Made by a program: the position numbers and the translations under genes | Part shown: piece by piece, positions 1-64,000 of the stretch | Layout of the letters: each line of letters begins with the position of its first letter | Numbering within the stretch: position 1 is the first letter of the stretch | The notes under the pieces: model-generated | Database searches by the model: none | The model's input: the letters and a program-made list of their open reading frames with translations, nothing else | What the model was told of the DNA's origin: nothing | Assembly (NCBI RefSeq): GCF_001902635.1 | Contig: NZ_MJAO01000004.1 | Location: forward strand, 186,001 to 250,000 | DNA from: Serratia marcescens | Lineage (GTDB): Bacteria; Pseudomonadota; Gammaproteobacteria; Enterobacterales; Enterobacteriaceae | Reading direction: 5' to 3' | Length of the DNA stretch: 64,000 nt

Positions 1-311
1 GCGGACAGACGGTGTTAAGCGAAGGCGCGGGTGGAGGGGCCGCGCCTTCGGCCCCTCCAATTGCCGTTCATTGTAGTAACAGAGAAATGCGGAACATTTA
101 CGGCAATTCAGGCTACACAAAACATACAAAGATGGGATAAAAAATGCCAGTTAGGTTTAACTGACTGATATTATCGTCTGCGCGGCCCGTTTTTTCGCTT
201 TTACGCGTACGCAACCCGCTGAATTTTCACTTAGCTTTGCCATTTTCGTTATTTTGAACGCCGCTACGGCTCACGGATACTGGGGGAAAATCTCTCACCG
301 CGAGCCGCAGC
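1..311. other. Gene-free left edge with a GC-rich hairpin
   Basis: No convincing gene is seen. A perfect 10-bp GC stem (33-42 pairing with 49-58, six-base loop) lies near the left edge. It could be the terminator of a gene outside the window, but no T-run follows it. The rest (about 60-290) is AT-richer than the surrounding genes and probably carries the promoter of the desaturase gene. No operator or small ORF could be supported. Confidence 0.4.
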
Positions 312-1343
312 ATGTCCCACGCCCACTATTTGCACCCCGAACAGCGCGAACGGATCCGGCAGCTTTATCGGCGCCGGCATTGGCGGCTGGAGCTGCCCAC
401 CTGGGGCATCATGGCGGCGGTGTACGGCGGCTGGTTCGGCGTGGCGCTTGGGTGGCAAACGCTGGGCCCGTGGCTTGGCGCGCCGCTGTTGATCCTGCTG
501 ACCACCTGGTACCTGTCGCTGCAACACGAGTTGATCCACGGCCATCCGACGCGCTGGCCGCGCGTCAATCAGCTGTTCGGCCTGTTGCCGTTGGCGGTGT
601 GGTACCCCTATGGCCTGTATCGCGATTCGCATCTGCGCCACCACCGCAACGACCACCTGACCGATCCGCACGAAGATCCCGAAAGCTACTACTTTACCGC
701 CGCGCAGTGGCGGCGTTTTCCCCGTTTACTGCCGCGGCTGGTTGCGGTGCGCAATACGCTGATCGGCCGAGTGCTTTTCGGCCCGGCGCTGGATATCGCC
801 GCGACCCTGGCCGGAGCGGTGAAAGCGCTCGCCGGTGGGGAGTGGCGCGCCTGGGCGATGTGGGGGGGGCATTTGTCGCTGTTGGCGACGCTGCTTAACT
901 GGCTGCAGGCACAGGGCATCGGCGCGGCGTTTTACCTGCTGGTCATCAGCTACCCGGCGTTGGCGCTGACCAAGGTGAGATCGTTTTTTGAGCACCGCGC
1001 CGTGGACGCACCGCAGGCACGTTCTATTATTAATGAGGCGGGTTGGCCGTGGCGGCTGCTGTTTCTCAATCTGAACTACCATTTAGTGCATCACGATCTG
1101 CCCGGCCTGCCCTGGTATGGGTTGCGCGAAGTCTATCTGGCGGAGCGCGAGGCGTATCAGCGGCGCAGCCAGCAATTCGTCGCGCAAGGCTATGGCGAGT
1201 GGCTGCGTGATTACGCCGTGACGCCGATCGCGGTCGGCGTGCATCCGTTGCGCGCCGGTGAGCCGCAGGATGAACGCGATGCCCTGCCGACAGAAAAATT
1301 TATTGCGCGCTGGAAGCGCGTTTCTCAGGATTTTCCAACCTAA
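312..1343 (+). CDS. Membrane fatty-acid desaturase family protein
   Basis: 343-residue membrane protein of the fatty-acid desaturase superfamily, which uses a di-iron centre to insert double bonds or hydroxylate lipid chains. The three histidine clusters are present: HELIHGH at about residues 72-78, HLRHH at 107-111, and HLVHH near 260. Hydrophobic stretches at about 31-65 and 185-215 fit the usual membrane hairpins. The His pattern and length also fit the beta-carotene hydroxylase/DesB-like group, so the substrate cannot be told. The gene stands alone, 40 bp before the osmoprotectant transporter operon, and shares no obvious function with it. The start is the first ATG giving a full N-terminus; its ribosome binding site is weak. 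Confidence 0.8.
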   Translation: MSHAHYLHPEQRERIRQLYRRRHWRLELPTWGIMAAVYGGWFGVALGWQTLGPWLGAPLLILLTTWYLSLQHELIHGHPTRWPRVNQLFGLLPLAVWYPYGLYRDSHLRHHRNDHLTDPHEDPESYYFTAAQWRRFPRLLPRLVAVRNTLIGRVLFGPALDIAATLAGAVKALAGGEWRAWAMWGGHLSLLATLLNWLQAQGIGAAFYLLVISYPALALTKVRSFFEHRAVDAPQARSIINEAGWPWRLLFLNLNYHLVHHDLPGLPWYGLREVYLAEREAYQRRSQQFVAQGYGEWLRDYAVTPIAVGVHPLRAGEPQDERDALPTEKFIARWKRVSQDFPT

Positions 1344-1383
1344 CTGGCCCATGAGCCGGAAAACGTATAACCAGAGGAAAAGT

Positions 1384-2313
1384 ATGGCAATTACCCTATC
1401 ACGCGGACGTTCCTTTGCCGTCGCGCTGGCCCTGCTGGCTACCGGCAGCCTGGCGCAGGCGGCCGACTCGGTGCGCGTCGGCTCCAAGATCGACACCGAA
1501 GGTTCGCTGCTTGGCAACATCATCGTGCAGGTGCTGGAAGCCAACGGCATCAAGACTACCAACAAGCTGCAGCTCGGCACTACCAAGGTGCTGCGCGGCG
1601 CCATCACGTCCGGCGAGATCGACATCTACCCGGAATACACCGGCAACGGCGCATTTTTCTTCTCCGATGAGAAAGATCCGGCGTGGAAGAACGCCCAGGC
1701 CGGCTTCGAGAAGGTGAAGCAGCTCGACTATGACAAGAACAAAATCGTCTGGTTGGACGCGGCGCCGGCCAACAATACCTGGACCATCGCCATTCGTCAG
1801 GACGTGGCGGAGGCCAACCACCTCAAGACGCTGTCGGATCTCGGCAAGTGGATCAACGGCGGCGGCAAATTCAAGCTGGCGGCCTCGGCGGAATTCATCG
1901 AGCGGCCGGATGCGCTGCCGGCGTTCCAGAACGCCTACGGCTTCAAACTGAATCAGGATCAGCTGCTGTCCTTGGCCGGCGGCGATACGGCGGTGACCAT
2001 CAAGGCGGCGGCGGAGCAGACCTCCGGCGTCAACGCGGCGATGGCCTACGGCACCGATGGCCCGGTGGCGGCACTGGGGCTGCAGACGCTGGCGGATCCC
2101 AAAGGCGTACAGCCAATCTACGCGCCGGCGCCGATCGTGCGCGAAGCGGCGCTGAAGGCGCACACCAATCTGCCTGAGCTGCTGAAGCCGGTGTTCGCTT
2201 CGCTGGACGGGCCGACGCTGCAAAAACTCAACGCACAGATCGCCGTGGAAGGGCAGGACGCCAAACAGGTGGCGGCCGCTTACCTGAAAGAGAAAGGGTT
2301 TGTTAAGGGATAA
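1384..2313 (+). CDS. osmF: Osmoprotectant ABC transporter substrate-binding protein (YehZ/OsmF family)
   Basis: 309-residue periplasmic binding protein of the glycine betaine/choline (OpuAC/QAT) family. In E. coli, YehZ (OsmF) is the binding subunit of YehZYXW, a low-affinity betaine system induced by stationary phase and osmotic stress. A Sec signal peptide is seen (basic start, hydrophobic core, AQA cleavage at about residue 26). Family-typical stretches follow, including KIDTEGSLLGNI and DIYPEYTGNG. ATG 1384 is chosen because AGAGGAAA lies just upstream and the signal peptide begins there; an upstream in-frame extension would hide the signal. First gene of a four-gene operon. Confidence 0.9.
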   Translation: MAITLSRGRSFAVALALLATGSLAQAADSVRVGSKIDTEGSLLGNIIVQVLEANGIKTTNKLQLGTTKVLRGAITSGEIDIYPEYTGNGAFFFSDEKDPAWKNAQAGFEKVKQLDYDKNKIVWLDAAPANNTWTIAIRQDVAEANHLKTLSDLGKWINGGGKFKLAASAEFIERPDALPAFQNAYGFKLNQDQLLSLAGGDTAVTIKAAAEQTSGVNAAMAYGTDGPVAALGLQTLADPKGVQPIYAPAPIVREAALKAHTNLPELLKPVFASLDGPTLQKLNAQIAVEGQDAKQVAAAYLKEKGFVKG

Positions 2314-2374
2314 TGCCGAGGTGCCCCCTTTGTCGCCGGGAGAGGGGGTAAACCGAGGGAGCTGGAGCGTTTCT

Positions 2375-3535
2375 TTGACTATCGCCGTAAAACATCGCGT
2401 CTTGTTGACGCTGTTCATGCTGTTGCTGCTGGCCGCTTTCGGCCTGCCGTTCCTCAGCTATGCCCCCAATCGCCTGTTGTCGGGCAAAAGCCTCTCCTTG
2501 TTCTCCCTGCTGCACGGCCCGGCGCTGTGGCTGCTGTTGCCGCTGGCGGCATTGGCGATCCTCAGCCTGTTGCCGCCGACGTGGGGGCGGGCGCTGCTGG
2601 CGGCGCTGGCCGCCTGCGGGGTGTTGACGCTGGCCTTCTGGATCAGCGGGCAGGCCGCCGAGCGCCTGGCCCAGGAGGGATCGCGCCTGGCGCGCACCTC
2701 CTGGGGCAGCGGATGTTGGCTGACGATGGCGCTGAGCCTGCTGATCGCCGCCGACGCCATGACGCGCCTCACCGCGTCGCACCTGCGGCGCATGCTGGGC
2801 AACGCGCTGGTGCTGGTGCCACCGGCGCTGCTGCTGTTCGGGCATCAGCTCGATCAGCTGTCGCTGCTGAAGGAGTACTACAATCGGCAGGAGGTGTTTG
2901 ACGCCGCGCTGCTGCAGCACTTGACCATTCTGCTGGCGACGATGGCGCCGGCGCTGGCGATCGGCGTGCCGCTCGGGGTGCTGTGTTTTCGTTCCGAACG
3001 CTGGCAGCGGCCGATTTTCTCCGCGCTGAACATTATCCAGACCGTGCCGTCCATCGCGCTGTTTGGCCTGCTGATCGCGCCGCTGGCGGGGCTGGCGGCG
3101 GCGATGCCTTGGCTGGCGGAGCACGGCGTCAGCGGCATCGGCATGGCACCGGCGATCGTGGCGCTGGTGCTGTATGCGCTGTTGCCGCTGGTGCGCAGCG
3201 TGGTGGCGGGGCTGCAAAGCGTGCCGGCCGGGGTGATCGAATCCGCCACCGGCATGGGGCTGACGCGCGGGCAGATTTTTCTGCGCGTGCAGCTGCCGTT
3301 GGCGCTGCCGCTGTTCCTGACCGGCGTGCGCATCCTGGCGGTGCAAACCGTCGGTATGGCGGTGGTGGCGGCGCTGATCGGCGCCGGCGGTTTTGGCGCC
3401 ATCGTGTTCCAGGGGTTGCTCAGCAGCGCGCTGGATCTGGTTCTGCTGGGGGTGATCCCGGTGGTCATGATGGCGGTCATTGTCGATTCGCTGTTTAAAT
3501 TTTGGGTTTCAATCCTGGACGTGTCGCGCCGATGA
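2375..3535 (+). CDS. yehY: Osmoprotectant ABC transporter permease (YehY)
   Basis: Integral membrane permease with many hydrophobic helices. The C-terminal half carries the binding-protein-dependent transport signature (ESATGMGLTRGQIFLRVQLP region, about residues 285-310), which contacts the ATPase. A long hydrophobic N-terminal half precedes the permease domain, as in E. coli YehY. TTG 2375 is proposed as start because GGAG lies 9 nt upstream and the product is then 386 residues, close to the E. coli protein (about 385). The longer reading from TTG 2300 overlaps the osmF stop and adds an unrelated tail. Its stop overlaps the next start as ATGA. Confidence 0.85.
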   Translation: MTIAVKHRVLLTLFMLLLLAAFGLPFLSYAPNRLLSGKSLSLFSLLHGPALWLLLPLAALAILSLLPPTWGRALLAALAACGVLTLAFWISGQAAERLAQEGSRLARTSWGSGCWLTMALSLLIAADAMTRLTASHLRRMLGNALVLVPPALLLFGHQLDQLSLLKEYYNRQEVFDAALLQHLTILLATMAPALAIGVPLGVLCFRSERWQRPIFSALNIIQTVPSIALFGLLIAPLAGLAAAMPWLAEHGVSGIGMAPAIVALVLYALLPLVRSVVAGLQSVPAGVIESATGMGLTRGQIFLRVQLPLALPLFLTGVRILAVQTVGMAVVAALIGAGGFGAIVFQGLLSSALDLVLLGVIPVVMMAVIVDSLFKFWVSILDVSRR

Positions 3536-4467
3536 TTCACTTTGAGCAAGTCAGCAAAATTTTTCAGGGCAAGCCGGCGGTAGACGATCTTACGCTGCAC
3601 ATCGCCGAGGGCGAATTCACCGTGTTGATCGGCACCTCAGGCTCCGGCAAGTCCACGACGTTAAAAATGATCAATCGCCTGATCGAACACGATCGGGGCA
3701 AGATTCTCTTTGCCGGCGAAGAGATCCAGTCGTTCAAACCGCAGGAGCTGCGGCGGCGCATGGGCTATGCGATCCAGTCGATCGGCCTGTTTCCGCACTG
3801 GACGGTGGAGGAGAACATCGCCACCGTGCCGCAGCTGCTGAAATGGCCGCGCGCGCGCATTCGCGATCGGGTTACCGAACTGCTGGAGCTGTTGCATCTG
3901 GAGCCGGAGCTGTTTCGCCGCCGCTATCCGCACCAGTTGTCCGGCGGGCAGCAGCAGCGGGTGGGGGTGGCGCGCGCGCTGGCCGCCGATCCGGAGGTGT
4001 TGTTGATGGACGAGCCGTTCGGCGCGCTGGATCCGGTCACCCGTGCGGCGCTGCAGGCGGAGATTGCCCGCATTCATCAGCTTTCTGGTCGCACCATCGT
4101 GCTGGTGACGCACGACATCGACGAAGCGCTGGGCTTGGCGGATCGCCTGGTGCTGCTCGATCAGGGGCGGGTGGTGCAGCAGGGCACGCCGCTGGCGTTG
4201 CTGACTGCACCGGCCAACGACTTCGTGCGCGATTTCTTCGGGCGCAGCGATCGCGGTATCAAATTGCTGTCGCTGGGGACGGTGGCGGAGCGGGTGCGGC
4301 CCGGCGCTGCCGAGGGCGAACCCATCGCCGCCGCCATGAGCCTGCGCGAGGCGCTGTCGGTGTTTGTGGCGCGCGGCAGCGACTGCCTGCCGGTGGTGGA
4401 TGAACGGGGCGAAGCGTTGGGGGTCCTGCACTTCACCGATCTGATCGCCGGGCAGGCGCTGTCATGA
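3532..4467 (+). CDS. yehX: Osmoprotectant ABC transporter ATP-binding protein (YehX)
   Basis: 311-residue ABC ATPase that powers the YehZYXW transporter. Walker A is GTSGSGKST (about residues 35-43), the signature is LSGGQQQR, Walker B is [12 protein letters not shown], and the switch histidine is in [10 protein letters not shown]-terminal CBS-type segment (about residues 250-305, ending HFTDLIA) is typical of the betaine-transport branch, where such domains sense ionic strength. ATG 3532 overlaps the yehY stop by ATGA, and the gene ends overlapping the next permease start, so it is translationally coupled on both sides. Confidence 0.9.
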
Positions 4468-5237
4468 GCGGGCGCATCCGGCGCCTGCTGCGCGATCCGC
4501 TGCCCTGGACGCTGGCGCTGCTGTTGGCGCTGGTGTTCGGCATGGATCGTCTGCGCGGTCTGTTCGCCGCCTGGTTTCCCGATCTGGATCGGCCCATTTA
4601 TCAGCAGGACAGCTTTATCGCGCTGGTGGGGGCGCACCTGTCGCTGGTGGCAATCTCCAGCCTGATCGCGGTGGCGATCGGCGTGGCGGCGGGCGTGGCC
4701 GTGACCCGGCGCAGCGGTCGGGAGTTTCGTTCACTGGTGGAAACGGTGGTGGCGGTGGGGCAGACCTTCCCGCCGGTGGCGGTGCTGGCGGTAGCGGTAC
4801 CGGTGATGGGTTTCAGCGAGCAGCCGGCGATCATTGCGCTGGTGCTGTACGGCCTGCTGCCAATCCTGCAGGGCACGCTGGTGGGCATCGAATCGGTGCC
4901 GCCCGCCACGCGCGAGATCGCCCGTGGCGTGGGGATGAGCGCCTGGCAAATTCTGTGGCGGGTTGAATTGCCGCTGGCAGCGCCGGTGATCGTCGCGGGG
5001 ATCCGGACTTCGGTGATCATCAACATCGGCACGGCGGCCATCGCTTCCACCGTCGGCACCAAGACGCTCGGCTCGCCGATCATCATCGGCCTGAGCGGTT
5101 TTAACACCGCCTATGTGATCCAGGGCGCGGCGGTGGTGGCGTTGTTGGCTATTATCACCGATATGCTGTTCGAACGTTGGGTGCGTTATCTCACCGCCTG
5201 GCGTCAGCAGACGCTGGCGATCACTCCGGCGGGGTAA
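4464..5237 (+). CDS. yehW: Osmoprotectant ABC transporter permease (YehW)
   Basis: 257-residue inner-membrane permease, second channel subunit of the YehZYXW system. It has about five to six hydrophobic helices and the permease loop [20 protein letters not shown] (about residues 150-169). The start overlaps the yehX stop (ATGA), as in a coupled operon. It is slightly longer than the E. coli homologue (about 243 residues). It is followed after 7 bp by a PhnD-like gene that probably shares the transcript. Confidence 0.88.
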
Positions 5238-5244
5238 GGGGGAA

Positions 5245-6027
5245 ATGATGCAGGTGTCTCTACCGATGTACGGCGTTGGCCGGGAGCAGGCCGAATCCTT
5301 CTGGCAGGTATTGCGCGCCAAGCTGCTGCGGCTGGGGCTGCCGGCGGCGCCGGAGCGGCTCAGCTGGCCGGACGATCTGGCGCAGCACTGGCGGCGTGAC
5401 GATCTGCTGCTCAGCCAAACCTGTGGTTATCCGTTGGTCAGCATCTTGCCGCAGGTGCAGCTGATCGGCACTTACCATTACCGGGTTGAAGGATGCGACG
5501 GGCCGAATTACCGCAGCTGGCTGGTGGTGCGCGCCGACGATCCCGGCGAACGGCTGGCGGATTTTCGCGGCCGAACGGCGGCCTATAACAGCACCGACTC
5601 CCAGTCCGGCTACAACGGCCTGCGCGCGCTGATTGCGCCGCTGGCGCAGGATGGGAAATTCTTCGGTACGGCTATCGCCTCCGGCGCGCATTATCAGTCG
5701 TTGAAGCTGATCCGCAGCGGGCAGGCGGATATTGCCGCCATCGATTCGATCAGCATGGAACTGCTGCGCCGCGCGCAGCCGCGGGCGCTGGAGGGGCTGA
5801 AAATTATCGGCCGCACGGCGGCGGTGCCCGGCCTGCCGCTGATCACAGCAGTGGGCACGCCGCCGGAACAGGTGGAAATTCTGCGCGCCGGCGCCCGAGC
5901 GATGCTGGATGAGGCGGTCAGCGACAGCCTGCTGATCGGCGATTTCAGCCTGGTGTCGCGTTCGGCTTACCAGATTATTACCGTGTTGGAACAGCAGGCC
6001 GCCGCGCAGGGCGTGACGGCGCTTTAA
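5245..6027 (+). CDS. PhnD-like solute-binding protein without a signal peptide
   Basis: 260-residue protein resembling the phosphate/phosphonate-binding (PhnD, type II periplasmic) fold. It has an early SLPMYG segment, a central QSGYNGLRALI region, and GQADIAAIDSIS near residue 155-165, where this family binds ligand. No signal peptide or lipobox is seen, so as written it would stay in the cytoplasm. It starts 7 bp after yehW with a GGGGG-type ribosome binding site, so it is likely the fifth gene of the operon. A role with the osmoprotectant transporter is not established. ATG 5248 is an alternative start. Confidence 0.7.
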   Translation: MMQVSLPMYGVGREQAESFWQVLRAKLLRLGLPAAPERLSWPDDLAQHWRRDDLLLSQTCGYPLVSILPQVQLIGTYHYRVEGCDGPNYRSWLVVRADDPGERLADFRGRTAAYNSTDSQSGYNGLRALIAPLAQDGKFFGTAIASGAHYQSLKLIRSGQADIAAIDSISMELLRRAQPRALEGLKIIGRTAAVPGLPLITAVGTPPEQVEILRAGARAMLDEAVSDSLLIGDFSLVSRSAYQIITVLEQQAAAQGVTAL

Positions 6028-6033
6028 GCGCCG

Positions 6034-6753
6034 TTACAGCAGGCCGCCACCGTCGATGTCGATCACGCTGCCGGTGATGAAGCCGTTCTCCATCGCCAGC
6101 AGGTAACCCGCCGCGACGTCGGCCGCCTGGCCGACCCTACCGACCGGCAGGCTGCCGCTCACCCGCTCGAACAGCGCTTGACGCTGTGCGGCACTCATGC
6201 CGCCGTAGGCTTCGGTGGCGGTAATGCCGGGGCTGACTACGTTCACCCGCCGCGGTGCCAACTCCTTCGCCAACTGTTTGCCGACTGCTTCCAGCGCGGC
6301 GTTGATGGCGGTTTTGACCAGCTGGCCGCCGAGGTATTTACGCGCCAGCTGGCCGGAGGTCAGGGTGATGGAAGCCTGTGGCGCCAGGGTCGGCAGCGCC
6401 GCCTGCACCGCGCGCAAACTGCCCCAGAATTTAACGTTGAAGTCGGCCTGCGCCCTTTCAATGGCGGTCTCCGCCAGCGGCTTCGCCTCCACCAGCGGCC
6501 CGGCGGTGATCACCAGATGGTCGAAAGCGCCGACGGCGGCGAACAGCGCGCGCAGCGACGCTTCATCGGTCAGATCGGCCTGCATCAGGCGCAGCGCGTC
6601 GTTTTTCTCCCCGGCGTGGGGAAGGCGGCGCGAAGCCAGCACCACTTCAGCGCCGCGCGCCGCCGCCGCGTAGGCCACCGCGGCACCAATGCCGCTGGTA
6701 CCGCCCAGGATCACCAATTTCTGTCGTTTCAGGGGGGAGTCGGGAATCGTCAT
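6034..6753 (-). CDS. SDR family protein with a non-canonical active site
   Basis: 239-residue short-chain dehydrogenase/reductase fold. The nucleotide-binding motif GGTSGIG (residues 17-23), the NAD-site ITAGP (82-86; usual NNAG) and the C-terminal SPGITATEAYGGM are present. The usual catalytic YxxxK reads KTAIN (147-151), so both Tyr and Lys are missing at the expected place while the flanking helix (AALEAVGKQLAKEL) aligns well. The upstream Ser region (TLTSG, 131-134) remains. It may be a regulatory NmrA-like protein or use another residue. ATG 6753 has AGAGG upstream; a longer reading adds an unconserved tail. Convergent with the PhnD-like gene. Confidence 0.75.
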   Translation of the reverse strand: MTIPDSPLKRQKLVILGGTSGIGAAVAYAAAARGAEVVLASRRLPHAGEKNDALRLMQADLTDEASLRALFAAVGAFDHLVITAGPLVEAKPLAETAIERAQADFNVKFWGSLRAVQAALPTLAPQASITLTSGQLARKYLGGQLVKTAINAALEAVGKQLAKELAPRRVNVVSPGITATEAYGGMSAAQRQALFERVSGSLPVGRVGQAADVAAGYLLAMENGFITGSVIDIDGGGLL

Positions 6754-6859
6754 GTTAAGGCCTCTTTTAAGGTAAGTTTCAACGGGATCTATCTTTCCTG
6801 ATTGAAAATGACCTAACAATCGGCCTTGCTGACAAACACTTATTAATATCTTTTAAAGA

Positions 6860-7240
6860 TCACGCAGCGCTAAAGCGGGCGTTTAACTTCTGATCCACGA
6901 TAATTTCGAAGTCGGTAAACAGCGCCCGGGGTTTTACCGAGCGCCCCTGTTTTTCCAGTGCCACCAGGCCGTGCCCGCTCAGCGTTTTCAGCGTGGTCGA
7001 CAGGTTGCTGACCTGGCGGCCAGACAGTTCGGCCAGCTGGCTGATGGTCTCGGGGCGGGCGGTGTCGATCAGACGCAGCAGGGCGATATTCTCGTTGCTG
7101 AGCACCTGGGCCAGCGCAATCATCGACGTGAACCAGACTTTGGGTTCACGTTCCTGCGGCTGGTATTCCCCTTTCGCGATCGCCAGTATGCGCTTGCGAA
7201 TCAGTTCTTCAGGCATCACGCCAATCAGTGCTTTCATCAT
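6860..7240 (-). CDS. HTH antitoxin of a TumE-type toxin-antitoxin pair
   Basis: 126-residue protein with a winged-helix, MarR-like DNA-binding region (ISQLAELSGRQVSNLSTTLKTL, about residues 70-90), of the kind that pairs with TumE (DUF6516) toxins. It probably binds and neutralises the toxin and represses the shared promoter; that is family knowledge and is not shown here. ATG 7240 overlaps the TGA of the toxin's proper reading frame (TGATG), the normal arrangement for a coupled toxin-antitoxin operon. In this sequence a seven-T tract upstream puts both halves in one frame, so one 244-residue fusion (7594-6860) can also be read. Confidence 0.65.
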   Translation of the reverse strand: MMKALIGVMPEELIRKRILAIAKGEYQPQEREPKVWFTSMIALAQVLSNENIALLRLIDTARPETISQLAELSGRQVSNLSTTLKTLSGHGLVALEKQGRSVKPRALFTDFEIIVDQKLNARFSAA

Positions 7241-7594
7241 CAACCTCGGTTTTCTCTCTTGCGTATGACTTCGTCTATCCGGGTAAAAAAACTGATAGGC
7301 GGAATAAAACTCGTAGGGTGAGCCTTTGTCCGTCGGGGAATCATGTTGATGATCGTAAACGACGCGGCCTGAAAATTTTCCTTTGCGAGGGGTTTTAATG
7401 GCATGTGCGTTGTCTATGCCAAAAACCCGGGTATTGTGGTTATCATGCGGGGTCAAATTGTAATGGATGCTGTGAGGGATAAAGGCGGTTTGGGTCACCG
7501 TCCAGGCCTCGATTTTCCACCAATAGCCATCTTCACGATTGACCCGCGTGCCGTGCAGGCTAAGGATGTAGTCCAGTCCATTGTGTTCATCCAT
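7240..7594 (-). pseudogene. TumE-type toxin gene, frameshifted at a T7 tract into its antitoxin
   Basis: N-terminal 103 codons match the TumE (DUF6516) toxin family: LDYILSLHGT, YWWKIEAW, HNTRVFGIDNAHA, and VVYDHQHDSPTD. After QFF (residues 101-103) the expected end is found only if one T of the run of seven (7285-7291, minus strand) is skipped. It then reads TRIDEVIRKRENRG and stops at 7242-7240, giving 117 residues, a normal length for the family. As written the frame instead continues through a meaningless linker (residues 104-118) into the antitoxin. This may be a real inactivating insertion, transcriptional slippage, or a homopolymer sequencing error. Confidence 0.6.
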
Positions 7595-7599
7595 TGATC

Positions 7600-7643
7600 A
7601 AAACGCCATTTATTATGACTTAATCATAACTATTGGGCGTTTT
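7600..7643. promoter_or_regulatory. Nested palindromes between toxin-antitoxin and LysR genes
   Basis: Inner palindrome TTATGA-CTTAA-TCATAA (7613-7629) sits inside an outer inverted pair AAAACGCC / GGCGTTTT (7600-7607, 7636-7643). It lies immediately upstream of the toxin start (7594) and 50 bp before the LysR start (7693). This fits an operator for the antitoxin, the LysR protein, or both. Function is inferred from symmetry and position only. Confidence 0.55.
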
Positions 7644-7692
7644 ATCGTCAATCCGTTATGCCGTAAAGCCGGCTCTCTAAGAAGGGAAACGC

Positions 7693-8604
7693 ATGACCTC
7701 ATTTGTCGATCTCGAGGTGTTTGTCCGCACGGTGGACGGCGGCAGTTTTTCCGCCGCGGCGCGCGCGCTGGATATGACGCCGGCGGCGGCTAGCATCGCG
7801 GTGAAAAGGCTGGAGCAGCAGCTGGGCGCGCGGCTGCTGGTGCGTTCCACCCGCAGCCTGCGGTTGACGGAAGAGGGAGCCCGCTATCTCGACAGCGCTC
7901 GCCTGGCGCTGGGGGCGTTGGCCGAAGGGGAGCAGGCGATCCGCGAGAAGCATCAAGGGCTGTCCGGGGTGCTGCAGATTTCCGCGCCGTCGGATTTCGG
8001 CCGCAATCTGCTGTTGGTCTGGTTGGATGAGTTCCGGCAACAGCATCCGCACATTCAGCTGCAGCTTCTGATCAACGATCGGCAGGCCGATCTGTTCCGC
8101 GAACCGGTGGACGTGGCGTTGCGTTTCGGGCCGCTGGCCGACTCTTCGCTGGTGGCGCTGCCTATCTTGCCGCAGCATCGGCGGCTGATCTGTGCCAGCC
8201 CGGATTACCTGCGGCGGCACGGCACGCCGCAAACGCCGGCCGATTTGGCCCGGCACAGCATTCTGGTGTACCAACCCAGCGGCAAACGGCAGGTGGAATG
8301 GCGGCTGTGGCGCGGTGAGGAGCTGGTCGAACTACCGCTGAACGGCAGCTATTTTACCGATGACGGCGAGGTGGCGCGGCGCTGGGCGCTGGCTGGGCAC
8401 GGGGTGGTGCGCAAGTCGGCGATCGACGTGGCGGCGGACATTCGCGCCGGGCGGTTGGTGCAACTGCTGCCGGAGTGGCGCAGCGACGCGGTGCCGATCA
8501 ATCTGGTCTGCCCGCATCGCTCGCAGGTGTCGGAGCGCGTCAGGCAGCTGCAGCGCTTTTTACAGCAGCGCTGCCAGCGCTGGATGGACGATCACTTGGC
8601 CTGA
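7693..8604 (+). CDS. LysR family transcriptional regulator
   Basis: 303-residue LysR-type regulator. The N-terminal winged helix-turn-helix occupies about residues 1-60 (SAAARALDMTPAAASIAVKRLEQQLGARLLVRSTRSL region), followed by a two-lobed effector domain (about 90-295). It belongs to the branch related to DsdC/AaeR-like putative regulators that end in an H-rich tail; the effector is unknown. Divergent from the toxin-antitoxin genes across 98 bp with nested palindromes. ATG 7693 has GAAGGGAAACGC upstream. Its 3' end overlaps by 13 bp a small membrane-protein gene on the other strand. Confidence 0.85.
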   Translation: MTSFVDLEVFVRTVDGGSFSAAARALDMTPAAASIAVKRLEQQLGARLLVRSTRSLRLTEEGARYLDSARLALGALAEGEQAIREKHQGLSGVLQISAPSDFGRNLLLVWLDEFRQQHPHIQLQLLINDRQADLFREPVDVALRFGPLADSSLVALPILPQHRRLICASPDYLRRHGTPQTPADLARHSILVYQPSGKRQVEWRLWRGEELVELPLNGSYFTDDGEVARRWALAGHGVVRKSAIDVAADIRAGRLVQLLPEWRSDAVPINLVCPHRSQVSERVRQLQRFLQQRCQRWMDDHLA

Positions 8605-8768
8605 AGGGTCTCGGTTTGCGCCGGCGTGGCGGCGGCGTCCGCGGCAGGCGCGCTTTCTTCGTGCGGGGTGGTAGAACGGGTGTAGATGTTCAGCCCGGCG
8701 AGGAACACGCCGCCCAGAGAACCGAAGGCGCACAGGGCAATAACGATGACGAACGCTTTTTTCAGCAT
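8592..8768 (-). CDS. Small single-pass membrane protein, 58 residues
   Basis: Reads MLKKAFVIVIALCAFGSLGG then a hydrophobic segment to about residue 27, followed by a hydrophilic Ala/Thr/Glu-rich tail. This is one transmembrane helix or uncleaved signal anchor with a short tail. I do not recognise a family. The stop lies inside the 3' end of the convergent LysR gene, overlapping by 13 bp. No strong ribosome binding site is visible upstream of ATG 8768, only an AG-poor stretch. The clean membrane-protein composition, distinct from the shadow frames, is the main support. Confidence 0.5.
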   Translation of the reverse strand: MLKKAFVIVIALCAFGSLGGVFLAGLNIYTRSTTPHEESAPAADAAATPAQTETLQAK

Positions 8769-8871
8769 AGGAATAATTTCGCAGGTTGCTTGGAACAGCG
8801 GGAATTATAGCCCCTTCGCCGGGTGAAACAAGAATCGTTTTTAACGGCGGCCCGCAGACCGCCCTTTGTGA

Positions 8872-9795
8872 TCATTGCCGTTCGCTGTCGATAGCCTGCA
8901 CGCTGGCCGGGCGGGCGAACAGGTATTTCCCCAGCGTTACCAGTACCACCGCCGCGACGATGATCACCAGCGCCAGCCACTCGCGCGGCGCCAGCGATTC
9001 GCCGGCAAAGCCGATGCCGAGCAGCACCGCGACTACCGGGTTGACGTAGGCGTAGCTGGTGGCGACCGCCGGGCGCACGTTCTTCAGCAAGAACATATAG
9101 GCGCTGATCGCCAGCATGGAGCCGAAGACGGCCAAATATCCCAGCGCCAGGAAGCCGCTGGTGCTCGGCATCTGAACCAGGTGCTCGCCGCTCAGCTGAC
9201 TGGCGATCAACAACACCACGCCGGCGACCAGCATCTCCGCCGCGCCGGCCATCGGCCCGGCCGGCAGCGAGACGCGCGCGCCCAACACCGAACCTAAGGC
9301 CCAGCTGGCCGACGCCAGCAAAATCAACAGCGCGCCGGTCGGGTTGCCCACCAGATTGTTGCCGGTATTGAGCAGCACGATACCCACCAGCCCGAGCGCG
9401 ATGCCGGCCCATTCCAGCCTGGTGTTGCGCATTCCCCACAGCAGGCTGAAGCAGAGGGTGAACAGCGGCACCGTCGCCACCATCACCGCGGCGATGCCGG
9501 AAGGCACGTGTTGATGTTCCGCCACCGTCACCAGGCCGTTGCCCACCGCCAGCAGCAGAATGCCGATGGCACCGGCGGCCAGCCACTGCTTCGGCGTTGG
9601 CAGCGCGTGGCCGCGCCACGCCAGGAAGCTGAACAGCACGATGCCGGCGATCAGAAAGCGAATGCCGGCCATCATCAGCGGCGGCCACTGCGCGACGCCG
9701 ATACGAATGACGAAATAGGTGGAACCCCAAACGATATATAACGTGAACAACGCCCCGATTAACGGCAGCACGCGACGGTTTTGTTGGCTAAGCAT
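8872..9795 (-). CDS. yedA: EamA/DMT family transporter YedA
   Basis: 307-residue inner-membrane protein with ten predicted helices in two EamA repeats, each about 130 residues. The start TLYIVWGSTYFVIRI and the second-repeat SASWALGSVLGAR match the YedA branch, which is close in length to E. coli YedA (306). YedA has been linked to drug/metabolite export; substrates are not defined. The gene is alone on its strand. ATG 9795 is preceded by AAAAACACATCCCT, a weak ribosome binding site. A 110-bp gap separates it from the next minus-strand gene. Confidence 0.85.
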   Translation of the reverse strand: MLSQQNRRVLPLIGALFTLYIVWGSTYFVIRIGVAQWPPLMMAGIRFLIAGIVLFSFLAWRGHALPTPKQWLAAGAIGILLLAVGNGLVTVAEHQHVPSGIAAVMVATVPLFTLCFSLLWGMRNTRLEWAGIALGLVGIVLLNTGNNLVGNPTGALLILLASASWALGSVLGARVSLPAGPMAGAAEMLVAGVVLLIASQLSGEHLVQMPSTSGFLALGYLAVFGSMLAISAYMFLLKNVRPAVATSYAYVNPVVAVLLGIGFAGESLAPREWLALVIIVAAVVLVTLGKYLFARPASVQAIDSERQ

Positions 9796-9904
9796 AGGGA
9801 TGTGTTTTTGCAGGGATGATTATTATTAGAACGCTCAGTAAACCCGATCGGGCAACCGATAAGCAATGGCTTTCGGCATTATTTTTCCGGCCGCCGAAAG
9901 CCGT

Positions 9905-10399
9905 TCAGCCGCGCTGTTTTTTCCACTGCAACCAACTGACGGCCGGCAGGTAAATCGACCAGCCGATGGCCAGCAGCAGCAGCATGAACTCAGGCGGTAC
10001 GCCGGGCAACAATGCGTCCAGCTTCCAGGATACGGCGTAGGCGAAGGGGCCGACGGCGGCGCCCAACACCGCCAGCGGCCAGGGCGCTGTTCTGACCACG
10101 TCCAGCAGCCAATACCACCAGCAGCCGAAACCGATCCACAGCGCGATGGTCCAGAGCGGCAGGCCGTGTTGCCCGCTGTAGTGCAGCACGCCGCTGTAGC
10201 TCCACAACCCATCCATACCGATACCGCCCAATGCGGTCAGGGCCGCGCCTTTGCGGCGGGCGGCGGGGGTAAAGATCAGCGCCAGCACCGCGCCGGCCAG
10301 CAGGATGCCGTTGAGCCGATCGCGAGTCAGCAGCGCCAGCAGCCAGCAGACGCCCAGTCCCAGCGTCGCCAGCCAGAATCCGGCATGCGGCTTCTTCAT
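9905..10399 (-). CDS. DUF2878 family membrane protein
   Basis: 164-residue polytopic membrane protein with five or more hydrophobic segments, ending in a basic tail (KKQRG). It fits the DUF2878 family: the GGIGMDGLWSYSGVL segment and WTIALWIGFG are characteristic. No enzymatic role is known. Neighbours on either side are a DMT transporter and an iron-sulphur-type regulator, giving no clear hint. ATG 10399 has GGAGTTGAACG upstream. Confidence 0.75.
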   Translation of the reverse strand: MKKPHAGFWLATLGLGVCWLLALLTRDRLNGILLAGAVLALIFTPAARRKGAALTALGGIGMDGLWSYSGVLHYSGQHGLPLWTIALWIGFGCWWYWLLDVVRTAPWPLAVLGAAVGPFAYAVSWKLDALLPGVPPEFMLLLLAIGWSIYLPAVSWLQWKKQRG

Positions 10400-10580
10400 C
10401 GTTCAACTCCCGTGGGGTTACTCTGCCGCCGCGCGCGTTAAGCGAGCCGGCGGATTTGTCAGGGCGGGCGCGAGGCCCGCTGTTCGCCTGAATGTTCGAT
10501 AATTTAACCTTAGAAGGGAAGGCGCGGGGTGCACAAGCAGAATTATCTGTACCGGTTGAAAACGCGGGTAAAAACCCGTC

Positions 10581-11234
10581 TTACGAGACGGAAATCCGGT
10601 AGGCGCAGCGGCGAGAGCCGGCCAGAATATGTTCGGCGCGTTCAACCTGCGCCTGCAGCACTTCGGTGAAAATGTTCAGTTCCGCGCGGCAGAAGCCCTG
10701 GCAGACGGCGGCGGCGGCGCAGATCGGGCAGTGGTTTTCCACCAGCAAATAGGAGCCGTCTTCCTCCCGGCGCCATTCGGCCATATAGCCTTCGCGGCAG
10801 CGGATCTCGGTCAGCCGCGCCACGCGTTCTTGCAGATCGGCGGCGCCGATCATCGCCTGTTTGTAGTTGATGCGATTTTCCTGCTCGCGGGTTTCGATCA
10901 GCACGTCTATCGCCTGTTCCCCCAGCTTGTCGCGCACGGTGCGCAGCAGTTGCACCGTCAGATCCGCATGGGTGTCGGGAAAGCGCGCGTTGCCGGCGGC
11001 GGTCAAATGCCACAGTTGTACCGGGCGGCCGACGCCGCGCGTTTCTGCCACCGCTTCGACCAGACCCTCTTTCGCCAGTTTGACGAACTGTTGACGGGCC
11101 GCCTCTCCGGTGGTGCCGAGTACCTTTCCTGCGTCAGAAGCTTGCTGCGGGCCGCGGGTTTTCAATAGCGTCAGCAAGCGGTCACTGACCGATTGTGCGG
11201 TGCTACCGCCATTTTCCAAGTTTATTCTTGACAT
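10581..11234 (-). CDS. Winged-helix regulator with a four-cysteine iron-sulphur-type motif
   Basis: 217-residue regulator of the DeoR/SufR-like group. Residues 15-80 form a winged helix (TTGEAARQQFVKLAKEGLVE; then GVGRP, a wing). The C-terminal part has cysteines at 146, 169, 172, 178 and 182, with the NHCPICAAAAVCQGFC cluster. SufR-family proteins bind a [Fe-S] cluster with such residues and control iron-sulphur or nitric-oxide stress genes; the ligand here is inferred. It is divergent from an MFS exporter across 103 bp and may control it. ATG 11234 is chosen; the SD AGGCGGAG lies upstream on the minus strand. Confidence 0.75.
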   Translation of the reverse strand: MSRINLENGGSTAQSVSDRLLTLLKTRGPQQASDAGKVLGTTGEAARQQFVKLAKEGLVEAVAETRGVGRPVQLWHLTAAGNARFPDTHADLTVQLLRTVRDKLGEQAIDVLIETREQENRINYKQAMIGAADLQERVARLTEIRCREGYMAEWRREEDGSYLLVENHCPICAAAAVCQGFCRAELNIFTEVLQAQVERAEHILAGSRRCAYRISVS

Positions 11235-11337
11235 ATTTCTCCGCCTCGCCCTAACTTATTCCAAGACAACTCTTGTTAAATTTAACGCAATCTTATATCC
11301 AACTCAATGCCATTCCTCTGAAAACAGGACGACAACC

Positions 11338-12792
11338 GTGATAACCCATGACGATAGCCGCTGGAGCGACCTTTTCTCCGGCAAAAATGCGGCCAGTGCG
11401 ATCGCGCTTTCGCTCGGCGTAGCGCTGCATGCCATCAATATTCTGGTCGCCACCACCATTCTGCCCTCGGTGGTGCAGGATATCGGCGGGCTGGATCTCT
11501 ATGCCTGGAACACCACGCTGTTCGTGGTGGCGTCAATCCTCGGTTCCGCGCTGTCGGCCCGGCTGCTCAGCGGTTACGGCGCGCGCAGCGCCTATCTGGT
11601 GGCCTCGTTGTTCTTCATCGCCGGGGCGGCGCTGTGCGCGCTGGCGCCGAGCATGCCGGTGATGCTGATCGGCCGCACGGTGCAGGGCTTCGGCGGCGGG
11701 CTGATCTTCGCGCTCTCCTACGCGATGATCAACCTGGTGTTCGAACAGCGGCTGTGGCCGCGCGCCATGGCGCTCATCTCGGCGATGTGGGGCATCGCCA
11801 CCCTGGTGGGGCCGGCGGTGGGCGGCATTTTCGCCGAGCTGCACGCCTGGCGCTGGGCCTTCGGCATTCTGCTGCCGATCATGGCGCTGTACGCCGCGTT
11901 TACCTTCCTGATCCTGCCCAAGGGCAAAGCGCAGCAGGCGGCCGCGCCGTTGCCGGCCGCGCAGCTGCTGTTGCTGACCGTCGCGGTGCTGGTGGTGTCC
12001 GCCGGCAGCCTGGCGCACAGCCCCTGGATCAACCTGGCGGGCATCGCGCTCTCGCTGCTGCTGATGGCCTGGCTGCTGAAGCGTGAAGCGCACTCGCGCG
12101 CCCGCCTGTTACCGCACGGCGCACTGCGGCGCGGTTCATCGCTGGCGGCGCTCTACATCACGACCGCGTTGCTGGTGATCGGCATGACCAGCGAGATCTT
12201 CGTGCCTTATTTCCTGCAACTGCTGCACAGCCAGTCGCCGCTGATCTCCGGCTATATCGCCGCCGCCATGGCCGCCGGCTGGACGCTGTCCGAGATCCTC
12301 AGCTCCGGCTGGCGCGGGGCGGGCATTCGCCGGGCGATCGTCAGCGGGCCGCTGTTTGTGCTGGTGGGGCTGCTGGCGCTGGCGATCCTGATGCCGGTGC
12401 CGTCCGGCGGCCATTGGCAGGCGCTGGCGCCGATCGTCATTGCGCTGTTGCTGGTGGGGTTCGGCATTGGCTTCGGCTGGCCACACCTGCTGACGCGCAT
12501 TCTGCAGGTGGCGCCTGAAGCGGACAAAGATATCGCCGGTGCCTCGATCACCACGGTGCAGCTGTTCGCTACTGCATTCGGCGCGGCGCTGGCCGGGATG
12601 ATCGCCAACCTGGCGGGGCTCAACGATCCGGGTGGCGCGACGGGCGCAGCATCGGCGGCGCGTTGGCTGTTCCTGGCGTTCGCGCTGGCGCCGCTGCTGG
12701 CGGTATTCAGCGCCTGGCGCTGCGCGGCGATTGCGCCGCCGGGCGTCGAGGCGGGCAATTTTGTACAAAACCCGCCCTCGCGCGAGTGCTAG
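11338..12792 (+). CDS. MFS transporter, 14-TM drug-exporter type
   Basis: 484-residue major-facilitator transporter, likely proton-coupled efflux. GRTVQGFGGG (about residues 110-119) is the motif C-like helix, with multiple hydrophobic helices to about residue 470. GTG 11338 is proposed: AGGAC lies 7 nt upstream, no in-frame ATG exists nearby, and upstream extension overlaps the divergent regulator. The substrate is unknown. Divergent to the iron-sulphur-type regulator, and followed after 30 bp by an AraC regulator that could also be involved. Confidence 0.8.
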   Translation: MITHDDSRWSDLFSGKNAASAIALSLGVALHAINILVATTILPSVVQDIGGLDLYAWNTTLFVVASILGSALSARLLSGYGARSAYLVASLFFIAGAALCALAPSMPVMLIGRTVQGFGGGLIFALSYAMINLVFEQRLWPRAMALISAMWGIATLVGPAVGGIFAELHAWRWAFGILLPIMALYAAFTFLILPKGKAQQAAAPLPAAQLLLLTVAVLVVSAGSLAHSPWINLAGIALSLLLMAWLLKREAHSRARLLPHGALRRGSSLAALYITTALLVIGMTSEIFVPYFLQLLHSQSPLISGYIAAAMAAGWTLSEILSSGWRGAGIRRAIVSGPLFVLVGLLALAILMPVPSGGHWQALAPIVIALLLVGFGIGFGWPHLLTRILQVAPEADKDIAGASITTVQLFATAFGAALAGMIANLAGLNDPGGATGAASAARWLFLAFALAPLLAVFSAWRCAAIAPPGVEAGNFVQNPPSREC

Positions 12793-12822
12793 AATGGCGC
12801 TCATTCAGCGGAGGTAGGCAAG

Positions 12823-13671
12823 ATGAAGGCGGAAGGCGCAGCGCACAAAGCATCCCGGGAACAGGCCCATTTCATGCACGTCGACGATCTCGGCGGGCTG
12901 GAGGTGCTGCAGGCCACCTATCGCCGCCAAACCTTCTCGCGCCACAGCCATGAAGGCTTCTGCGTGGGCGTCATCGACGACGGCGCCCAGCGCTTCTACC
13001 GCACCGGCGGCGAACACGTGGCGCCGCTGGGCAGCATCATTCTGGTCAACGCCGACGACATCCACACCGGCAGCTCCGCCACCGAAGAGGGGTGGTCGTA
13101 TCAGGCGATGTACCCGACGCCGGAGCTGCTGGCGTTTTTGTCGCGCGATCTGAAAACCGGCGCCGGCGCGACGCCTTATTTCCCCAACCCGGTGGTGCAC
13201 GACGTCGGCTTGGCCGGCCAGCTGCGAATGGCGTTCAGCCTGCTGCGCAGCGATGAGAACCGGCTGATGAAGGAGACCATGGTGTTCTCGGCGCTGACCT
13301 GGCTGATGCTGCGGCACGGCAAAAGCCGCATCGATCCCACGCCGCAGAGCCGGGCGCAAAGCCAGGTGGCGCGGGTGAAAGCCTTTCTCGACGATTTCCC
13401 CGAGGCGGACATTTCGCTGCTGGAGCTGGCGGAGCGGGTGGCGCTCAGCCCTTATTACCTGCTGCGGCAGTTTCAGCAGGCCACCGGTCTGCCGCCGCAT
13501 GCCTATCAAATTCAGGCGCGGCTGCGCAAGGCACGCGGCATGTTAAAGGCCGGCAGCAGCGTGCTGGACAGCGCGCTGAGCTGCGGTTTTCACGATCAAA
13601 GCCATTTCCACCGCCATTTCCGCAAGTCGATGGGCATTACGCCGGGCGACTACGTCAAATCGCTGAAATAG
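12823..13671 (+). CDS. AraC family transcriptional regulator
   Basis: 282-residue AraC/XylS regulator. An N-terminal cupin sensing domain occupies about residues 15-150 (TYRRQTFSRHSHEG...). The C-terminal double helix-turn-helix is at about 185-280 with the family end FHRHFRKSMGITPGDYVK. In this family such proteins often sit beside transport genes; here AzlC follows and an MFS exporter precedes. ATG 12823 has GGAGGTAGGCAAG as a ribosome binding site. Confidence 0.85.
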   Translation: MKAEGAAHKASREQAHFMHVDDLGGLEVLQATYRRQTFSRHSHEGFCVGVIDDGAQRFYRTGGEHVAPLGSIILVNADDIHTGSSATEEGWSYQAMYPTPELLAFLSRDLKTGAGATPYFPNPVVHDVGLAGQLRMAFSLLRSDENRLMKETMVFSALTWLMLRHGKSRIDPTPQSRAQSQVARVKAFLDDFPEADISLLELAERVALSPYYLLRQFQQATGLPPHAYQIQARLRKARGMLKAGSSVLDSALSCGFHDQSHFHRHFRKSMGITPGDYVKSLK

Positions 13672-13742
13672 CCGGGCAATCGGGTGCAATACCCGTGCAC
13701 TCGCCCGCCGTAAGCTGGCTCCTTCAACCGAAGGAGAAGCCC

Positions 13743-14453
13743 ATGACTGATTCAATCCCTCTCATCACACCACCGTCTGCCCGCCTGCGCCCTGCGCTGC
13801 AGGGCGGGGTGGCGATCTTGCCGCTGTGCCTGGCGGTGGTGCCGTGGGGCATACTGGCGGGCTCGATGGCCCTGCAAAGCGGGCTGACGCCGGCGCAGGG
13901 GCTGGGCATGTCGGCCATCGTGTTCGCCGGGGCGTCGCAGCTGGTGGCAATGGGCATGATCAAGGGCGGCGCCGGACTGCTGGCGATCCTGCTGTCGACC
14001 TTTTTCGTCACCGCCCAGCATTTTCTCTACGCGCTGCGGCTGCGGGAGCGTATCGCACCGCTGCCGTTACGTTGGCGATTGGCGCTGGGATTCTTGCTTA
14101 CCGATGAACTGTTCGCGCTGACCGGCGAACAGGCGCCGGCGCGTTTCAACCGCTGGTATGCGCTGGGCGCCGGGCTGACCTTTTACCTGTGCTGGTTTCT
14201 CTCCACGCTGCTCGGCGTCGTGGCCGCCGGCAGCGCCGGGGATCTGGACGGTTATGGGCTGGATTTTTCCATCGTCGCCACCTTTATCGCCATCGTGGTG
14301 CCGCTGGTGCGCAGCCTGCCGGTGTTGGCCTGCGTGCTGACCGCGTTGCTGCTTTCCATTGTGTTGCACCATTTCCAGACGCCGGGCGCATTGGTGATCG
14401 CCACCGTGGCGGCGATGCTGGTCGGGCTGCTGTGCAGCGGGGGGCGCCGATGA
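13743..14453 (+). CDS. AzlC family branched-chain amino-acid exporter, large subunit
   Basis: 236-residue membrane protein of the AzlC/YgaZ family, with many hydrophobic helices. With AzlD it exports branched-chain amino acids or their analogues (family knowledge from azaleucine resistance in Bacillus and YgaZH in E. coli). ATG 13743 has AAGGAGAAGCCC upstream; a longer reading lacks support. Its stop overlaps the azlD-like start (ATGA), so the two are coupled. It follows an AraC gene by 71 bp and precedes an XRE-cupin regulator, either of which might control it. Confidence 0.8.
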   Translation: MTDSIPLITPPSARLRPALQGGVAILPLCLAVVPWGILAGSMALQSGLTPAQGLGMSAIVFAGASQLVAMGMIKGGAGLLAILLSTFFVTAQHFLYALRLRERIAPLPLRWRLALGFLLTDELFALTGEQAPARFNRWYALGAGLTFYLCWFLSTLLGVVAAGSAGDLDGYGLDFSIVATFIAIVVPLVRSLPVLACVLTALLLSIVLHHFQTPGALVIATVAAMLVGLLCSGGRR

Positions 14454-14761
14454 TCTGGCTGACGATTGTCTTGATGGGGCTGGTGGTGTTCTTCAACCGC
14501 TACTGTTTTCTGGCGCCGGGGTTGCCGCTGCGCCTGTCGCCGCGCGTTAAAACCCTGTTGAGCTTTTCCGTGCCGGCGGTGCTGACGGCGATTTGCGGGC
14601 CGATTGTCGCTTTCAGCGGCGACCAGCTGCGCGCCGCGCCGGATAACCCTTACCTGTGGGGGGCGGTGTTTGCGGTGATCCTGGCGTTCTTCCTGCGCAA
14701 CATGTTGGCGGTGGTGTTGCTGAGCATGCTGATATTCATCGCGCTACGCGGCGTTTTTTAA
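14450..14761 (+). CDS. AzlD family small subunit of branched-chain amino-acid exporter
   Basis: 103-residue membrane protein with three to four hydrophobic helices, of the AzlD/YgaH family. It begins MIWLTIVLMGLVVFFNR and includes the typical helix-joining ALRGVF end. It is the partner of AzlC; the pair functions as one exporter. The start overlaps the azlC stop by ATGA. A longer in-frame reading starting before 14450 would overlap azlC heavily and is not used. Confidence 0.8.
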   Translation: MIWLTIVLMGLVVFFNRYCFLAPGLPLRLSPRVKTLLSFSVPAVLTAICGPIVAFSGDQLRAAPDNPYLWGAVFAVILAFFLRNMLAVVLLSMLIFIALRGVF

Positions 14762-14830
14762 AATCCGCTTGCTATATCTCTAATTTGAGATTATTTCTCT
14801 TATATGGGATTTTTGAGCGGAGTGTGAGCG

Positions 14831-15400
14831 GTGGATAACGGTTTGGACAATGCCGACCTCAGGTTGGCGCAGCGGTTGGCGGATTTGCGTCAGCAGCGGG
14901 CGTGGTCGCTGGAGGAGCTGGCGCAGCGCACCGGCCTTAGCCGGGCGACGCTCTCGCGGGTGGAGCGCGCCGAAACCAGCCCGACGGCGTCGCTGCTGAA
15001 CCGGCTGTGCGCCGCCTACGGGTTGACCATGTCGCGCCTGCTGAGCGAAATCGAAGACGAACCGCCGGAGCTGTTGCGGCCGCCGCAGCAGCCGGTGTGG
15101 GTCGATCGCGCCAGCGGTTTTCACCGTCGCTCCGTTTCTCCCCCCGCCGCGCTGTATAAGGCCGAATTTATCGAAGCCCGGCTCGATGCCGGTGCGCAGA
15201 TTGATTACGACCTGCCGTCGATTCCGGCGCTGGAGCATCACCTCTGGCTGCTGTCCGGGCAGCTGGAACTGACGCTGGAAGGGCGCGTTTTCCGGCTATC
15301 GCCCGGCGACTGCCTGCGCTACCGCCTGTTTGGCGCTTCCCGTTTCCATGTCCCCGGCGCTGAGCCGGCCCATTACACGCTCGTTATCTGCAGGCCATAG
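14831..15400 (+). CDS. XRE-cupin transcriptional regulator
   Basis: 189-residue regulator. N-terminal XRE helix-turn-helix at about residues 14-68 (SLEELAQRTGLSRATLSRVERAETSPTASLL, matched in short pieces) and a C-terminal cupin at about 110-188 (HHLWLLSGQLELTLEGR; PGDCLRY). The architecture fits the PuuR/SutR family that senses small metabolites. GTG 14831 is the start, with GGAGTG upstream. It is 70 bp downstream of AzlCD and 2 bp upstream of a GNAT gene, suggesting one operon with the GNAT. Confidence 0.8.
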   Translation: MDNGLDNADLRLAQRLADLRQQRAWSLEELAQRTGLSRATLSRVERAETSPTASLLNRLCAAYGLTMSRLLSEIEDEPPELLRPPQQPVWVDRASGFHRRSVSPPAALYKAEFIEARLDAGAQIDYDLPSIPALEHHLWLLSGQLELTLEGRVFRLSPGDCLRYRLFGASRFHVPGAEPAHYTLVICRP

Positions 15401-15402
15401 CC

Positions 15403-15921
15403 ATGATTGAATTGCAACAGTGGGACGCCGACGCGGCGCAAAGCGCCATGGCCGAATTGGCCGAGATGCTGCACGCCAGCGTGGCGCACGGCGCCAGCAT
15501 CGGCTTTGTCATGCCCTTTACGGTGGAACAGGCGCAGGCGTTCTGGCAGGGGTTGCTGCCGGCCCTGGCGCGGGGAGAGCGTGCCATGCTGGTGGCGCTC
15601 GCGAACGGGCGGCCGGTCGGCACCGTGCAGCTGCTGTTGGCGATGCCGGACAACGGCCGCCACCGGGCGGAAGTGGTCAAACTGATGGTACACCCGCAGG
15701 CGCGGCGGCAGGGCGTCGCGCGGCTGTTGATGCAGGAAGTGCAGGCGCTGGCGGCGCGTCATCGCCGCAGCCTGTTGGTGCTGGACACCCTGAGCGGCAG
15801 CGCGGCGCAGGGGTTGTACCGCCAATTGGGTTTCGAGGCGGCGGGCGACATCCCGCAATACGCCCGCGCCAGCGACGGCGGGGCGTTGGAAGCCACCTGC
15901 TATATGTACAAACTGCTGTGA
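15403..15921 (+). CDS. GNAT family N-acetyltransferase
   Basis: 172-residue acetyltransferase. The CoA-binding region reads VHPQARRQGVARLLM (about residues 87-101), the V/I-x-x-x-x-R-x-x-G/A motif, with RSLLVLDTLSGSAAQGLYRQLGF following. It may acetylate an antibiotic or a small amine; no substrate is indicated. Starts 2 bp after the XRE-cupin regulator, so likely co-transcribed. Convergent with the e(P4) phosphatase gene, 3 bp apart. Confidence 0.8.
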   Translation: MIELQQWDADAAQSAMAELAEMLHASVAHGASIGFVMPFTVEQAQAFWQGLLPALARGERAMLVALANGRPVGTVQLLLAMPDNGRHRAEVVKLMVHPQARRQGVARLLMQEVQALAARHRRSLLVLDTLSGSAAQGLYRQLGFEAAGDIPQYARASDGGALEATCYMYKLL

Positions 15922-15924
15922 GGC

Positions 15925-16755
15925 TTAGCGCCCGCTCCAGGCTTTGATCGCCTGTTGGCGCACCTGCAGCTTCTGCTGCGGCGTCAGCTTGTTGTAGTCG
16001 CGGGCCAGGCCGCTTTCCCAATCGCCGTACATCGGGTTGGGCAGCACGATGAATTCGGTGCCGAACTTGCCCTGGTTCTCGCTGACGAACGCCCGGCGCT
16101 GCGCATTGTCCTGGTGGTAAGTCGCGGCACCGAAGTCGTTCAGGTTGTCGCCCGCGTAGACCACGATGTCATAGCCGGCCCGTTTGATGGCGTCGAAGCG
16201 CGCCTGCTTATTGGCGGTGTCGGTGCTGAGCAGCACGGTTTTTTCCGACATGCCGGTGAAGCCCAGCTTCTGCATGTTGGCCACCGTGGCGGCGTATTCG
16301 CTCTGCTTGCGGTTCGAGACGTAGAACATCGTACCCTGATGGTCGTTGACGTAGCGGGCAAACGACACCGCGCCCGGCACCGCGCCGGCCTGTTCGGCCT
16401 GCGTCCATTTGGCCCAGGTGGCGCCGTTGTACGGCTGGCCCTGCTGCGCTTGCCAGCCGGAGTAGGCGCTGTTGTCCAGCAGGGTTTCATCCAGATCGAC
16501 CACCACCGCCTTTTTACGGCCCGGTGCGGCCTTGGCCTGATCGAAGGCGCGCTGCGCGCTGTTGAATGCCTGATGCGCCAACGCCCGGTATTCGCCGGAC
16601 TGTTGGAACCAGTTCACCGCCAGCACCGACTGATCCGCCAGCCGTTGCTGGGCCTGCGCATCGGTGTGCGGCGGCTGCGCGCAACCGGCCAACGTCAGCA
16701 GCGCGACGCCAACCGCCGCACCGAGGGTGAGTTTCCTTGCCTGTTTTCCTGCCAT
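15925..16755 (-). CDS. 5'-nucleotidase, lipoprotein e(P4) family (HAD acid phosphatase)
   Basis: 276-residue outer-membrane lipoprotein acid phosphatase of the HAD superfamily. Lipobox LAGC puts the lipid-bearing Cys at residue 25. The catalytic DxDxT reads DLDETLLDN with nucleophile D87 and D89. The second motif appears at VVYAGDNLNDFG. e(P4) proteins dephosphorylate nucleotides such as NMN outside the cell so that nucleosides can be taken up. No partner gene lies near. ATG 16755 is preceded by AGAGAGATAACG. Confidence 0.85.
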   Translation of the reverse strand: MAGKQARKLTLGAAVGVALLTLAGCAQPPHTDAQAQQRLADQSVLAVNWFQQSGEYRALAHQAFNSAQRAFDQAKAAPGRKKAVVVDLDETLLDNSAYSGWQAQQGQPYNGATWAKWTQAEQAGAVPGAVSFARYVNDHQGTMFYVSNRKQSEYAATVANMQKLGFTGMSEKTVLLSTDTANKQARFDAIKRAGYDIVVYAGDNLNDFGAATYHQDNAQRRAFVSENQGKFGTEFIVLPNPMYGDWESGLARDYNKLTPQQKLQVRQQAIKAWSGR

Positions 16756-16769
16756 CGTTATCTCTCTCT

Positions 16770-17618
16770 TTATTGTGGGCTGTCCAGCCGCATATCCATC
16801 TCGAACTGGCGCAGAGGATCTTGCCGCCAGCCAAGATGCGTAAAGAAGGGGGCCGCCACCTCGGGCACCAAGACGTTGGCGGCCAGCGGCAAAGGGGCGA
16901 ACTGTGCTTGCAGGGCGGCCAGCAAGGTGCGGGCATGCCCCTGGCCGCGGTGCTGCGGCGGTACGTAGATCAGGCGCAGCCAGCAGTGCTCTGCACCGGG
17001 CATCACCACGGCGTAGGCCTGATTTCCGAGCGTATAGGCTTGCGGTTTGCCCGGCAGCTTGAACAACGATTCGGGGGCGATCAGCCAGGGCAGGTCGGTG
17101 GCACCTTCCGCCATCAGGCGATGGCTGACGGTCAGCGGATCGACCGCCTGCGGCACCGCCGTGCCTGGCGGTATTTCCGCCGGCGCCTGATGGCCGGTCA
17201 GGGTGCGCACGATGCGCAGCCCGGCACGATGATACAGCGCCAGTGCGGCTTCGTTGCCTTCGATCACTTCCAGCGACAGCCGACGATCGCCGCGCAGGCG
17301 GGCGTCCGCCACCAACCGCTGCATCAGCGCCTTGCCCAGCCCCTGGCCGCGCATCTCCGGGCGCACGGAAAAAGCCGCGACCCGGCTGTGAAGGCCGCGG
17401 CGGGCGACCAGCGCCAGCGCTACCGGTTCATGGCGATGGGTGACGATCAGGCTGTCGTTCAGGCTGAGATCTTCGGCACCGAAGCGGGCGGCGAAGGTCG
17501 GCCCGTCGAGCACGAAGCGCACGATGTAGTTTTCAAAACAGTGGTTGAGGATGTTTGCCAGTTCGTCGCTGCTGTAGCGCAAGGCATTGTGGTAGTCGAA
17601 GCGTCCGTCGTTATACAT
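16770..17618 (-). CDS. Two-domain GNAT acetyltransferase
   Basis: 282-residue protein with two GNAT folds. The first CoA motif is RPEMRGQGLGKALMQ (about residues 88-102). The second is PPQHRGQGHARTLLA near residue 230. Tandem-GNAT proteins of this kind are seen in several Serratia and Yersinia; substrates are undefined. ATG 17618 is used because upstream codons lack family-like sequence. Lies 14 bp from the e(P4) gene on the same strand and may share its transcript. Confidence 0.75.
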   Translation of the reverse strand: MYNDGRFDYHNALRYSSDELANILNHCFENYIVRFVLDGPTFAARFGAEDLSLNDSLIVTHRHEPVALALVARRGLHSRVAAFSVRPEMRGQGLGKALMQRLVADARLRGDRRLSLEVIEGNEAALALYHRAGLRIVRTLTGHQAPAEIPPGTAVPQAVDPLTVSHRLMAEGATDLPWLIAPESLFKLPGKPQAYTLGNQAYAVVMPGAEHCWLRLIYVPPQHRGQGHARTLLAALQAQFAPLPLAANVLVPEVAAPFFTHLGWRQDPLRQFEMDMRLDSPQ

Positions 17619-17704
17619 GGCTGATTCCGCTCGGGGGGAAGCTATACATGTAGACCCGTTTGTTTTACAAGGCAAGCGGGGAAATTCGTTGGCGGGAAAA
17701 TAAA

Positions 17705-17735
17705 ATAAAAAAGCCGGACGCAGCCGCCCGGCGAA
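17705..17735 (-). terminator. Intrinsic terminator after the porin gene
   Basis: On the minus strand a GC-rich hairpin (GCCGGGCGGCTGCGTCCGGC, stem GCCGG/CCGGC) is followed by TTTTTTATTTT. It lies 60-90 bp beyond the porin stop. Function inferred from stem plus T-run. Confidence 0.75.
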
Positions 17736-17795
17736 ATAAAACTCTGGGTATCAAGTGACGCTAAAGTTTGCAGTGGTGGTTATTCATTCATCACA

Positions 17796-18893
17796 TCAGA
17801 ACTGGTAGGTCAGGGCGACGGCAATCACGTTGTCGTCTTTCAGACCCAGCTTGTTATTGCTGTCGAGCTGGTTGATTTTATAATCGACATAGGTCGACAT
17901 GTTCTTGTTGAAATAGTAGTACGCGCCCACGTCGATATATTTCACCAGGTCGGCATCGCCGATGCCTTCAATATCTTTGCCTTTCTGCTGAACGTAGCCC
18001 AGCGATGGACGCAGACCGAAATCGAACTGATATTGCGCAACCAGTTCCAGGCCTTCCGCTTTATTGGCGAAGCCGCTGACGGAGGTGGAGCGGTTATTGA
18101 TGGTGGCGGTGCCGGAAATCGGCGCGATGTTGCGGCTTTCCGAGTAGGTAGCAGCCAGGTAGACATCGTTGTTGTCGTATTTCAGACCGGCGGCCCAGAT
18201 ATCGGCCTTGTCGCCTTTACCGAAGGCGCCCGCTTTCTGGCTGGTGGTACGGCTGGAAGAGGCATAGGCTGCGCCCACGCTCAGGCCGTCGATAATTTCA
18301 TAGCTGGAGGAAAGACCCCAACCGTCGCCGTTCGCCTTGCTGGCGGAGCGGCCGTCGTTTTCGTTCTTGCCCTGGTACTGTACGGCGAATTTCAGGCCGT
18401 CGACCAGACCGAAGAAGTTGTTATTACGGTAGGTGGCGACGCCGTTGGTGCGGCCGTTCATGAAGTTGTCGGTTTTGACGTAGGCGTCGTCACCGAATTC
18501 AGGCAGCATATCCGTCCAGGCGCCGACGTCGTAAATAATGCCGTAGTTGCGACCGTAGTCGAAAGAACCGAGATCTTTATATTTCAGACCGGCGAAGCCC
18601 AGACGCGTTTTGGTGTCTTTGGTGCCGTCTGATTCAGCATGGTTAGCGGCGATCTGATATTCCCACTGGCCGTAACCGGTCAGCATGTCATTAATCTGAG
18701 TGGCGCCTTTAAAGCCGATGCGCACGTAAGTTTTATCGCCGTCGTTGCCGGCATCATCGGAGAAATAATGCAGGGCTTTTACACGACCGTAAAAATCGAG
18801 CTTGTTGCCGTCTTTATTGTAGATTTCTGCTGCCTGTGCCGCTTGCGCAAGTAAAAGTGCCGGAATAATAACGGCCAGAAGATTACGTTTCAT
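17796..18893 (-). CDS. General porin, OmpC/OmpF family
   Basis: 365-residue outer-membrane trimeric porin. The signal peptide ([21 protein letters not shown], 21 residues) ends at AQA/AEI. Mature start [16 protein letters not shown] and end VALTYQF (C-terminal Phe needed for BAM insertion) fit the family. Loop 3 carries the constriction region. The family has strong OmpR and MicF/MicC-type regulation, but no OmpR site or antisense RNA could be fixed here. The 240-bp leader upstream (18894-19134) faces the GST gene on the other strand. Naming as ompC or ompF is not possible from this alone. Confidence 0.88.
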
Positions 18894-19134
18894 GAGTTTC
18901 CCTGCTTTATTCGATTGAAAGACGCTTATCATCAGTTGCATTGCTGTTTTACTGTGCCGCCTGATTGTTTGCGGCGGAGAATTTTTACCGTAGTAATGTG
19001 ATCTATTTATGACAAAAAATTCATTTTCATGTCGAACGATTAAAAAAGTCGCGCAAAGGGTGAATTTTTTCTTCAGCCGGCGGCCGGCGGCTGGTCTACA
19101 GTTACCGATACCTTGTTCCGCTGCGGGAGGAATC

Positions 19135-19791
19135 ATGCACGATACTTATACGTTGTTCGGTACGCAGGGCTGCGGCTCGACCATCGTGGCCGCCGCGTTG
19201 GCGCTGACCGCGTTTCCCTGGGGCTATGAGGAAGTGGACTACGCGCAGGACGGCCCGGAGCGCGATCGTCTGTTGGCGTTGAACCCGCTCGGCCAGGTGC
19301 CCACCTTAGTGTTGCCCAATGACGAAGTGATGACGGAGAGTGCGGCGATTATTCTGTTGCTGCACGATCGCGCACCGCATGCCGAGCTGGCACCGCCCAG
19401 CGGTTCACCGCTGTTGCCGCGTTTTCTACGCTGGCTGCTGTTCATCAACGCGGAGATTTACCCCACTTTCACCTATGCCGACCATCCGCAGCGCTGGCAG
19501 CCGCAGGCGGCGGGGGCGGAGCAGCTGAAAAACGCGGTGATGGAGTATCGCGAGCGTTTATTGCAGCAGCTGAACGCCGCCGCCGGCGCAGCGGGCCCGT
19601 GGTTTCTCGGCAAGAGCTTCAGCGCGTTGGATCTGTACGTCGCGGTGATGTGCAACTGGCGGCCGGGCCGTGCGTGGTTCCGGCAACACTGCCCGCGGTT
19701 GTACGCCATCGCTGAACGGGTGGAACAGCGGCCGGAGCTGAATGCGCTGCTGAGCGCCCATTTCGACGGCGTTGCCTCGTTGGAATCGTGA
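19135..19791 (+). CDS. Glutathione S-transferase family protein
   Basis: 218-residue cytosolic GST. The N-terminal thioredoxin-like domain (about residues 4-80) has the cis-Pro QVPTLV and the ES pair (MTESAAI, about 69-72) that bind glutathione. The C-terminal helical domain holds [14 protein letters not shown] 19135 has GGGAGGAATC upstream; a reading from 19009 begins in the porin leader and lacks a family start. Role in detoxification or redox is inferred. Confidence 0.82.
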
Positions 19792-19796
19792 AACTT

Positions 19797-19840
19797 CCCC
19801 GCCGCCCGGCGGGGGACCCTCCCGTTTTTCTGAACCGAGA
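19797..19840 (+). terminator. Possible terminator after the GST gene
   Basis: GC-rich inverted repeat CCCCGCC / GGCGGGG (19797-19814) is followed by CCCGTTTTT (19831-19840). The loop geometry is tight and spacing to the T-run is longer than usual, so this is a weak call. Confidence 0.35.
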
Positions 19841-19915
19841 CTGCCGAAAATCCCGATTTTCACTCGCTGCGGCGGCGGGTAGCGTAAGGCTATCCGCAAC
19901 TGACAGGAGAGTGTG

Positions 19916-20248
19916 ATGCCATCAGAATCCCAGGCCGGGCAACAGGCGTTCGGCGATATTGCCCCCAAGCTGGCGCAGCTCAGCGACCGCGTTTTGTTTG
20001 ACGATGTTTGGCAGCGGCCGGAGCTCAGTCCGCGCGAACGCAGCCTGATTACCGTCGCCGCGCTGGTGGCGCTCAACCGCGTGGAACAACTGCCGTTTCA
20101 CCTGCAGCTGGCGCAGCGCAATGGCGTGACGCGCCAGCAGCTGGCCGAGCTCATCACCCATCTGGCGTTCTACGCCGGCTGGCCCGCGGCGGCGTCGGCC
20201 GTGGCGCGCCTGCGCGAGCTGGAACAGGAGGCCAACCATGCCGTTTAG
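19916..20248 (+). CDS. Carboxymuconolactone decarboxylase family protein
   Basis: 110-residue CMD-family protein: LSPRERSLITVAALVALNR, followed by LPFHLQLAQRNGVTRQQLAELITHLAFYAGWPAA. These are the PF02627 signature segments. No cysteine is present, so it is not of the AhpD/CxxC peroxidase-like type. ATG 19916 has CAGGAGAGTGTG upstream; a GTG at 19913 is possible. Ends overlapping the next gene by 11 bp, so co-translated with the tautomerase. Confidence 0.8.
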   Translation: MPSESQAGQQAFGDIAPKLAQLSDRVLFDDVWQRPELSPRERSLITVAALVALNRVEQLPFHLQLAQRNGVTRQQLAELITHLAFYAGWPAAASAVARLRELEQEANHAV

Positions 20249-20630
20249 CCGCATCGCCCTGCATCAGGGCAAATCCGCCGCCTATCTGCAAACCTTGTCC
20301 GACAGCCTGCATCAGGCGCTGGTAGAGGCCTTTGAGGTACCGCCGACGGATAAATTTCAGGTGATCGATCAATACCGCCCCGGTGAGCTTATCTACGATC
20401 GCGACTATCTCGGCGGGCCGCGCAGCGCGGATTTCGTGTTGTTTTACATCACCGCCGGGCGGCCGCGCGACACCGACACCAAGCGGCGCTTCTACGGGCG
20501 GCTGGCGGCGCTGCTGGCGGAAAATCTGCGGCTGCGCCCCGAGGATGTGATGGTAGTGATCACCACCACCCAGTTGGACGAGTGGTCGTTCAGCGCCGGG
20601 CGCGCCTCGATGATCGATCCGCAGGCGTAA
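20238..20630 (+). CDS. Tautomerase family protein (4-oxalocrotonate tautomerase-like)
   Basis: 130-residue tautomerase-superfamily protein with Pro directly after the initiator Met, the usual catalytic residue. Other family features are the GKSAAYLQTLSDSLHQAL segment and the FQVIDQY motif. Larger fused MIF/4-OT relatives of this length occur in Enterobacteria. The start overlaps the CMD gene by 11 bp and has GGAGGCCAACC upstream. The substrate cannot be told. Confidence 0.8.
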   Translation: MPFSRIALHQGKSAAYLQTLSDSLHQALVEAFEVPPTDKFQVIDQYRPGELIYDRDYLGGPRSADFVLFYITAGRPRDTDTKRRFYGRLAALLAENLRLRPEDVMVVITTTQLDEWSFSAGRASMIDPQA

Positions 20631-20696
20631 CTCGGGCTGACGCCGCCGACGGTCTGTGGGACAATAGCGCCATCATTTCGTTTAGATAAGAGTTGA

Positions 20697-22895
20697 ATGG
20701 CGCTCTCCTCCGCAGTTAAAGATCAGATTGGCCAGTGGTACAAAGCCCTGCAGCAGCAAATACCGGATTTTATTTCCCGTGCGCCCCAGCGCCAGATGAT
20801 CGCCGAGGTGGCGAAGACGCTGGCCGGCGACTACTCACGCCATCTGGCGATCGAAGCGCCGACCGGCGTCGGCAAAACGCTGTCTTACCTGATCCCGGGC
20901 ATCGCCGTCGGGCGGGCGGAGAGCAAACCGCTGGTGGTCAGCACCGCCAACGTGGCGTTGCAGGATCAGATCTACAGCAAGGATTTGCCGCTGCTGAAGA
21001 AGATTATCCCCGATCTGAAATTTACCGGCGCCTTTGGCCGTGGGCGCTATGTGTGCCCGCGCAACCTGGCGGCGATGAGCACCGACGTCAGCCAGCAGGG
21101 CGATCTGACGCTGTTCCTCGACGATGAGCTGGCGCCGTCCAGCGGCGAAGAGCAGGCGCTGTGCCAGAAACTGACCAAGGCGCTGGCCCGCTTCGAGTGG
21201 GACGGGCTGCGCGATCACTATCAACAGAGCATCGACGATCCGCTGTGGGCCAAGCTGAGCACCGACAAGGCCAACTGCCTGGGGCGTAACTGTCATTACA
21301 TTCGCGAATGCCCGTTTTATATCGCCCGCAAAGAGATCGAGAGCGCCGACGTGGTGGTGGCCAACCACGCCCTGGTGATGGCGGCGCTGGAGACGGAGTC
21401 GGTGTTGCCGAACCCGAAAGAGCTGCTGCTGGTGCTGGACGAAGGCCACCATTTGCCGGAGGTGGCGCGCGATGCGCTGGAGATCGACGGGGAAATCACC
21501 GCGCTGTCGACCAACCTGCAGCTGGACATGATCGTGCGCCAGGTCGAGCAGTGCATGACGCAGTACCGGCCGAAGAATCCGCCGGGGCTGGCCAACAGCG
21601 AGCGGCTGAAAAACCATTGCGAGGAGCTGCGCGAGCTGGTGCAGATCTTCGAGCATCAGATCAGCGCCTACCTGCCCGGCGACAGCGTGGCGGCCGAGCA
21701 CCGTTTCGAAATGGGCGAGCTGCCGGCGGAGATGGTGGAGAGCTGCGCGCGGTTGTTCAAACTGACCGATGCGCTGCGCGGGCTGGCGGAGTTCGTGCTT
21801 AACGATCTCACCGAGCAGACCGGCAAGCATGACATCATGCGCCTGCACCGCGCCATCCTGCAGATGAGCCGCACGCTGGGCTATCTGGAGGCGATGAGCA
21901 AGCTATGGCGGCTGGCGGCGCTGGACAAGTCGTCCAACGCGCCGATCTCCAAATGGGTCACGCGCGAACTGCGCGATAACGTCACCCATCTGTATCTGCA
22001 CTGCGTCGGCATCCGCGTCAGCGACCAGCTGGAGAAGCTGCTGTGGCGCAAGGTGCCGCACGTGGTGGTCACCTCGGCCACGCTGCGTTCGCTGAACAGC
22101 TTCGCGCGTTTGCAGGAGATGAGCGGGCTGAGCGAGAAGGCCGGCGATCGTTTCGAAACCCTCTCTTCGCCGTTCAATCACGTCGAGCAGGGCAAGATTG
22201 TCATTCCGCAGATGCGCTACGAACCGGCGCTCGCCAACGAGGCGGAGCACCTCGAGGAGATGGCGCGCTGTTTCCGTGCCGAGCAGGCGAGCGGCAAACA
22301 CAAAGGCATGCTGATCCTGTTCAGCAGCCACCGGGCGATGCAGACTTTCCTCAGCTACGTGACCGATCTGCGGCTGATGCTGCTGGTGCAGGGCGACCAG
22401 CCGCGCTACCGGCTGGTGGAAGAGCACCGCAAGCGGGTGGAGAAGGGCGTAGCCAGCGTGCTGGTGGGGCTGCAATCGTTCGCCGAAGGGCTGGATCTGA
22501 AAGGCGAGCTGCTGACCCAGGTGCATATTCACAAAATCGCGTTCCCGCCGATCGACAGCCCGGTGATCGTGACCGAAGGCGAGTGGCTGAAATCGCTGAA
22601 GCGCTATCCGTTCGAAGTGCAGAGCCTGCCGAGCGCCTCGTTCAACCTGATCCAGCAGGTCGGCCGCCTGATCCGCAGCAACCAATGCTACGGCGAGATC
22701 GTGATCTACGATCGTCGGCTGCTGACCAAAAACTACGGTTCGCGGCTGTTGGCGTCGTTGCCGGTGTTCCCGATCGAACAGCGCGCGGTGCCGGAGGCCG
22801 ACAAGGCACATCTGGCGGCGCTGAAATCCGCCGCCGACGCGGCCAAAAAAGAGAAGAAGCGCGGCAACCCGTTCGCCCGCAAGCGGCGGCGTTAA
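20697..22895 (+). CDS. dinG: ATP-dependent DNA helicase DinG
   Basis: 732-residue superfamily-2, XPD-like helicase, 5' to 3', that unwinds R-loops and forks. Walker A is APTGVGKT (residues 54-61). The [4Fe-4S] cysteines lie at C120, C194, C199 and C205, exactly as in E. coli DinG. The Walker B/DEAH box is DEGHH near 248-252. The end is rich in Lys/Arg. In E. coli dinG is LexA-controlled; no clear LexA box is visible upstream here. Also in E. coli ybiB follows dinG; here it lies 8.9 kb downstream of the dinG stop. Confidence 0.92.
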   Translation: MALSSAVKDQIGQWYKALQQQIPDFISRAPQRQMIAEVAKTLAGDYSRHLAIEAPTGVGKTLSYLIPGIAVGRAESKPLVVSTANVALQDQIYSKDLPLLKKIIPDLKFTGAFGRGRYVCPRNLAAMSTDVSQQGDLTLFLDDELAPSSGEEQALCQKLTKALARFEWDGLRDHYQQSIDDPLWAKLSTDKANCLGRNCHYIRECPFYIARKEIESADVVVANHALVMAALETESVLPNPKELLLVLDEGHHLPEVARDALEIDGEITALSTNLQLDMIVRQVEQCMTQYRPKNPPGLANSERLKNHCEELRELVQIFEHQISAYLPGDSVAAEHRFEMGELPAEMVESCARLFKLTDALRGLAEFVLNDLTEQTGKHDIMRLHRAILQMSRTLGYLEAMSKLWRLAALDKSSNAPISKWVTRELRDNVTHLYLHCVGIRVSDQLEKLLWRKVPHVVVTSATLRSLNSFARLQEMSGLSEKAGDRFETLSSPFNHVEQGKIVIPQMRYEPALANEAEHLEEMARCFRAEQASGKHKGMLILFSSHRAMQTFLSYVTDLRLMLLVQGDQPRYRLVEEHRKRVEKGVASVLVGLQSFAEGLDLKGELLTQVHIHKIAFPPIDSPVIVTEGEWLKSLKRYPFEVQSLPSASFNLIQQVGRLIRSNQCYGEIVIYDRRLLTKNYGSRLLASLPVFPIEQRAVPEADKAHLAALKSAADAAKKEKKRGNPFARKRRR

Positions 22896-23330
22896 TCAGA
22901 GCAGCGGCGGCAGGCGGCGTTTAACCGGCGTGGTTTTCACGATCGAAGTGTTGCTCTGCGCGTGCTCGGCCAGCCGATCGAGGGTATGGTCGAGCTGTTC
23001 CATCGAGTGTGCCACCAGCCGCACGATAAAGCAGTCTTCGCCGGTCACCTTATCGCACTCGACCACTTCCGGGATTGCCTGAATCAGCTGTTCGACCTTC
23101 TTCAGCATGCCCGGCAGCGGTTTGATGCGCACCAGCGACTCAAAGGCGTAGCCCACCGCCTGCAGATTGACGTTCAGGGTATAGCCCTGGATCACGCCGC
23201 TTTCCTCCAGCCGCCGCAGCCTTTCCGAGGTGCTCGGCGACGACAGCCCCACCTGCGCGCTCAGCGTCTTCAACGACGCGCGCGCGTCCTGCGCCAAAAG
23301 AGTCAGGATCTGGCGATCGATATCATCCAT
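22896..23330 (-). CDS. Lrp/AsnC family transcriptional regulator
   Basis: 144-residue Lrp/AsnC regulator. N-terminal helix-turn-helix (LKTLSAQVGLSSPSTSERLRRLEESG, about residues 20-46) and a C-terminal RAM amino-acid-sensing domain (about 65-135). It is divergent from a DMT transporter across 136 bp, a standard arrangement for a regulator with its exporter. ATG 23330 has GGAGGCGTT upstream on the minus strand. It converges with dinG. Confidence 0.85.
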   Translation of the reverse strand: MDDIDRQILTLLAQDARASLKTLSAQVGLSSPSTSERLRRLEESGVIQGYTLNVNLQAVGYAFESLVRIKPLPGMLKKVEQLIQAIPEVVECDKVTGEDCFIVRLVAHSMEQLDHTLDRLAEHAQSNTSIVKTTPVKRRLPPLL

Positions 23331-23466
23331 AACGCCTCCGTTAGGTATTTTTTTTATTATAGCTTCGAGAAAAAGGCAGTTAAGCATATCTGCCTTTTTT
23401 ATGCTATAGAAAGCCGCTTCGCGAAGCCGCAAGCTATGTCTCTGGGCAAGTTTGGAGGAACGCAGA

Positions 23467-24375
23467 ATGCATGCAGAGATAAAACGCGGCTCGCTGGAGA
23501 TGACGGCGGCGATGCTGATTTCCGGCTCTATCGGCTGGTTTGTGTTGATGTCCGGCCAGCCGGTTATCAACGTGGTGTTTTGGCGCTGCGCGGTGGGGGC
23601 GCTGGTGCTGCTGGCGGTGTGCGGCGCGCTGGGGCAGCTGCGGCGAGATGCGCTGACGCGTGCCACGCTGCTGCTCGCGATAGCCGGCGGGGTGGCGCTG
23701 GTGATCAACTGGCTGCTGCTGTTTGCCGCCTATTCTTATGCGTCTATTTCCATCGCCACGGCGGTGTACAACACCCAGCCGTTTATGCTGGTGGGGCTGG
23801 GGGCGCTGTTTCTGGGTGAACGGCTGACCGCCCGCAAGCTGCTGTGGCTGGGGCTGGCGTTCGGCGGCATGATGCTGGTGGTGCTGGCGCAGCCACGGCA
23901 GGCGGGGGAGCAGAGTCATTATTTGGCGGGCGTCGCGCTGGCGCTCGGCGCGGCGTTTTTCTACGCCCTGATGGCGCTGGCGGCCAAGCGGCTGAAAGGC
24001 ACGCCGCCGCATCTGATCGCGTTGATTCAGGTGACGGTGGGGGCGGTGATGTTGTTGCCGTTGGTGGATTTCCATGTTTCGGCCAGCGCTGGGCAGTGGG
24101 GAATGCTGGCGACGCTTGGCGTGTTGCACACCGGCCTGATGTACGTGTTGATGTACGGCGCCCTACAGAAGCTGCCGACCAACCTGATCGGCTCGCTGTC
24201 GTTTATTTACCCGATCGCCGCCATGCTGGTGGATCGCCTGGCGTTTGGCCACCGTCTGTCGGCGTGGCAGCTGCTGGGCGCGGCGATCATCCTGCTGGCG
24301 GCGGCGGGCATGAACCTGCTGGGCGAACGGCGAGCGCAACTGTTGCCGGCCTCGGACGGCCGACGCGCCGGCTGA
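23467..24375 (+). CDS. DMT (EamA) family amino-acid/metabolite exporter
   Basis: 302-residue transporter with ten hydrophobic segments and two EamA repeats. It is divergent from an Lrp regulator, implying control by an amino acid or related metabolite. The start at ATG 23467 has TTTGGAGGAACGCAG upstream; a TTG at 23452 would place the ribosome binding site inside the gene. Its substrate is unknown. Confidence 0.82.
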   Translation: MHAEIKRGSLEMTAAMLISGSIGWFVLMSGQPVINVVFWRCAVGALVLLAVCGALGQLRRDALTRATLLLAIAGGVALVINWLLLFAAYSYASISIATAVYNTQPFMLVGLGALFLGERLTARKLLWLGLAFGGMMLVVLAQPRQAGEQSHYLAGVALALGAAFFYALMALAAKRLKGTPPHLIALIQVTVGAVMLLPLVDFHVSASAGQWGMLATLGVLHTGLMYVLMYGALQKLPTNLIGSLSFIYPIAAMLVDRLAFGHRLSAWQLLGAAIILLAAAGMNLLGERRAQLLPASDGRRAG

Positions 24376-24378
24376 GCC

Positions 24379-25980
24379 TCAGGCCGGCTGCTTCAACCGG
24401 CGCCATAAGGTGGTGCGGCTGATCCCGAGCAACCGGGCGGCGGCGGCATGGTCGCCTCCAGATTGCGCCAGGGCCTCATGTGCGGAAAGGGGCGGGGCTG
24501 GCGTTTCGGGCGGCGGTGCGGCGGCCAGCTCCGGCAACAGCCACCGCAGCGTCTCGCCGGTTGGCGCGGCGCCGGTGCTCAGCATCAGCGCCACCCGTTC
24601 CATCATGTTGCGCAGCTCGCGCAGGTTGCCGGGCCAGGCGTAATGACTCAGCGCGGCGTAACAGCCGGCTACGGCGATACGCAGCGGCTCCGTCAGCGGC
24701 ACGCCGAGCGCCGCCAGCGACTGCTTCAGAAAGTGTTCCGCCAGCATCGCGATATCGTCGCCACGCGCGCGCAGCGGCGGCAGCTGCAGCCGCAGGGCGC
24801 TCAGGCGGTAGAACAGATCGGCGCGAAAGCCGCCCTGTTGAATCGCCTGCTCCAGCCGGTTGTGGGTGGCGCTGATGACACGAAAGTCGACCGGCACCGG
24901 TTGCTGCCCGCCGACCCGGGTGACGGTTTTTTCTTCCAGCGCGCGCAGCAGTCGGGTTTGCAGATGCAGCGGCATTTCGCCGATCTCATCGAGAAACAGA
25001 GTGCCGCCGTTGGCGGCTTCCAGCAGCCCGCGCCGGCCGCCGCGCCGCGAGCCGGTAAAGGCGCCTTCCTCATAGCCGAACAGTTCCGCCTCCAGCAGCG
25101 ATTCGGCGATGGCGCCGCAGTTGATGGCGACGAACGGCGGCGCGGCGCCCCTGGACGGTGCGCCGCGTCGGGCAAAGAATTCCCGGTGGATCGCCTGCGC
25201 CGCCAGCTCCTTGCCGGTGCCGGTTTCCCCTTCTATCAACACCGCCGCCGGCGAACGGGCGTACAGCATGATGGTGCGCCGCGTCTGCTCCATCTGCGGG
25301 GAGTCGCCCTGCAAATCACCGAGCCCGTAGCGCGGCTGCAGGGTGTTGCGCGCAGCGTAATCGCCGCTGCGTTTGCCGCCGCCCAGCATCAGGCGCGTCA
25401 CGTCCAGCGCATCGCTGAAGGCGGCGCGCAGGGTGGCGGCGGAGTAGAGAAAAATGGCGGTGAGCCCGGCCTCTTCTGCCAGGTCGCTGATCAGGCCCGC
25501 GCCGACCACGGCCTGAATGCCGGCGGCTTTCAGCTCGGCGATCTGGCCGCGCGCATCCTCTTCGGTGACGTAGCTGCGTTGCTCCAGCGGCAGATCGAAG
25601 GTTTGCTGGAACTCCATCAGTGCGGGCAGGGGCATTTTATAGGTGATGACGCCGATCCGATCGGCAGTTTTGCGCGCCTTGCTCAGCGCCTGCAACAGAT
25701 CGAAGCCGCCGGGTTTGACCAAAATGACCGGCACCGACAGGCGGCTTTTCAGGTAGGCGCCGTTGGAGCCGGCGGCGATGATGGCGTCGCAGGGCTCGGT
25801 AGCCAGGCGAGCGCGGATGTGTTGCACCGCCTCCTCGAAGCCGAGGCGGATCGGGGTGATGGTCGCCAGGTGATCGAATTCCAGGCTGATGTCCCGGAAC
25901 AGATCGAACAGGCGGGTGATGGAGACCGTCCAGATCACCGGTTTGTCAGGCGTGCGGGGCGGCGTGATGTGATCGCTCAT
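24379..25980 (-). CDS. prpR: Sigma-54-dependent propionate regulator PrpR
   Basis: 533-residue activator of the propionate/2-methylcitrate operon; E. coli PrpR is 528. An N-terminal PrpR domain (about residues 15-200) senses 2-methylcitrate. A central AAA+ domain follows with Walker A GETGTGKE, the GAFTGS loop that contacts sigma-54, and the Walker B segment [10 protein letters not shown]. The C-terminal Fis helix-turn-helix reads [21 protein letters not shown]. Divergent from prpBCD across 368 bp that hold GTTTC/GAAAC repeats, a sigma-54 promoter and an ERIC repeat. Confidence 0.92.
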
Positions 25981-26010
25981 GGTCGGTTACCGAATGGAAG
26001 AGGCTGCATG

Positions 26011-26133
26011 ATACCCGTCATACTTGAAGCTGCCTCTTTGTTGGCTGCGCTTGTGCGCCCCAGTCACATAGTTGCCTATGTTCCTGGGGACTTAGGCTTG
26101 CCGCCTTGATGCAACTTCAATTAGTTAGGGTAT
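26011..26133. repeat. ERIC-like intergenic repeat
   Basis: 123-bp inverted-repeat element running from ATACCCGTCATACTTGAAGC to GTTAGGGTAT. Internal segments GCGCCCCAGTCACATA and TATGTTCCTGGGGACTTA match the enterobacterial repetitive intergenic consensus (ERIC) cores, which themselves are complementary halves. It lies between prpR and prpB. The element is often transcribed and can form a stem that affects mRNA stability. Confidence 0.75.
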
Positions 26134-26145
26134 AGGTGTAGCCCG

Positions 26146-26209
26146 GTTTCAGTCGTGTTTCAAATATGCGGCGTGAAACGGCGGTTGAAACGTTAACTGA
26201 AACGTTTCT
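26146..26209. promoter_or_regulatory. GTTTC/GAAAC repeat cluster, candidate PrpR enhancer
   Basis: Six GTTTC/GAAAC units occur in 64 bp: GTTTCA at 26146-26151 and 26157-26162, TGAAAC at 26174-26179, 26186-26191 and 26198-26203, and GTTTC at 26205-26209, including inverted pairs. The position, 90-150 bp upstream of the sigma-54 promoter, fits an upstream activation site for PrpR. Binding has not been shown here. Confidence 0.55.
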
Positions 26210-26297
26210 TGTCCCTTTGCCTGGCCAATGGCGCTGAGCATTTTGTAACTCACTTATTTTTATCGCTTTTAATTTTTTCCCTCACCAAAGTACAACC

Positions 26298-26313
26298 TGG
26301 CCCGCCCTTTGCT
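26298..26313 (+). promoter_or_regulatory. Sigma-54 promoter of prpBCD
   Basis: TGGCCCGCCCTTTGCT fits the -24/-12 consensus (GG and GC ten bases apart) with one change (TGGCCC for TGGCAC). It ends 35 bp before prpB and lies downstream of prpR's putative enhancer. PrpR is a sigma-54 activator, so this fits known biology. Confidence 0.85.
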
Positions 26314-26348
26314 CTCTTTGTTTCATCTAGTTAATCGGAGAGAACGTC

Positions 26349-27239
26349 ATGACGCTGCGCTCACCCGGGCTCGCCTTTCGTCAGGCCCTGAATAAAGAAA
26401 AACCGCTGCAAATAGCCGGCGCGATCAACGCCAACCATGCGCTGCTGGCCCAGCGGGCCGGATTCCAGGCCATCTACCTTTCCGGCGGCGGCGTGGCGGC
26501 CGGTTCGTTGGGGTTGCCGGACCTGGGCATTTCGACGCTGGACGATGTGTTGACCGATATTCGCCGCATCACCGACGTCTGCCCGCTGCCGCTGCTGGTG
26601 GATGTCGACAGCGGTTTCGGCGCGTCGGCGTTCAACGTCGCCCGCACGGTGCGATCGGTGAGCAAGGCCGGGGCGGCGGCACTGCATATTGAAGATCAGG
26701 TCGGCGCCAAGCGCTGCGGCCATCGGCCCAATAAGGCCATCGTCTCCACCGAAGAGATGGTGGATCGCATCAAGGCGGCGGTGGATGCGCGCAGCGATCC
26801 GGACTTCGTGATCATGGCGCGCACCGATGCGCTGGCGGTGGAGGGGCTGGAGGCGGCCATCGAGCGTGCTCAGGCTTACGTGGCGGCCGGGGCCGACATG
26901 CTGTTCCCGGAAGCGATTACCGAACTGGGCATGTACCGCCGCTTTGCCGAGGCGACGCAGGTGCCGATCCTGGCCAACATCACCGAGTTCGGCGCGACGC
27001 CGCTGTTCACCACCGACGAACTGCGCGGTGCCCAGGTGGATATGGCGCTGTATCCGCTGTCGGCCTTCCGGGCGATGAACCGCGCGGCGGAGCGGGTGTA
27101 TCGCGCCCTGCGCGAGGAGGGCACGCAGAAAAGCGTCATCGACACCATGCAAACCCGCAACGAGCTGTACGAAAGCATCAACTACTATTTGTTCGAAGAG
27201 AAACTCGACGCTTTGTTCGCCCGCCAGCGCGACGAATAA
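26349..27239 (+). CDS. prpB: 2-methylisocitrate lyase PrpB
   Basis: 296-residue ICL/PEPM-superfamily lyase that splits 2-methylisocitrate into pyruvate and succinate, the last step of the 2-methylcitrate cycle. The catalytic KRCGH motif (about residues 121-125) and the metal-binding DVDSGFG (about 85-91) are present. It is the first gene of prpBCD, 35 bp downstream of a sigma-54 promoter, with AATCGGAGAGAACGTC as ribosome binding site. Confidence 0.93.
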
Positions 27240-27272
27240 GCGCCATTCACGCAGAAGCCAAACGAGGACAGT

Positions 27273-28436
27273 ATGAGCCAAGCGATCCCTCCGCAAAGCC
27301 CGACTGGCGATAAGCCGAAAAAATCCGTGGCGTTATCCGGCGTGCCCGCCGGGAATACTGCGCTGTGCTCCGTAGGGCGCAGCGGCAACGATCTGCACTA
27401 CCGCGGTTACGACATTCTCGATCTCGCGCGCCACTGCGAGTTTGAAGAGGTTGCCCACCTGCTGATCCACGGCAAGTTGCCCAACCGCGACGAGCTGCTG
27501 GCCTATAAACACCGTCTCAAAGCGCTGCGCGGCCTGCCCGCCAGCGTGCGCACGGTGCTGGAGGCGTTGCCGGCGGCGTCTCACCCGATGGACGTTATGC
27601 GCACCGGCGTTTCGGCCCTTGGCTGCACCCTGCCGGAAAAAGAGCAGCACGGCGCGGCCGGCGCGCGCGACATCGCCGACCGGCTGCTGGCGTCGTTGGG
27701 ATCGATGCTGTTGTATTGGTATCACTACAGCCATAACGGCGAGCGTATTCAGCCGGAGACCGACGACGACTCCATCGGCGGCCACTTCCTGCACCTGCTG
27801 CACGGTGAAGCGCCTTCCGCCAGCTGGGAACAGGCGATGCATGCGTCGCTGATCCTGTACGCCGAGCATGAGTTTAACGCTTCGACCTTCGCCGGCCGGG
27901 TGATCGCCGGTACCGGATCCGACATCTATTCGGCGATTGTCGGCGCGATCGGTGCGCTGCGCGGGCCGAAGCACGGCGGCGCCAACGAGGTGTCGCTGGA
28001 GATCCAGCAGCGCTATGAAACGCCGGATGAAGCGGAGGCCGATATCCGCCGCCGTATCGACAACAAAGAGGTGGTGATCGGCTTCGGGCACCCGGTGTAC
28101 ACCGTCTCCGATCCGCGCCACCAGGTGATCAAAGAGATCGCGCAGCGCCTGTCGCAGGAAGCGGGCGCGATGAAGCTGTATGACATCGCCGATCGGCTGG
28201 AAAGCGTCATGCGCGACACCAAAAAGATGTTCCCCAACCTCGACTGGTTCTCGGCGGTGTCTTATTACCAGCTGGGGGTGCCCACCGAAATGTTCACGCC
28301 GCTGTTTGTTATGGCGCGGGTGAGCGGTTGGTCGGCGCACATCATCGAGCAACGGCAGGACAACAAAATCATTCGCCCATCCGCCAACTATACCGGGCCG
28401 GAAGCGCGGGCGTTCGTACCGCTGGATCAGCGCTGA
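27273..28436 (+). CDS. prpC: 2-methylcitrate synthase PrpC
   Basis: 387-residue citrate-synthase-family enzyme that condenses propionyl-CoA with oxaloacetate to 2-methylcitrate. It has the family [14 protein letters not shown] and [13 protein letters not shown] segments that carry catalytic His and the substrate-binding loops. Start ATG 27273 has CGAGGACAGT upstream. Follows prpB by 33 bp in the propionate operon. Confidence 0.92.
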
Positions 28437-28483
28437 GCGCCGATCGTTATCGTGTCGTTTTCACTATGGAGTCTTCGGGAATC

Positions 28484-29938
28484 ATGATGCTTGAGTCTGC
28501 CAATACCCGCCGTCCGCCGTTCGATCGCGAAATGGTCGATATCGTCGATTATGTGATGAAAGAGGCCGTCGATACCCCGGCGGCGTACCGCACCGCCCAT
28601 TATTGCCTGCTCGATACCCTCGGCTGCGGGCTGGAGGCGCTGAGCTATCCGGCCTGCAAGAAACTGATGGGGCCGGTGGTGCCGGGCGCCGAGGTACTGA
28701 ACGGCAGCCGGGTGCCGGGCACCCGCTTCCAGTTGGATCCGGTGCAGGCGGCGTTCAATATCGGCGCCATGATCCGCTGGCTCGACTTCAACGACACCTG
28801 GCTGGCGGCGGAGTGGGGGCACCCGTCGGACAACCTGGGCGGGATCCTGGCGGTGGCCGATTGGCTATCGCGCCAGGCGGTGGCGGCGGGCAAAGCGCCG
28901 CTGACCATGCGGCAGGTGTTGATCGCCATGATCAAGGCGCATGAGATCCAGGGCTGCCTGGCGTTGGAAAACGCCTTCAACCGGGTGGGGCTGGATCATG
29001 TGCTGTTGGTGAAGGTGGCGTCCACCGCGGTGGTGGCGCAGATGCTCGGCCTGAGCCGGGCGGAGATCCTCAACGCGGTGTCGCTGGCGTGGGTGGACGG
29101 GCAGTCGCTGCGCACCTATCGCCACGCGCCGAACGCCGGCACCCGCAAATCCTGGGCGGCGGGGGATGCGACCGCCCGCGCGGTGCGGCTGGCGTTGATG
29201 GCCGCCACCGGCGAGATGGGCTACCCCTCGGCGCTGACGGCGCCGACCTGGGGATTCTACGACGTCTCTTTCAACGGCAAACCCTTCCGCTTCCAGCGGC
29301 CGTACGGCGCGTATGTGATGGAGAACGTGCTGTTTAAAATTTCGTTCCCGGCGGAGTTCCATGCCCAGACTGCGGTGGAGGCGGCCATGACGCTGCACCG
29401 CCAGATGCAGGCCGCCGGCAAAACCGCCGGCGACATCGCCAGGGTGAGCATCCGCACCCACGAGGCCTGTCTGCGCATTATCGACAAACAGGGGCCGCTG
29501 GATAACCCGGCGGATCGCGATCACTGCATTCAGTACATGGTGGCGATCCCGCTGCTGTTCGGCCGGCTGACGGCGGCGGACTACGAGGATCGGGTGGCCG
29601 AGGATCCGCGCATCGACGCGTTGCGCGGCAAGATCCACTGCCATGAAGATCCCGCCTTCACCCGCGATTATCACGATCCGGAAAAACGCTCGATCGCCAA
29701 TGCGCTGACGGTGGAGTTCGCCGACGGCAGCCGCCTGGATGAGGTGGCGGTGGAGTACCCTATCGGCCATGCGCGGCGGCGCGAAGAGGGCATCCCGCTG
29801 CTGATCGAGAAGTTCAAAACCAACCTGGCGCGCCAGTTCCCGGCTCTGCAGCAGCAGCGCATTCTCGAGGTATCGCTGGACCGGCAGCGGCTGGCGCAGA
29901 TGCCGGTTAACGAGTACCTCGATCTGTGGGTGATCTGA
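28484..29938 (+). CDS. prpD: 2-methylcitrate dehydratase PrpD
   Basis: 484-residue MmgE/PrpD-family enzyme that dehydrates 2-methylcitrate to cis-2-methylaconitate. Recognised by [13 protein letters not shown] near the start and [19 protein letters not shown] (about residues 95-115). ATG 28484 or 28487 gives 484 or 483 residues; E. coli PrpD has 483, and a ribosome binding site (CGGGA) fits either. Upstream readings from 28328 or 28466 only extend into prpC. No prpE (propionyl-CoA synthetase) follows, unlike in E. coli and Salmonella. Confidence 0.9.
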
Positions 29939-30017
29939 TGCGAGCGGCGCTGACAAGCCACGTCGGCGTCGCTATGATGGACGTTCCATTCCCGTCCATC
30001 TTCTTATCAGGTGATTC

Positions 30018-30647
30018 ATGATTGATGCCGCAACGCTGTTGTTGTTTTCCGGTGCCTGCGTGGCGCTGGCGCTAACCCCCGGCCCGGATATGCTGTTGAT
30101 CGCTTCGCGCAGCGTCAGCCAGGGGCGGCGCGCCGGTTTTGCTTCGCTGGCGGGCATTCAGCTTGGCACGTATTGCCACGCGTTGGCGGCGGCGCTGGGG
30201 CTGTCGCAACTGTTCGTCGCGGTGCCGTTGGCTTACGACGCGGTGAGAATGCTGGGCGCCGCCTACCTGCTCTATCTGGCGTGGAAAACGCTGCGATCCG
30301 GCAGCAGTTTGCAGGCTTCCGCCGGGTTGCAGGCGGTGCCGACGGCGCGTATTTTCCGCCAGGGGCTGTTCACCAACATTCTCAACCCGAAAATGGCGCT
30401 GTTCGTGCTGGCGCTGTTCCCGCAGTTTATCGATCCGCGCGCCGGCTCGGTGGTGGTGCAGATGCTGGCGTTGGCGACGGTGCTGAATCTGGTGGGCCTG
30501 CTGATCAACGGCGGGGTGATCCTGGCGGTCAGCGGCATGAAAAGCCGCTTCGCCGGCCGCCGCTTCAGCGCCCGCTGGCCGAACTACCTGCTGAGCGGGG
30601 TGTTCGCCGGGCTGGCCTGCAAACTCATTTTCGACAGCCGCCGTTAA
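30018..30647 (+). CDS. LysE family amino-acid exporter
   Basis: 209-residue LysE/RhtB exporter with about six hydrophobic helices. The family PGPDMLLIASRSVSQGRRAG motif is at about residues 20-40, and NPKMALFVLALFPQF is near 120. Substrate unknown, likely an amino acid. Lies 80 bp after prpD but has its own leader and weak start signal. Its 3' end meets the truncated regulator remnant on the other strand. Confidence 0.85.
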   Translation: MIDAATLLLFSGACVALALTPGPDMLLIASRSVSQGRRAGFASLAGIQLGTYCHALAAALGLSQLFVAVPLAYDAVRMLGAAYLLYLAWKTLRSGSSLQASAGLQAVPTARIFRQGLFTNILNPKMALFVLALFPQFIDPRAGSVVVQMLALATVLNLVGLLINGGVILAVSGMKSRFAGRRFSARWPNYLLSGVFAGLACKLIFDSRR

Positions 30648-30935
30648 TCCTCGCGCAGCAGCGCTTCAAACGCCGCGCTGGCCGGTTCGCCCGGCAGCGC
30701 GCTGTACATCACCAGCCGCAGGTGATTCTCTTCGTCAACGATGAAAGAGGCGTGGTCAAAGGTGACCGCGCCGATTTCCGGGATGACGAAGCTGCGTCGC
30801 CCCTGGCAACGCCCGTGAATATCATGCTGCCGCCAGAGTTGGCGGAACGGTGGCGACACCCGCTCCAGCGCCTGTACCCGTTGGCGCATCACCTCATCCT
30901 CCGGCGCGCGGGCATAGTCGCGGCGGAGCGCTATG
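30644..30935 (-). pseudogene. Truncated MmyB-type XRE regulator, C-terminal remnant
   Basis: The reading frame matches the C-terminal ligand-binding half of MmyB-like XRE regulators: LRRDYARAPED, PPFRQLWRQHD, GAVTFDHASFIV, LRLVMYSALPGEP. The N-terminal helix-turn-helix (about 170 residues in intact relatives) is absent; upstream of about 30935 the sequence no longer looks like the family. A start at GTG 30892 exists but would give only 82 residues. The best reading is a 5'-truncated pseudogene left by a deletion. Confidence 0.6.
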
Positions 30936-31044
30936 CCCAGGCCTTTGCCGGCGCGATGCTCTGTAATCTGTTGGCGATGGGCGTTGCCCTGATCTTGTTA
31001 AACCGGATCACTCAAAATAGTCAGAAAGCGGATCTTAAGTAGGC
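30928..31044 (+). pseudogene. Possible 3' remnant of a membrane transporter
   Basis: On the plus strand this stretch reads AERYAQAFAGAMLCNLLAMG then a hydrophobic helix and a basic end NRITQNSQKADLK before TAG (31040-31042). It looks like the last helix and tail of an MFS-type transporter. It has no start or N-terminus of its own and begins right where the MmyB remnant breaks off. A fused-remnant junction is inferred; the transporter family is not identified. Confidence 0.3.
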
Positions 31045-31099
31045 CGCCGGCGGGTGTTTTACTGTCGTCATCATGAGAGAACGATAAGGAGCCACACTG

Positions 31100-31729
31100 A
31101 TGTTTCAACCCGCCGCATTTCGCGAAGACGATCTGGATGCCCAACTGGCGCTGGTACGCGCCCATCCGCTGGGGCTATTGGTCAGCCACGGCGAGCAGGG
31201 ATTGACGGCCGATCCGCTGCCGTTTTTGGCCGATGTCGAACAGGGGCAGATCCGGCTGCGGGCGCACCTGTCGCGCGCCAACGAGCACTGGCGGCGGCTG
31301 CAGCACGCGGCGGAATGCCTGGTGATTTTTCAGGGCGTGGAAGGCTATGTGTCGCCCGGCTGGTACCCGAGCAAGCGCCAGAGCGGCAAGGTGGTGCCGA
31401 CCTGGAATTACAGCGTGGTGCAGCTGTATGGCGTGCCGACGGTGATGGACGACCCGGCCTGGCTGCGCCGCCAGCTGATCGATCTGACGGCGCAACAGGA
31501 AGGGCGCCGCCCGGCGCCCTGGCGGCTCGATGATGCGCCGGCCAATTACATCGCCGCGCAGCTTAAAGGCATCGTCGGCATCGAGATCGCCGTCACCCGG
31601 CGCGAAGGCAAATGGAAGATGAGCCAAAACCGCAGCGCCGACGATGCCGGCGGGGTGATCGCCGGGCTGCGCGATGGCGATGAAGCGCAGCGGCGGCTGG
31701 CGGCGGAGGTTGAGCGGCGGCGCGGATAG
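31100..31729 (+). CDS. FMN-binding negative transcriptional regulator, PaiB family
   Basis: 209-residue PaiB-like flavoprotein with a split-barrel fold. Family segments are MFQPAAFRE at the N-terminus, HLSRANEHWR, and VEGYVSPGWYPSK, then PTWNYSVVQLYG (about 113-124). PaiB in Bacillus, with the acetyltransferase PaiA, affects protease and sporulation genes; FMN binding is family knowledge. A GNAT partner is not adjacent here. ATG 31100 has AAGGAGCCACACTG upstream. Confidence 0.85.
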   Translation: MFQPAAFREDDLDAQLALVRAHPLGLLVSHGEQGLTADPLPFLADVEQGQIRLRAHLSRANEHWRRLQHAAECLVIFQGVEGYVSPGWYPSKRQSGKVVPTWNYSVVQLYGVPTVMDDPAWLRRQLIDLTAQQEGRRPAPWRLDDAPANYIAAQLKGIVGIEIAVTRREGKWKMSQNRSADDAGGVIAGLRDGDEAQRRLAAEVERRRG

Positions 31730-31767
31730 GGTATGCTAACCGAAGAGTGAGCAAGGGGAACCTTCGG

Positions 31768-32727
31768 ATGGATTACACCAAAATTATCAAAGAAATAGGC
31801 CGCGGCAAAAACCATGCGCGCGACCTGGACCGGCAGACCGCTTTTCAGCTGTATCAGGCGATGCTGGCCGGGGATGTCCCCGAGCTGGAGCTGGGCGGCA
31901 TTCTGATCGCGCTGCGCATCAAGGGAGAAGCCGAAGAGGAGATGCTGGGCTTCTACCAGGCGATGCAGCAGCAGGTCTTGCCGCTGCAGGCACCGCAGGG
32001 GCGGCCGTTGCCGGTGGTGCTGCCGAGCTACAACGGCGCGCGCAAGCAGGCCAACCTGACGCCGCTGCTGGCGCTGTTGCTGGCGAAAGTGGGCCTGCCG
32101 GTGGTGGTGCATGGCGTATTGGACGACAGCACCCGCGTGACCAGCGCCGAGATTTTCCGCGCCCTGGGGCTGCCGTGGTCGGAACAGGCCGCTCACGCCC
32201 AACAGCGTCTCGATAACGGCGAGGCGGTGTTTATGCCGGTTTCCGCGCTGTCGGCGCCACTGGCGCGGCAGCTCGGGCTGCGTTGGCGCATGGGAGTGCG
32301 CAACAGCGCCCATACGCTGGCCAAGCTGGCGACGCCGTTCGGCGAACAGGATGCGCTGCGCCTCGCCAGCGTCTCACACCCGGAGTATGTCGGCCGGGTG
32401 GCGTCGTTTTTCCGCCAGATCGGCGCCCGCGGGTTGCTGATGCACGGCACGGAAGGCGAAGCCTACGCCAACCCGCTGCGCTGCCCGCAGATTCACCATA
32501 TCGTCGGCGGCGAACAGCGCGTGCTGCTGGAGCGCACCTTGCAGGATGAAACGCCGGCGTTACCGGCGGCGAAAGACGCGGAAACCACCGCGCGCTGGAC
32601 TGAGCGCTGTCTGGCGGGCGAGGTGGCGATCCCGCAGGCTATCCAACGGCAGGTCGCCTGTTGTCTGGTGGCTGCCGGCGAGAGCGAAACGCTGGAGCAG
32701 GGGCTGAAACACCTGCATCAGGCCTAA
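31768..32727 (+). CDS. ybiB: DNA-binding protein YbiB (TrpD2-like)
   Basis: 319-residue protein of the glycosyltransferase family 3 fold (anthranilate phosphoribosyltransferase-like), E. coli YbiB being 320. It lacks the TrpD catalytic motifs and instead binds nucleic acids. Typical segments are MDYTKIIKEIGRGKNHARDL, LPSYNGARK and VVVHGVLDD. In E. coli it is next to dinG in the SOS regulon; here dinG is 8.9 kb away with the prp genes between. ATG 31768 has AAGGGGAACCTTCGG upstream. Confidence 0.85.
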   Translation: MDYTKIIKEIGRGKNHARDLDRQTAFQLYQAMLAGDVPELELGGILIALRIKGEAEEEMLGFYQAMQQQVLPLQAPQGRPLPVVLPSYNGARKQANLTPLLALLLAKVGLPVVVHGVLDDSTRVTSAEIFRALGLPWSEQAAHAQQRLDNGEAVFMPVSALSAPLARQLGLRWRMGVRNSAHTLAKLATPFGEQDALRLASVSHPEYVGRVASFFRQIGARGLLMHGTEGEAYANPLRCPQIHHIVGGEQRVLLERTLQDETPALPAAKDAETTARWTERCLAGEVAIPQAIQRQVACCLVAAGESETLEQGLKHLHQA

Positions 32728-32773
32728 GCGAGACTATACTGGGATATTTCCTCATCGGCTGAGAAGGACGGTT

Positions 32774-34630
32774 ATGCAACAGGCTCTCGATTACTTCAAT
32801 CAATTGAACCAGGATTATCTCGACGTACACCGCGCCAAAGAAGAGCTGTTCTGGCAAAACTACATGGGCACCGACGGTGAAGATGTCTCGGCGCGCTTTT
32901 CCGCTGCGGAAAGCGCCTATAAACGCTTTATCGCCGAGCCGCGCCGGCTGGCGGAGATCCGCAATCTGCTGGCCGGATTGGAAGCGCTGCCGCAGGAGGC
33001 GCAGCGGGATGCGCTGATCCACGGCCTGCAAGGTTGGCTGCGTTTCTTCGACTGCAACGCCATTGAAGATCCGCAGGCGCAGGCGCTGTTGGATCAGATC
33101 ATCCATGCCGAATCCGATCTCTACTCGCGCCGCAAGGGCTACCAGGTTACGCACCTGAATGCTGAGGGCCAGCGGGTGGCGGCCTCGCTCGGCGAGCTGT
33201 TGACCAACCAGGCGACCAACCCGAATGAAGACTACCGCCGCAGCTCGCAGCAGGCGCTGCGCGATCTGGAGCAATGGCTGCTGCATAACGGCCTGCCGGA
33301 GCTGATTGGCCTGCGCAACCGCTTTGCGCGCCAGATGGGCTATCGCAACTATTTCGACTACAAGGTGAACAAGACCGAGCGCATGTCGCCGGAGCAGCTG
33401 TTCGCCATTCTGGATCGCTTCGAGCGGGAAACCCGCGAGGCTAACGCGCGCAGCCTGCAACAACTGGCGGCCGAGAAGGGCAGCCAGGCGCTGGAGCCGT
33501 GGAACGTGCGCTTTGCCAGCGCCGGCGACGTCACCCGCCAACTGGATCCTTACTTCCCGTTTTCGCGTTCGCTGGAACGTTGGGTCGACAGCTTCAAACG
33601 CCTGCACATCGGTTTTGGCGGCGCGGAGATGAATCTCGATCTGCTGGTGCGTAGCGGCAAGTATGAGAACGGCTTTATGCACGGCCCGGTGCCGCCGTTT
33701 GTACGCCAGGGGGAATGGGTGCCGGCGCGCATCAACTTCACCAGCCTGGCGCAGCCGGGGCAGGTGGGCAGCGGCGCTTATGGGCTCAATACCCTGTTCC
33801 ATGAGGGCGGCCATGCGGCGCATTTCGCCAACATTCGCCAGAATGCGCCGTGCTTCTCGCAGGAGTTCCCGCCGACTTCGATGGCCTATGCCGAAACCCA
33901 GTCGATGTTCTGTGACAGCCTGCTGGACGACGCCGACTGGCTGAAACGCTATGCGAAAAACGCCGCCGGCGAAGCGGTGCCCGATGCGCTGATCGAAGCC
34001 GGCATCGCGGCGCGCCAGCCGATGCGTGCGTTCAATGAACGCCATATCCTGCTGGTGCCGTATTTCGAGTGGGCGCTGTATCAGTGGGATGACGCGCAGC
34101 GCACGCCGGAAGCCATCACCGCGCTGGCGCGCGAGGTCGAACAGAAAATCCTCGGCATCAGCGGCAGCCCGCGCCCGACGCTGGCGATCCCGCATCTGCT
34201 GTCGCTGGAGTCCGCCTGTTCCTATCAGGGCTATCTGCTGGCGATGATGGCGGTGGAGCAAACCCGCCAGTTCTTCCTGCAGCGTGACGGTTACCTGACG
34301 GACAACCCGGCTATCGGCCCGGATCTGGCGCGGCACTATTGGCTGCCGGGCAACAGCGTCAGCCATGACGACACGCTGCGCAGCCTGACCGGCGAAGGGT
34401 TCAACCCGGACTATCTGGCGCAGGCCTGTAATCAGACGGTGGCGCAGGCGTGGCACGAGGCGCAGCAGACGATGGCCGCCGCCGCTACGCGCCCGCAGCC
34501 GCCGGCGGATTTCAGTCTGGAGGCGCATATCCGGGTGGTGGACGGTGACACGGTATTGGCGGACAACGCCGATGGCGACGAACGCATGTGCCGCGACTTC
34601 GCCGCCGCGATAGACGCGCGTTTGGTTTAA
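32774..34630 (+). CDS. M3 family metallopeptidase
   Basis: 618-residue thimet/oligopeptidase-family zinc peptidase. The HEGGH zinc motif lies near residue 343, and a downstream Glu (AETQSMFCDSLLDD, about 376-389) supplies the third ligand as in M3 enzymes. Length and layout resemble oligoendopeptidase F-like enzymes rather than OpdA or Dcp. Signal peptide and membrane segments are absent, so cytoplasmic. ATG 32774 has GAGAAGGACGGTT upstream. Strong terminator follows 7 bp after the stop. Confidence 0.85.
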   Translation: MQQALDYFNQLNQDYLDVHRAKEELFWQNYMGTDGEDVSARFSAAESAYKRFIAEPRRLAEIRNLLAGLEALPQEAQRDALIHGLQGWLRFFDCNAIEDPQAQALLDQIIHAESDLYSRRKGYQVTHLNAEGQRVAASLGELLTNQATNPNEDYRRSSQQALRDLEQWLLHNGLPELIGLRNRFARQMGYRNYFDYKVNKTERMSPEQLFAILDRFERETREANARSLQQLAAEKGSQALEPWNVRFASAGDVTRQLDPYFPFSRSLERWVDSFKRLHIGFGGAEMNLDLLVRSGKYENGFMHGPVPPFVRQGEWVPARINFTSLAQPGQVGSGAYGLNTLFHEGGHAAHFANIRQNAPCFSQEFPPTSMAYAETQSMFCDSLLDDADWLKRYAKNAAGEAVPDALIEAGIAARQPMRAFNERHILLVPYFEWALYQWDDAQRTPEAITALAREVEQKILGISGSPRPTLAIPHLLSLESACSYQGYLLAMMAVEQTRQFFLQRDGYLTDNPAIGPDLARHYWLPGNSVSHDDTLRSLTGEGFNPDYLAQACNQTVAQAWHEAQQTMAAAATRPQPPADFSLEAHIRVVDGDTVLADNADGDERMCRDFAAAIDARLV

Positions 34631-34636
34631 GGCGCA

Positions 34637-34672
34637 TAAAAAAGCCCGCCGGGATGACCCGGCGGGCTTTTT
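34637..34672 (+). terminator. Intrinsic terminator, bidirectional
   Basis: AAAAAAGCCCGCCGGG-ATGA-CCCGGCGGGCTTTTT forms a 10-bp GC stem with A- and T-runs on both sides. It ends the peptidase gene and the convergent BhsA-like gene. Confidence 0.92.
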
Positions 34673-34689
34673 GACGTCTGGGGCAGCGA

Positions 34690-34950
34690 TTATTTGTAGA
34701 TAACCGCGGTCGCGTGCATCAGGTTGTTGCCGCTGGTGGAGGTGATGGTGAAAGCCTTGGCGCCTGCCGCATCGGCTTTGGCGGCCAGCTGAGATTTCAG
34801 GCTGCTCAGGTCGGTCGCGCCGCTGGCGACGATCACGCCGGCTTTTTCGAACTGGGCGGCATCCTGCGCGCTGACGTGTTCAGCGGCGAAAGTAGTGAAA
34901 GAAACGGTGGCCAGGGCGATAGCGGCAGCAAAAGTTTTGATGGTTTTCAT
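34690..34950 (-). CDS. YhcN/BhsA family periplasmic stress protein (DUF1471)
   Basis: 86-residue secreted protein: a signal peptide (MKTIKTFAAAIALATVSF to TFA, about 22 residues) and a DUF1471 domain ending ATAVIYK. The family (BhsA, YhcN, McbA, YbiJ) helps with stress and biofilm response; YbiJ and McbA sit in the same E. coli neighbourhood. ATG 34950 is used because a longer reading adds a piece before the signal. Confidence 0.85.
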   Translation of the reverse strand: MKTIKTFAAAIALATVSFTTFAAEHVSAQDAAQFEKAGVIVASGATDLSSLKSQLAAKADAAGAKAFTITSTSGNNLMHATAVIYK

Positions 34951-35114
34951 GTTCGTTATTCCTGTCAAAGCGGATTAGGGATAAAGGGTTTTCCTTTCGA
35001 TGGGAAGATTATTGCGCAGTGACAGGCGTGATGAAATCGGAGAGTGTTGACGGTTTTATTCAGATTTTTTGATCATATTTCCCCATTCACATCCTGCATG
35101 AACGGGGGAAACCA

Positions 35115-35744
35115 TCAGCGCGTCGGGCGCGCCAGATCGAAACGGTGCTGGTCGGAAATGCCGTAGTAGGCGGTCGGGCCGCCGGCGCGCAGGATAGGTT
35201 CGGCAGCGGCGGTCTGGTAGACGCCGTGTTCGTCCAGCAGCGCCGGATCGAGGTGCACCGCCACCACTTCGCCCAATACCAGCCAGGTTTCCACCGATTC
35301 CCCGGCGGCGGTTTGCAGCTGAATGCACTGGGTCAGCCGGCATTCGAAGTTCACCGGGCTTTCCGCCACGCGCTCGGCTTTGACCCGGCGCCCCGGCAGC
35401 GGGGTGACGCCGGCGAAGGCGAATTCGTCCTCACCGCGCGGCAGGTTGATGGAACTGTTGTTCATCGCTTCCGCCAGCGGGCGCGTCGCCAGGTTCCAGA
35501 CGAACTCGCCGGTTTCCACGATATTCGCCACGCTGTCTTTCCAGCCGGTGCTGGCGAACCCGATGATCGGCGGGCGGTAGTTGAAGCAGTTGAAAAAGCT
35601 GTAGGGTGCCAGATTGCGCGAGCCGGCGGCGCTGCGGGAAGAGATCCAGCCGATGGGGCGCGGGCCGACGATGGCGTTCAGCGGATCGTGCGGCAGGCCG
35701 TGGCCGGCAGCGGGTTCATAATAGTAGCGAGATTCACGGCTCAT
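35115..35744 (-). CDS. Flavin reductase / FMN-binding split-barrel protein
   Basis: 209-residue protein of the flavin reductase-like (FMN-binding) family. Recognised by [15 protein letters not shown] (about residues 25-39), [16 protein letters not shown] (45-60) and [13 protein letters not shown]. It may reduce flavin or act as part of a two-component oxygenase; no partner is near. ATG 35744 is the best start; a longer reading from 35777 adds unconserved codons. It faces rlmF with a 118-bp divergent gap. Confidence 0.8.
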
Positions 35745-35862
35745 GGGGGCCCCTGTGGCGATCGATGAAGCTTTCATTGTGCCGGGTTTCCCGCCGCTGC
35801 GCCATTCCGGGCGGGATGTGTTATCTTACGCGCCGGAAATACCTTCAAGAGAGCCCGTCACG

Positions 35863-36828
35863 GTGGAAAAAAAGAAAACCTTCCCGCAGCAGAAAAGCGG
35901 CCTGCATCCGCGCAACCGTCATCGTTCGCGCTACGACTTCCCGGCGCTGATCGCCAGCTGCCCGGCGCTGGCGCCGTTCGTGAAACCGAATGCCTGGGGC
36001 GATGTCTCGGTGGACTTCGCCGATCCGGCGGCGGTGAAAATGCTCAACCGTGCGCTGCTGCAACACTTTTACGGCATCGAACACTGGGATATTCCGGCTG
36101 ACTACCTGTGCCCGCCGATCCCCGGCCGCGCCGACTATCTGCACCACCTGGCGGATCTGCTGGCGACCAGCAACGGCGGCGAGATCCCGCGCGGCAAGGG
36201 CGTGGCGATCCTCGACGTCGGCGTCGGCGCCAACTGCATTTATCCGATCGTCGGCCTGCGCGAATACGGTTGGCGTTTCACCGGCTCCGAAATCGATCCG
36301 GTATCGCTCAACGCTGCCAAAATGATCGTCGAAATGAACCCGACGCTGCGCAACAGCGTGCGTTTGCGTCTGCAAAAGCAACCGGCGTCTATCTTTACCG
36401 GCATCATCGGCGCGGCCGAGAAGTTCGACGCTACCCTGTGCAACCCGCCGTTCCATGCCTCCGAACAGGAAGCGCGCGCCAGCACCCGCCGCAAGCTGCA
36501 TAAGTTGGGCAAAGGGGAGGTGGCCGACAAGCCGGTGCAAAACTTCGGCGGCAAGAACAACGAACTGTGGTGCGAAGGCGGCGAGGAGGCCTTCGTGCGC
36601 AAGATGGTGGAAGAAAGCGTCGGCAAGGCGACCCACTGCCTGTGGTTCACTTCGCTGATTTCAAAAAACACCACGCTGCCGGCCATCTATCATGCGTTGA
36701 AAGTGGCGGGCGCGGCCGAGGTGCGCACCATCGAGATGGCGCAGGGGCAGAAGATCAGCCGCTTCGTCGCCTGGACTTTCCATGACGCAGAACAACAGGC
36801 CGCTTGGGCGGCTGAGCGCTGGCGTTAA
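35863..36828 (+). CDS. rlmF: 23S rRNA (adenine-1618-N6)-methyltransferase RlmF
   Basis: 321-residue methyltransferase, E. coli RlmF (YbiN) being 308. The conserved start block [14 protein letters not shown], the SAM-binding [12 protein letters not shown] and catalytic NPPF (LCNPPFHAS, about residues 199-207) are present. It adds a methyl group to A1618 of 23S rRNA during ribosome assembly. GTG 35863 is chosen (AAGAGAG upstream); the longer reading from 35743 overlaps the divergent gene and has no family sequence. Confidence 0.9.
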
Positions 36829-36834
36829 TCCTTC

Positions 36835-36860
36835 CGGCGCCGGTTATCTCACCGGCGCCG
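36835..36860 (+). terminator. Possible terminator after rlmF
   Basis: Perfect 10-bp inverted repeat CGGCGCCGGT / ACCGGCGCCG with a six-base loop lies 7 bp after the rlmF stop. It is followed by ACAAAAATCC, not a T-run, so it may work as a weak or factor-aided terminator. The following 270 bp is AT-rich and holds no gene. Confidence 0.5.
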
Positions 36861-37132
36861 ACAAAAATCCGCATTTTACCTTTCAATTTTCATCACTTAC
36901 GTTATTCTCAATACGGTTTTAATAATAAAAATCTTAGGCTGTAGGTTTATTTAAATTCGAATAATTACTTTACTGAATAAATAAAATTCATCCGGTTGAT
37001 ATCAATAACCAGAAGGATCGGCGCTGCCCGCTCCTTCCGCTATGGCACGCCCGCGTGTGGGCGCGGCGTGTGGTCAGGAAAAATAAGAAAAGCGCCAGAT
37101 TGCGCCATCATCTGCCACAAGGACTACACCTT
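36861..37132 (+). other. AT-rich leader of the chemoreceptor gene
   Basis: About 270 bp with no supported gene. 36880-37010 is AT-rich (including TTTAATAATAAAAATC and AATAAATAAAATTC) and probably contains the chemoreceptor promoter. A flagellar sigma-28 box was looked for and not convincingly found. The last part is GC-rich and reads only as leader. Confidence 0.35.
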
Positions 37133-38437
37133 ATGCTGTTACGATTCAGTCAGTTAACTCCCCACAAAGGCGCCGAACTGAGCGCGATAGAACATGCTGT
37201 TCCGATGATCGTTTTCTCACCCGACGGCGCGGTATTGCGCGCCAACGATCTTTTTCTCAGCACGCTGGGATTTCAGCGTGATGAAGTGATTGGCCAGCAT
37301 CACCGTATTTTCTGCGATCCGAACTATGTCGCCAGCCCGCTGTATCGCAAACATTGGGAAACGCTGAATAATGGTCAGCCCATCACGGACAATATAAAAC
37401 GCATCGCGAAAAACGGTGAGGCGGTGTGGTTGCAGGGCACTTACGCGCCGGTGCTGAACAAACAGGGCAAGGTGGTGGAGATCGTCAAGATCGCCAGTGA
37501 AGTGACCGAGCGAGTGACGCAGGCGCAGGAGCATCGCAGTTTGCTGGCGGCGCTGAATCGTTCGATGGCGATGATCGCCTTCACGCCGCAGGGCACCATT
37601 CTCAGCGCCAACGATAACATGCTGGCGCTGATGGGCTATCGGCTGGAAGAGGCGTGCGGGCAATCGCATGCGGTGCTGTGTTCGCCGGCGTTCGCCGCTT
37701 CCGACGACTATCGCCGGCACTGGCAGCGCCTGGCGCGCGGTGAGTTTATCACCGGGCGTTTTGAGCGCATCAACCAGCGCGGCGAGCGGGTATGGCTGGA
37801 AGCCAGCTACAACCCGATCCTCGACAACGAAGGCCAAGTGGTGAAGGTCGTGAAGATAGCCCAGGACATTACCCGCCTGATGCAACAACAGCAGCACGAA
37901 GAAGAGATGGTGCGCAACGCCCATCATCTGTCGCTTGATACCGATCGGCAGGCCGCGCAGGGCGCCGTCATCGTGCAACAGGCGGTGAAGGGCATGCAGC
38001 AGGTCGAAGCGGCGGCACGCGAAACCTCGGAAGTGATCACCGAACTGGGCAAGTGCTCCCAGCAGATCGGCACCATCGTCGAAGCCATTCGCAAAATCGC
38101 CTCCCAAACCAACTTGCTGGCGATTAACGCTTCCATCGAGGCCGCACACGCCGGTGAACACGGGCGCGGCTTCGCGGTGGTGGCCAATGAGGTGCGCACG
38201 CTGGCGGAACAGTCGCGCAAGGCGGCGACCGAGATCGAGCGCATGACCAAATCCATTCAGCAAGGCGTGGCGGCGGCGATCGCCGGGATGTCGACCTGCG
38301 TTGAACAGGCCGGCGGTGGCGTGGCGCTGACCCACGATGCCGGTGAAGTCATCAACCAGGTCAATGTCGGCATGCACGACGTGGTGAAGCTGATGCAGGC
38401 GTTTACTTCGGTGAAGCAGGGCGACGCGCTGCACTGA
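37133..38437 (+). CDS. Soluble PAS-PAS methyl-accepting chemotaxis protein
   Basis: 434-residue chemoreceptor without transmembrane segments. Two PAS domains (about residues 15-125 and 140-255, with repeated [15 protein letters not shown] and [15 protein letters not shown]) are followed by a coiled MCP signalling domain. Its hairpin tip is recognised by [43 protein letters not shown], in short. The PAS pair suggests sensing of redox state or an internal ligand, like Aer-type receptors but with no membrane anchor. Start ATG 37133 has AAGGACTACACCTT. No NWETF-type methylation tether at the end. Confidence 0.85.
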
Positions 38438-38445
38438 GTTTCTGT

Positions 38446-38476
38446 GGCGCCGGTTCCGCAGGGGCCGGCGTTTTGG
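38446..38476 (+). terminator. Terminator after the chemoreceptor gene
   Basis: CGCCGG-N11-CCGGCG hairpin (38448-38470) followed by TTTT, starting 9 bp after the chemoreceptor stop. Stem is short (6 bp) but GC-rich. Confidence 0.5.
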
Positions 38477-38542
38477 TCTTATCGCCGACTTGCGCGCCGT
38501 TGAGCTGCGGTTCAATCTCGACGGCCTATGCTATCCTTAAAT

Positions 38543-38562
38543 ATGAACGAACGTTCGTTCAT
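38543..38562. promoter_or_regulatory. Perfect 20-bp palindrome, TetR operator
   Basis: ATGAACGAACGTTCGTTCAT reads the same on both strands and lies 61 bp upstream of the TetR gene. TetR-family operators are commonly short, perfect inverted repeats of this type. Likely autorepression and control of the downstream GNAT-hydrolase genes. Confidence 0.8.
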
Positions 38563-38622
38563 TAATCGCTATCGATTGTTTGACGGCGCCAGGCGCCGCC
38601 TTCACCGCTTCAGGAGTTGCCG

Positions 38623-39192
38623 ATGGGAAACCGAGAAAAGATTGTCGACGCCGCGCTGCACAGCTTTACCCATAAGGGGTTTCATCAGACCAGCATGCGG
38701 GACATCGCCCAGGCGGCGGGCGTCAGCGTCGGCAACCTCTACAACCACTTTGCCGGCAAGGAGGCGCTGATCGGCGAGATCGCACTGCTGGAAAACGGCG
38801 TCTTCGCCGAGTTCGCCGCCGGGTTGCGTGCCGCAGGAGGGCGGCCGAAACAGGCGCTGTCGGCCTTTTTTAGCGCCTATCATGCCTTTGTCGCCGAACC
38901 GGCCAATGTGCAGCTGTCGGCGGAGATCGTGGCGGAGGTGGCGCGTAATCCGGCGTTGGCCGCACAGTTCAGCGCCAACCAGCGGCAGTTGCTCGAAGCG
39001 CTGGCGGCGGTGATCGCCGACGCGCAGCAAACCGGTGAGATCGCGGCAGCGATAGCGCCATTGCAGCTCGCGCAGCTGATGCTGGACGTTATCGAAAGTC
39101 AGGCCTGGCGGCAGGCGATCTTTGCGTCGCGCTCGCCGGAGGATACCACGCCGGTTCAGCTGCTGGAGCAACTGCTCTACCGGCATCAATGA
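38623..39192 (+). CDS. TetR/AcrR family transcriptional regulator
   Basis: 189-residue regulator. The helix-turn-helix reads SMRDIAQAAGVSVGNLYNHFAGKEALI (about residues 24-50). The C-terminal all-helical domain likely binds a small ligand. ATG 38623 has CAGGAGTTGCCG upstream. A perfect palindrome lies before it, and a GNAT gene starts 3 bp after the stop, so the three genes (38.6-40.8 kb) look like one operon. Confidence 0.85.
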   Translation: MGNREKIVDAALHSFTHKGFHQTSMRDIAQAAGVSVGNLYNHFAGKEALIGEIALLENGVFAEFAAGLRAAGGRPKQALSAFFSAYHAFVAEPANVQLSAEIVAEVARNPALAAQFSANQRQLLEALAAVIADAQQTGEIAAAIAPLQLAQLMLDVIESQAWRQAIFASRSPEDTTPVQLLEQLLYRHQ

Positions 39193-39195
39193 GCA

Positions 39196-39849
39196 ATGAG
39201 CGAGGTCGATATGCTGCACGTAGAGCTTTACCGCGAATCTTACCGTCTGCAAACGGCGGCGTTGATCTACGCCGCCTTCTGCGACAAGTTTCAACGCGCG
39301 CGCCGCCTGAGCCCCCGGCAGCAGTGGCGTCTGTTTTATCAGCTATGGAGCTGGAAACAGAGCGGCGGCAGGGAGCGCAGCTTCGTCGTGAAACGGGATG
39401 AACAGGTGGTGGCGGCCTTTGCCCTCAACGCCGCCGACGGTGAAGGAAACGCCGGGCTGCGCCCGCGCGAATTGCCGATCTGGCGACTGTGTCGGCGCTA
39501 CGGCTGGCTGAACTTTTGGCGCATGTATCTGCAAATTGCGGTGTTGCACCACGCCCCGGCGGCCGATGAGCTGTATCTCTCTTACCTGGCAGTCGCTGAG
39601 AGCCAGCGCGGCAAGGGGGTGGGGAACTGGCTGTTGCAGTGGATGGACGACTACGCCGCCGGGCCGGGCGCGGGCCGGCGCCTGAGCCTGCACGTCAGCC
39701 GGCGCAACGTCGACGCGCAGCGCCTGTATCAGCGCTGCGGTTTTCAGGTGCGGTGCGAAGAACATTACGCCTCGTTGGGGCTGCTGTTCGGCCAGGCCGA
39801 CTGGGTGTTGATGGAAAGACGCAGCGGGGAGGCGGCGTGCGTAAAATAG
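39196..39849 (+). CDS. GNAT family acetyltransferase
   Basis: 217-residue GNAT protein. The CoA motif reads AVAESQRGKGVGNWLLQW (about residues 130-147), then LHVSRRNVDAQRLYQRCGF, a hallmark of the fold. Starts right after the TetR gene and its last codons overlap the hydrolase start. Probable substrates are amines or antibiotics, but nothing specific is seen. Confidence 0.8.
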   Translation: MSEVDMLHVELYRESYRLQTAALIYAAFCDKFQRARRLSPRQQWRLFYQLWSWKQSGGRERSFVVKRDEQVVAAFALNAADGEGNAGLRPRELPIWRLCRRYGWLNFWRMYLQIAVLHHAPAADELYLSYLAVAESQRGKGVGNWLLQWMDDYAAGPGAGRRLSLHVSRRNVDAQRLYQRCGFQVRCEEHYASLGLLFGQADWVLMERRSGEAACVK

Positions 39850-40847
39850 GGCTATGCATTGGCGTGCTGTTGCCGCTGGCGCTCGGCTGGGTGATTTACG
39901 CCAACGATTTTCGCTTTGACGCCGAACCGATCGCGGTGACCGCGGGCGGCAATCGGCTGACCGGTACGCTGGTGCTGCCGAAGCATGCGCCGGTCAAGCC
40001 CGGCGTCGTGGTATTCGTGCACGGCGATGGGCCGGCCAACGCCAGCCGCGATGAAGGCTACTACGGCATTTGGGAGGCGATGGCGCAACAGGGCTACGCG
40101 GTTTTATCCTTCGATAAGCCGGGCGTTGGCGGTTCCGGCGGCAACTGGCTGCATCAGACCATGGCCGACCGCGCGCGGGAAACCGCCGATATCATCGATT
40201 GGGCCAGGCGGGACGGGCGCTTTGATGCACGCTGCGTGGGGCTGTGGGGCACCAGCCAGGCGGGGTGGGTGATGCCGGAGGTGGCGCGTTTGCGCCCCGA
40301 CATCGCCTTTACGCTGGCGTTGGCGCCGGCGATCAACTGGCTGCGGCAGGGGCGTTACAACACCCGGGCGGCGATGGCGGCGGCGGGGGACGATGAAGCG
40401 CTGATCCAGGCGCGCGAGGCGCACTGGCGGCAGATCCAGACGCTGCTCGAACAACCGGACGGTTACGCACAATACCGCCGTGAGTATGGTGGCGCCGCAT
40501 CGTTGAGCGCCGACCGCTGGCGCTTTATTCGCGCCAACATGGCCAGCGACGCGACGGCGGGATTGCGCTATTTCAAAACGCCGATACACCTGATACTGGG
40601 CGGGCGCGACGTCAATGTGGACGCGGATGAAACCGAGCGCGTTTATCGGCGGATGATTCCGGCTTCGCTGTTGACGGTCACGCGCATCGAAGCGGCCGAT
40701 CACATGATGGTTAAACCGCTGTTCGCCCGCCATCCGTGGCTGATCAACGTGGTTGGCCTGTTTGCGCCGCGCTCGGTGCAATATGACGCCTACCGGCGAG
40801 ACATCGCGGATTTTCTGGCCGCTCAGCCCTGCGGCCAGGGGCGCTGA
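39837..40847 (+). CDS. Membrane-anchored alpha/beta hydrolase
   Basis: 336-residue hydrolase with an N-terminal hydrophobic anchor (MRKIGLCIGVLLPLALGWVI, about residues 1-20) followed by an alpha/beta fold. The oxyanion loop HGDGPAN (about 63-69) and the nucleophile elbow GTSQAGW (Ser at about residue 142) are present, with a late DHMM His motif. GTG 39837 overlaps the GNAT gene by 13 bp and has GGGGAGG upstream. With TetR and GNAT it makes a small detoxification-type operon. Confidence 0.78.
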   Translation: MRKIGLCIGVLLPLALGWVIYANDFRFDAEPIAVTAGGNRLTGTLVLPKHAPVKPGVVVFVHGDGPANASRDEGYYGIWEAMAQQGYAVLSFDKPGVGGSGGNWLHQTMADRARETADIIDWARRDGRFDARCVGLWGTSQAGWVMPEVARLRPDIAFTLALAPAINWLRQGRYNTRAAMAAAGDDEALIQAREAHWRQIQTLLEQPDGYAQYRREYGGAASLSADRWRFIRANMASDATAGLRYFKTPIHLILGGRDVNVDADETERVYRRMIPASLLTVTRIEAADHMMVKPLFARHPWLINVVGLFAPRSVQYDAYRRDIADFLAAQPCGQGR

Positions 40848-40891
40848 ACATGGTGAGGGTGAGAATGACGATCGGAGGCAAAGCATGAAAG

Positions 40892-40916
40892 CGGCGGGCG
40901 CGCGGCGCACCCGCCG
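40892..40916 (-). terminator. GC-rich hairpin between convergent genes
   Basis: CGGCGGG-N11-CCCGCCG stem between the hydrolase gene (stop 40847) and glnQ (stop 40931). On the minus strand it is followed by CTTTCA. Weak or no T-run; the call rests on position. Confidence 0.35.
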
Positions 40917-40930
40917 TTAAGCGGTCGGGA

Positions 40931-41653
40931 TCAGGACACGTGCTGCAGGAACTCCTGCAGGCGCGGGCTTGGCGGGTGGTTGATCAGATCGTGCGGGTTG
41001 CCGTCTTCGGCAATCCGGCCCTTGTCGATAAAGATCAGGCGCGACGCCACTTTTTCGGCAAAGCCGACTTCGTGGGTGACGATGACCATCGTCATGCCTT
41101 CCTCGGCCAGATCCTGCATCACCTTCAGCACTTCGTGGCGCAGCTCCGGATCGAGCGCGGAGGTCGGCTCGTCAAACAGCATCATTTTCGGCTTCACCGC
41201 CAGCGCGCGCGCGATCGCCACACGCTGCTGCTGGCCGCCCGACAGCTCGGACGGATAGTGATGGGCACGCTCCGCCAGACCGACCTTGGCCAGCAGCTCG
41301 CGCGCCAGCTTTTCCGCATCGGACTTCTTCGCGCCGCGCACGCGGATCGGGCCGAAGGCGACGTTTTCCAGCGCCGTCAGGTGCGGGAACAGGTAGAACT
41401 GCTGGAACACCATGCCGGCTTCCTGGCGGATCAAGCGATCGTCCACTTTCGGATCGTTGGCTTTCAGGCCATCGACGATCAGATCGCCGCTGGTGACCTC
41501 TTCCAGCTTGTTGATGCAGCGCAGCAGGGTGGACTTGCCGGAGCCGGACGGCCCGATGATCACCACCACTTCACCTTTGTCGATCTTCAAATCGATGTTG
41601 TGCAGCACCTGGGTTTGGCCAAAATGCTTGGAGACGTTTTTAAATTCAATCAC
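40931..41653 (-). CDS. glnQ: Glutamine ABC transporter ATP-binding protein GlnQ
   Basis: 240-residue ATPase, same length as E. coli GlnQ. Walker [10 protein letters not shown] (about residues 34-42), signature LSGGQQQR, Walker [15 protein letters not shown] and switch VTHEVGFAE. Last gene of glnHPQ; starts overlapping the glnP stop (ATGA). It energises glutamine uptake via GlnP and GlnH. Confidence 0.93.
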
Positions 41654-42309
41654 AGGATTTTCATCCTTCTTTCCAGACGACGCAGCACGAAGCTCAGCAC
41701 CAGGGTAATAATCAGATAGATAACCGCCACGGCGCTCCAGATTTCCAGCGCGCGGAAGTTACCGGCAATAATTTCCTGCCCCTGACGGGTCAGTTCCGCC
41801 ACGCCGATCACGATGAACAGCGAGGTGTCTTTGATGCTGATGATCCACTGGTTACCCAGCGGCGGCAGCATGCGGCGCAGCGCCAGCGGCATGATGACGT
41901 AGCGAATGGTTTCGCGGCGCGACAGGCCGAGCGCCAGGCCGGCTTCGCGGAAGCCGTTATGGATAGACAGCACCGCGCCGCGGGTGATTTCCGCGATGTA
42001 GGCGCCGGAGTTGATCATGATGGTCACCACCGCCGCGGTGAACGGATCGATGCGCAAGTCGCTGAATGCCATCGGCAGGGCGAAGTAAATGAACATCACC
42101 TGCACCACGATCGGCGTGCCACGGATCACTTCGATGAACACCAGCGCGATATGGTTGGCGATCCAACCGCCGTAGGTACGGGCAAAGCCGGCGACGAGGC
42201 CGATGATCAGGCCGCCAATCAGACCGAGGACCGAAATCCACAGGGTCATTTTGGCGCCTTCTAACAAGATAGGAATGGCGGGCCAGATGGCGCTCCAGTC
42301 GAACTGCAT
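41650..42309 (-). CDS. glnP: Glutamine ABC transporter permease GlnP
   Basis: 219 residues, as in E. coli. Membrane protein with about five helices and the permease loop [22 protein letters not shown] (about residues 125-146). ATG 42309 is right for length and has GGGAGAAATATC upstream; a reading from 42354 runs into the hairpin region. Overlaps glnQ by ATGA. Confidence 0.92.
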
Positions 42310-42355
42310 GATATTTCTCCCGGTGATCCCAAACGTGGGTATCAGATACAACAAA

Positions 42356-42383
42356 GCGCAGGGGGTTAAGCGACCCCCTGTGC
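42356..42383 (-). terminator. Intercistronic hairpin between glnH and glnP
   Basis: 11-bp stem (42356-42366 with 42373-42383), GCGCAGGGGGT / ACCCCCTGTGC with one G-T pair, six-base loop. It lies between glnH (stop 42413) and glnP (start 42309), with only AACTTA-type sequence after it. Such an element usually protects glnH mRNA or attenuates read-through, explaining more binding protein than channel. It is not a strong full terminator. Confidence 0.6.
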
Positions 42384-42412
42384 TTAAGTTAATAGCTTGC
42401 CAAATTCACAGC

Positions 42413-43183
<771 letters not shown>

Positions 43184-43214
43184 TTACCCATTTTTTATAT
43201 TGCAGTTGGTGCCA

Positions 43215-43230
43215 TGAAAAAATCGTGCCA
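43215..43230 (-). promoter_or_regulatory. Sigma-54 promoter of glnHPQ
   Basis: Minus-strand TGGCACGATTTTTTCA fits the -24/-12 form with a T in place of G in the -12 GC (TTTCA for TTGCA). I recall the same variant from E. coli glnHp2 (memory, not checked). It lies 60 bp upstream of glnH. A sequence nearer the gene, TGGCACCAACTGCA, has wrong spacing and is not counted. Confidence 0.75.
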
Positions 43231-43301
43231 TGTTTTCAACTACTATAAAAACAAAGAGTTACTGCGTGATGTTGTGCCGACAAGGCGAATTGTTATGGGT
43301 G

Positions 43302-43350
43302 TGCACCAAACTGAGGCACCGAAATGGTGCGTAAGAATTATCTTGGTGCA
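43302..43350. promoter_or_regulatory. NtrC-type binding sites upstream of glnHPQ
   Basis: GGCACCGAAATGGTGCG (43315-43331) has the GCACC-N4-GGTGC symmetry of NtrC sites. Overlapping it is TGCACCAAACTGAGGCA (43302-43318), a degenerate second site. A third half-site, TTGGTGCA, lies at 43343-43350. About 85-120 bp upstream of the sigma-54 promoter, in line with known enhancer spacing. Confidence 0.7.
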
Positions 43351-43494
43351 CGGGGCTATCATTAACCAAATTTTGGCTGTGAAACAACCGATCTTTAACG
43401 TTTTTGCTTCAATATTGATAACTAACTCTAACTTTCATGTCGCGCTGACGGTGCAAGCGGGGGCGTGGGCGGTGAAAAAGAGCAGCAGATAATG

Positions 43495-43761
43495 CTAGCG
43501 CAACTGGCTGTCTTTGCTGCCGCGCCGGTTGTACAGGCTGGCCGCGGCCTGTTTTTTATCTTGCTCGGCTTGGCAGGCGAGGCAAAAGCGCACGCCTTTC
43601 AACGCCTTGCGGCGTGCCTCGGGGATCGCCTCCCCGCATTCCTGACAATAACGTTCGCTCTCGCCGTGCCCGAGCGCTTCACGCGCGCGCTGCACCGCAT
43701 CGTCGACGGTGGAATCGATTTGATCTTGCACGGCGCCGTCCGCCGCCCAGCCGCTCGCCAT
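43495..43761 (-). CDS. ybiI: DksA/TraR-type zinc-finger protein YbiI
   Basis: 88 residues, the same as E. coli YbiI. C4 zinc finger (CQECGEAIPEARRKA...CLACQ, Cys near residues 39, 42, 60 and 63). It ends in GYNRR-type SLYNRRGSKDSQLR. Its role is not firmly known; relatives bind RNA polymerase. ATG 43761 has AAGGAGG 5 nt upstream; an ATG at 43764 would be too close. Confidence 0.88.
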   Translation of the reverse strand: MASGWAADGAVQDQIDSTVDDAVQRAREALGHGESERYCQECGEAIPEARRKALKGVRFCLACQAEQDKKQAAASLYNRRGSKDSQLR

Positions 43762-43829
43762 CATGACCTCCTTGCAAGGTTGCCTTAACGCTTAATATGG
43801 TCCGTTTTTTGTACAATGCAACGGTCGCG

Positions 43830-43888
43830 CAAAAGAAAACAGACCGGGCAAAGCCCAGCCTGTTCTGCCCGGAACGACGGGCGGTCTG
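43830..43888 (-). terminator. Terminator after dps
   Basis: Minus-strand stem CAGACCG (43888-43882) with CGGTCTG (43846-43840) encloses a second hairpin and is followed by TTTTCTTTT. Located right after the dps stop at 43902. Confidence 0.55.
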
Positions 43889-43901
43889 CAACGCTTTCGC
43901 G

Positions 43902-44405
43902 TTATTCGATATTGGATTCGATGAACCACAGGAACTTGTCCAGATCGCGCGAAGCGGCGGTGAACATGTCGGCGGTGTCTTCGTCTTCCACTTCGGTAAT
44001 GGCTTTTCGAATGTCATTCGCTACCGCGCCGTAGCGATCGGCCAGCGCTTGCAGGTGCTCTTGCACGCTGTGGATATGCGTCGGGTAGCTTTTCAGCGGC
44101 GTCTGATCGTTGACCGCTTGTACCGTACCCAGCGCCACGCCGCCCAGTTGCACCACGCGCTCGGCGAAGGTGTCCTGGTGTTCGATGATGGCAGTGCGGA
44201 AGCCGTCCAGCATTTCATGGACCGCGATGAAGTTCGCGCCACGCATGTTCCAGTGCGCCTGTTTAGTGATCAACGAGAGATCGATGAATTGCACGACCTG
44301 ACGGTTCAGCGCCTTGATGGCGGCCAGTTTGATTTTTTCGTCCAGATCGTTACGGGTATACAGCAGATCAGAAGATTTCGTTTTCACCAGTTTAGCGGTA
44401 CTCAT
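43902..44405 (-). CDS. dps: DNA-protecting starvation ferritin Dps
   Basis: 167 residues, matching E. coli Dps. Twelve-subunit iron-storage and DNA-binding protein. The ferroxidase residues are in AHWNMRG (His) and [23 protein letters not shown] (His, Asp, Glu). N-terminal Lys-rich tail ([11 protein letters not shown]) binds DNA. Controlled in E. coli by OxyR, sigma-S and IHF; not confirmed here. ATG 44405 is preceded by AGAGGATATTTGAT. Confidence 0.94.
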
Positions 44406-45033
44406 ATCAAATATCCTCTTGATGAGTCGTTGTCCTATTTCGTTACGGGGGTAATTATAGCAGGGATACTCTCTTTTACCGTGCGTAACGGGCTATTTCA
44501 TTAATAGGTCAGGCCTTATGCTGATATTTTATTTAAATTTATTATTTTAATTAATTTTTTGATTTTCATGCTTATTTTATATTTGTATCGGGTGGTTATT
44601 ATTTTCTTTCGGGACGATTTATCCCTGTGACGGTATTTTGTTTTTACGCAATGCGTAAGGTTAAATACCTGGTTTGTTACCGTGATGTTAATTTAAAGTC
44701 CGTTCATGTTGATAGCGGTAATTGATGCGCTACAGTAGGGGGAATTACCCCTTCTCTTTTTGTCTGCGAGTGATGAAATTAACGTCGTCGGCACCAGCGG
44801 CAAAAGCACCCTGGTGCGTGCCGACGCATGGCCAGCAAAAACGAGCTGTGGCCGGGTACCGGCAATCGAGAAAGCGCTTTCTTCAGCCGCGGGTCGTTCG
44901 TGCTCTGGACGATCCGCAGCTACCATAGAAACCGACGGAAATACCTGGCGGAGATGGGCGATACCGGGGGCCGTTTCATGCGCTTGCGCTCACCCCGCCA
45001 GGGCGCCGATTTTTTACGGACGCTGCCGCAGGC
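44406..45033. other. Gene-free region between dps and YhcH gene
   Basis: 628 bp. The first 230 bp is AT-rich (including long A/T runs at 44520-44600) and holds the dps promoter. From about 44750 to 45050 the base composition becomes GC-rich and weakly protein-like ORFs exist on both strands (for example ATG 44828-45052 plus, 74 residues, without a ribosome binding site). None has a recognisable motif, so no gene is called. It could be a decayed gene. Confidence 0.4.
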
Positions 45034-45501
45034 TCACAGCAACAGTCGGTGATGGATCCTGACCACCGCTTTCTTAATCTGCTGCGGCTGCTGCCACAGG
45101 CAACCGGTTTTGTGCGGCTCCATCTGGAAAAAGATTGCGAACATGCCGTGCGTCATATGCAGCGTTTGCGGGTGGCGCTTGATATCCAGCAGCAGGAGCT
45201 CGCTGTTTTCCGCATGCGGTTGCTCGCGGTGCCAGTCGCCGGCCAGACCGTATTCGATGCGCTCCTCACCGCTGATCAGCAGATGCAGCGCGATGTACTC
45301 CTGATGCATTTCGGCGCGCTTCTCCGCCGCCGGCGTGGTGGTCAGCGTCATCACGTCCATAAAGATATTGTCGCCGTCGATCGGGTGCCGTCCCGGCGCC
45401 AGTTCGAGCAGGTCGCATTGACGCAATTCGGTAAGGGTTGAAACCAGCGCCGGCGCGAGTCCGCGGCCGAAGCGAGGGTTGAACAGGCTGTTGTGAATCA
45501 C
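45034..45501 (-). CDS. YhcH/YjgK/YiaL family protein
   Basis: 155-residue cupin-like protein of the EbgC/YhcH family (beta-galactosidase/sialic-acid or uronate-related). Matching segments are LLELAPGRHPIDGDNIFM and EMHQEYIALHLLISGEERIEYG. In other bacteria it is linked to sugar-acid catabolism; here it lies between dps and rhtA with no sugar genes. GTG 45501 has GGAGAATAACA upstream. Confidence 0.78.
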   Translation of the reverse strand: MIHNSLFNPRFGRGLAPALVSTLTELRQCDLLELAPGRHPIDGDNIFMDVMTLTTTPAAEKRAEMHQEYIALHLLISGEERIEYGLAGDWHREQPHAENSELLLLDIKRHPQTLHMTHGMFAIFFQMEPHKTGCLWQQPQQIKKAVVRIHHRLLL

Positions 45502-45631
45502 TGTTATTCTCCATGTGAGCGAAAGTCCAAAGAGCCTGCGGTACAGGCTGAAGGAAAGTATGCCGACTTGTCACGCGGAAAACAGTTAACCCGCCTGCAT
45601 TCCGGCTTTGCGGTATACAGGCGGGCGGGGA

Positions 45632-46519
45632 TCAGGAAAGGCTTTCGAGGCGCGGTTTGGGGCGGATGGTCAGGGTGGCGCCCATAGAGGCGGCGATGAT
45701 CGCCGCCAGCGCCAGCCATTGCGCGCGGGTCAGATGCTCGCCGAGGAACAGCATGCCGGACAGCGCCGCCATCGCCGGCTCCAGGCTCATTAAAGTGCCG
45801 AAGGTGCGCGCCGGTATCTTGGGCAGCGCGATGATCTCCAGCGAATAAGGCAGCGCGGTGGAGAGGATCGCCACCGCCAGCGCCACCGGCAGAATATCGA
45901 TGTTGAATAGGGCGCTGCCGGTTTGCCAGGCGCCGATCGGGCAGAACACCAGCGCGGCGATCAGCGAGCCGAGCGCCACCGTGCCGGGGCCGTGATCGCC
46001 GCCGGCTTTCTGGCCGAAGATGATGTAGACGGCCCAGCAGGCGCCGGCGCCGAGCGCGCAGGCAGCGCCGAACGGATCGATACCGCCTACGCCGTGGCCG
46101 AGCGGCAGCAGGAACCACAGGCCGGCGATCGCCAGCGCTACCCATAAGAAGTCGATCGGCCGGCGCGACGAGAACATGGCCACCGCCAGCGGGCCGGTAA
46201 ATTCCAGCGCCACGGCGATGCCGAGCGGTACGGTGCGCAGTGAAAGGTAGAACAGGTAGTTCATCGCGCCGAGCGACAGGCCGTAGATCAGCAGCGGCAA
46301 GCGACTGCCGGCTGCGATGCGCATGCGCCAAGGGCGGAAGATGATGAACAGAATCAGGGTGCCGATACTGAGACGCAGCGTCGTGATGCCTTCCGCGCCC
46401 ACGATGGGGAACAGGCTTTTAGCCAACGAGGCACCGCTTTGGATCGACACCATGGCGATGATTAACAGACAGATGGGCAGCAGCGCGGAGGGCGCTCTGC
46501 CGGAAGTAGATAACGACAT
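45632..46519 (-). CDS. rhtA: Threonine/homoserine exporter RhtA
   Basis: 295 residues, same as E. coli RhtA. DMT family, ten hydrophobic segments, exporting threonine and homoserine. Recognised by SIQSGASLAKSLFPIVG near residue 25 and TALPYSLEIIALPKIPARTFGTLMSLEPA. Adjacent to ompX as in E. coli. ATG 46519 is used. Confidence 0.92.
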   Translation of the reverse strand: MSLSTSGRAPSALLPICLLIIAMVSIQSGASLAKSLFPIVGAEGITTLRLSIGTLILFIIFRPWRMRIAAGSRLPLLIYGLSLGAMNYLFYLSLRTVPLGIAVALEFTGPLAVAMFSSRRPIDFLWVALAIAGLWFLLPLGHGVGGIDPFGAACALGAGACWAVYIIFGQKAGGDHGPGTVALGSLIAALVFCPIGAWQTGSALFNIDILPVALAVAILSTALPYSLEIIALPKIPARTFGTLMSLEPAMAALSGMLFLGEHLTRAQWLALAAIIAASMGATLTIRPKPRLESLS

Positions 46520-46919
46520 CCTTAACAGGCCTTTTATGCGCCGTTCCTCAGCCTTGAGAAAACGGTCGAAATGGGGATGCGAGCAGTGTAAATGAAATGG
46601 CGAAAATCTGTCTGAGAAAAGCGTGCATCGCGGTGAAATCCGCCGATCCTCGGATGAGAAGTGAGGGGTTTGTTCAAAAAGTGCGCTTTTTCTTAAGAAT
46701 TATCTGGATATTAAATGGGTGATTTCTGTCACAGAAAGCCGTAGAATACGACCGAAAATAGAGCGAAAAGAAGAAGATACACTGTTCTTGAAATCTTCTG
46801 TTACACGATATAAAGCATTAGACACTGATTTCAGGGCAGAGTTTCACGCTAATTTTTGTTATATTTTCAAAGCATGAACAAATGGATGTACTTAATAATA
46901 AAACGCGTTTGAGGTGGTT
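46520..46919 (+). other. Intergenic region between rhtA and ompX
   Basis: 400 bp between divergently placed rhtA and ompX. It is AT-rich with several A/T runs (46740-46900) and contains the promoters of both genes. No sRNA or small protein gene could be shown. The ribosome binding site of ompX (GAGGTGGTT) is at its end. Confidence 0.4.
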
Positions 46920-47438
46920 ATGAAAAAAATTGCATGTCTTTCCGCAGTAGCAGCTTGCGTATTAGCAGTTAGCGCAGGTACCGCATTCGCTGGTCAGAGC
47001 ACCGTATCCGCTGGCTATGCGCAGGGTGATTTCCAAGGCGTTGCTAACAAAGCCGACGGTTTCAACCTGAAATACCGTTACGAGTTCGACAACAACCCAC
47101 TGGGCGTAATCGGTTCCTTTACCCATCTGGAAAAGGACGGTTCTCAGAACGGTTTCTACAACAAAGCTCAGTACAACTCTATCTCTGCCGGTCCAGCATA
47201 CCGCATCAATGACTGGGCGAGCATCTACGGTCTGGTTGGCCTGGGTTACGGTAAGTTCACTACCAACGCTCAGAACGGCACTTCTCGTCACGACACCGCT
47301 GACTACGGCTTCACCTATGGCGCCGGTCTGCAGTTCAACCCAATCGAGAACGTTGCCCTGGATGTTGGTTACGAGCAGAACCGCATTCGCAGCGTTGACG
47401 TTGGCACCTGGAACGTTGGCGTAGGCTACCGCTTCTAA
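46920..47438 (+). CDS. ompX: Outer membrane protein OmpX
   Basis: 172-residue eight-stranded beta-barrel, E. coli OmpX being 171. Signal peptide of about 24 residues (MKKIACLSAVAACVLAVSAG to AFA/GQS). The C-terminal GVGYRF ends in Phe. Mature signature STVSAGYAQGDFQG is present. ATG 46920 has GAGGTGGTT; an upstream ATG-like start at 46914 adds MV only. Codon usage differs from neighbours (low-GC, highly expressed type). Confidence 0.93.
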   Translation: MKKIACLSAVAACVLAVSAGTAFAGQSTVSAGYAQGDFQGVANKADGFNLKYRYEFDNNPLGVIGSFTHLEKDGSQNGFYNKAQYNSISAGPAYRINDWASIYGLVGLGYGKFTTNAQNGTSRHDTADYGFTYGAGLQFNPIENVALDVGYEQNRIRSVDVGTWNVGVGYRF

Positions 47439-47489
47439 GTGTGTTCGTGCCTGCGGGCATGAACCTGCGGCATGATCTGCCGCACCGAT

Positions 47490-47521
47490 AAAAAATCCGC
47501 CTCCGGGCGGATTTTTTTTTA
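47490..47521 (+). terminator. Terminator after ompX
   Basis: ATCCGCC-TCCG-GGCGGAT hairpin (47495-47512) with A-run before and nine Ts after. Strong intrinsic terminator; also usable by the convergent nitrilase gene. Confidence 0.92.
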
Positions 47522-47525
47522 TCTG

Positions 47526-48509
47526 TTATTTGCCGCCACGGCCCGTCGGCTGCATTGAAAAGCGTGCGCTGCGGGCATCGCGCTCATAGCCTTGCGGCTC
47601 GGTCAGTAACCCGTACAGTTCGGGGCGTCGCCCATAAATCCAGCGGCGGCCGGTGCTGAGCGGGATAAGCGTCAGGTCGAGATCGGCGCTGACCATCCGG
47701 TCTTCCGCCGCCCAGGTTTCCGTTACGATGCGGCCGTAAGGATCGAGGATCATCGCGTTGCCGGTGCGTATTTCATCGTCATCGCGGCCCACGCCGTTGC
47801 TGAACAGTAAAAACAGCCCGTTGTCGTGAGCGCGCGACGGCAGCCAGCGCATCAGCCAGCCGCGGCCGTGTTCGCCGCGAAAGGCGGCTTCTATCGCCTG
47901 CGGATCTTCCGCGCGCCGTTGCCACAGCGCCTGCGGGATCGGCTTCATGCCGTGCGGGCTGCGCGAATGGGTGCCGCCGGTCTGGTGCGGGGCGATCAGC
48001 ACCTCCGCGCCGAGCAGCGCCGTGGCGCGCACATTCTCCACCAGATTGTTGTCCCAGCAGATCAACACGCCCACGCGCACGCCCCAGGGGGTGTCGAACA
48101 CCGTATAGCGGTCGCCGCTGGCGATCGCCGGGTGCTCGAAGGCGTGCAGTTTGCGGTGCACATGCAGCTCGCCGTCCGGCAGACAAACGGCATAGGCGTT
48201 GTAGCAACGGCCGTCGTCGCCCAGCTCGATCAGCCCGACGCCGATCGCCATGTTGTAGCGCTCCGCCAGCGGGCGAATGCGCGCCAGCGAAGGGCTGCTT
48301 GCGATCGGCTCCGCCAGCGCGTGCACTTCGGCGTCGGACAGATGGCGCACGTGCCAATAGCCGGTGATGCACATTTCCGGGAAGGCCAGTAGCTGTATCT
48401 GCTGCTCGGCCGCCTGAGCGATAAAGCGCTCGATGGTCGACAGGTTGTAGTGCTTATCGTTGGCGCGGTGCTGGAACTGCACCGCGGCGGCGCGTAATGA
48501 GGGGGTCAT
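47526..48509 (-). CDS. Carbon-nitrogen hydrolase (nitrilase) family protein
   Basis: 327-residue nitrilase-superfamily amidase. Catalytic Glu in FPEMCITG (about residue 43), Lys in HRKLHAFE and Cys in ICWDNNL (about 153) form the Glu-Lys-Cys triad. Substrate unknown; likely a carbamoyl or amide compound. ATG 48509 has ATCGGAGAGACACC upstream. Divergent from a LysR regulator across 91 bp that has a perfect inverted repeat, so likely controlled by it. Confidence 0.85.
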   Translation of the reverse strand: MTPSLRAAAVQFQHRANDKHYNLSTIERFIAQAAEQQIQLLAFPEMCITGYWHVRHLSDAEVHALAEPIASSPSLARIRPLAERYNMAIGVGLIELGDDGRCYNAYAVCLPDGELHVHRKLHAFEHPAIASGDRYTVFDTPWGVRVGVLICWDNNLVENVRATALLGAEVLIAPHQTGGTHSRSPHGMKPIPQALWQRRAEDPQAIEAAFRGEHGRGWLMRWLPSRAHDNGLFLLFSNGVGRDDDEIRTGNAMILDPYGRIVTETWAAEDRMVSADLDLTLIPLSTGRRWIYGRRPELYGLLTEPQGYERDARSARFSMQPTGRGGK

Positions 48510-48552
48510 GGTGTCTCTCCGATTGGGGTCTGCGTTGATTACAGCAGGCATA

Positions 48553-48571
48553 TTGATTACTGTATAATCAA
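48553..48571. promoter_or_regulatory. LysR-type operator between nitrilase and regulator
   Basis: TTGATTA-CTGTA-TAATCAA is a perfect 7-bp inverted repeat with 5-bp spacer (48553-48571) in the 91-bp divergent gap. Fits a LysR T-N11-A site; function inferred. Confidence 0.75.
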
Positions 48572-48600
48572 TTAAATTCCCTATTCGATAACCTAATGGA

Positions 48601-49473
48601 ATGGATATTAAACAACTGCGCGCCCTGGTGGCGCTGGCCGAGCTGGGCAACTATCGGCAGGCGGCGAGCCTGCTGTGCATCAGCCAACCGGCACTGAGCA
48701 AGCAAATTAAGGCGCTGGAAACTCAGCTCGACGTGCGGCTGTTTGAGCGCGGCCGACAGGGTGCGGTGCTCACCGCCGGCGGGCAGCGGCTCTACCCGGA
48801 AGCACAGGCGCTGGTGGCGCAGTACCGGCAGTTTCAGCGGCGCGCCCGGCGGGTGGCGCTGGGGGAAGCGGGGCGGCTGGCACTGGGGTTTGGTCTCTCC
48901 AGCTTTCATTTGGCGCCGCAGCTGGTGGCCGCTTTTCGCCAACGTTTCCCCGAGGCGACGATCGGCCTGGAAGATTTGCCGTCGGAGCGGCAGTATCAGC
49001 TGCTGCTGCAAGGAGAGCTGCAGGCGGGGTTCGTGCGTTTGCCGGTCAATACGCCGCTGTGCGGCGTGGCGTTGCTGAGTGATCGGCTGGTGCTGGCCGC
49101 GCCGAGCGCGCTGTCATTGCGGGCCGACGATCTGATGGTGCGTTTCAATCAGCTGCCGCTGTTGCAGTTGACCCCTAAACGCGGGCGCGGGCTGAGCGAT
49201 CAGTCGCTGCGGTTTATCGCCGCTCACCGGTTGACGCCGAACGTAGTGCAGCAGGCCGGCGATATCCAGACGCTGTTGGCGTTGGTCGCCGCCGGCGTGG
49301 GCGTCGCGTTGTTGCCGCACAGCATTACGCATATCGCGCCGGCCGGCATCGATATTTTACCGCTGAGCGGCGAGGAGACGGAGTGGCAGGTCGGTATCGC
49401 CTGGGACCCGCAACGCGCCGACGCGCTGCGGGACAACTTCGTTCAGACGGCGTTGGCGGTGCAACGCGGTTAG
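48601..49473 (+). CDS. LysR family transcriptional regulator
   Basis: 290-residue LysR-type protein. Helix-turn-helix about residues 1-60 (LGNYRQAASLLCISQPALSKQIKALETQLDVRLFERG in short). The effector domain follows to the end. Divergent from the nitrilase, whose gene it probably activates. Effector unknown. ATG 48601 begins immediately after an AT-rich gap with no clear ribosome binding site. Confidence 0.85.
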   Translation: MDIKQLRALVALAELGNYRQAASLLCISQPALSKQIKALETQLDVRLFERGRQGAVLTAGGQRLYPEAQALVAQYRQFQRRARRVALGEAGRLALGFGLSSFHLAPQLVAAFRQRFPEATIGLEDLPSERQYQLLLQGELQAGFVRLPVNTPLCGVALLSDRLVLAAPSALSLRADDLMVRFNQLPLLQLTPKRGRGLSDQSLRFIAAHRLTPNVVQQAGDIQTLLALVAAGVGVALLPHSITHIAPAGIDILPLSGEETEWQVGIAWDPQRADALRDNFVQTALAVQRG

Positions 49474-49477
49474 GCGA

Positions 49478-50008
49478 TCACAGCGGGCAATGCATCACCA
49501 CGATCGGGCTCTGATGGTACTCGCTGCGGTGGCTTTCGCTGAAACCGATCTTTTTCGCCAGCGCCAGCGAAGCCTGGTTTTCAGGCGAAATGATGCAGAC
49601 GGTTTGCTCCTCCGGCAGGTGCGTTTTACCCCAGGCCAACGCCGCCCGCAGCGCCTCGGTGGCGTAGCCTTTGCCGTGCGCCGAGCTCACCAGCGTCCAA
49701 CCCATCTCCGGCGCGTCGAGCGCCGGGGTGATGTCGCGCAGGAAGTTGGAGAAGCCGATGCTGCCGAGGTACTCGCCGCTCAGTTTGTCTCGCACCGCCC
49801 AATAGCCGTACCCCAACAGTGCCCAGTGGCCGACATAGCGCATCAGGCGCCCCCAGGAGTCCTCCCGGTCGCGCGGCGTGCCGCCGATATAGCGCACCAC
49901 CAGCGGATCGGCCCACAGAGCGGCCAACGAGTCGAAGTCGTCCAGCGTGTGCGCGTCCAGCCGCAGGCGTTCGGTAATAAGCGTTGGCGCGGTGTTGATT
50001 ACGGTCAT
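49478..50008 (-). CDS. GNAT acetyltransferase, RimJ/RimL type
   Basis: 176-residue GNAT. LITERLRLDAHTLDDFDSLAALWADP near the start is the RimJ/RimL-type beginning, and SSAHGKGYATEALRAALAWG is the CoA motif. Such proteins acetylate N-termini or small amines; target unknown. Lies 4 bp from the LysR stop, convergent. ATG 50008 has AGGAGCAGCAAA upstream. Confidence 0.8.
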   Translation of the reverse strand: MTVINTAPTLITERLRLDAHTLDDFDSLAALWADPLVVRYIGGTPRDREDSWGRLMRYVGHWALLGYGYWAVRDKLSGEYLGSIGFSNFLRDITPALDAPEMGWTLVSSAHGKGYATEALRAALAWGKTHLPEEQTVCIISPENQASLALAKKIGFSESHRSEYHQSPIVVMHCPL

Positions 50009-50071
50009 TTTGCTGCTCCTGCACAGGGTGAAAGGCGATGAAAAACAACGGCGCTCAGTATGCCAGAGAAA

Positions 50072-51442
50072 TCACACCGCCAGCCACAACAGCCAGGTGA
50101 ACAGGAAGCCGCTCAGGCCGAGCAGGGTGGTCAGCACCGTCCAGGTCTTCAGACCGTCGGCCACCGACAGCCCCAGATAGCGCGTAACGATCCAAAAGCC
50201 GGAGTCGTTAACGTGGGAAAGCCCCAGCCCGCCGAAACAGGTCGCCAACGTCACCAGCACCAGCTGCAGCTGATTCAAGCCGCTGACCGCTTCCGACAGC
50301 AGGCCGCCGGTGGTCAGGATCGCCACGGTGGCGGAGCCCTGCGAAGCGCGCAGCGCCAGCGAAATGATAAAGGCGGCGGGCACCAGCGGCAGGCCGATGG
50401 CCGTCAGCACCTCGGCCAGCGCCTTGCCGACGCCGGATTCCACCAGCACCTTGCCGAACACGCCGCCCGCACCGGTCACCAGGATCACCACCGCAGCGGT
50501 CGGCAGCGCGGCGCCCATCACGTCGCCGGCATGCTGCAGGCTCCAGCCGCGGCGCAGCGCCAGGAAGTAGAAGGCCAGCAGCAGGGCGATCATCAGCGCC
50601 ACCGCCGGTGAACCCAGCAGCGACAGCGTATCGCGCAGCCCCGAACCTGCCGGCAACAGCGTGGCGGAGACGGTGCCGAGCATGATGATGGCGATCGGGA
50701 TGACGATCAGCGCCGCTACCAGCCCGGCACCGGGTGGATTGATGCGATCGCTGAGCGGCGCTTGATCTTCCGGACGCGGTTCCGGCGCCGCCAGTTGCAG
50801 TTGCTCCAGCACCTCGATTGATAACGGATAGGTTTTACGGTTGAGGTAGTTGGCGGCGAAATAGCCGATCGCGCCGACCGGAATACAGATGGCGAGGCCG
50901 ATAATGGTCAGCCAACCGATATCGGCGTTGAGCAAGCCGGCGGCGGCCACCGGGCCGGGGTGTGGCGGCAGCGCAACGTGTACCGTCAGCATCACGCCGG
51001 CCATCGGCAGGCCGAACTTCAGCGGCGACACCTTGGCGACCTTGGCGAAGCCGTAGATAATCGGCGCCAGAATGATAAAGCCGACATCGAAGAACACCGG
51101 AATGCCGAGGATGAACGCGGCGAGGGTCAGTGCGGCGACGGTGCGTTTCGGCCCCAGCCCCTGGCTGAAGCGCTGCGCCAGCGACTCGGCGCCGCCCGAG
51201 TGTTCTATCATGCGGCCGAGCATTGCCCCCAGGCCGATGATGATGGTCACCGAACCGAGCACGCCGCCCATCCCGGCGGTCATTACTTTCATCACTTCGC
51301 CGGTCGGAATGCCGCTGGCCAGCGCCACCAGCAAACTGACCACCAACAGCGCGACAAAGGGTTGCACCTTCGCCTTAATCACCATCAATAACAGCAGCAC
51401 CACGCCGAGTACGGCAATCAGCAACAGCAGAGAGGTAGACAT
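50072..51442 (-). CDS. GntP family gluconate/threonate-type permease
   Basis: 456-residue permease with about 12-14 hydrophobic helices. Typical GntP segments: GTVSATLLPAG, LPPHPGPVAAAGLL (about residues 155-168) and ALRASQGSATVAILTT. As the fifth gene of the ltnD-otnK-otnC-otnI cluster it probably imports threonate or erythronate; E. coli YgbN is the counterpart. ATG 51442 has CTACCTCTCTG context and no strong SD; an upstream reading from 51475 adds an extra tail. Confidence 0.85.
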   Translation of the reverse strand: MSTSLLLLIAVLGVVLLLLMVIKAKVQPFVALLVVSLLVALASGIPTGEVMKVMTAGMGGVLGSVTIIIGLGAMLGRMIEHSGGAESLAQRFSQGLGPKRTVAALTLAAFILGIPVFFDVGFIILAPIIYGFAKVAKVSPLKFGLPMAGVMLTVHVALPPHPGPVAAAGLLNADIGWLTIIGLAICIPVGAIGYFAANYLNRKTYPLSIEVLEQLQLAAPEPRPEDQAPLSDRINPPGAGLVAALIVIPIAIIMLGTVSATLLPAGSGLRDTLSLLGSPAVALMIALLLAFYFLALRRGWSLQHAGDVMGAALPTAAVVILVTGAGGVFGKVLVESGVGKALAEVLTAIGLPLVPAAFIISLALRASQGSATVAILTTGGLLSEAVSGLNQLQLVLVTLATCFGGLGLSHVNDSGFWIVTRYLGLSVADGLKTWTVLTTLLGLSGFLFTWLLWLAV

Positions 51443-51547
51443 GAAAAAGCCTTTCGTTGGGTAAGCGTTGGGCACCGCGATCGCCGTGTGGCGATACGGG
51501 TGCGTTTCATTGTTATAAAGTGGGTTTCCTGGTGTCGGCGTGTGGCG

Positions 51548-52324
51548 TTAGCGGTAAGGCTGCAGCCAGCCGAGCCCGGCGGCGGTGTCCCCGCGCGGCC
51601 GGTATTCGCAGCCGATCCAGCCCTGATAACCGAGCGCGTCCAGTCTGTCGAACAGCCACGGATAGTTCAGTTCGCCGGCGTCCGGCTCGTGACGATCCGG
51701 CACCGAGGCGATCTGGATATGCGCGTAGCGCCCGGCCAGCGTCTCCAGCAGCCCGCTGATATTGCCGTCCACTAATTGTGCGTGGAAGACGTCGAACTGA
51801 ATGAACACGTTCGGTCTGTCGATTGCCGCCACCACCTCTGCCGCCTGATGCTGGCTGGCGAACAGGTAGTCGGGTTTGACCGGCGGACTGAGCGCTTCGA
51901 TCAGTACTTTGACGCCGTGCGGGGCGAAGGCGTCGGCGGCATAGCGCGCATTGGCGATAAAGGTCTCGAGGTAACGCTGCCGATCCGCGCCCGCAGGCAC
52001 CACGCCCGCCATCAGATGTACGCAGGGGCAGGCGAGGGCGAGGGCGTAGGCCAGCGCGCGATCGATATCGGCGCGCGCATCCTGTTCGCGCCCCGGCAGC
52101 GCCGCCAGCCCCCATTCGCCGGCGGCGGTATCGCCGGGCGCGGTGTTGAACAGCACTTGTTGCAGGCCGTGTTCGCGCAGCTTATCGGCCAGCAGATCGG
52201 CGGGATAATCGTATGGGAACAGGAATTCCACCGCGCTGAAACCCTGTTCGGCAGCGGCGGCGAAGCGCTCGAGGAAAGGTACCTCGTTAAACATCATCGA
52301 TAAATTGGCGGCAAATTTAGGCAT
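51548..52324 (-). CDS. otnI: 2-oxo-tetronate isomerase OtnI
   Basis: 258-residue TIM-barrel of the hydroxypyruvate isomerase family. Family segments include [14 protein letters not shown]-type [31 protein letters not shown] and [17 protein letters not shown]. Converts 2-oxo-tetronate to 3-oxo-tetronate in L-threonate breakdown. Stops 105 bp before gntP. ATG 52324 follows the otnC stop by 3 bp, so likely one operon. Confidence 0.85.
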
Positions 52325-52327
52325 GGT

Positions 52328-52960
52328 TCAGCTCCGTAATTCGGCAATTTCATCATCGGTCAAATAGCGGATCGGACGATCGCCGAGGGTGAAGATCAGC
52401 CGCGCCGCATCTTCCATCTCTTCGGTATTGTCCGCCGCCGCTCGCAGGTCTTTGCCGGTGACCACCGGCCCGTGGTTGGCTAGCAAAAAGGCGCGGTGGG
52501 TCGGTGCCAGGCGGGCCAGATCCTGCGCCAGCCTTTCGTCGCCAGGGCGGTAATAGGGCACCACCGGCACCTTGCCGACGCGCATCACCACATAGGGGGT
52601 GAACGGCTTGATGGCGTTGTCGACGTCCAGCCCCTGCAGGCAAGAGAGCGCCGTGAGGTAGGTGCAATGCAGGTGCACCACCGCTTTACATTCCGGGTTG
52701 TTCAGATAGAGCGCCCGGTGAAAGCTGATCTCTTTCGACGGCTTGTCGCCGGACAGCCAGTCGCCGTGCAGGCTCACTTTAGACAGGCGATCGGCCTGCA
52801 GCTCACCCAGGCAGGAGCCGGTCGGCGTCGCCAGCAGCGTGCCGTCCGGCAGCAACAGCGAGAGGTTGCCGGCGGAGCCGGTGGCGTAACCGCGTTGGAA
52901 AAACGAGGCGCCCAGGCGCACCATCTCTTCACGCGCCTGCTGTTCGAGGGTCATGGTCAT
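52328..52960 (-). CDS. otnC: 3-oxo-tetronate 4-phosphate decarboxylase OtnC
   Basis: 210-residue class-II aldolase-fold decarboxylase. His residues in VHLHCTYLTAL (about 95) and NHGPVV (about 158) bind the metal. It decarboxylates 3-oxo-tetronate 4-phosphate to dihydroxyacetone phosphate. Start at ATG 52960, overlapping the otnK stop by ATGA; ATG 52954 is an alternative. Confidence 0.85.
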   Translation of the reverse strand: MTMTLEQQAREEMVRLGASFFQRGYATGSAGNLSLLLPDGTLLATPTGSCLGELQADRLSKVSLHGDWLSGDKPSKEISFHRALYLNNPECKAVVHLHCTYLTALSCLQGLDVDNAIKPFTPYVVMRVGKVPVVPYYRPGDERLAQDLARLAPTHRAFLLANHGPVVTGKDLRAAADNTEEMEDAARLIFTLGDRPIRYLTDDEIAELRS

Positions 52961-54216
52961 ACCGGAAACTCCGTTTGCGCGCGCGCGAAGAAGGCTTCAT
53001 CGCCAAAATTGCCTGATTTCAATGCCAGGGAAATGGCCTGGTCGCTGGCGCGCACCCAGGGAACGCCGGGGGAAATGCTGGGGCCGATATGGAAACCGCG
53101 AATGCCCAACGCCTGTGTTACCACGCCGGAGGTTTCGCCGCCGGCGACGATAAAGCGGCGGAATCCCAACTGGCGCAGTTGCACCACCAGCTCGGCGAAC
53201 AACGCCTCCACCGCCTCGCTGGCGGCGCTACCGTATTGCTGTTGCGTTTGCTGCAGCGCTTCCGGCGCTGCGGTAGCGTAGACCAGCGGGGCAAGCGCCC
53301 CCCCGGCGTGGCGCTGCGCCCAATGTGCCAACTCGGCGGCGTAGGCGGCGCGCGTCTGCGAATTGAGACAGCGGCCGACATCGATGGCCTGCGCCGCAGC
53401 GCGTGCGCGGTAGTGCGCCACCTGCCGGTTGGTCATCACAGAACACGAGCCCGACAGCACCGCCGCTTTTTCGCCCTGCGGCGCGCCGGCCGCTTCTGCC
53501 GATTGTTCGCCGCCCTGTGCCCATTGCCGCGCCAGACCGATAGCCAGGCCCGAACCGCCGGTCACCAGCTTCATCGTTTTCAGCGCTTCACCCTGGGTGA
53601 GCAGATGCCGTTCGTTGAGCGTATCCAGCACCGCGTAGCGCACGCCTTCCTGCGCCAAGTGCCGCAGTTTCGCGCTGACCGCCTCGGCGCCGCGGTCCAT
53701 TTCCGCCGCCGCCACCAGGCCGCAGCGCCCGGTAGCCTGGGATTCCATCAGTCGCAGCAGGTTGCTGTCGGTCATGGGCGTGACCGGATGATGCCGCATG
53801 CCGGATTCAGACAGTAGCTGTTCCCCGACGAACAGATGCCCCTGATAGACCGTGCGGCCGTTTACCGGCAGCGCCGGCGAGACAACCGTGAAATCTTCCC
53901 CCAGCGCGGCGAGCAGGGCATCGGTCACCGGGCCGATATTGCCCCGTGCGGTGCTGTCGAAGGTGGAACAGTATTTGAAGTAGAACTGGCGGCAGCCCTG
54001 TTTTCGCAGCCAGGCCAGCGCCTGCAACGATTGTTCGACCGCCTGCTCTGTCGGGCAGGAGCGCGATTTCAGGCTGATGACTATCGCCTGAGCGTTTACC
54101 GGCGTTTCATCTTGCGGCACGCCGTTCAACTGCACCGTCGGCAGGCCGTTTTGCACCAGAAAACTGGCAATGTCGGTCGCGCCGGTAAAATCATCCGCGA
54201 TTACGCCGAGCAGCAT
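52957..54216 (-). CDS. otnK: 3-oxo-tetronate kinase OtnK
   Basis: 419-residue kinase of the DUF1537 (four-carbon acid sugar kinase) family, phosphorylating 3-oxo-tetronate. N-terminal GVIADDFTGATDIASF (about residues 4-19) and C-terminal VAGGETSGVVTQALGI (about 365-380) are the two family motifs. ATG 54216 overlaps the ltnD stop (TGATG), so coupled. Middle gene of the threonate operon. Confidence 0.88.
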   Translation of the reverse strand: MLLGVIADDFTGATDIASFLVQNGLPTVQLNGVPQDETPVNAQAIVISLKSRSCPTEQAVEQSLQALAWLRKQGCRQFYFKYCSTFDSTARGNIGPVTDALLAALGEDFTVVSPALPVNGRTVYQGHLFVGEQLLSESGMRHHPVTPMTDSNLLRLMESQATGRCGLVAAAEMDRGAEAVSAKLRHLAQEGVRYAVLDTLNERHLLTQGEALKTMKLVTGGSGLAIGLARQWAQGGEQSAEAAGAPQGEKAAVLSGSCSVMTNRQVAHYRARAAAQAIDVGRCLNSQTRAAYAAELAHWAQRHAGGALAPLVYATAAPEALQQTQQQYGSAASEAVEALFAELVVQLRQLGFRRFIVAGGETSGVVTQALGIRGFHIGPSISPGVPWVRASDQAISLALKSGNFGDEAFFARAQTEFPV

Positions 54217-55130
54217 CAGAGCGCCTCCTTTTTTTGCGGCAAATCGATGCCGGCAAAGATTTTGATCACCGCACTGTCGTCTTCTTTACCGTAACCGGCG
54301 TTGCTGGCGGCGGTAAACATGGTGAAGGCGGTGGAGGCCAGCGGCAGCGGGAAGTGCAGCGCTTTGGCGGTATCCGTCACCAGCCCCAGATCCTTGACGA
54401 AGATATCCACCGCCGATTTGGGTGCATAGTCGCCGTCGACCACGTGGCGCATGCGATTTTCGAACATCCAGGAGTTGCCGGCGGCATGGGTGACCACGTC
54501 ATACATGACGTCCAGCGGGATGCCGGCGCGGGCGGCCAGCGCCATGGCTTCCGCCCCGGCGGCGATGTGCACCCCGGCCAACAGCTGGTGGATGATTTTC
54601 ACCGTTGCCCCCAGGCCGATTGCCTCGCCGATACGGTAAACCTTGCCGGCGATGGCGTCCAACACGGGTTGCAGACGCGCGAAGGCGGCGTCGGCGCCGG
54701 CGGCCATCACCGTCATCTGACCTTCCTCGGCCTTGGCCGCACCGCCGGAAACTGGCGCATCCAGCATCGGTAGCCCGTAGGCCTGCAGCCGTTGCTCGAT
54801 CTGTTTGGCGTCGTCGGCGGAAATGGTCGAAGAAATCATCACCGCGGTGCCCGGCTTGAGTTGTGGTGCCAGGCCTTGCTCGCCGAACAGGATCTGCTTC
54901 ACCTGTGCGGCGTTCACCACCAGCAGCAGTACGGCGTCCAGCTCGGCGGCGAAATCGCACGCGCTGGGTGCCGTTTGTTTCGCCCCGGCCTGTTGCAGCG
55001 CCGCCAGCGCCTGCGGATTAAGGTCTGCCCCGTAGGTGGTCAATCCGGCGCGGAGGCAAGAACGTGCCGCGCCCATGCCCATCGCGCCCAGCCCAATGAT
55101 GCAAATGGCATAATTACCTGGGTGTGTCAT
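54216..55130 (-). CDS. ltnD: L-threonate dehydrogenase LtnD
   Basis: 304-residue 3-hydroxyisobutyrate-dehydrogenase-family enzyme, NAD-dependent. Rossmann motif IGLGAMGMGAA (about residues 12-22), substrate motif DAPVSGGAAKAEEG (about 125-138), and catalytic Lys in KIIHQLLAG. Oxidises L-threonate to 2-oxo-tetronate. Start ATG 55130 has GGAGTGCATT on the minus strand. First gene of the operon, 283 bp from its divergent regulator. Confidence 0.9.
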   Translation of the reverse strand: MTHPGNYAICIIGLGAMGMGAARSCLRAGLTTYGADLNPQALAALQQAGAKQTAPSACDFAAELDAVLLLVVNAAQVKQILFGEQGLAPQLKPGTAVMISSTISADDAKQIEQRLQAYGLPMLDAPVSGGAAKAEEGQMTVMAAGADAAFARLQPVLDAIAGKVYRIGEAIGLGATVKIIHQLLAGVHIAAGAEAMALAARAGIPLDVMYDVVTHAAGNSWMFENRMRHVVDGDYAPKSAVDIFVKDLGLVTDTAKALHFPLPLASTAFTMFTAASNAGYGKEDDSAVIKIFAGIDLPQKKEAL

Positions 55131-55413
55131 AATGCACTCCTGTTAATTTTAGTGATAATTTGTTTTGTTGTGTTAAATGTAAGCGCTTGTCGGTCGTTTA
55201 TCCGCGATCGTTATCACAATAATTAACAATGCGTGAGGCGAATGCTCCGCATGGTTTCTGGCCAGCGTTAAGCTTATTTTTCTGTTTTTAAAGTGGTTTA
55301 TGCTTGCTTGATGTCACTGTGTGCGCCGTCACGCCGCGAAAAATTAAGGCTATCGGCGAACGAAAATTGACGTAAAATCACAATTATTATCACCGCAGCA
55401 ACGAGAGGGAACC
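55131..55413. promoter_or_regulatory. Divergent control region of the threonate cluster
   Basis: 283 bp between ltnD (minus) and the DeoR regulator (plus). It is AT-rich and should hold both promoters. TGTAAGCGCTTGT at 55178-55190 contains a short inverted repeat (AAGCGCTT) that might be an operator. Nothing is established. Confidence 0.4.
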
Positions 55414-56184
55414 GTGATACCTGTAGAACGCCATCAACAAATTCTTGCGCTGGTATCCGAACGCGGCGTCGTCAGCATCGCTGAACTGACCGAACGGCTG
55501 GGGGTTTCGCACATGACGATCCGCCGTGACTTGCAAAAGCTGGAAGAGCAGGGCGCGGTGCAGTCGGTATCGGGCGGCGTGCAGGCGCCGGAGCGGGTGG
55601 CGAGCGAACCTTCGCACCAGGCCAAAGAGGGGATGTTCAGCCGGCAGAAAACCGCCATCGGCCAGTTAGCGGCGCGGCAAATTCCCGCCAATAGCTGCAT
55701 CTATCTGGATGCCGGCACCACCACGCTGGCGCTGGCCAAACAGATCGGTGAGCGTGACGATTTGACGGTGGTGACCAACGACTTTGTCATCGCCGGATTC
55801 CTGATCGAACACAGCCAGTGCAAGATCATCCACACCGGCGGCACCGTGTGCCGTGAAAACCGCTCCTGCGTCGGCGAAGCGGCGGCGCAGGCGCTGCGCG
55901 GCCTGTTTATCGATCTGGCGTTTATCTCCGCGTCCTCCTGGAGCATGCGCGGTCTGTCGACGCCGAACGAAGACAAGGTGATGGTGAAGAAGGCCATCGT
56001 CGAGGCCAGCCGTCGCTGCATTTTGCTCAGTGATACTTCGAAGTACGGCAAGGTCGCGACCTACCTGGCGCTGCCGATCGCCGCCTTTGACGCCATTATT
56101 ACCGACGAGGGGTTGCCCGCCGCGGCGCGCGAGGCGATTGAGCAAGCGGGGATCGCGTTGCTGACGGCAGGGGCTGAGGGGTAA
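55414..56184 (+). CDS. DeoR family regulator of the threonate cluster (YgbI-like)
   Basis: 256-residue DeoR regulator. Helix-turn-helix near residues 18-40 (SIAELTERLGVSHMTIRRDLQKLEEQG) and a sugar-phosphate sensing domain (DAGTTTLALAKQI near 103; GGTVCRENRSCVGEAA). By position it controls ltnD-otnK-otnC-otnI-gntP, as YgbI does in E. coli. ATG-like GTG start 55414 has ACGAGAGGGAACC. Confidence 0.87.
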   Translation: MIPVERHQQILALVSERGVVSIAELTERLGVSHMTIRRDLQKLEEQGAVQSVSGGVQAPERVASEPSHQAKEGMFSRQKTAIGQLAARQIPANSCIYLDAGTTTLALAKQIGERDDLTVVTNDFVIAGFLIEHSQCKIIHTGGTVCRENRSCVGEAAAQALRGLFIDLAFISASSWSMRGLSTPNEDKVMVKKAIVEASRRCILLSDTSKYGKVATYLALPIAAFDAIITDEGLPAAAREAIEQAGIALLTAGAEG

Positions 56185-56262
56185 ACCCGAACCGGTATTG
56201 ATGCCAGGCTTCAGCGGTGAATCTTCTTCACCGCCGCCGCGGTTTTCAGCCATGCGGCTCGA

Positions 56263-57729
56263 TTAACGCGGCGGAATGGCAAAGCGGAAGCAGGCGCCGC
56301 TTTGCGCTTGCTCGATCAGCTGAATGTCGCTGCCGTGCAACTGCAGAATGCGCCGCACGATCATCAGACCCAATCCACCGGAAGGGCGCCGGGCACCGCT
56401 CAGGATCGACGGCCGCACAAACAAATCGGCGCGCAGCGCCTGCGGAATGCCGGGGCCGCTGTCGCTGACCTGCACCATCACCTGATCTTCCTGCCGCCAC
56501 AGCCGCACGCCGATGTCGCCGCCGGGCGGCGTATGGCGAATGGCGTTGTCCAGCAGGTTGGTCAGCACCCGCTCAATCAGACTGAGATCGGCGAACACCG
56601 GCGGAATGCCGGGGGCGATGTCGGCGTGCAGCCGCTGGTTGCGCGCCTCCGCCGCCAGCTCGAACTTTTGGAACACGTCCTGCAACAGTTCGCTGAGGGA
56701 GAAGGGCTCTTTTTGCGGCTTCACCACGCCGTACTCCAGCCGTGCCAGTTCAAACAGCTCCTGCGCCAGCTTGCCGACCTTGCGGCTCTGCGCCAACGCA
56801 ATCTCCAGATAGCGCTGCCGATCGGCTTCGCTCAGGGCGGCGGCCTTGACCGACAGCGTTTCCAGATAGCCGTGCAGCGAGGTGAGTGGGGTGCGCAGAT
56901 CGTGCGAGACATTGGCGATGAATTCACGCCGCAGCCGATCCTGCTGCGCCAGCGTTTGCCACTGCTCGGCAAGGCGCTGTGCCATGCGGTGGAAGGCCTG
57001 CTGCAGCTGGCTGACTTCATCGCGCCCGGCCTGTACCGCCGGCAGCGCCGCGTAGGCCTGCACCGCCTCGATGCCGCCGTTGTCCAGCGCGTTGACCTGT
57101 CGGGTCAGGCGACGGATGGGGCGCGTCACCCAATAAAACGCGAAACCGCCGGCGAGCAGGCTGAACAGCACCATCACCCCGGAGGTCCACAGCGCCATCC
57201 TGACCGCAGAGTTGAACTGGGCATTGCTGGCCAGCGCCGTGTACTCTTCGCCGAGCAGCACCACGTACAGATAGCCTTCGATCCGGCCATCAACCTTTAG
57301 CGGCGCGACGCTGAACACCTTGCGCCCATCCGCGCTGCGCGGATCGTCGCCATACACCGGCATCTGCGCCCCATCGAGCAGCGCCTGCAGCGGCGGCAGC
57401 GCGACCCGCTGCCGTTGCAGATGCCCGGCCGGCGCGGCGTTGCCGATAATCGTGCCCTGTTTGTCGAGCAGGTAAACCTCAACGCTGGGATTCACCGCCA
57501 TCAGCTGATCGAATAGGGTATGCACCGCCTGCGGATCCGGCCCGTTCACCCCCAGCAGCGGATTGCTGTCGGCGATATGCTGCGCCAGGTTGCCGGACAG
57601 GCGCTGGATCACCGCCTGGCTGTACTGGGTGCTGCTGCGCACCTGCATCCAGCCGGAAAAGGCGCAGCCGATGACGATCAGCAGCGCGAAGATCAGCGTG
57701 AGGCGTTGCGCTAACGTAAGGTTTTTCAT
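56263..57729 (-). CDS. Sensor histidine kinase
   Basis: 488-residue kinase. Two transmembrane helices (about residues 8-27 and 178-201) flank a periplasmic domain of about 150 residues. A HAMP follows, then HisKA with H276 in FIANVSHDLRTPL, and a HATPase domain (NLLDNAIRHTP N-box; DSGPGIP G1). Starts 3 bp after the response regulator stop, so co-transcribed. Divergent to the cytochrome/molybdoenzyme genes and so likely their controller. Confidence 0.88.
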   Translation of the reverse strand: MKNLTLAQRLTLIFALLIVIGCAFSGWMQVRSSTQYSQAVIQRLSGNLAQHIADSNPLLGVNGPDPQAVHTLFDQLMAVNPSVEVYLLDKQGTIIGNAAPAGHLQRQRVALPPLQALLDGAQMPVYGDDPRSADGRKVFSVAPLKVDGRIEGYLYVVLLGEEYTALASNAQFNSAVRMALWTSGVMVLFSLLAGGFAFYWVTRPIRRLTRQVNALDNGGIEAVQAYAALPAVQAGRDEVSQLQQAFHRMAQRLAEQWQTLAQQDRLRREFIANVSHDLRTPLTSLHGYLETLSVKAAALSEADRQRYLEIALAQSRKVGKLAQELFELARLEYGVVKPQKEPFSLSELLQDVFQKFELAAEARNQRLHADIAPGIPPVFADLSLIERVLTNLLDNAIRHTPPGGDIGVRLWRQEDQVMVQVSDSGPGIPQALRADLFVRPSILSGARRPSGGLGLMIVRRILQLHGSDIQLIEQAQSGACFRFAIPPR

Positions 57730-57732
57730 GGC

Positions 57733-58446
57733 TCACTCTTGCGGCGCGGCCGCGAATTTATAGCCCATGCCCCACACCGTGAGGATGCGCTCGGGTTCCG
57801 CCGGGTTGCGCTCGATCTTGATGCGCAGCCGGTTGATATGGGTGTTGACGGTGTGCTCATACCCCTCGTGCTGATAGCCCCAGACCTGATTCAACAGGCT
57901 CAGGCGCGAGAACACCTGGCCCGGGTGGCGGGCGAAAAAGTACAGCAGATCGAATTCGCGCGGCGTCAGCTCGACCGGCTGCTGGTGCAGGTGCACCTCG
58001 CGGGCGAGGGGATCGATGGTCAGATCGTTGAAGCTGAGCACGCCGGCGTCCAGGCGCAGGTTGCGGCTCATCGCTTCCTGGCGGCGAAACAGCGCCTTGA
58101 CCCGCGCCACCAGTTCCAGCATGGAAAAGGGTTTGGCCAGATAGTCGTCGGCGCCCAGCTCCAGCCCCAGCACGCGGTGTACCTCGCTGGAGCGCGCGCT
58201 GGTGATGATGATCGGTGTGTAGCGCGTCATGGTGCGCGCCCGGCGGCAAATCTCCAATCCGTCTACGCCCGGCAGCATCAGATCGAGGATCAAGGCGTCC
58301 CAGCCGCCCTGTTCCAGCATCGCCATGCCCCGGTTGCCGTCGGCGGCGTGGCTGATGGTGTAACCTTCGTCACGCAGATGCAGCTGCAGCAGCTCGGCGA
58401 TGTCGCCGTCGTCCTCGACGATCAAAATTCGTTTTGGCTTGTCCAT
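57733..58446 (-). CDS. OmpR-family response regulator
   Basis: 237-residue response regulator. Receiver domain with phosphoacceptor D55 (LILDLMLPG), acidic pocket D12-D13, and Lys near 105 (YLAKPF). Winged-helix output reads LTPREFDLLYFFARHPGQVFSR and ends TVWGMGYKF. First gene of the two-component operon. It faces the cytochrome b gene across 149 bp. Target genes inferred from that arrangement. Confidence 0.9.
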   Translation of the reverse strand: MDKPKRILIVEDDGDIAELLQLHLRDEGYTISHAADGNRGMAMLEQGGWDALILDLMLPGVDGLEICRRARTMTRYTPIIITSARSSEVHRVLGLELGADDYLAKPFSMLELVARVKALFRRQEAMSRNLRLDAGVLSFNDLTIDPLAREVHLHQQPVELTPREFDLLYFFARHPGQVFSRLSLLNQVWGYQHEGYEHTVNTHINRLRIKIERNPAEPERILTVWGMGYKFAAAPQE

Positions 58447-58595
58447 TCTCGTTACCGCTGATTGCCCGATTCTCTCTGAAGTCTACACAACCCCCACCGG
58501 CGGAGTTATCACATTTTATTTAACTTTGCGTGAGGCCTTGGGGAACAAATCCGGGGAATACTCGGCGTATCGCCTCATTGGCCGCAGGAGTTCGC

Positions 58596-59207
58596 ATGAG
58601 CCTCACCCTCACCCCGGAACAACGACAGACGGTACATCCGCTGTGGTTGCGGCTGACGCATTGGCTGAATGCGCTGGCGATGCTGATCATGGTGACCAGC
58701 GGCTGGCGTATCTACAACGCCTCGCCGCTGTTCAACTTCAGCTTTCTCAATGAGCTGACGCTCGGCGGCTGGCTGGGCGGCGCGCTGCAGTGGCACTTCG
58801 CCGGCATGTGGCTGTTCGGCGTCAACGGGCTGTGTTACCTGCTGATCAACCTGGTCAGCGGGCGTTTCAAACGCAAGTATTGGCCGCTCAGCCCACGGCA
58901 GTTTCTCGCTGATTTGGGCGCCGCGCTGCGCGGCAGGCTGCAACACGCCGATTTGCGCCATTACAACATGGTGCAACGTGTGGCCTATCTGTCGGTGATG
59001 GTCATCGGCGTACTAAGCGCGTTGTCCGGGCTGGTGCTGTGGAAATCGGTGCAGTTTCCGCTGCTGCGCACGTTGCTCGGCGGCTATGAGGCGGCGCGCT
59101 ATATCCACTTTTTCGCCATGTCGGCGCTGGTGGCCTTCGTCGTGATCCATCTGGTGATGGTGGCGCTGGTGCCCCGAACGCTGTTGGCCATGCTGCGCGG
59201 ACGTTAA
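58596..59207 (+). CDS. Cytochrome b561-type membrane protein
   Basis: 203-residue membrane protein with about four helices, of the Ni/Fe-hydrogenase-cytochrome-b family. Four histidines at about H22, H67, H171 and H185 sit in helices and can bind two b-type haemes. It probably carries electrons from the quinone pool to the periplasmic molybdoenzyme of the next gene, in place of the single-family MsrQ seen in E. coli. ATG 58596 has CAGGAGTTCGC upstream. Confidence 0.82.
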   Translation: MSLTLTPEQRQTVHPLWLRLTHWLNALAMLIMVTSGWRIYNASPLFNFSFLNELTLGGWLGGALQWHFAGMWLFGVNGLCYLLINLVSGRFKRKYWPLSPRQFLADLGAALRGRLQHADLRHYNMVQRVAYLSVMVIGVLSALSGLVLWKSVQFPLLRTLLGGYEAARYIHFFAMSALVAFVVIHLVMVALVPRTLLAMLRGR

Positions 59208-59217
59208 GGAGTTCACG

Positions 59218-59994
59218 ATGGAAAAGGATAAACGGATCATGACGATCGGTGAAGGGCAGGCGATCGTCAAAGAAGCGCAGCGGTTGTTGACCGCGTCGTC
59301 GCGCCGCCGCTTTCTGCGCAACGGCTTGACGCTGGGCGGTATCGCCATGCTCACCGGCTGCGATCTCAGCGACAACGCCAACGTCGAACAGGCGCTGAGC
59401 CGGATCTCTCGCTTCAACGATCGGGTACAGGGCTGGCTGTTCAGCGGCGATCGCCTGGCGCCGGTCTACCCGGAGTCGATGATCACCCGGCCGTTTCCGT
59501 TCAACGCTTTCTACGCCGAGGAGGAGGCGCCGGACATCAACGGCGACGACTACCGGCTGGAGGTGGCCGGGCTGGTTCAGGACAAACGCGCCTGGAGCCT
59601 GCCGCAGCTGCATCGGATGGCGCAGGTCAGCCAGGTGACGCGCCATATCTGCGTCGAGGGCTGGAGCGCCATCGGCAAGTGGGGCGGCGTGCCGTTTGCG
59701 ACCTTTCTCAACGCGATCGGGGCGGATCTGAGCGCCCGCTACGTTAGCTTCAAATGTGCCGACGGCTACTACACCAGCATCGACATGGCCACCGCGCTGC
59801 ATCCGCAGACGATTATCGCACTGACCTATGATGGCCAGATCTTGCCGCGCAAGTACGGCTACCCGATGAAGCTGCGCATGCCGACCAAACTGGGCTACAA
59901 GAATCCGAAACACATTCAGGTGATCGAGGTCACCAATCGCTTCCCGGGCGGTTACTGGGAAGACCAGGGTTACAACTGGTTTGGCGGCAGCTGA
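59218..59994 (+). CDS. Periplasmic molybdopterin-dependent oxidoreductase, MsrP/YedY-like
   Basis: 258-residue sulphite-oxidase-family molybdoenzyme. Tat-type signal SSRRRFLRNG (about residues 28-36) followed by a lipobox-like LTGC (Cys48), so exported and probably lipid-anchored. The Mo-binding Cys is in RHICVEGWSAIG (C145). MsrP repairs methionine sulphoxide in periplasmic proteins; here only likeness is shown. ATG 59218 has AAGGAGTTCACG; 10 bp after the cytochrome gene, so one operon. Confidence 0.82.
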   Translation: MEKDKRIMTIGEGQAIVKEAQRLLTASSRRRFLRNGLTLGGIAMLTGCDLSDNANVEQALSRISRFNDRVQGWLFSGDRLAPVYPESMITRPFPFNAFYAEEEAPDINGDDYRLEVAGLVQDKRAWSLPQLHRMAQVSQVTRHICVEGWSAIGKWGGVPFATFLNAIGADLSARYVSFKCADGYYTSIDMATALHPQTIIALTYDGQILPRKYGYPMKLRMPTKLGYKNPKHIQVIEVTNRFPGGYWEDQGYNWFGGS

Positions 59995-60053
59995 GGTGGC
60001 CGCCGGCCATTCTCCGGCACCCCGGTGCCTTTGACATGACGGAAGGAAATACC

Positions 60054-60329
60054 ATGAAAAAGTTATTCGCAATGATGATGTGCAGCGCGCTGATGCTGGG
60101 TGTGGCCGGCGCCAACGCCGCCGATGGCATGAGCAAAGACGCGATGAAAAAGGACGGCATGAGCCAGATGTCGCACGACGGCATGGCCAAAGACGGCATG
60201 AAGAAAGAGTGCATGGGCAAGGACTGCATGAAGAAAGACAAGATGGGGAAAGACGCCATGAAAAAGGATGGCATGGCGAAAGACGGCATGAAGAAAGACG
60301 AAATGAAGAAGGACGCGATGGGGCACTAA
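60054..60329 (+). CDS. Methionine-rich MXKDX repeat protein
   Basis: 91-residue secreted protein. Signal peptide (residues 1-22, ending ANA) then about 69 residues of near-perfect five-residue repeats of MxKDx type (KDAMK, KDGMA, KDGMK). The mature part has 14 methionines (20 per cent), two Cys (KECMGKDCM) and no large hydrophobic core, so it is probably unfolded. This is the family known as pentapeptide MXKDX repeat protein; function is not established. It lies 60 bp after the MsrP-like gene and is likely in the same operon. ATG 60036 is an alternative. Confidence 0.8.
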   Translation: MKKLFAMMMCSALMLGVAGANAADGMSKDAMKKDGMSQMSHDGMAKDGMKKECMGKDCMKKDKMGKDAMKKDGMAKDGMKKDEMKKDAMGH

Positions 60330-60394
60330 GCCGCCGCATCCCGCGGCCGCAAGCGGCAGGCCCGCTGTGGCTGCGGGCAACATAAGGAGAGGGG

Positions 60395-60865
60395 ATGATG
60401 CAGGCGACATGGCTGCGGCGCTTTCAGCGCTCGAACGGGGACATTATCGTTATGCGCGCGGCGCTGGTGGTGATCTTCGCCGCCTTCGGCTACGCCAAGT
60501 GGTTTGATTACGAGGCGCAGGGGCTGGTGCCGCTGATCGGCAACAGCCCGCTGCTGAGCTGGATGCATCAGGCGTTCGGCATCCGCGGCGCCAGCTATGC
60601 GCTGGGCGTCGCCGAATGGAGCTTCGGTTTGCTGCTGCTGGCGGGATTCTGGTCGCGGCGCCTGGGATTGCTGGGGGCGATCGGTTCGACGGTGACCTAC
60701 CTGACCACGCTGACGCTGATCTTTTCCACGCCCGGCGCTTGGGAACCTTCCGCCGGCGGTTTTCCGGCGATGGCCGGGGCCACCAGCTTTTTAATCAAGG
60801 ATCTGGTGTTGCTGGCCGGTTCCCTGGCGCTGCTGAAAGCCGACTTGCCGGCCGAGCAGGCATAA
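60395..60865 (+). CDS. DUF417 (YkgB/RclC-like) membrane protein
   Basis: 156-residue membrane protein with four hydrophobic segments, of the DUF417 family. It matches RclC-like proteins in the GYAKWFDYEAQGLVPLIGNSPLLSW section. RclC is part of the reactive-chlorine response in E. coli. Starts 65 bp after the methionine-rich gene and has AAGGAGAGGGG upstream; ATG 60395 or 60398. A terminator of the convergent betT overlaps its stop. Confidence 0.82.
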   Translation: MMQATWLRRFQRSNGDIIVMRAALVVIFAAFGYAKWFDYEAQGLVPLIGNSPLLSWMHQAFGIRGASYALGVAEWSFGLLLLAGFWSRRLGLLGAIGSTVTYLTTLTLIFSTPGAWEPSAGGFPAMAGATSFLIKDLVLLAGSLALLKADLPAEQA

Positions 60866-60891
60866 AAAAGGGCGTAGCCTGGCTACGCCCT
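60864..60891 (-). terminator. Terminator after betT
   Basis: Minus-strand AGGGCGTAG-CCAGG-CTACGCCCT hairpin followed by TTTTTT. Directly after the betT stop and overlapping the DUF417 stop. Confidence 0.8.
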
Positions 60892-60909
60892 CTCGTTATT
60901 TATCGACCG

Positions 60910-62949
60910 TCACATATCCGGGAAGGTCAGGGTGCCTCCCGGCGCTTCGCGATGAATGTGCAGGAAGTTCAGGTGTTTCTCGTACTGGTCGAGGATATCG
61001 CCAATCACCTGTTCCTTGCTGTAGTCCATCAGGTCATTACCCTGGGTGCCTTCCATCAGGAAGGTTTCCAGCCGGTAGTAGTGCGATTTACCGGAGCGGG
61101 CACGGTAGGTGAAACCCGGCACCGAGTAGCGCATCGGCCAGATCTGATAGATGAAATTCTGTTCCTCGCCCAGATGCACCAGCAGCTCCAGGTGGTTCAG
61201 ACGTTCGTCTTCGGTCGGCGGCACTTCGCTGAACTCCACTTTCGCGCCGCGCAACTCCAGCTCGCGCGCCACGTCCTGCATCGCCGGGCGGCAAACCTTA
61301 TCCAACATTTTCTGCGTGTACTGGGTGCCCGGGTAGTTCATCACCCGCGACAGGCGCTGTTTCCAGTTGAGCACGTCGTGGCTGGAGACCGGCACCGGCG
61401 CCAGGGTGCTGAGCGCGCTGGCCTTGCGGTAGTCTTCCACCCGCAGCGATTTATACAGCCCGGCCATCACGAAGAAGATCACGAAGCTGAACGGCAGACC
61501 CATGATCACCGTGGTTTTTTGCAGCGCCGGCACCCCGTCGGTCATCAGCATGCCGATGGTCAGCAGGCCGATGGCCACCGACCAGAAAATCCGCAGCCAG
61601 TTCGGCGCATCGTTATTGATGTCGGCCAGGCGCGAGGTGAAGTTGCCCAGCACCAGCGAGCCGGAGTCCGCCGAGGTGACGTAGAACAGCAGGCCGGTGA
61701 TGGTGGCCACCGAGGCGCTGAAGGTGAAGCCGGGGTATTGCGCCAGCAGGCTGTAGAAGCCGCGCTCCGGGAACTGTATCACTTCCTGTGCGAACTCGGC
61801 GTTGCCGTGAATGATCTGGTACAGCGCGCTGTTGCCGAAGATAGACAGCCACAGCAGGGTGAACACGAACGGAATGATCAGCGTGCCGACCACGAACTGG
61901 CGAATGGTGCGCCCGCGCGAGATGCGCGCCAGGAACAGGCCGACGAACGGCGACCACGCTACCCACCAGGCCCAGAAGAACAGCGTCCAGTTGTTCATCC
62001 ACTCCACCGGCCGATCGAAGGCGAAGCTGTTGAGCGTCATGCCCATAAAGCGATTGACGTAATCGCCGACGTTGAGCACCAGCGCGTTGAGCAGGAACTC
62101 GGTGTCGCCGAAGAACAGCACGAACAGGATCAGGCCCAGCGCCAGCAGCACGTTCAGCTCGGACAGGATGCGGATGCCCTTGTTGACGCCGGAGGTGACC
62201 GAGATGGTGGCCATGATCACCGACAGCAGGATCAGCGAGCCCTGCACCGTCAGGTTTTCCGGGATCTCGAACAGCACCTTGAGGCCGTAGTTGAGCTGCA
62301 CCACGCCGATGCCCAGCGTGGTGGCGATGCCGAAGATGGTGCCGAGCACCGCGGCGATGTCCACGCTGTGGCCGATCGGGCCGTTGATGCGCTTACCGAA
62401 GATCGGGTACAGCGCCGAACGGATAGTCAGCGGCAGATTGTAGCGATAGCTGAAGTAGCCGAGGGCGATGCCCATCAGCGCATACATCGACCAGCCGGTC
62501 AGACCGTAGTGGAACAGCGTCCAGACCATCGCCTGGCGCGCGGCTTCCAGCGTTTGCGCGTCGCCTTCCGGCGGCATCATGTACTGGGTCACCGGCTCGG
62601 CGACTGAGAAGAACATCAGGTCGATGCCGATGCCGGCGGCGAACAGCATCGCCGCCCAGCTCATCAGGCTGAACTCCGGTTTGGACTGCTCCGGCCCGAG
62701 CTTGATCGAACCGAAGCGCGAAGCGGCGATAAACACCACGAACACGATGTACAGCGTCGCCGCCAGCAGGTAGTACCAACCGAAGGTGGTCGACACCCAA
62801 TTCAGCGTGCGGGTGATCCACTGCCCGGAGAAGTCGGTGAAAAAGATGGTCATCAGCGAGAAGGCCAGGATCAGCCCCGCCGAGGTGAAGAAAACCACAG
62901 GATTGAGGCGGTCCTGCTGCGGTTTGGAGGAGGTTTCGCGTGTTGTCAT
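60910..62949 (-). CDS. betT: High-affinity choline transporter BetT (BCCT family)
   Basis: 679-residue choline uptake protein, E. coli BetT being 677. Twelve hydrophobic helices, BCCT signature region WTLFFWAWWVAWSPFVG (about residues 340-356), then a long cytoplasmic tail of about 150 residues used for osmotic regulation. Choline is then oxidised by BetA/BetB to glycine betaine. ATG 62949 is used, with AGAGG 5-6 nt upstream; ATG 62955 is too close to it. Divergent from betI. Confidence 0.92.
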   Translation of the reverse strand: MTTRETSSKPQQDRLNPVVFFTSAGLILAFSLMTIFFTDFSGQWITRTLNWVSTTFGWYYLLAATLYIVFVVFIAASRFGSIKLGPEQSKPEFSLMSWAAMLFAAGIGIDLMFFSVAEPVTQYMMPPEGDAQTLEAARQAMVWTLFHYGLTGWSMYALMGIALGYFSYRYNLPLTIRSALYPIFGKRINGPIGHSVDIAAVLGTIFGIATTLGIGVVQLNYGLKVLFEIPENLTVQGSLILLSVIMATISVTSGVNKGIRILSELNVLLALGLILFVLFFGDTEFLLNALVLNVGDYVNRFMGMTLNSFAFDRPVEWMNNWTLFFWAWWVAWSPFVGLFLARISRGRTIRQFVVGTLIIPFVFTLLWLSIFGNSALYQIIHGNAEFAQEVIQFPERGFYSLLAQYPGFTFSASVATITGLLFYVTSADSGSLVLGNFTSRLADINNDAPNWLRIFWSVAIGLLTIGMLMTDGVPALQKTTVIMGLPFSFVIFFVMAGLYKSLRVEDYRKASALSTLAPVPVSSHDVLNWKQRLSRVMNYPGTQYTQKMLDKVCRPAMQDVARELELRGAKVEFSEVPPTEDERLNHLELLVHLGEEQNFIYQIWPMRYSVPGFTYRARSGKSHYYRLETFLMEGTQGNDLMDYSKEQVIGDILDQYEKHLNFLHIHREAPGGTLTFPDM

Positions 62950-63232
62950 CGTCATCCTCTGAACTGAGTAAAATCGTGCCGCTCCGCATTCTGGGGCGCG
63001 CCGAGGCGCACCCGGAAAACGGGCGAATGAAGGCGGCGGCCGTCTCCGTAGAGGAGGGCCTGAATGATGCCGCTTTCGCCTGTTAATGAAGCGCCGGCGC
63101 GCTTCGCGGCGGGAACCGCTTACAGCCACTGATTTTGGTCAGATTCGTTAATTACCTCACAAAAATCAGCCAGTTCCACAACCAGATAGTACAAATTTTT
63201 AACCAGGCGGCAATAAAATATATGCAATTTTT

Positions 63233-63246
63233 ATTGAACGTTCAAT
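63233..63246. promoter_or_regulatory. Candidate BetI operator in the betT-betI gap
   Basis: ATTGAACGTTCAAT is a perfect 14-bp palindrome, 107 bp before betI and 284 bp from betT. I recall E. coli BetI binding a similar TTGAACG-N-CAAT sequence between its two divergent promoters (memory, not checked). Confidence 0.75.
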
Positions 63247-63352
63247 CAAAAAAAAGTTTAATAGTCCGCATGATGACCTGAATCGCGGGCGAAACGGCAG
63301 TGAAATTTGCCCGGTGAGATAAGGCCGAAGTCGGTTTTGTGAGAGTCGAAAT

Positions 63353-63955
63353 ATGCCAAAGGTAGGAATGCAGCCAATCAGAAGGCAGCAGTTGATTGAT
63401 GCCACGCTCGCCGCGGTAAACGAAGTGGGAATGCATGACGCCACCATCGCGCAGATCGCGCGGCGGGCCGGCGTTTCCAACGGCATCATCAGCCATTACT
63501 TCAAGGACAAGAACGGCCTGCTGGAAGCTACGATGCGCTATCTGATCAGCCATCTGGGTGAGGCGGTGAAGCTGCGGTTGCAGGCGCTGACCGATAACAG
63601 CCCGGCGGCGCGGCTGCAGGCCATCGTCGCCGGCAACTTCGACGACAGCCAGATCAACAGCGCGGCGATGAAAACCTGGCTGGCCTTTTGGGCCAGCAGT
63701 TTGCACCAGCCGCAGCTCAACCGGCTGCAGCAGGTGAACGGCCGCCGGCTCTATTCCAACCTGTGTGCCGAATTTCGCCGCGTCATGCCGCAACCGCAGG
63801 CGCGGTTGGCGGCCAAGGGGCTGGCGGCGCTGATCGACGGGCTGTGGCTGCGCAGCGCGCTGCGCGGTTCGGCGTTCAATCAGGCGCAGGCGCTGGCGCT
63901 CACGACCGAATACATCACGTTTCAACTCCGGGGGCAGACGCCGCCCGGAGGATAA
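63353..63955 (+). CDS. betI: Choline-responsive TetR-type repressor BetI
   Basis: 200-residue TetR-family repressor; E. coli BetI is 195. Helix-turn-helix [24 protein letters not shown] (about residues 26-49). N-terminal [18 protein letters not shown] matches BetI. It represses betT and the bet operon, and choline relieves it. Followed after 14 bp by betB. Confidence 0.92.
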
Positions 63956-63969
63956 CCCAAGGAGATCCT

Positions 63970-64000
63970 ATGTCCCGTTTTGGCTTGCAGAAGCTCTATA
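63970..64000 (+). CDS. betB: Betaine aldehyde dehydrogenase BetB, 5' end only
   Basis: Only about ten codons are inside the window (MSRFGLQKLY), matching the BetB start. It has AAGGAGATCCT as ribosome binding site. BetB oxidises betaine aldehyde to glycine betaine. The rest lies outside. Confidence 0.75.
   Translation, partial: MSRFGLQKLY

Follow-up and report, generated by a model that had tools for sequence, protein, structure and literature searches.

A TumE-TumA locus of Serratia marcescens in which an 11-bp deletion probably silences the toxin and leaves the antitoxin intact

The stretch of Serratia marcescens DNA analysed here, hereafter the window, comprises 64,000 nucleotides of contig NZ_MJAO01000004.1 (assembly GCF_001902635.1). 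On its minus strand, positions 6860-7594 form a single uninterrupted frame of 244 codons joining a toxin-derived part to an antitoxin, as the original prediction had described. The frame is composed of toxin codons 1-101 (7292-7594), a linker of 17 out-of-frame residues (7241-7291) and the intact antitoxin gene tumA (6860-7240), which has 125 codons from the ATG at 7237 or 126 from the ATG at 7240. The last 125 codons encode a winged-helix protein of the HVO_A0114/MarR type (Pfam HVO_A0114, E 6.5e-20), in agreement with the HTH antitoxin foreseen for the 3' part, and the TGA at 7242-7240 does overlap the ATG at 7240. A GAGG at 7244-7247, the putative tumA ribosome-binding site, is identical in all nine aligned Serratia loci. 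The linker had been singled out because it matches no family; this is correct, but is to be expected, since the linker represents the 3' end of the toxin gene translated out of frame. Upstream of the frame lies a putative sigma-70 promoter of the operon (7651-7623, minus strand; TTGACG-17-TATGAT, ten of 12 consensus positions), and the palindrome TTATGA-N5-TCATAA (7613-7629, with no strand of its own) covers its -10 box. The whole module (6812-7678) is located between a gene at 7693-8604 and another at 6034-6819, which we take to encode a LysR-type regulator and an SDR-type protein, respectively. Three close congeners (L010-L012) have both flanks and no module, with 139 nt between the measured flank marks in L010 and L012.

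The assignment of the 5' part to the TumE (DUF6516) family holds through its relatives: PF20126 is matched by seven of the 21 aligned toxin relatives (best E 2.4e-10) and homologues of the toxin are named DUF6516 or TumE in public records, but neither the window ORF nor the closest intact toxins tested (L006 and L009) gave a direct Pfam match to PF20126. For the intact toxin, PADLOC returned no match, the profile search of PDB sequences none, and NCBIfam no toxin family (three weak matches, one member each), while none of the 360 Foldseek matches of the best intact-toxin model to the PDB had an E-value up to 0.001. The same PDB profile search with the antitoxin recovered four generic winged helices, and PADLOC gave weak matches to the HTH regions of the Csa3 and CARF models. 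Excerpts of the article on TumE-TumA (DUF6516, PF20126) present the toxin, paired with its antitoxin, as one that targets translation (Durairaj et al, 2023; PMC10584680). The window shares with that system the toxin family, the two-gene operon and a predicted DNA-binding partner; the DNA-binding antitoxin is adjacent, in what the stop/start overlap of the intact Serratia relatives indicates to be a putative single operon. It differs in gene order, the toxin being first here whereas DUF6516 is mostly downstream of its partner in the excerpted text (PMC10584680), and in having a broken toxin that continues into the antitoxin.

The cause of the fusion can be read from an alignment with other Serratia. 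Of 30 genomes of the genus searched by DNA, among them that of the window, 17 gave a match, nine of them with the toxin-antitoxin (TA) locus and eight with the flank only, and a search with the toxin profile recovered the same nine. When these loci, namely the window with six close and two distant relatives, are aligned, the 11 bp directly 5' of the T tract are present in all eight relatives and absent from the window (junction at 7291/7292, alignment read by eye). The deletion lies at a 2-bp repeat (TT microhomology), so that its breakpoint may equally be set as much as 2 bp inside the tract. It costs the toxin four residues, among them L102 and D105, which are invariant in 21 relatives, and it also moves the downstream sequence into the frame of the overlapping antitoxin. 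The original prediction had attributed the fusion to the tract itself, the seven T at 7291-7285 of the minus strand. However, only one of the six close congeners departs from T7, and among the five that have it L003, L006 and L007 possess an intact toxin of 121 codons whose stop starts 5 nt before the second tumA ATG. On this alignment T7 is the normal state in the close Serratia group and the tract is not the lesion. Nor would one T fewer give a normal toxin, as had been supposed, since the four deleted residues come back at no tract length.

These observations weigh on the proposal that T7 is a slippage site at which the polymerase, or replication, would give the fused and the separate proteins side by side. 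Among runs of four or more in the window toxin gene, T7 is the longest, and in L005 a shorter tract accompanies a broken toxin frame, so that the run does mutate. Nevertheless, it is the in-frame state in L003, L006 and L007, no tract length gives the native toxin, and the distant intact loci L008 and L009 have no such T run, which argues against a conserved device. With T7 present in intact relatives and the lesion an 11-bp deletion, slippage is discarded as an explanation, and we regard it as extremely unlikely. A single-base sequencing error is dismissed on the same evidence, the window differing from its relatives by 11 bp and not by one base. A broader sequencing or assembly fault deserves separate attention: the window genome is a draft of 65 contigs, the deletion is known from its assembly alone, and our sampling is of one isolate per species with assemblies as the source. 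The deletion could be private to this isolate; an assembly fault is less likely. The exact loss of 11 bp at a 2-bp repeat does not resemble the miscalling of a homopolymer, three conserved positions are substituted in the same toxin copy, and different lesions exist in other species, the L004 genome being in two contigs. The missense changes at conserved sites and the separate fusion in L004 speak against both error and switch. We therefore consider a technical error highly improbable, and our confidence in the deletion itself, as judged from the aligned assemblies, is high. What stands of the earlier idea of a real mutation that neutralises the toxin by fusion is a mutation that is probably real and toxin-silencing; its location in the T tract does not stand.

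The window locus is a decayed member of the TumE-TumA family and not a complete system, as the region after codon 101 is lost from the toxin frame and the preceding part carries G42S, R44H and L49P. We counted substitutions in codons 1-84, upstream of all frame lesions, against the majority of the seven close rows, and a column was taken as conserved when it was the same in at least 90% of the 21 aligned toxin rows. The three changes in the window fall at columns conserved in 20 or 21 of the 21 rows, those of L002 (R56W) and L004 (R44H) at invariant columns, and the single change in L005 at a variable one. Among the intact copies, L006 has no change, and variable columns account for all three changes of L003 and L007. 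Substitutions at conserved columns hence number five of six in broken copies and none of three in intact ones (Fisher p 0.048, binomial p 0.028). Averaged over pairs of the seven close loci, dN/dS amounts to 0.024 for the antitoxin and, over toxin codons 1-84, to 0.056; this strong constraint on the toxin codons implies that the toxin was under constraint until recently and that the majority of the losses must be of recent date. A C-terminal helix of residues 99-117, which includes L102 and D105, is seen in the highest-scoring AlphaFold model of an intact relative (mean pLDDT 76.6); two of the five models were good (76.6 and 75.3) and the others reached 53-58, for an overall range of 53.4-76.6. 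The model of the fusion has a mean pLDDT of 48.2 with residues 1-129 below 50; given this low quality along the whole toxin part, it hardly bears on the helix, in either direction. Taken from its sequence, the toxin is predicted with good confidence to be inactive. As a separate observation, R44H occurs at the invariant column of toxin codon 44 in both fused copies, the window and L004; these two do not group in the flank tree, which would imply recombination or a repeated change.

Why a broken toxin should read into its antitoxin is accounted for by the arrangement of the frames. Where the locus is intact, a net shift of +1 leads from the toxin frame into that of tumA, and since tumA starts in this shifted frame the toxin remnant reads into TumA without a stop. 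The +1 frame is stop-free from toxin-gene offset 254 to tumA in L006, whereas L003 and L007 have a stop at 332 and only the final stretch is open. The late stop is absent from the window and from L004, so that a late net +1 lesion fuses toxin and tumA. L004, from another Serratia species, indeed has a second and separate fused frame of 248 aa (L004:1660-2406), caused by a one-base lesion about 50 nt earlier than that of the window, with the final part of the linker common to both. L002 and L005 show the opposite shift, their frame ending after 109 residues at a stop that starts 40 nt before the second tumA ATG. The original prediction had looked to the same locus in other Serratia for support of a real fusion: a fused frame is indeed present in L004, but through a different lesion, and the other seven of the nine loci have separate frames.

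It could be argued that the fusion has been selected, either as a constant 1:1 supply of TumA repressor with a built-in dead-toxin co-repressor or as a self-neutralised single chain. The two separate fusions with their common last linker part would suit this proposal, as would the existence of single-chain TA proteins such as EzeT (PMC4826407, in excerpt) and the hypothesis, in excerpts of PMC10584680, of a TumE subcluster with a fused, unknown antitoxin domain. EzeT is described in the excerpted article as an auto-regulated single-chain toxin with an N-terminal antitoxin domain (PMC4826407); it likewise holds both parts in one chain, but the toxin part of the window is N-terminal, truncated and mutated. 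A single-chain protein of this kind should be a conserved fusion, and the fused frame is found in two of the nine Serratia loci. The loss of invariant toxin residues, seen in the sequence, speaks against both parts being functional in one chain; L002 and L005 are broken and yet unfused, and where the sequence resembles that of the window, L004 or L006 no stop interrupts the shifted frame towards the end of the toxin gene, so that a net +1 lesion there is enough to fuse the two. Selection for the fusion thus appears very unlikely to us, and our confidence in any function of it is low. The fusion is probably a by-product of frame geometry.

Losses of the toxin are not limited to the window. Separate toxin lesions affect three other Serratia species (L002, L004 and L005), one of them with a fused frame (L004). 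Most of the toxin is also gone from Pseudescherichia vulneris NBRC 102420 (L047, one and the same locus as L026), where tumA is kept and the palindrome adjoins the last toxin codons. In Erwinia sp. 198 (L053), most of the toxin has been lost internally and tumA is intact; its middle is missing in frame, leaving a 43-residue frame made of both toxin ends (L053:2863-2994). In L029 (genome G260), most of the toxin is lost and tumA kept, with a palindrome of one mismatch and a shifted remnant, as read by eye. In each of the seven losses traced, tumA and its start region are retained together with the palindrome, exact or with one mismatch, a pattern that fits selection for continued tumA expression and also fits recent loss. 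The direction of loss was evaluated by two-way searches of the 30 genus genomes (by DNA and by toxin profile) and of 295 family genomes (by antitoxin and by toxin profile); the two samples overlap and shared genomes were counted once, and an antitoxin was counted if stop-free over at least 115 of its 127 residues. Antitoxins were present in 24 genomes, nine of Serratia and 15 others, with the toxin intact in 18 and lost in six (window, L002, L004, L005, G224 and G260). None of the 18 genomes with an intact toxin in these 30 genus and 295 family genomes had it without the antitoxin. The toxin-first asymmetry gives a sign test p of 0.031, a statistic on few events with four of the six losses from one genus. 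The count leaves aside a weak HTH match in G186, a second site in G275, remnants of a decayed antitoxin in G313 and at a third site in G097, a second, short site in G029 (L018), a fragmentary toxin in G134, and L053, which comes from another collection.

Searches at the level of order, class and phylum provided more loci with the toxin in pieces (for example L058, L087, L121 and L128) and antitoxin matches with stops (L071, L085, L099 and L101); in L085, where a toxin frame is present, the antitoxin frame covers model positions 2-111 and then stops. The 253-codon frame of L093 was rejected as a further TumE-TumA fusion, its upstream part being a shifted frame across another ORF. By its motif that ORF resembles a PemK-type toxin, and at L093:1492-2241 the TumA homologue is located directly 3' of it and not of TumE, which may represent an exchange of partner. 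The four Serratia lesions all fall within the final third of the toxin gene, a clustering (naive p 0.001-0.009, post hoc) that is only suggestive of selection for tumA translation: each lies in or beside the C4 or T7 run, and mutational hot spots explain the clustering equally well.

TumA is full length in all nine Serratia loci, and we infer that it is still made, from its own start and partly fused to the dead toxin tail. The promoter-like element is no commoner than in shuffles (one found, 1.1 expected), and its support is accordingly conservation. Similarly, 19 of 60 shuffles hold an inverted repeat as good as the window palindrome, and, taken locus by locus, the repeat often does not surpass its shuffled controls; the unusual feature is the recurrence of one motif at one position, and the weight rests on conservation. 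The palindrome TTATGR-N5-(C/T)CATAA covers the -10-like box in 21 of the 24 loci with a mapped toxin start, L035, L036 and L054 being without it. In a wider set of 70 loci with more than 70 antitoxin model positions, from which 20 ids taken as repeats had been dropped by hand, it is found in 24, all from Enterobacterales. It is therefore proposed as the putative TumA operator, through which TumA would repress its own promoter. The palindrome could also be a handle for finding further TumE-TumA loci. That TumA might control other genes by way of further exact palindromes was considered and rejected, the genome containing a single site by exact matching.

It can be proposed that TumA is selected as an anti-addiction guard against TumE carried by plasmids or mobile elements, a proposal that is compatible with the decay of the toxin gene. 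TumE homologues do occur in 27 of 72,556 plasmid records, including those of Enterobacter, Klebsiella, Pantoea and Escherichia, and TumA, its start region and the palindrome (with one mismatch in L029) persist even where most of the toxin is deleted. However, all plasmid TumE homologues are less than 60% identical to the Serratia toxin and cross-neutralisation is only hypothetical; recent loss accounts equally well for intact antitoxins, and decayed antitoxin remnants exist (L037 and L041). A plasmid search by DNA gave one short Legionella match, and a search of 5426 E. coli genomes gave partial matches at 60-80% identity in nine. We regard the guard role as possible, though on balance unlikely. 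A more general form of it would be that Enterobacterales TumE-TumA loci repeatedly shed the toxin and keep a self-regulated antitoxin unit (the operator over the -10 box, the toxin 3' end with the tumA ribosome-binding site, and tumA) as a guard against mobile TumE, lesions being filtered for tumA translation and fusions being one outcome; this is equally tentative.

The explanation that we strongly favour is a recurrent decay of TumE with retention of TumA, the fusion being a by-product of frame geometry. The ancestral state would be a chromosomal type II TumE-TumA operon, in which an 11-bp deletion, probably slipped or microhomology-mediated at the 2-bp repeat, took four residues of the predicted C-terminal helix of the toxin and shifted the frame; the remnant would then read into TumA and the toxin would be dead. 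Toxin genes would break first, as a live toxin without its antitoxin should be lethal; with the reverse order expected to be lethal, the toxin is lost first and the antitoxin kept. The latter would then be carried along with its own promoter still in place, and would in time either decay or be maintained for some reason; a longer retention of TumA may be helped by protection against incoming TumE. At the level of sequence, the deletion relative to the relatives, the unchanged T tract, the intact tumA with its start and SD-like site, the conserved palindrome and the separate lesions elsewhere are directly apparent.

The original paper on the decay of E. coli ccdO157 is reportedly that of Mine et al. 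(2009). Excerpts of another article mention the degeneration of this chromosomal system within a group of related bacteria (PMC2654758), a case likewise of a chromosomal, decaying TA but of another family. Orphan antitoxins without a valid toxin, part of them in their original context, are described for Klebsiella in excerpts of a general survey whose authors propose anti-addiction (PMC7192599); the window likewise has an antitoxin without a valid toxin, in a different genus. As TA decay and orphan antitoxins are already described, the window locus is a new instance of a known process; the matches listed by our literature search, whose search words also fit unrelated terms, included none on the finding itself. 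The present analysis replaces the attractive but wrong reading of a slippage switch with a traceable loss of the toxin, and the conserved palindrome provides a concrete prediction for TumA autoregulation. It also reveals a natural series of seven loci in which the same toxin gene has been broken differently while the antitoxin and its putative operator survive. With this series it becomes possible to test whether an antitoxin that has been kept gives protection from incoming toxins, and whether antitoxin translation restricts the sites at which lesions of the toxin are tolerated.
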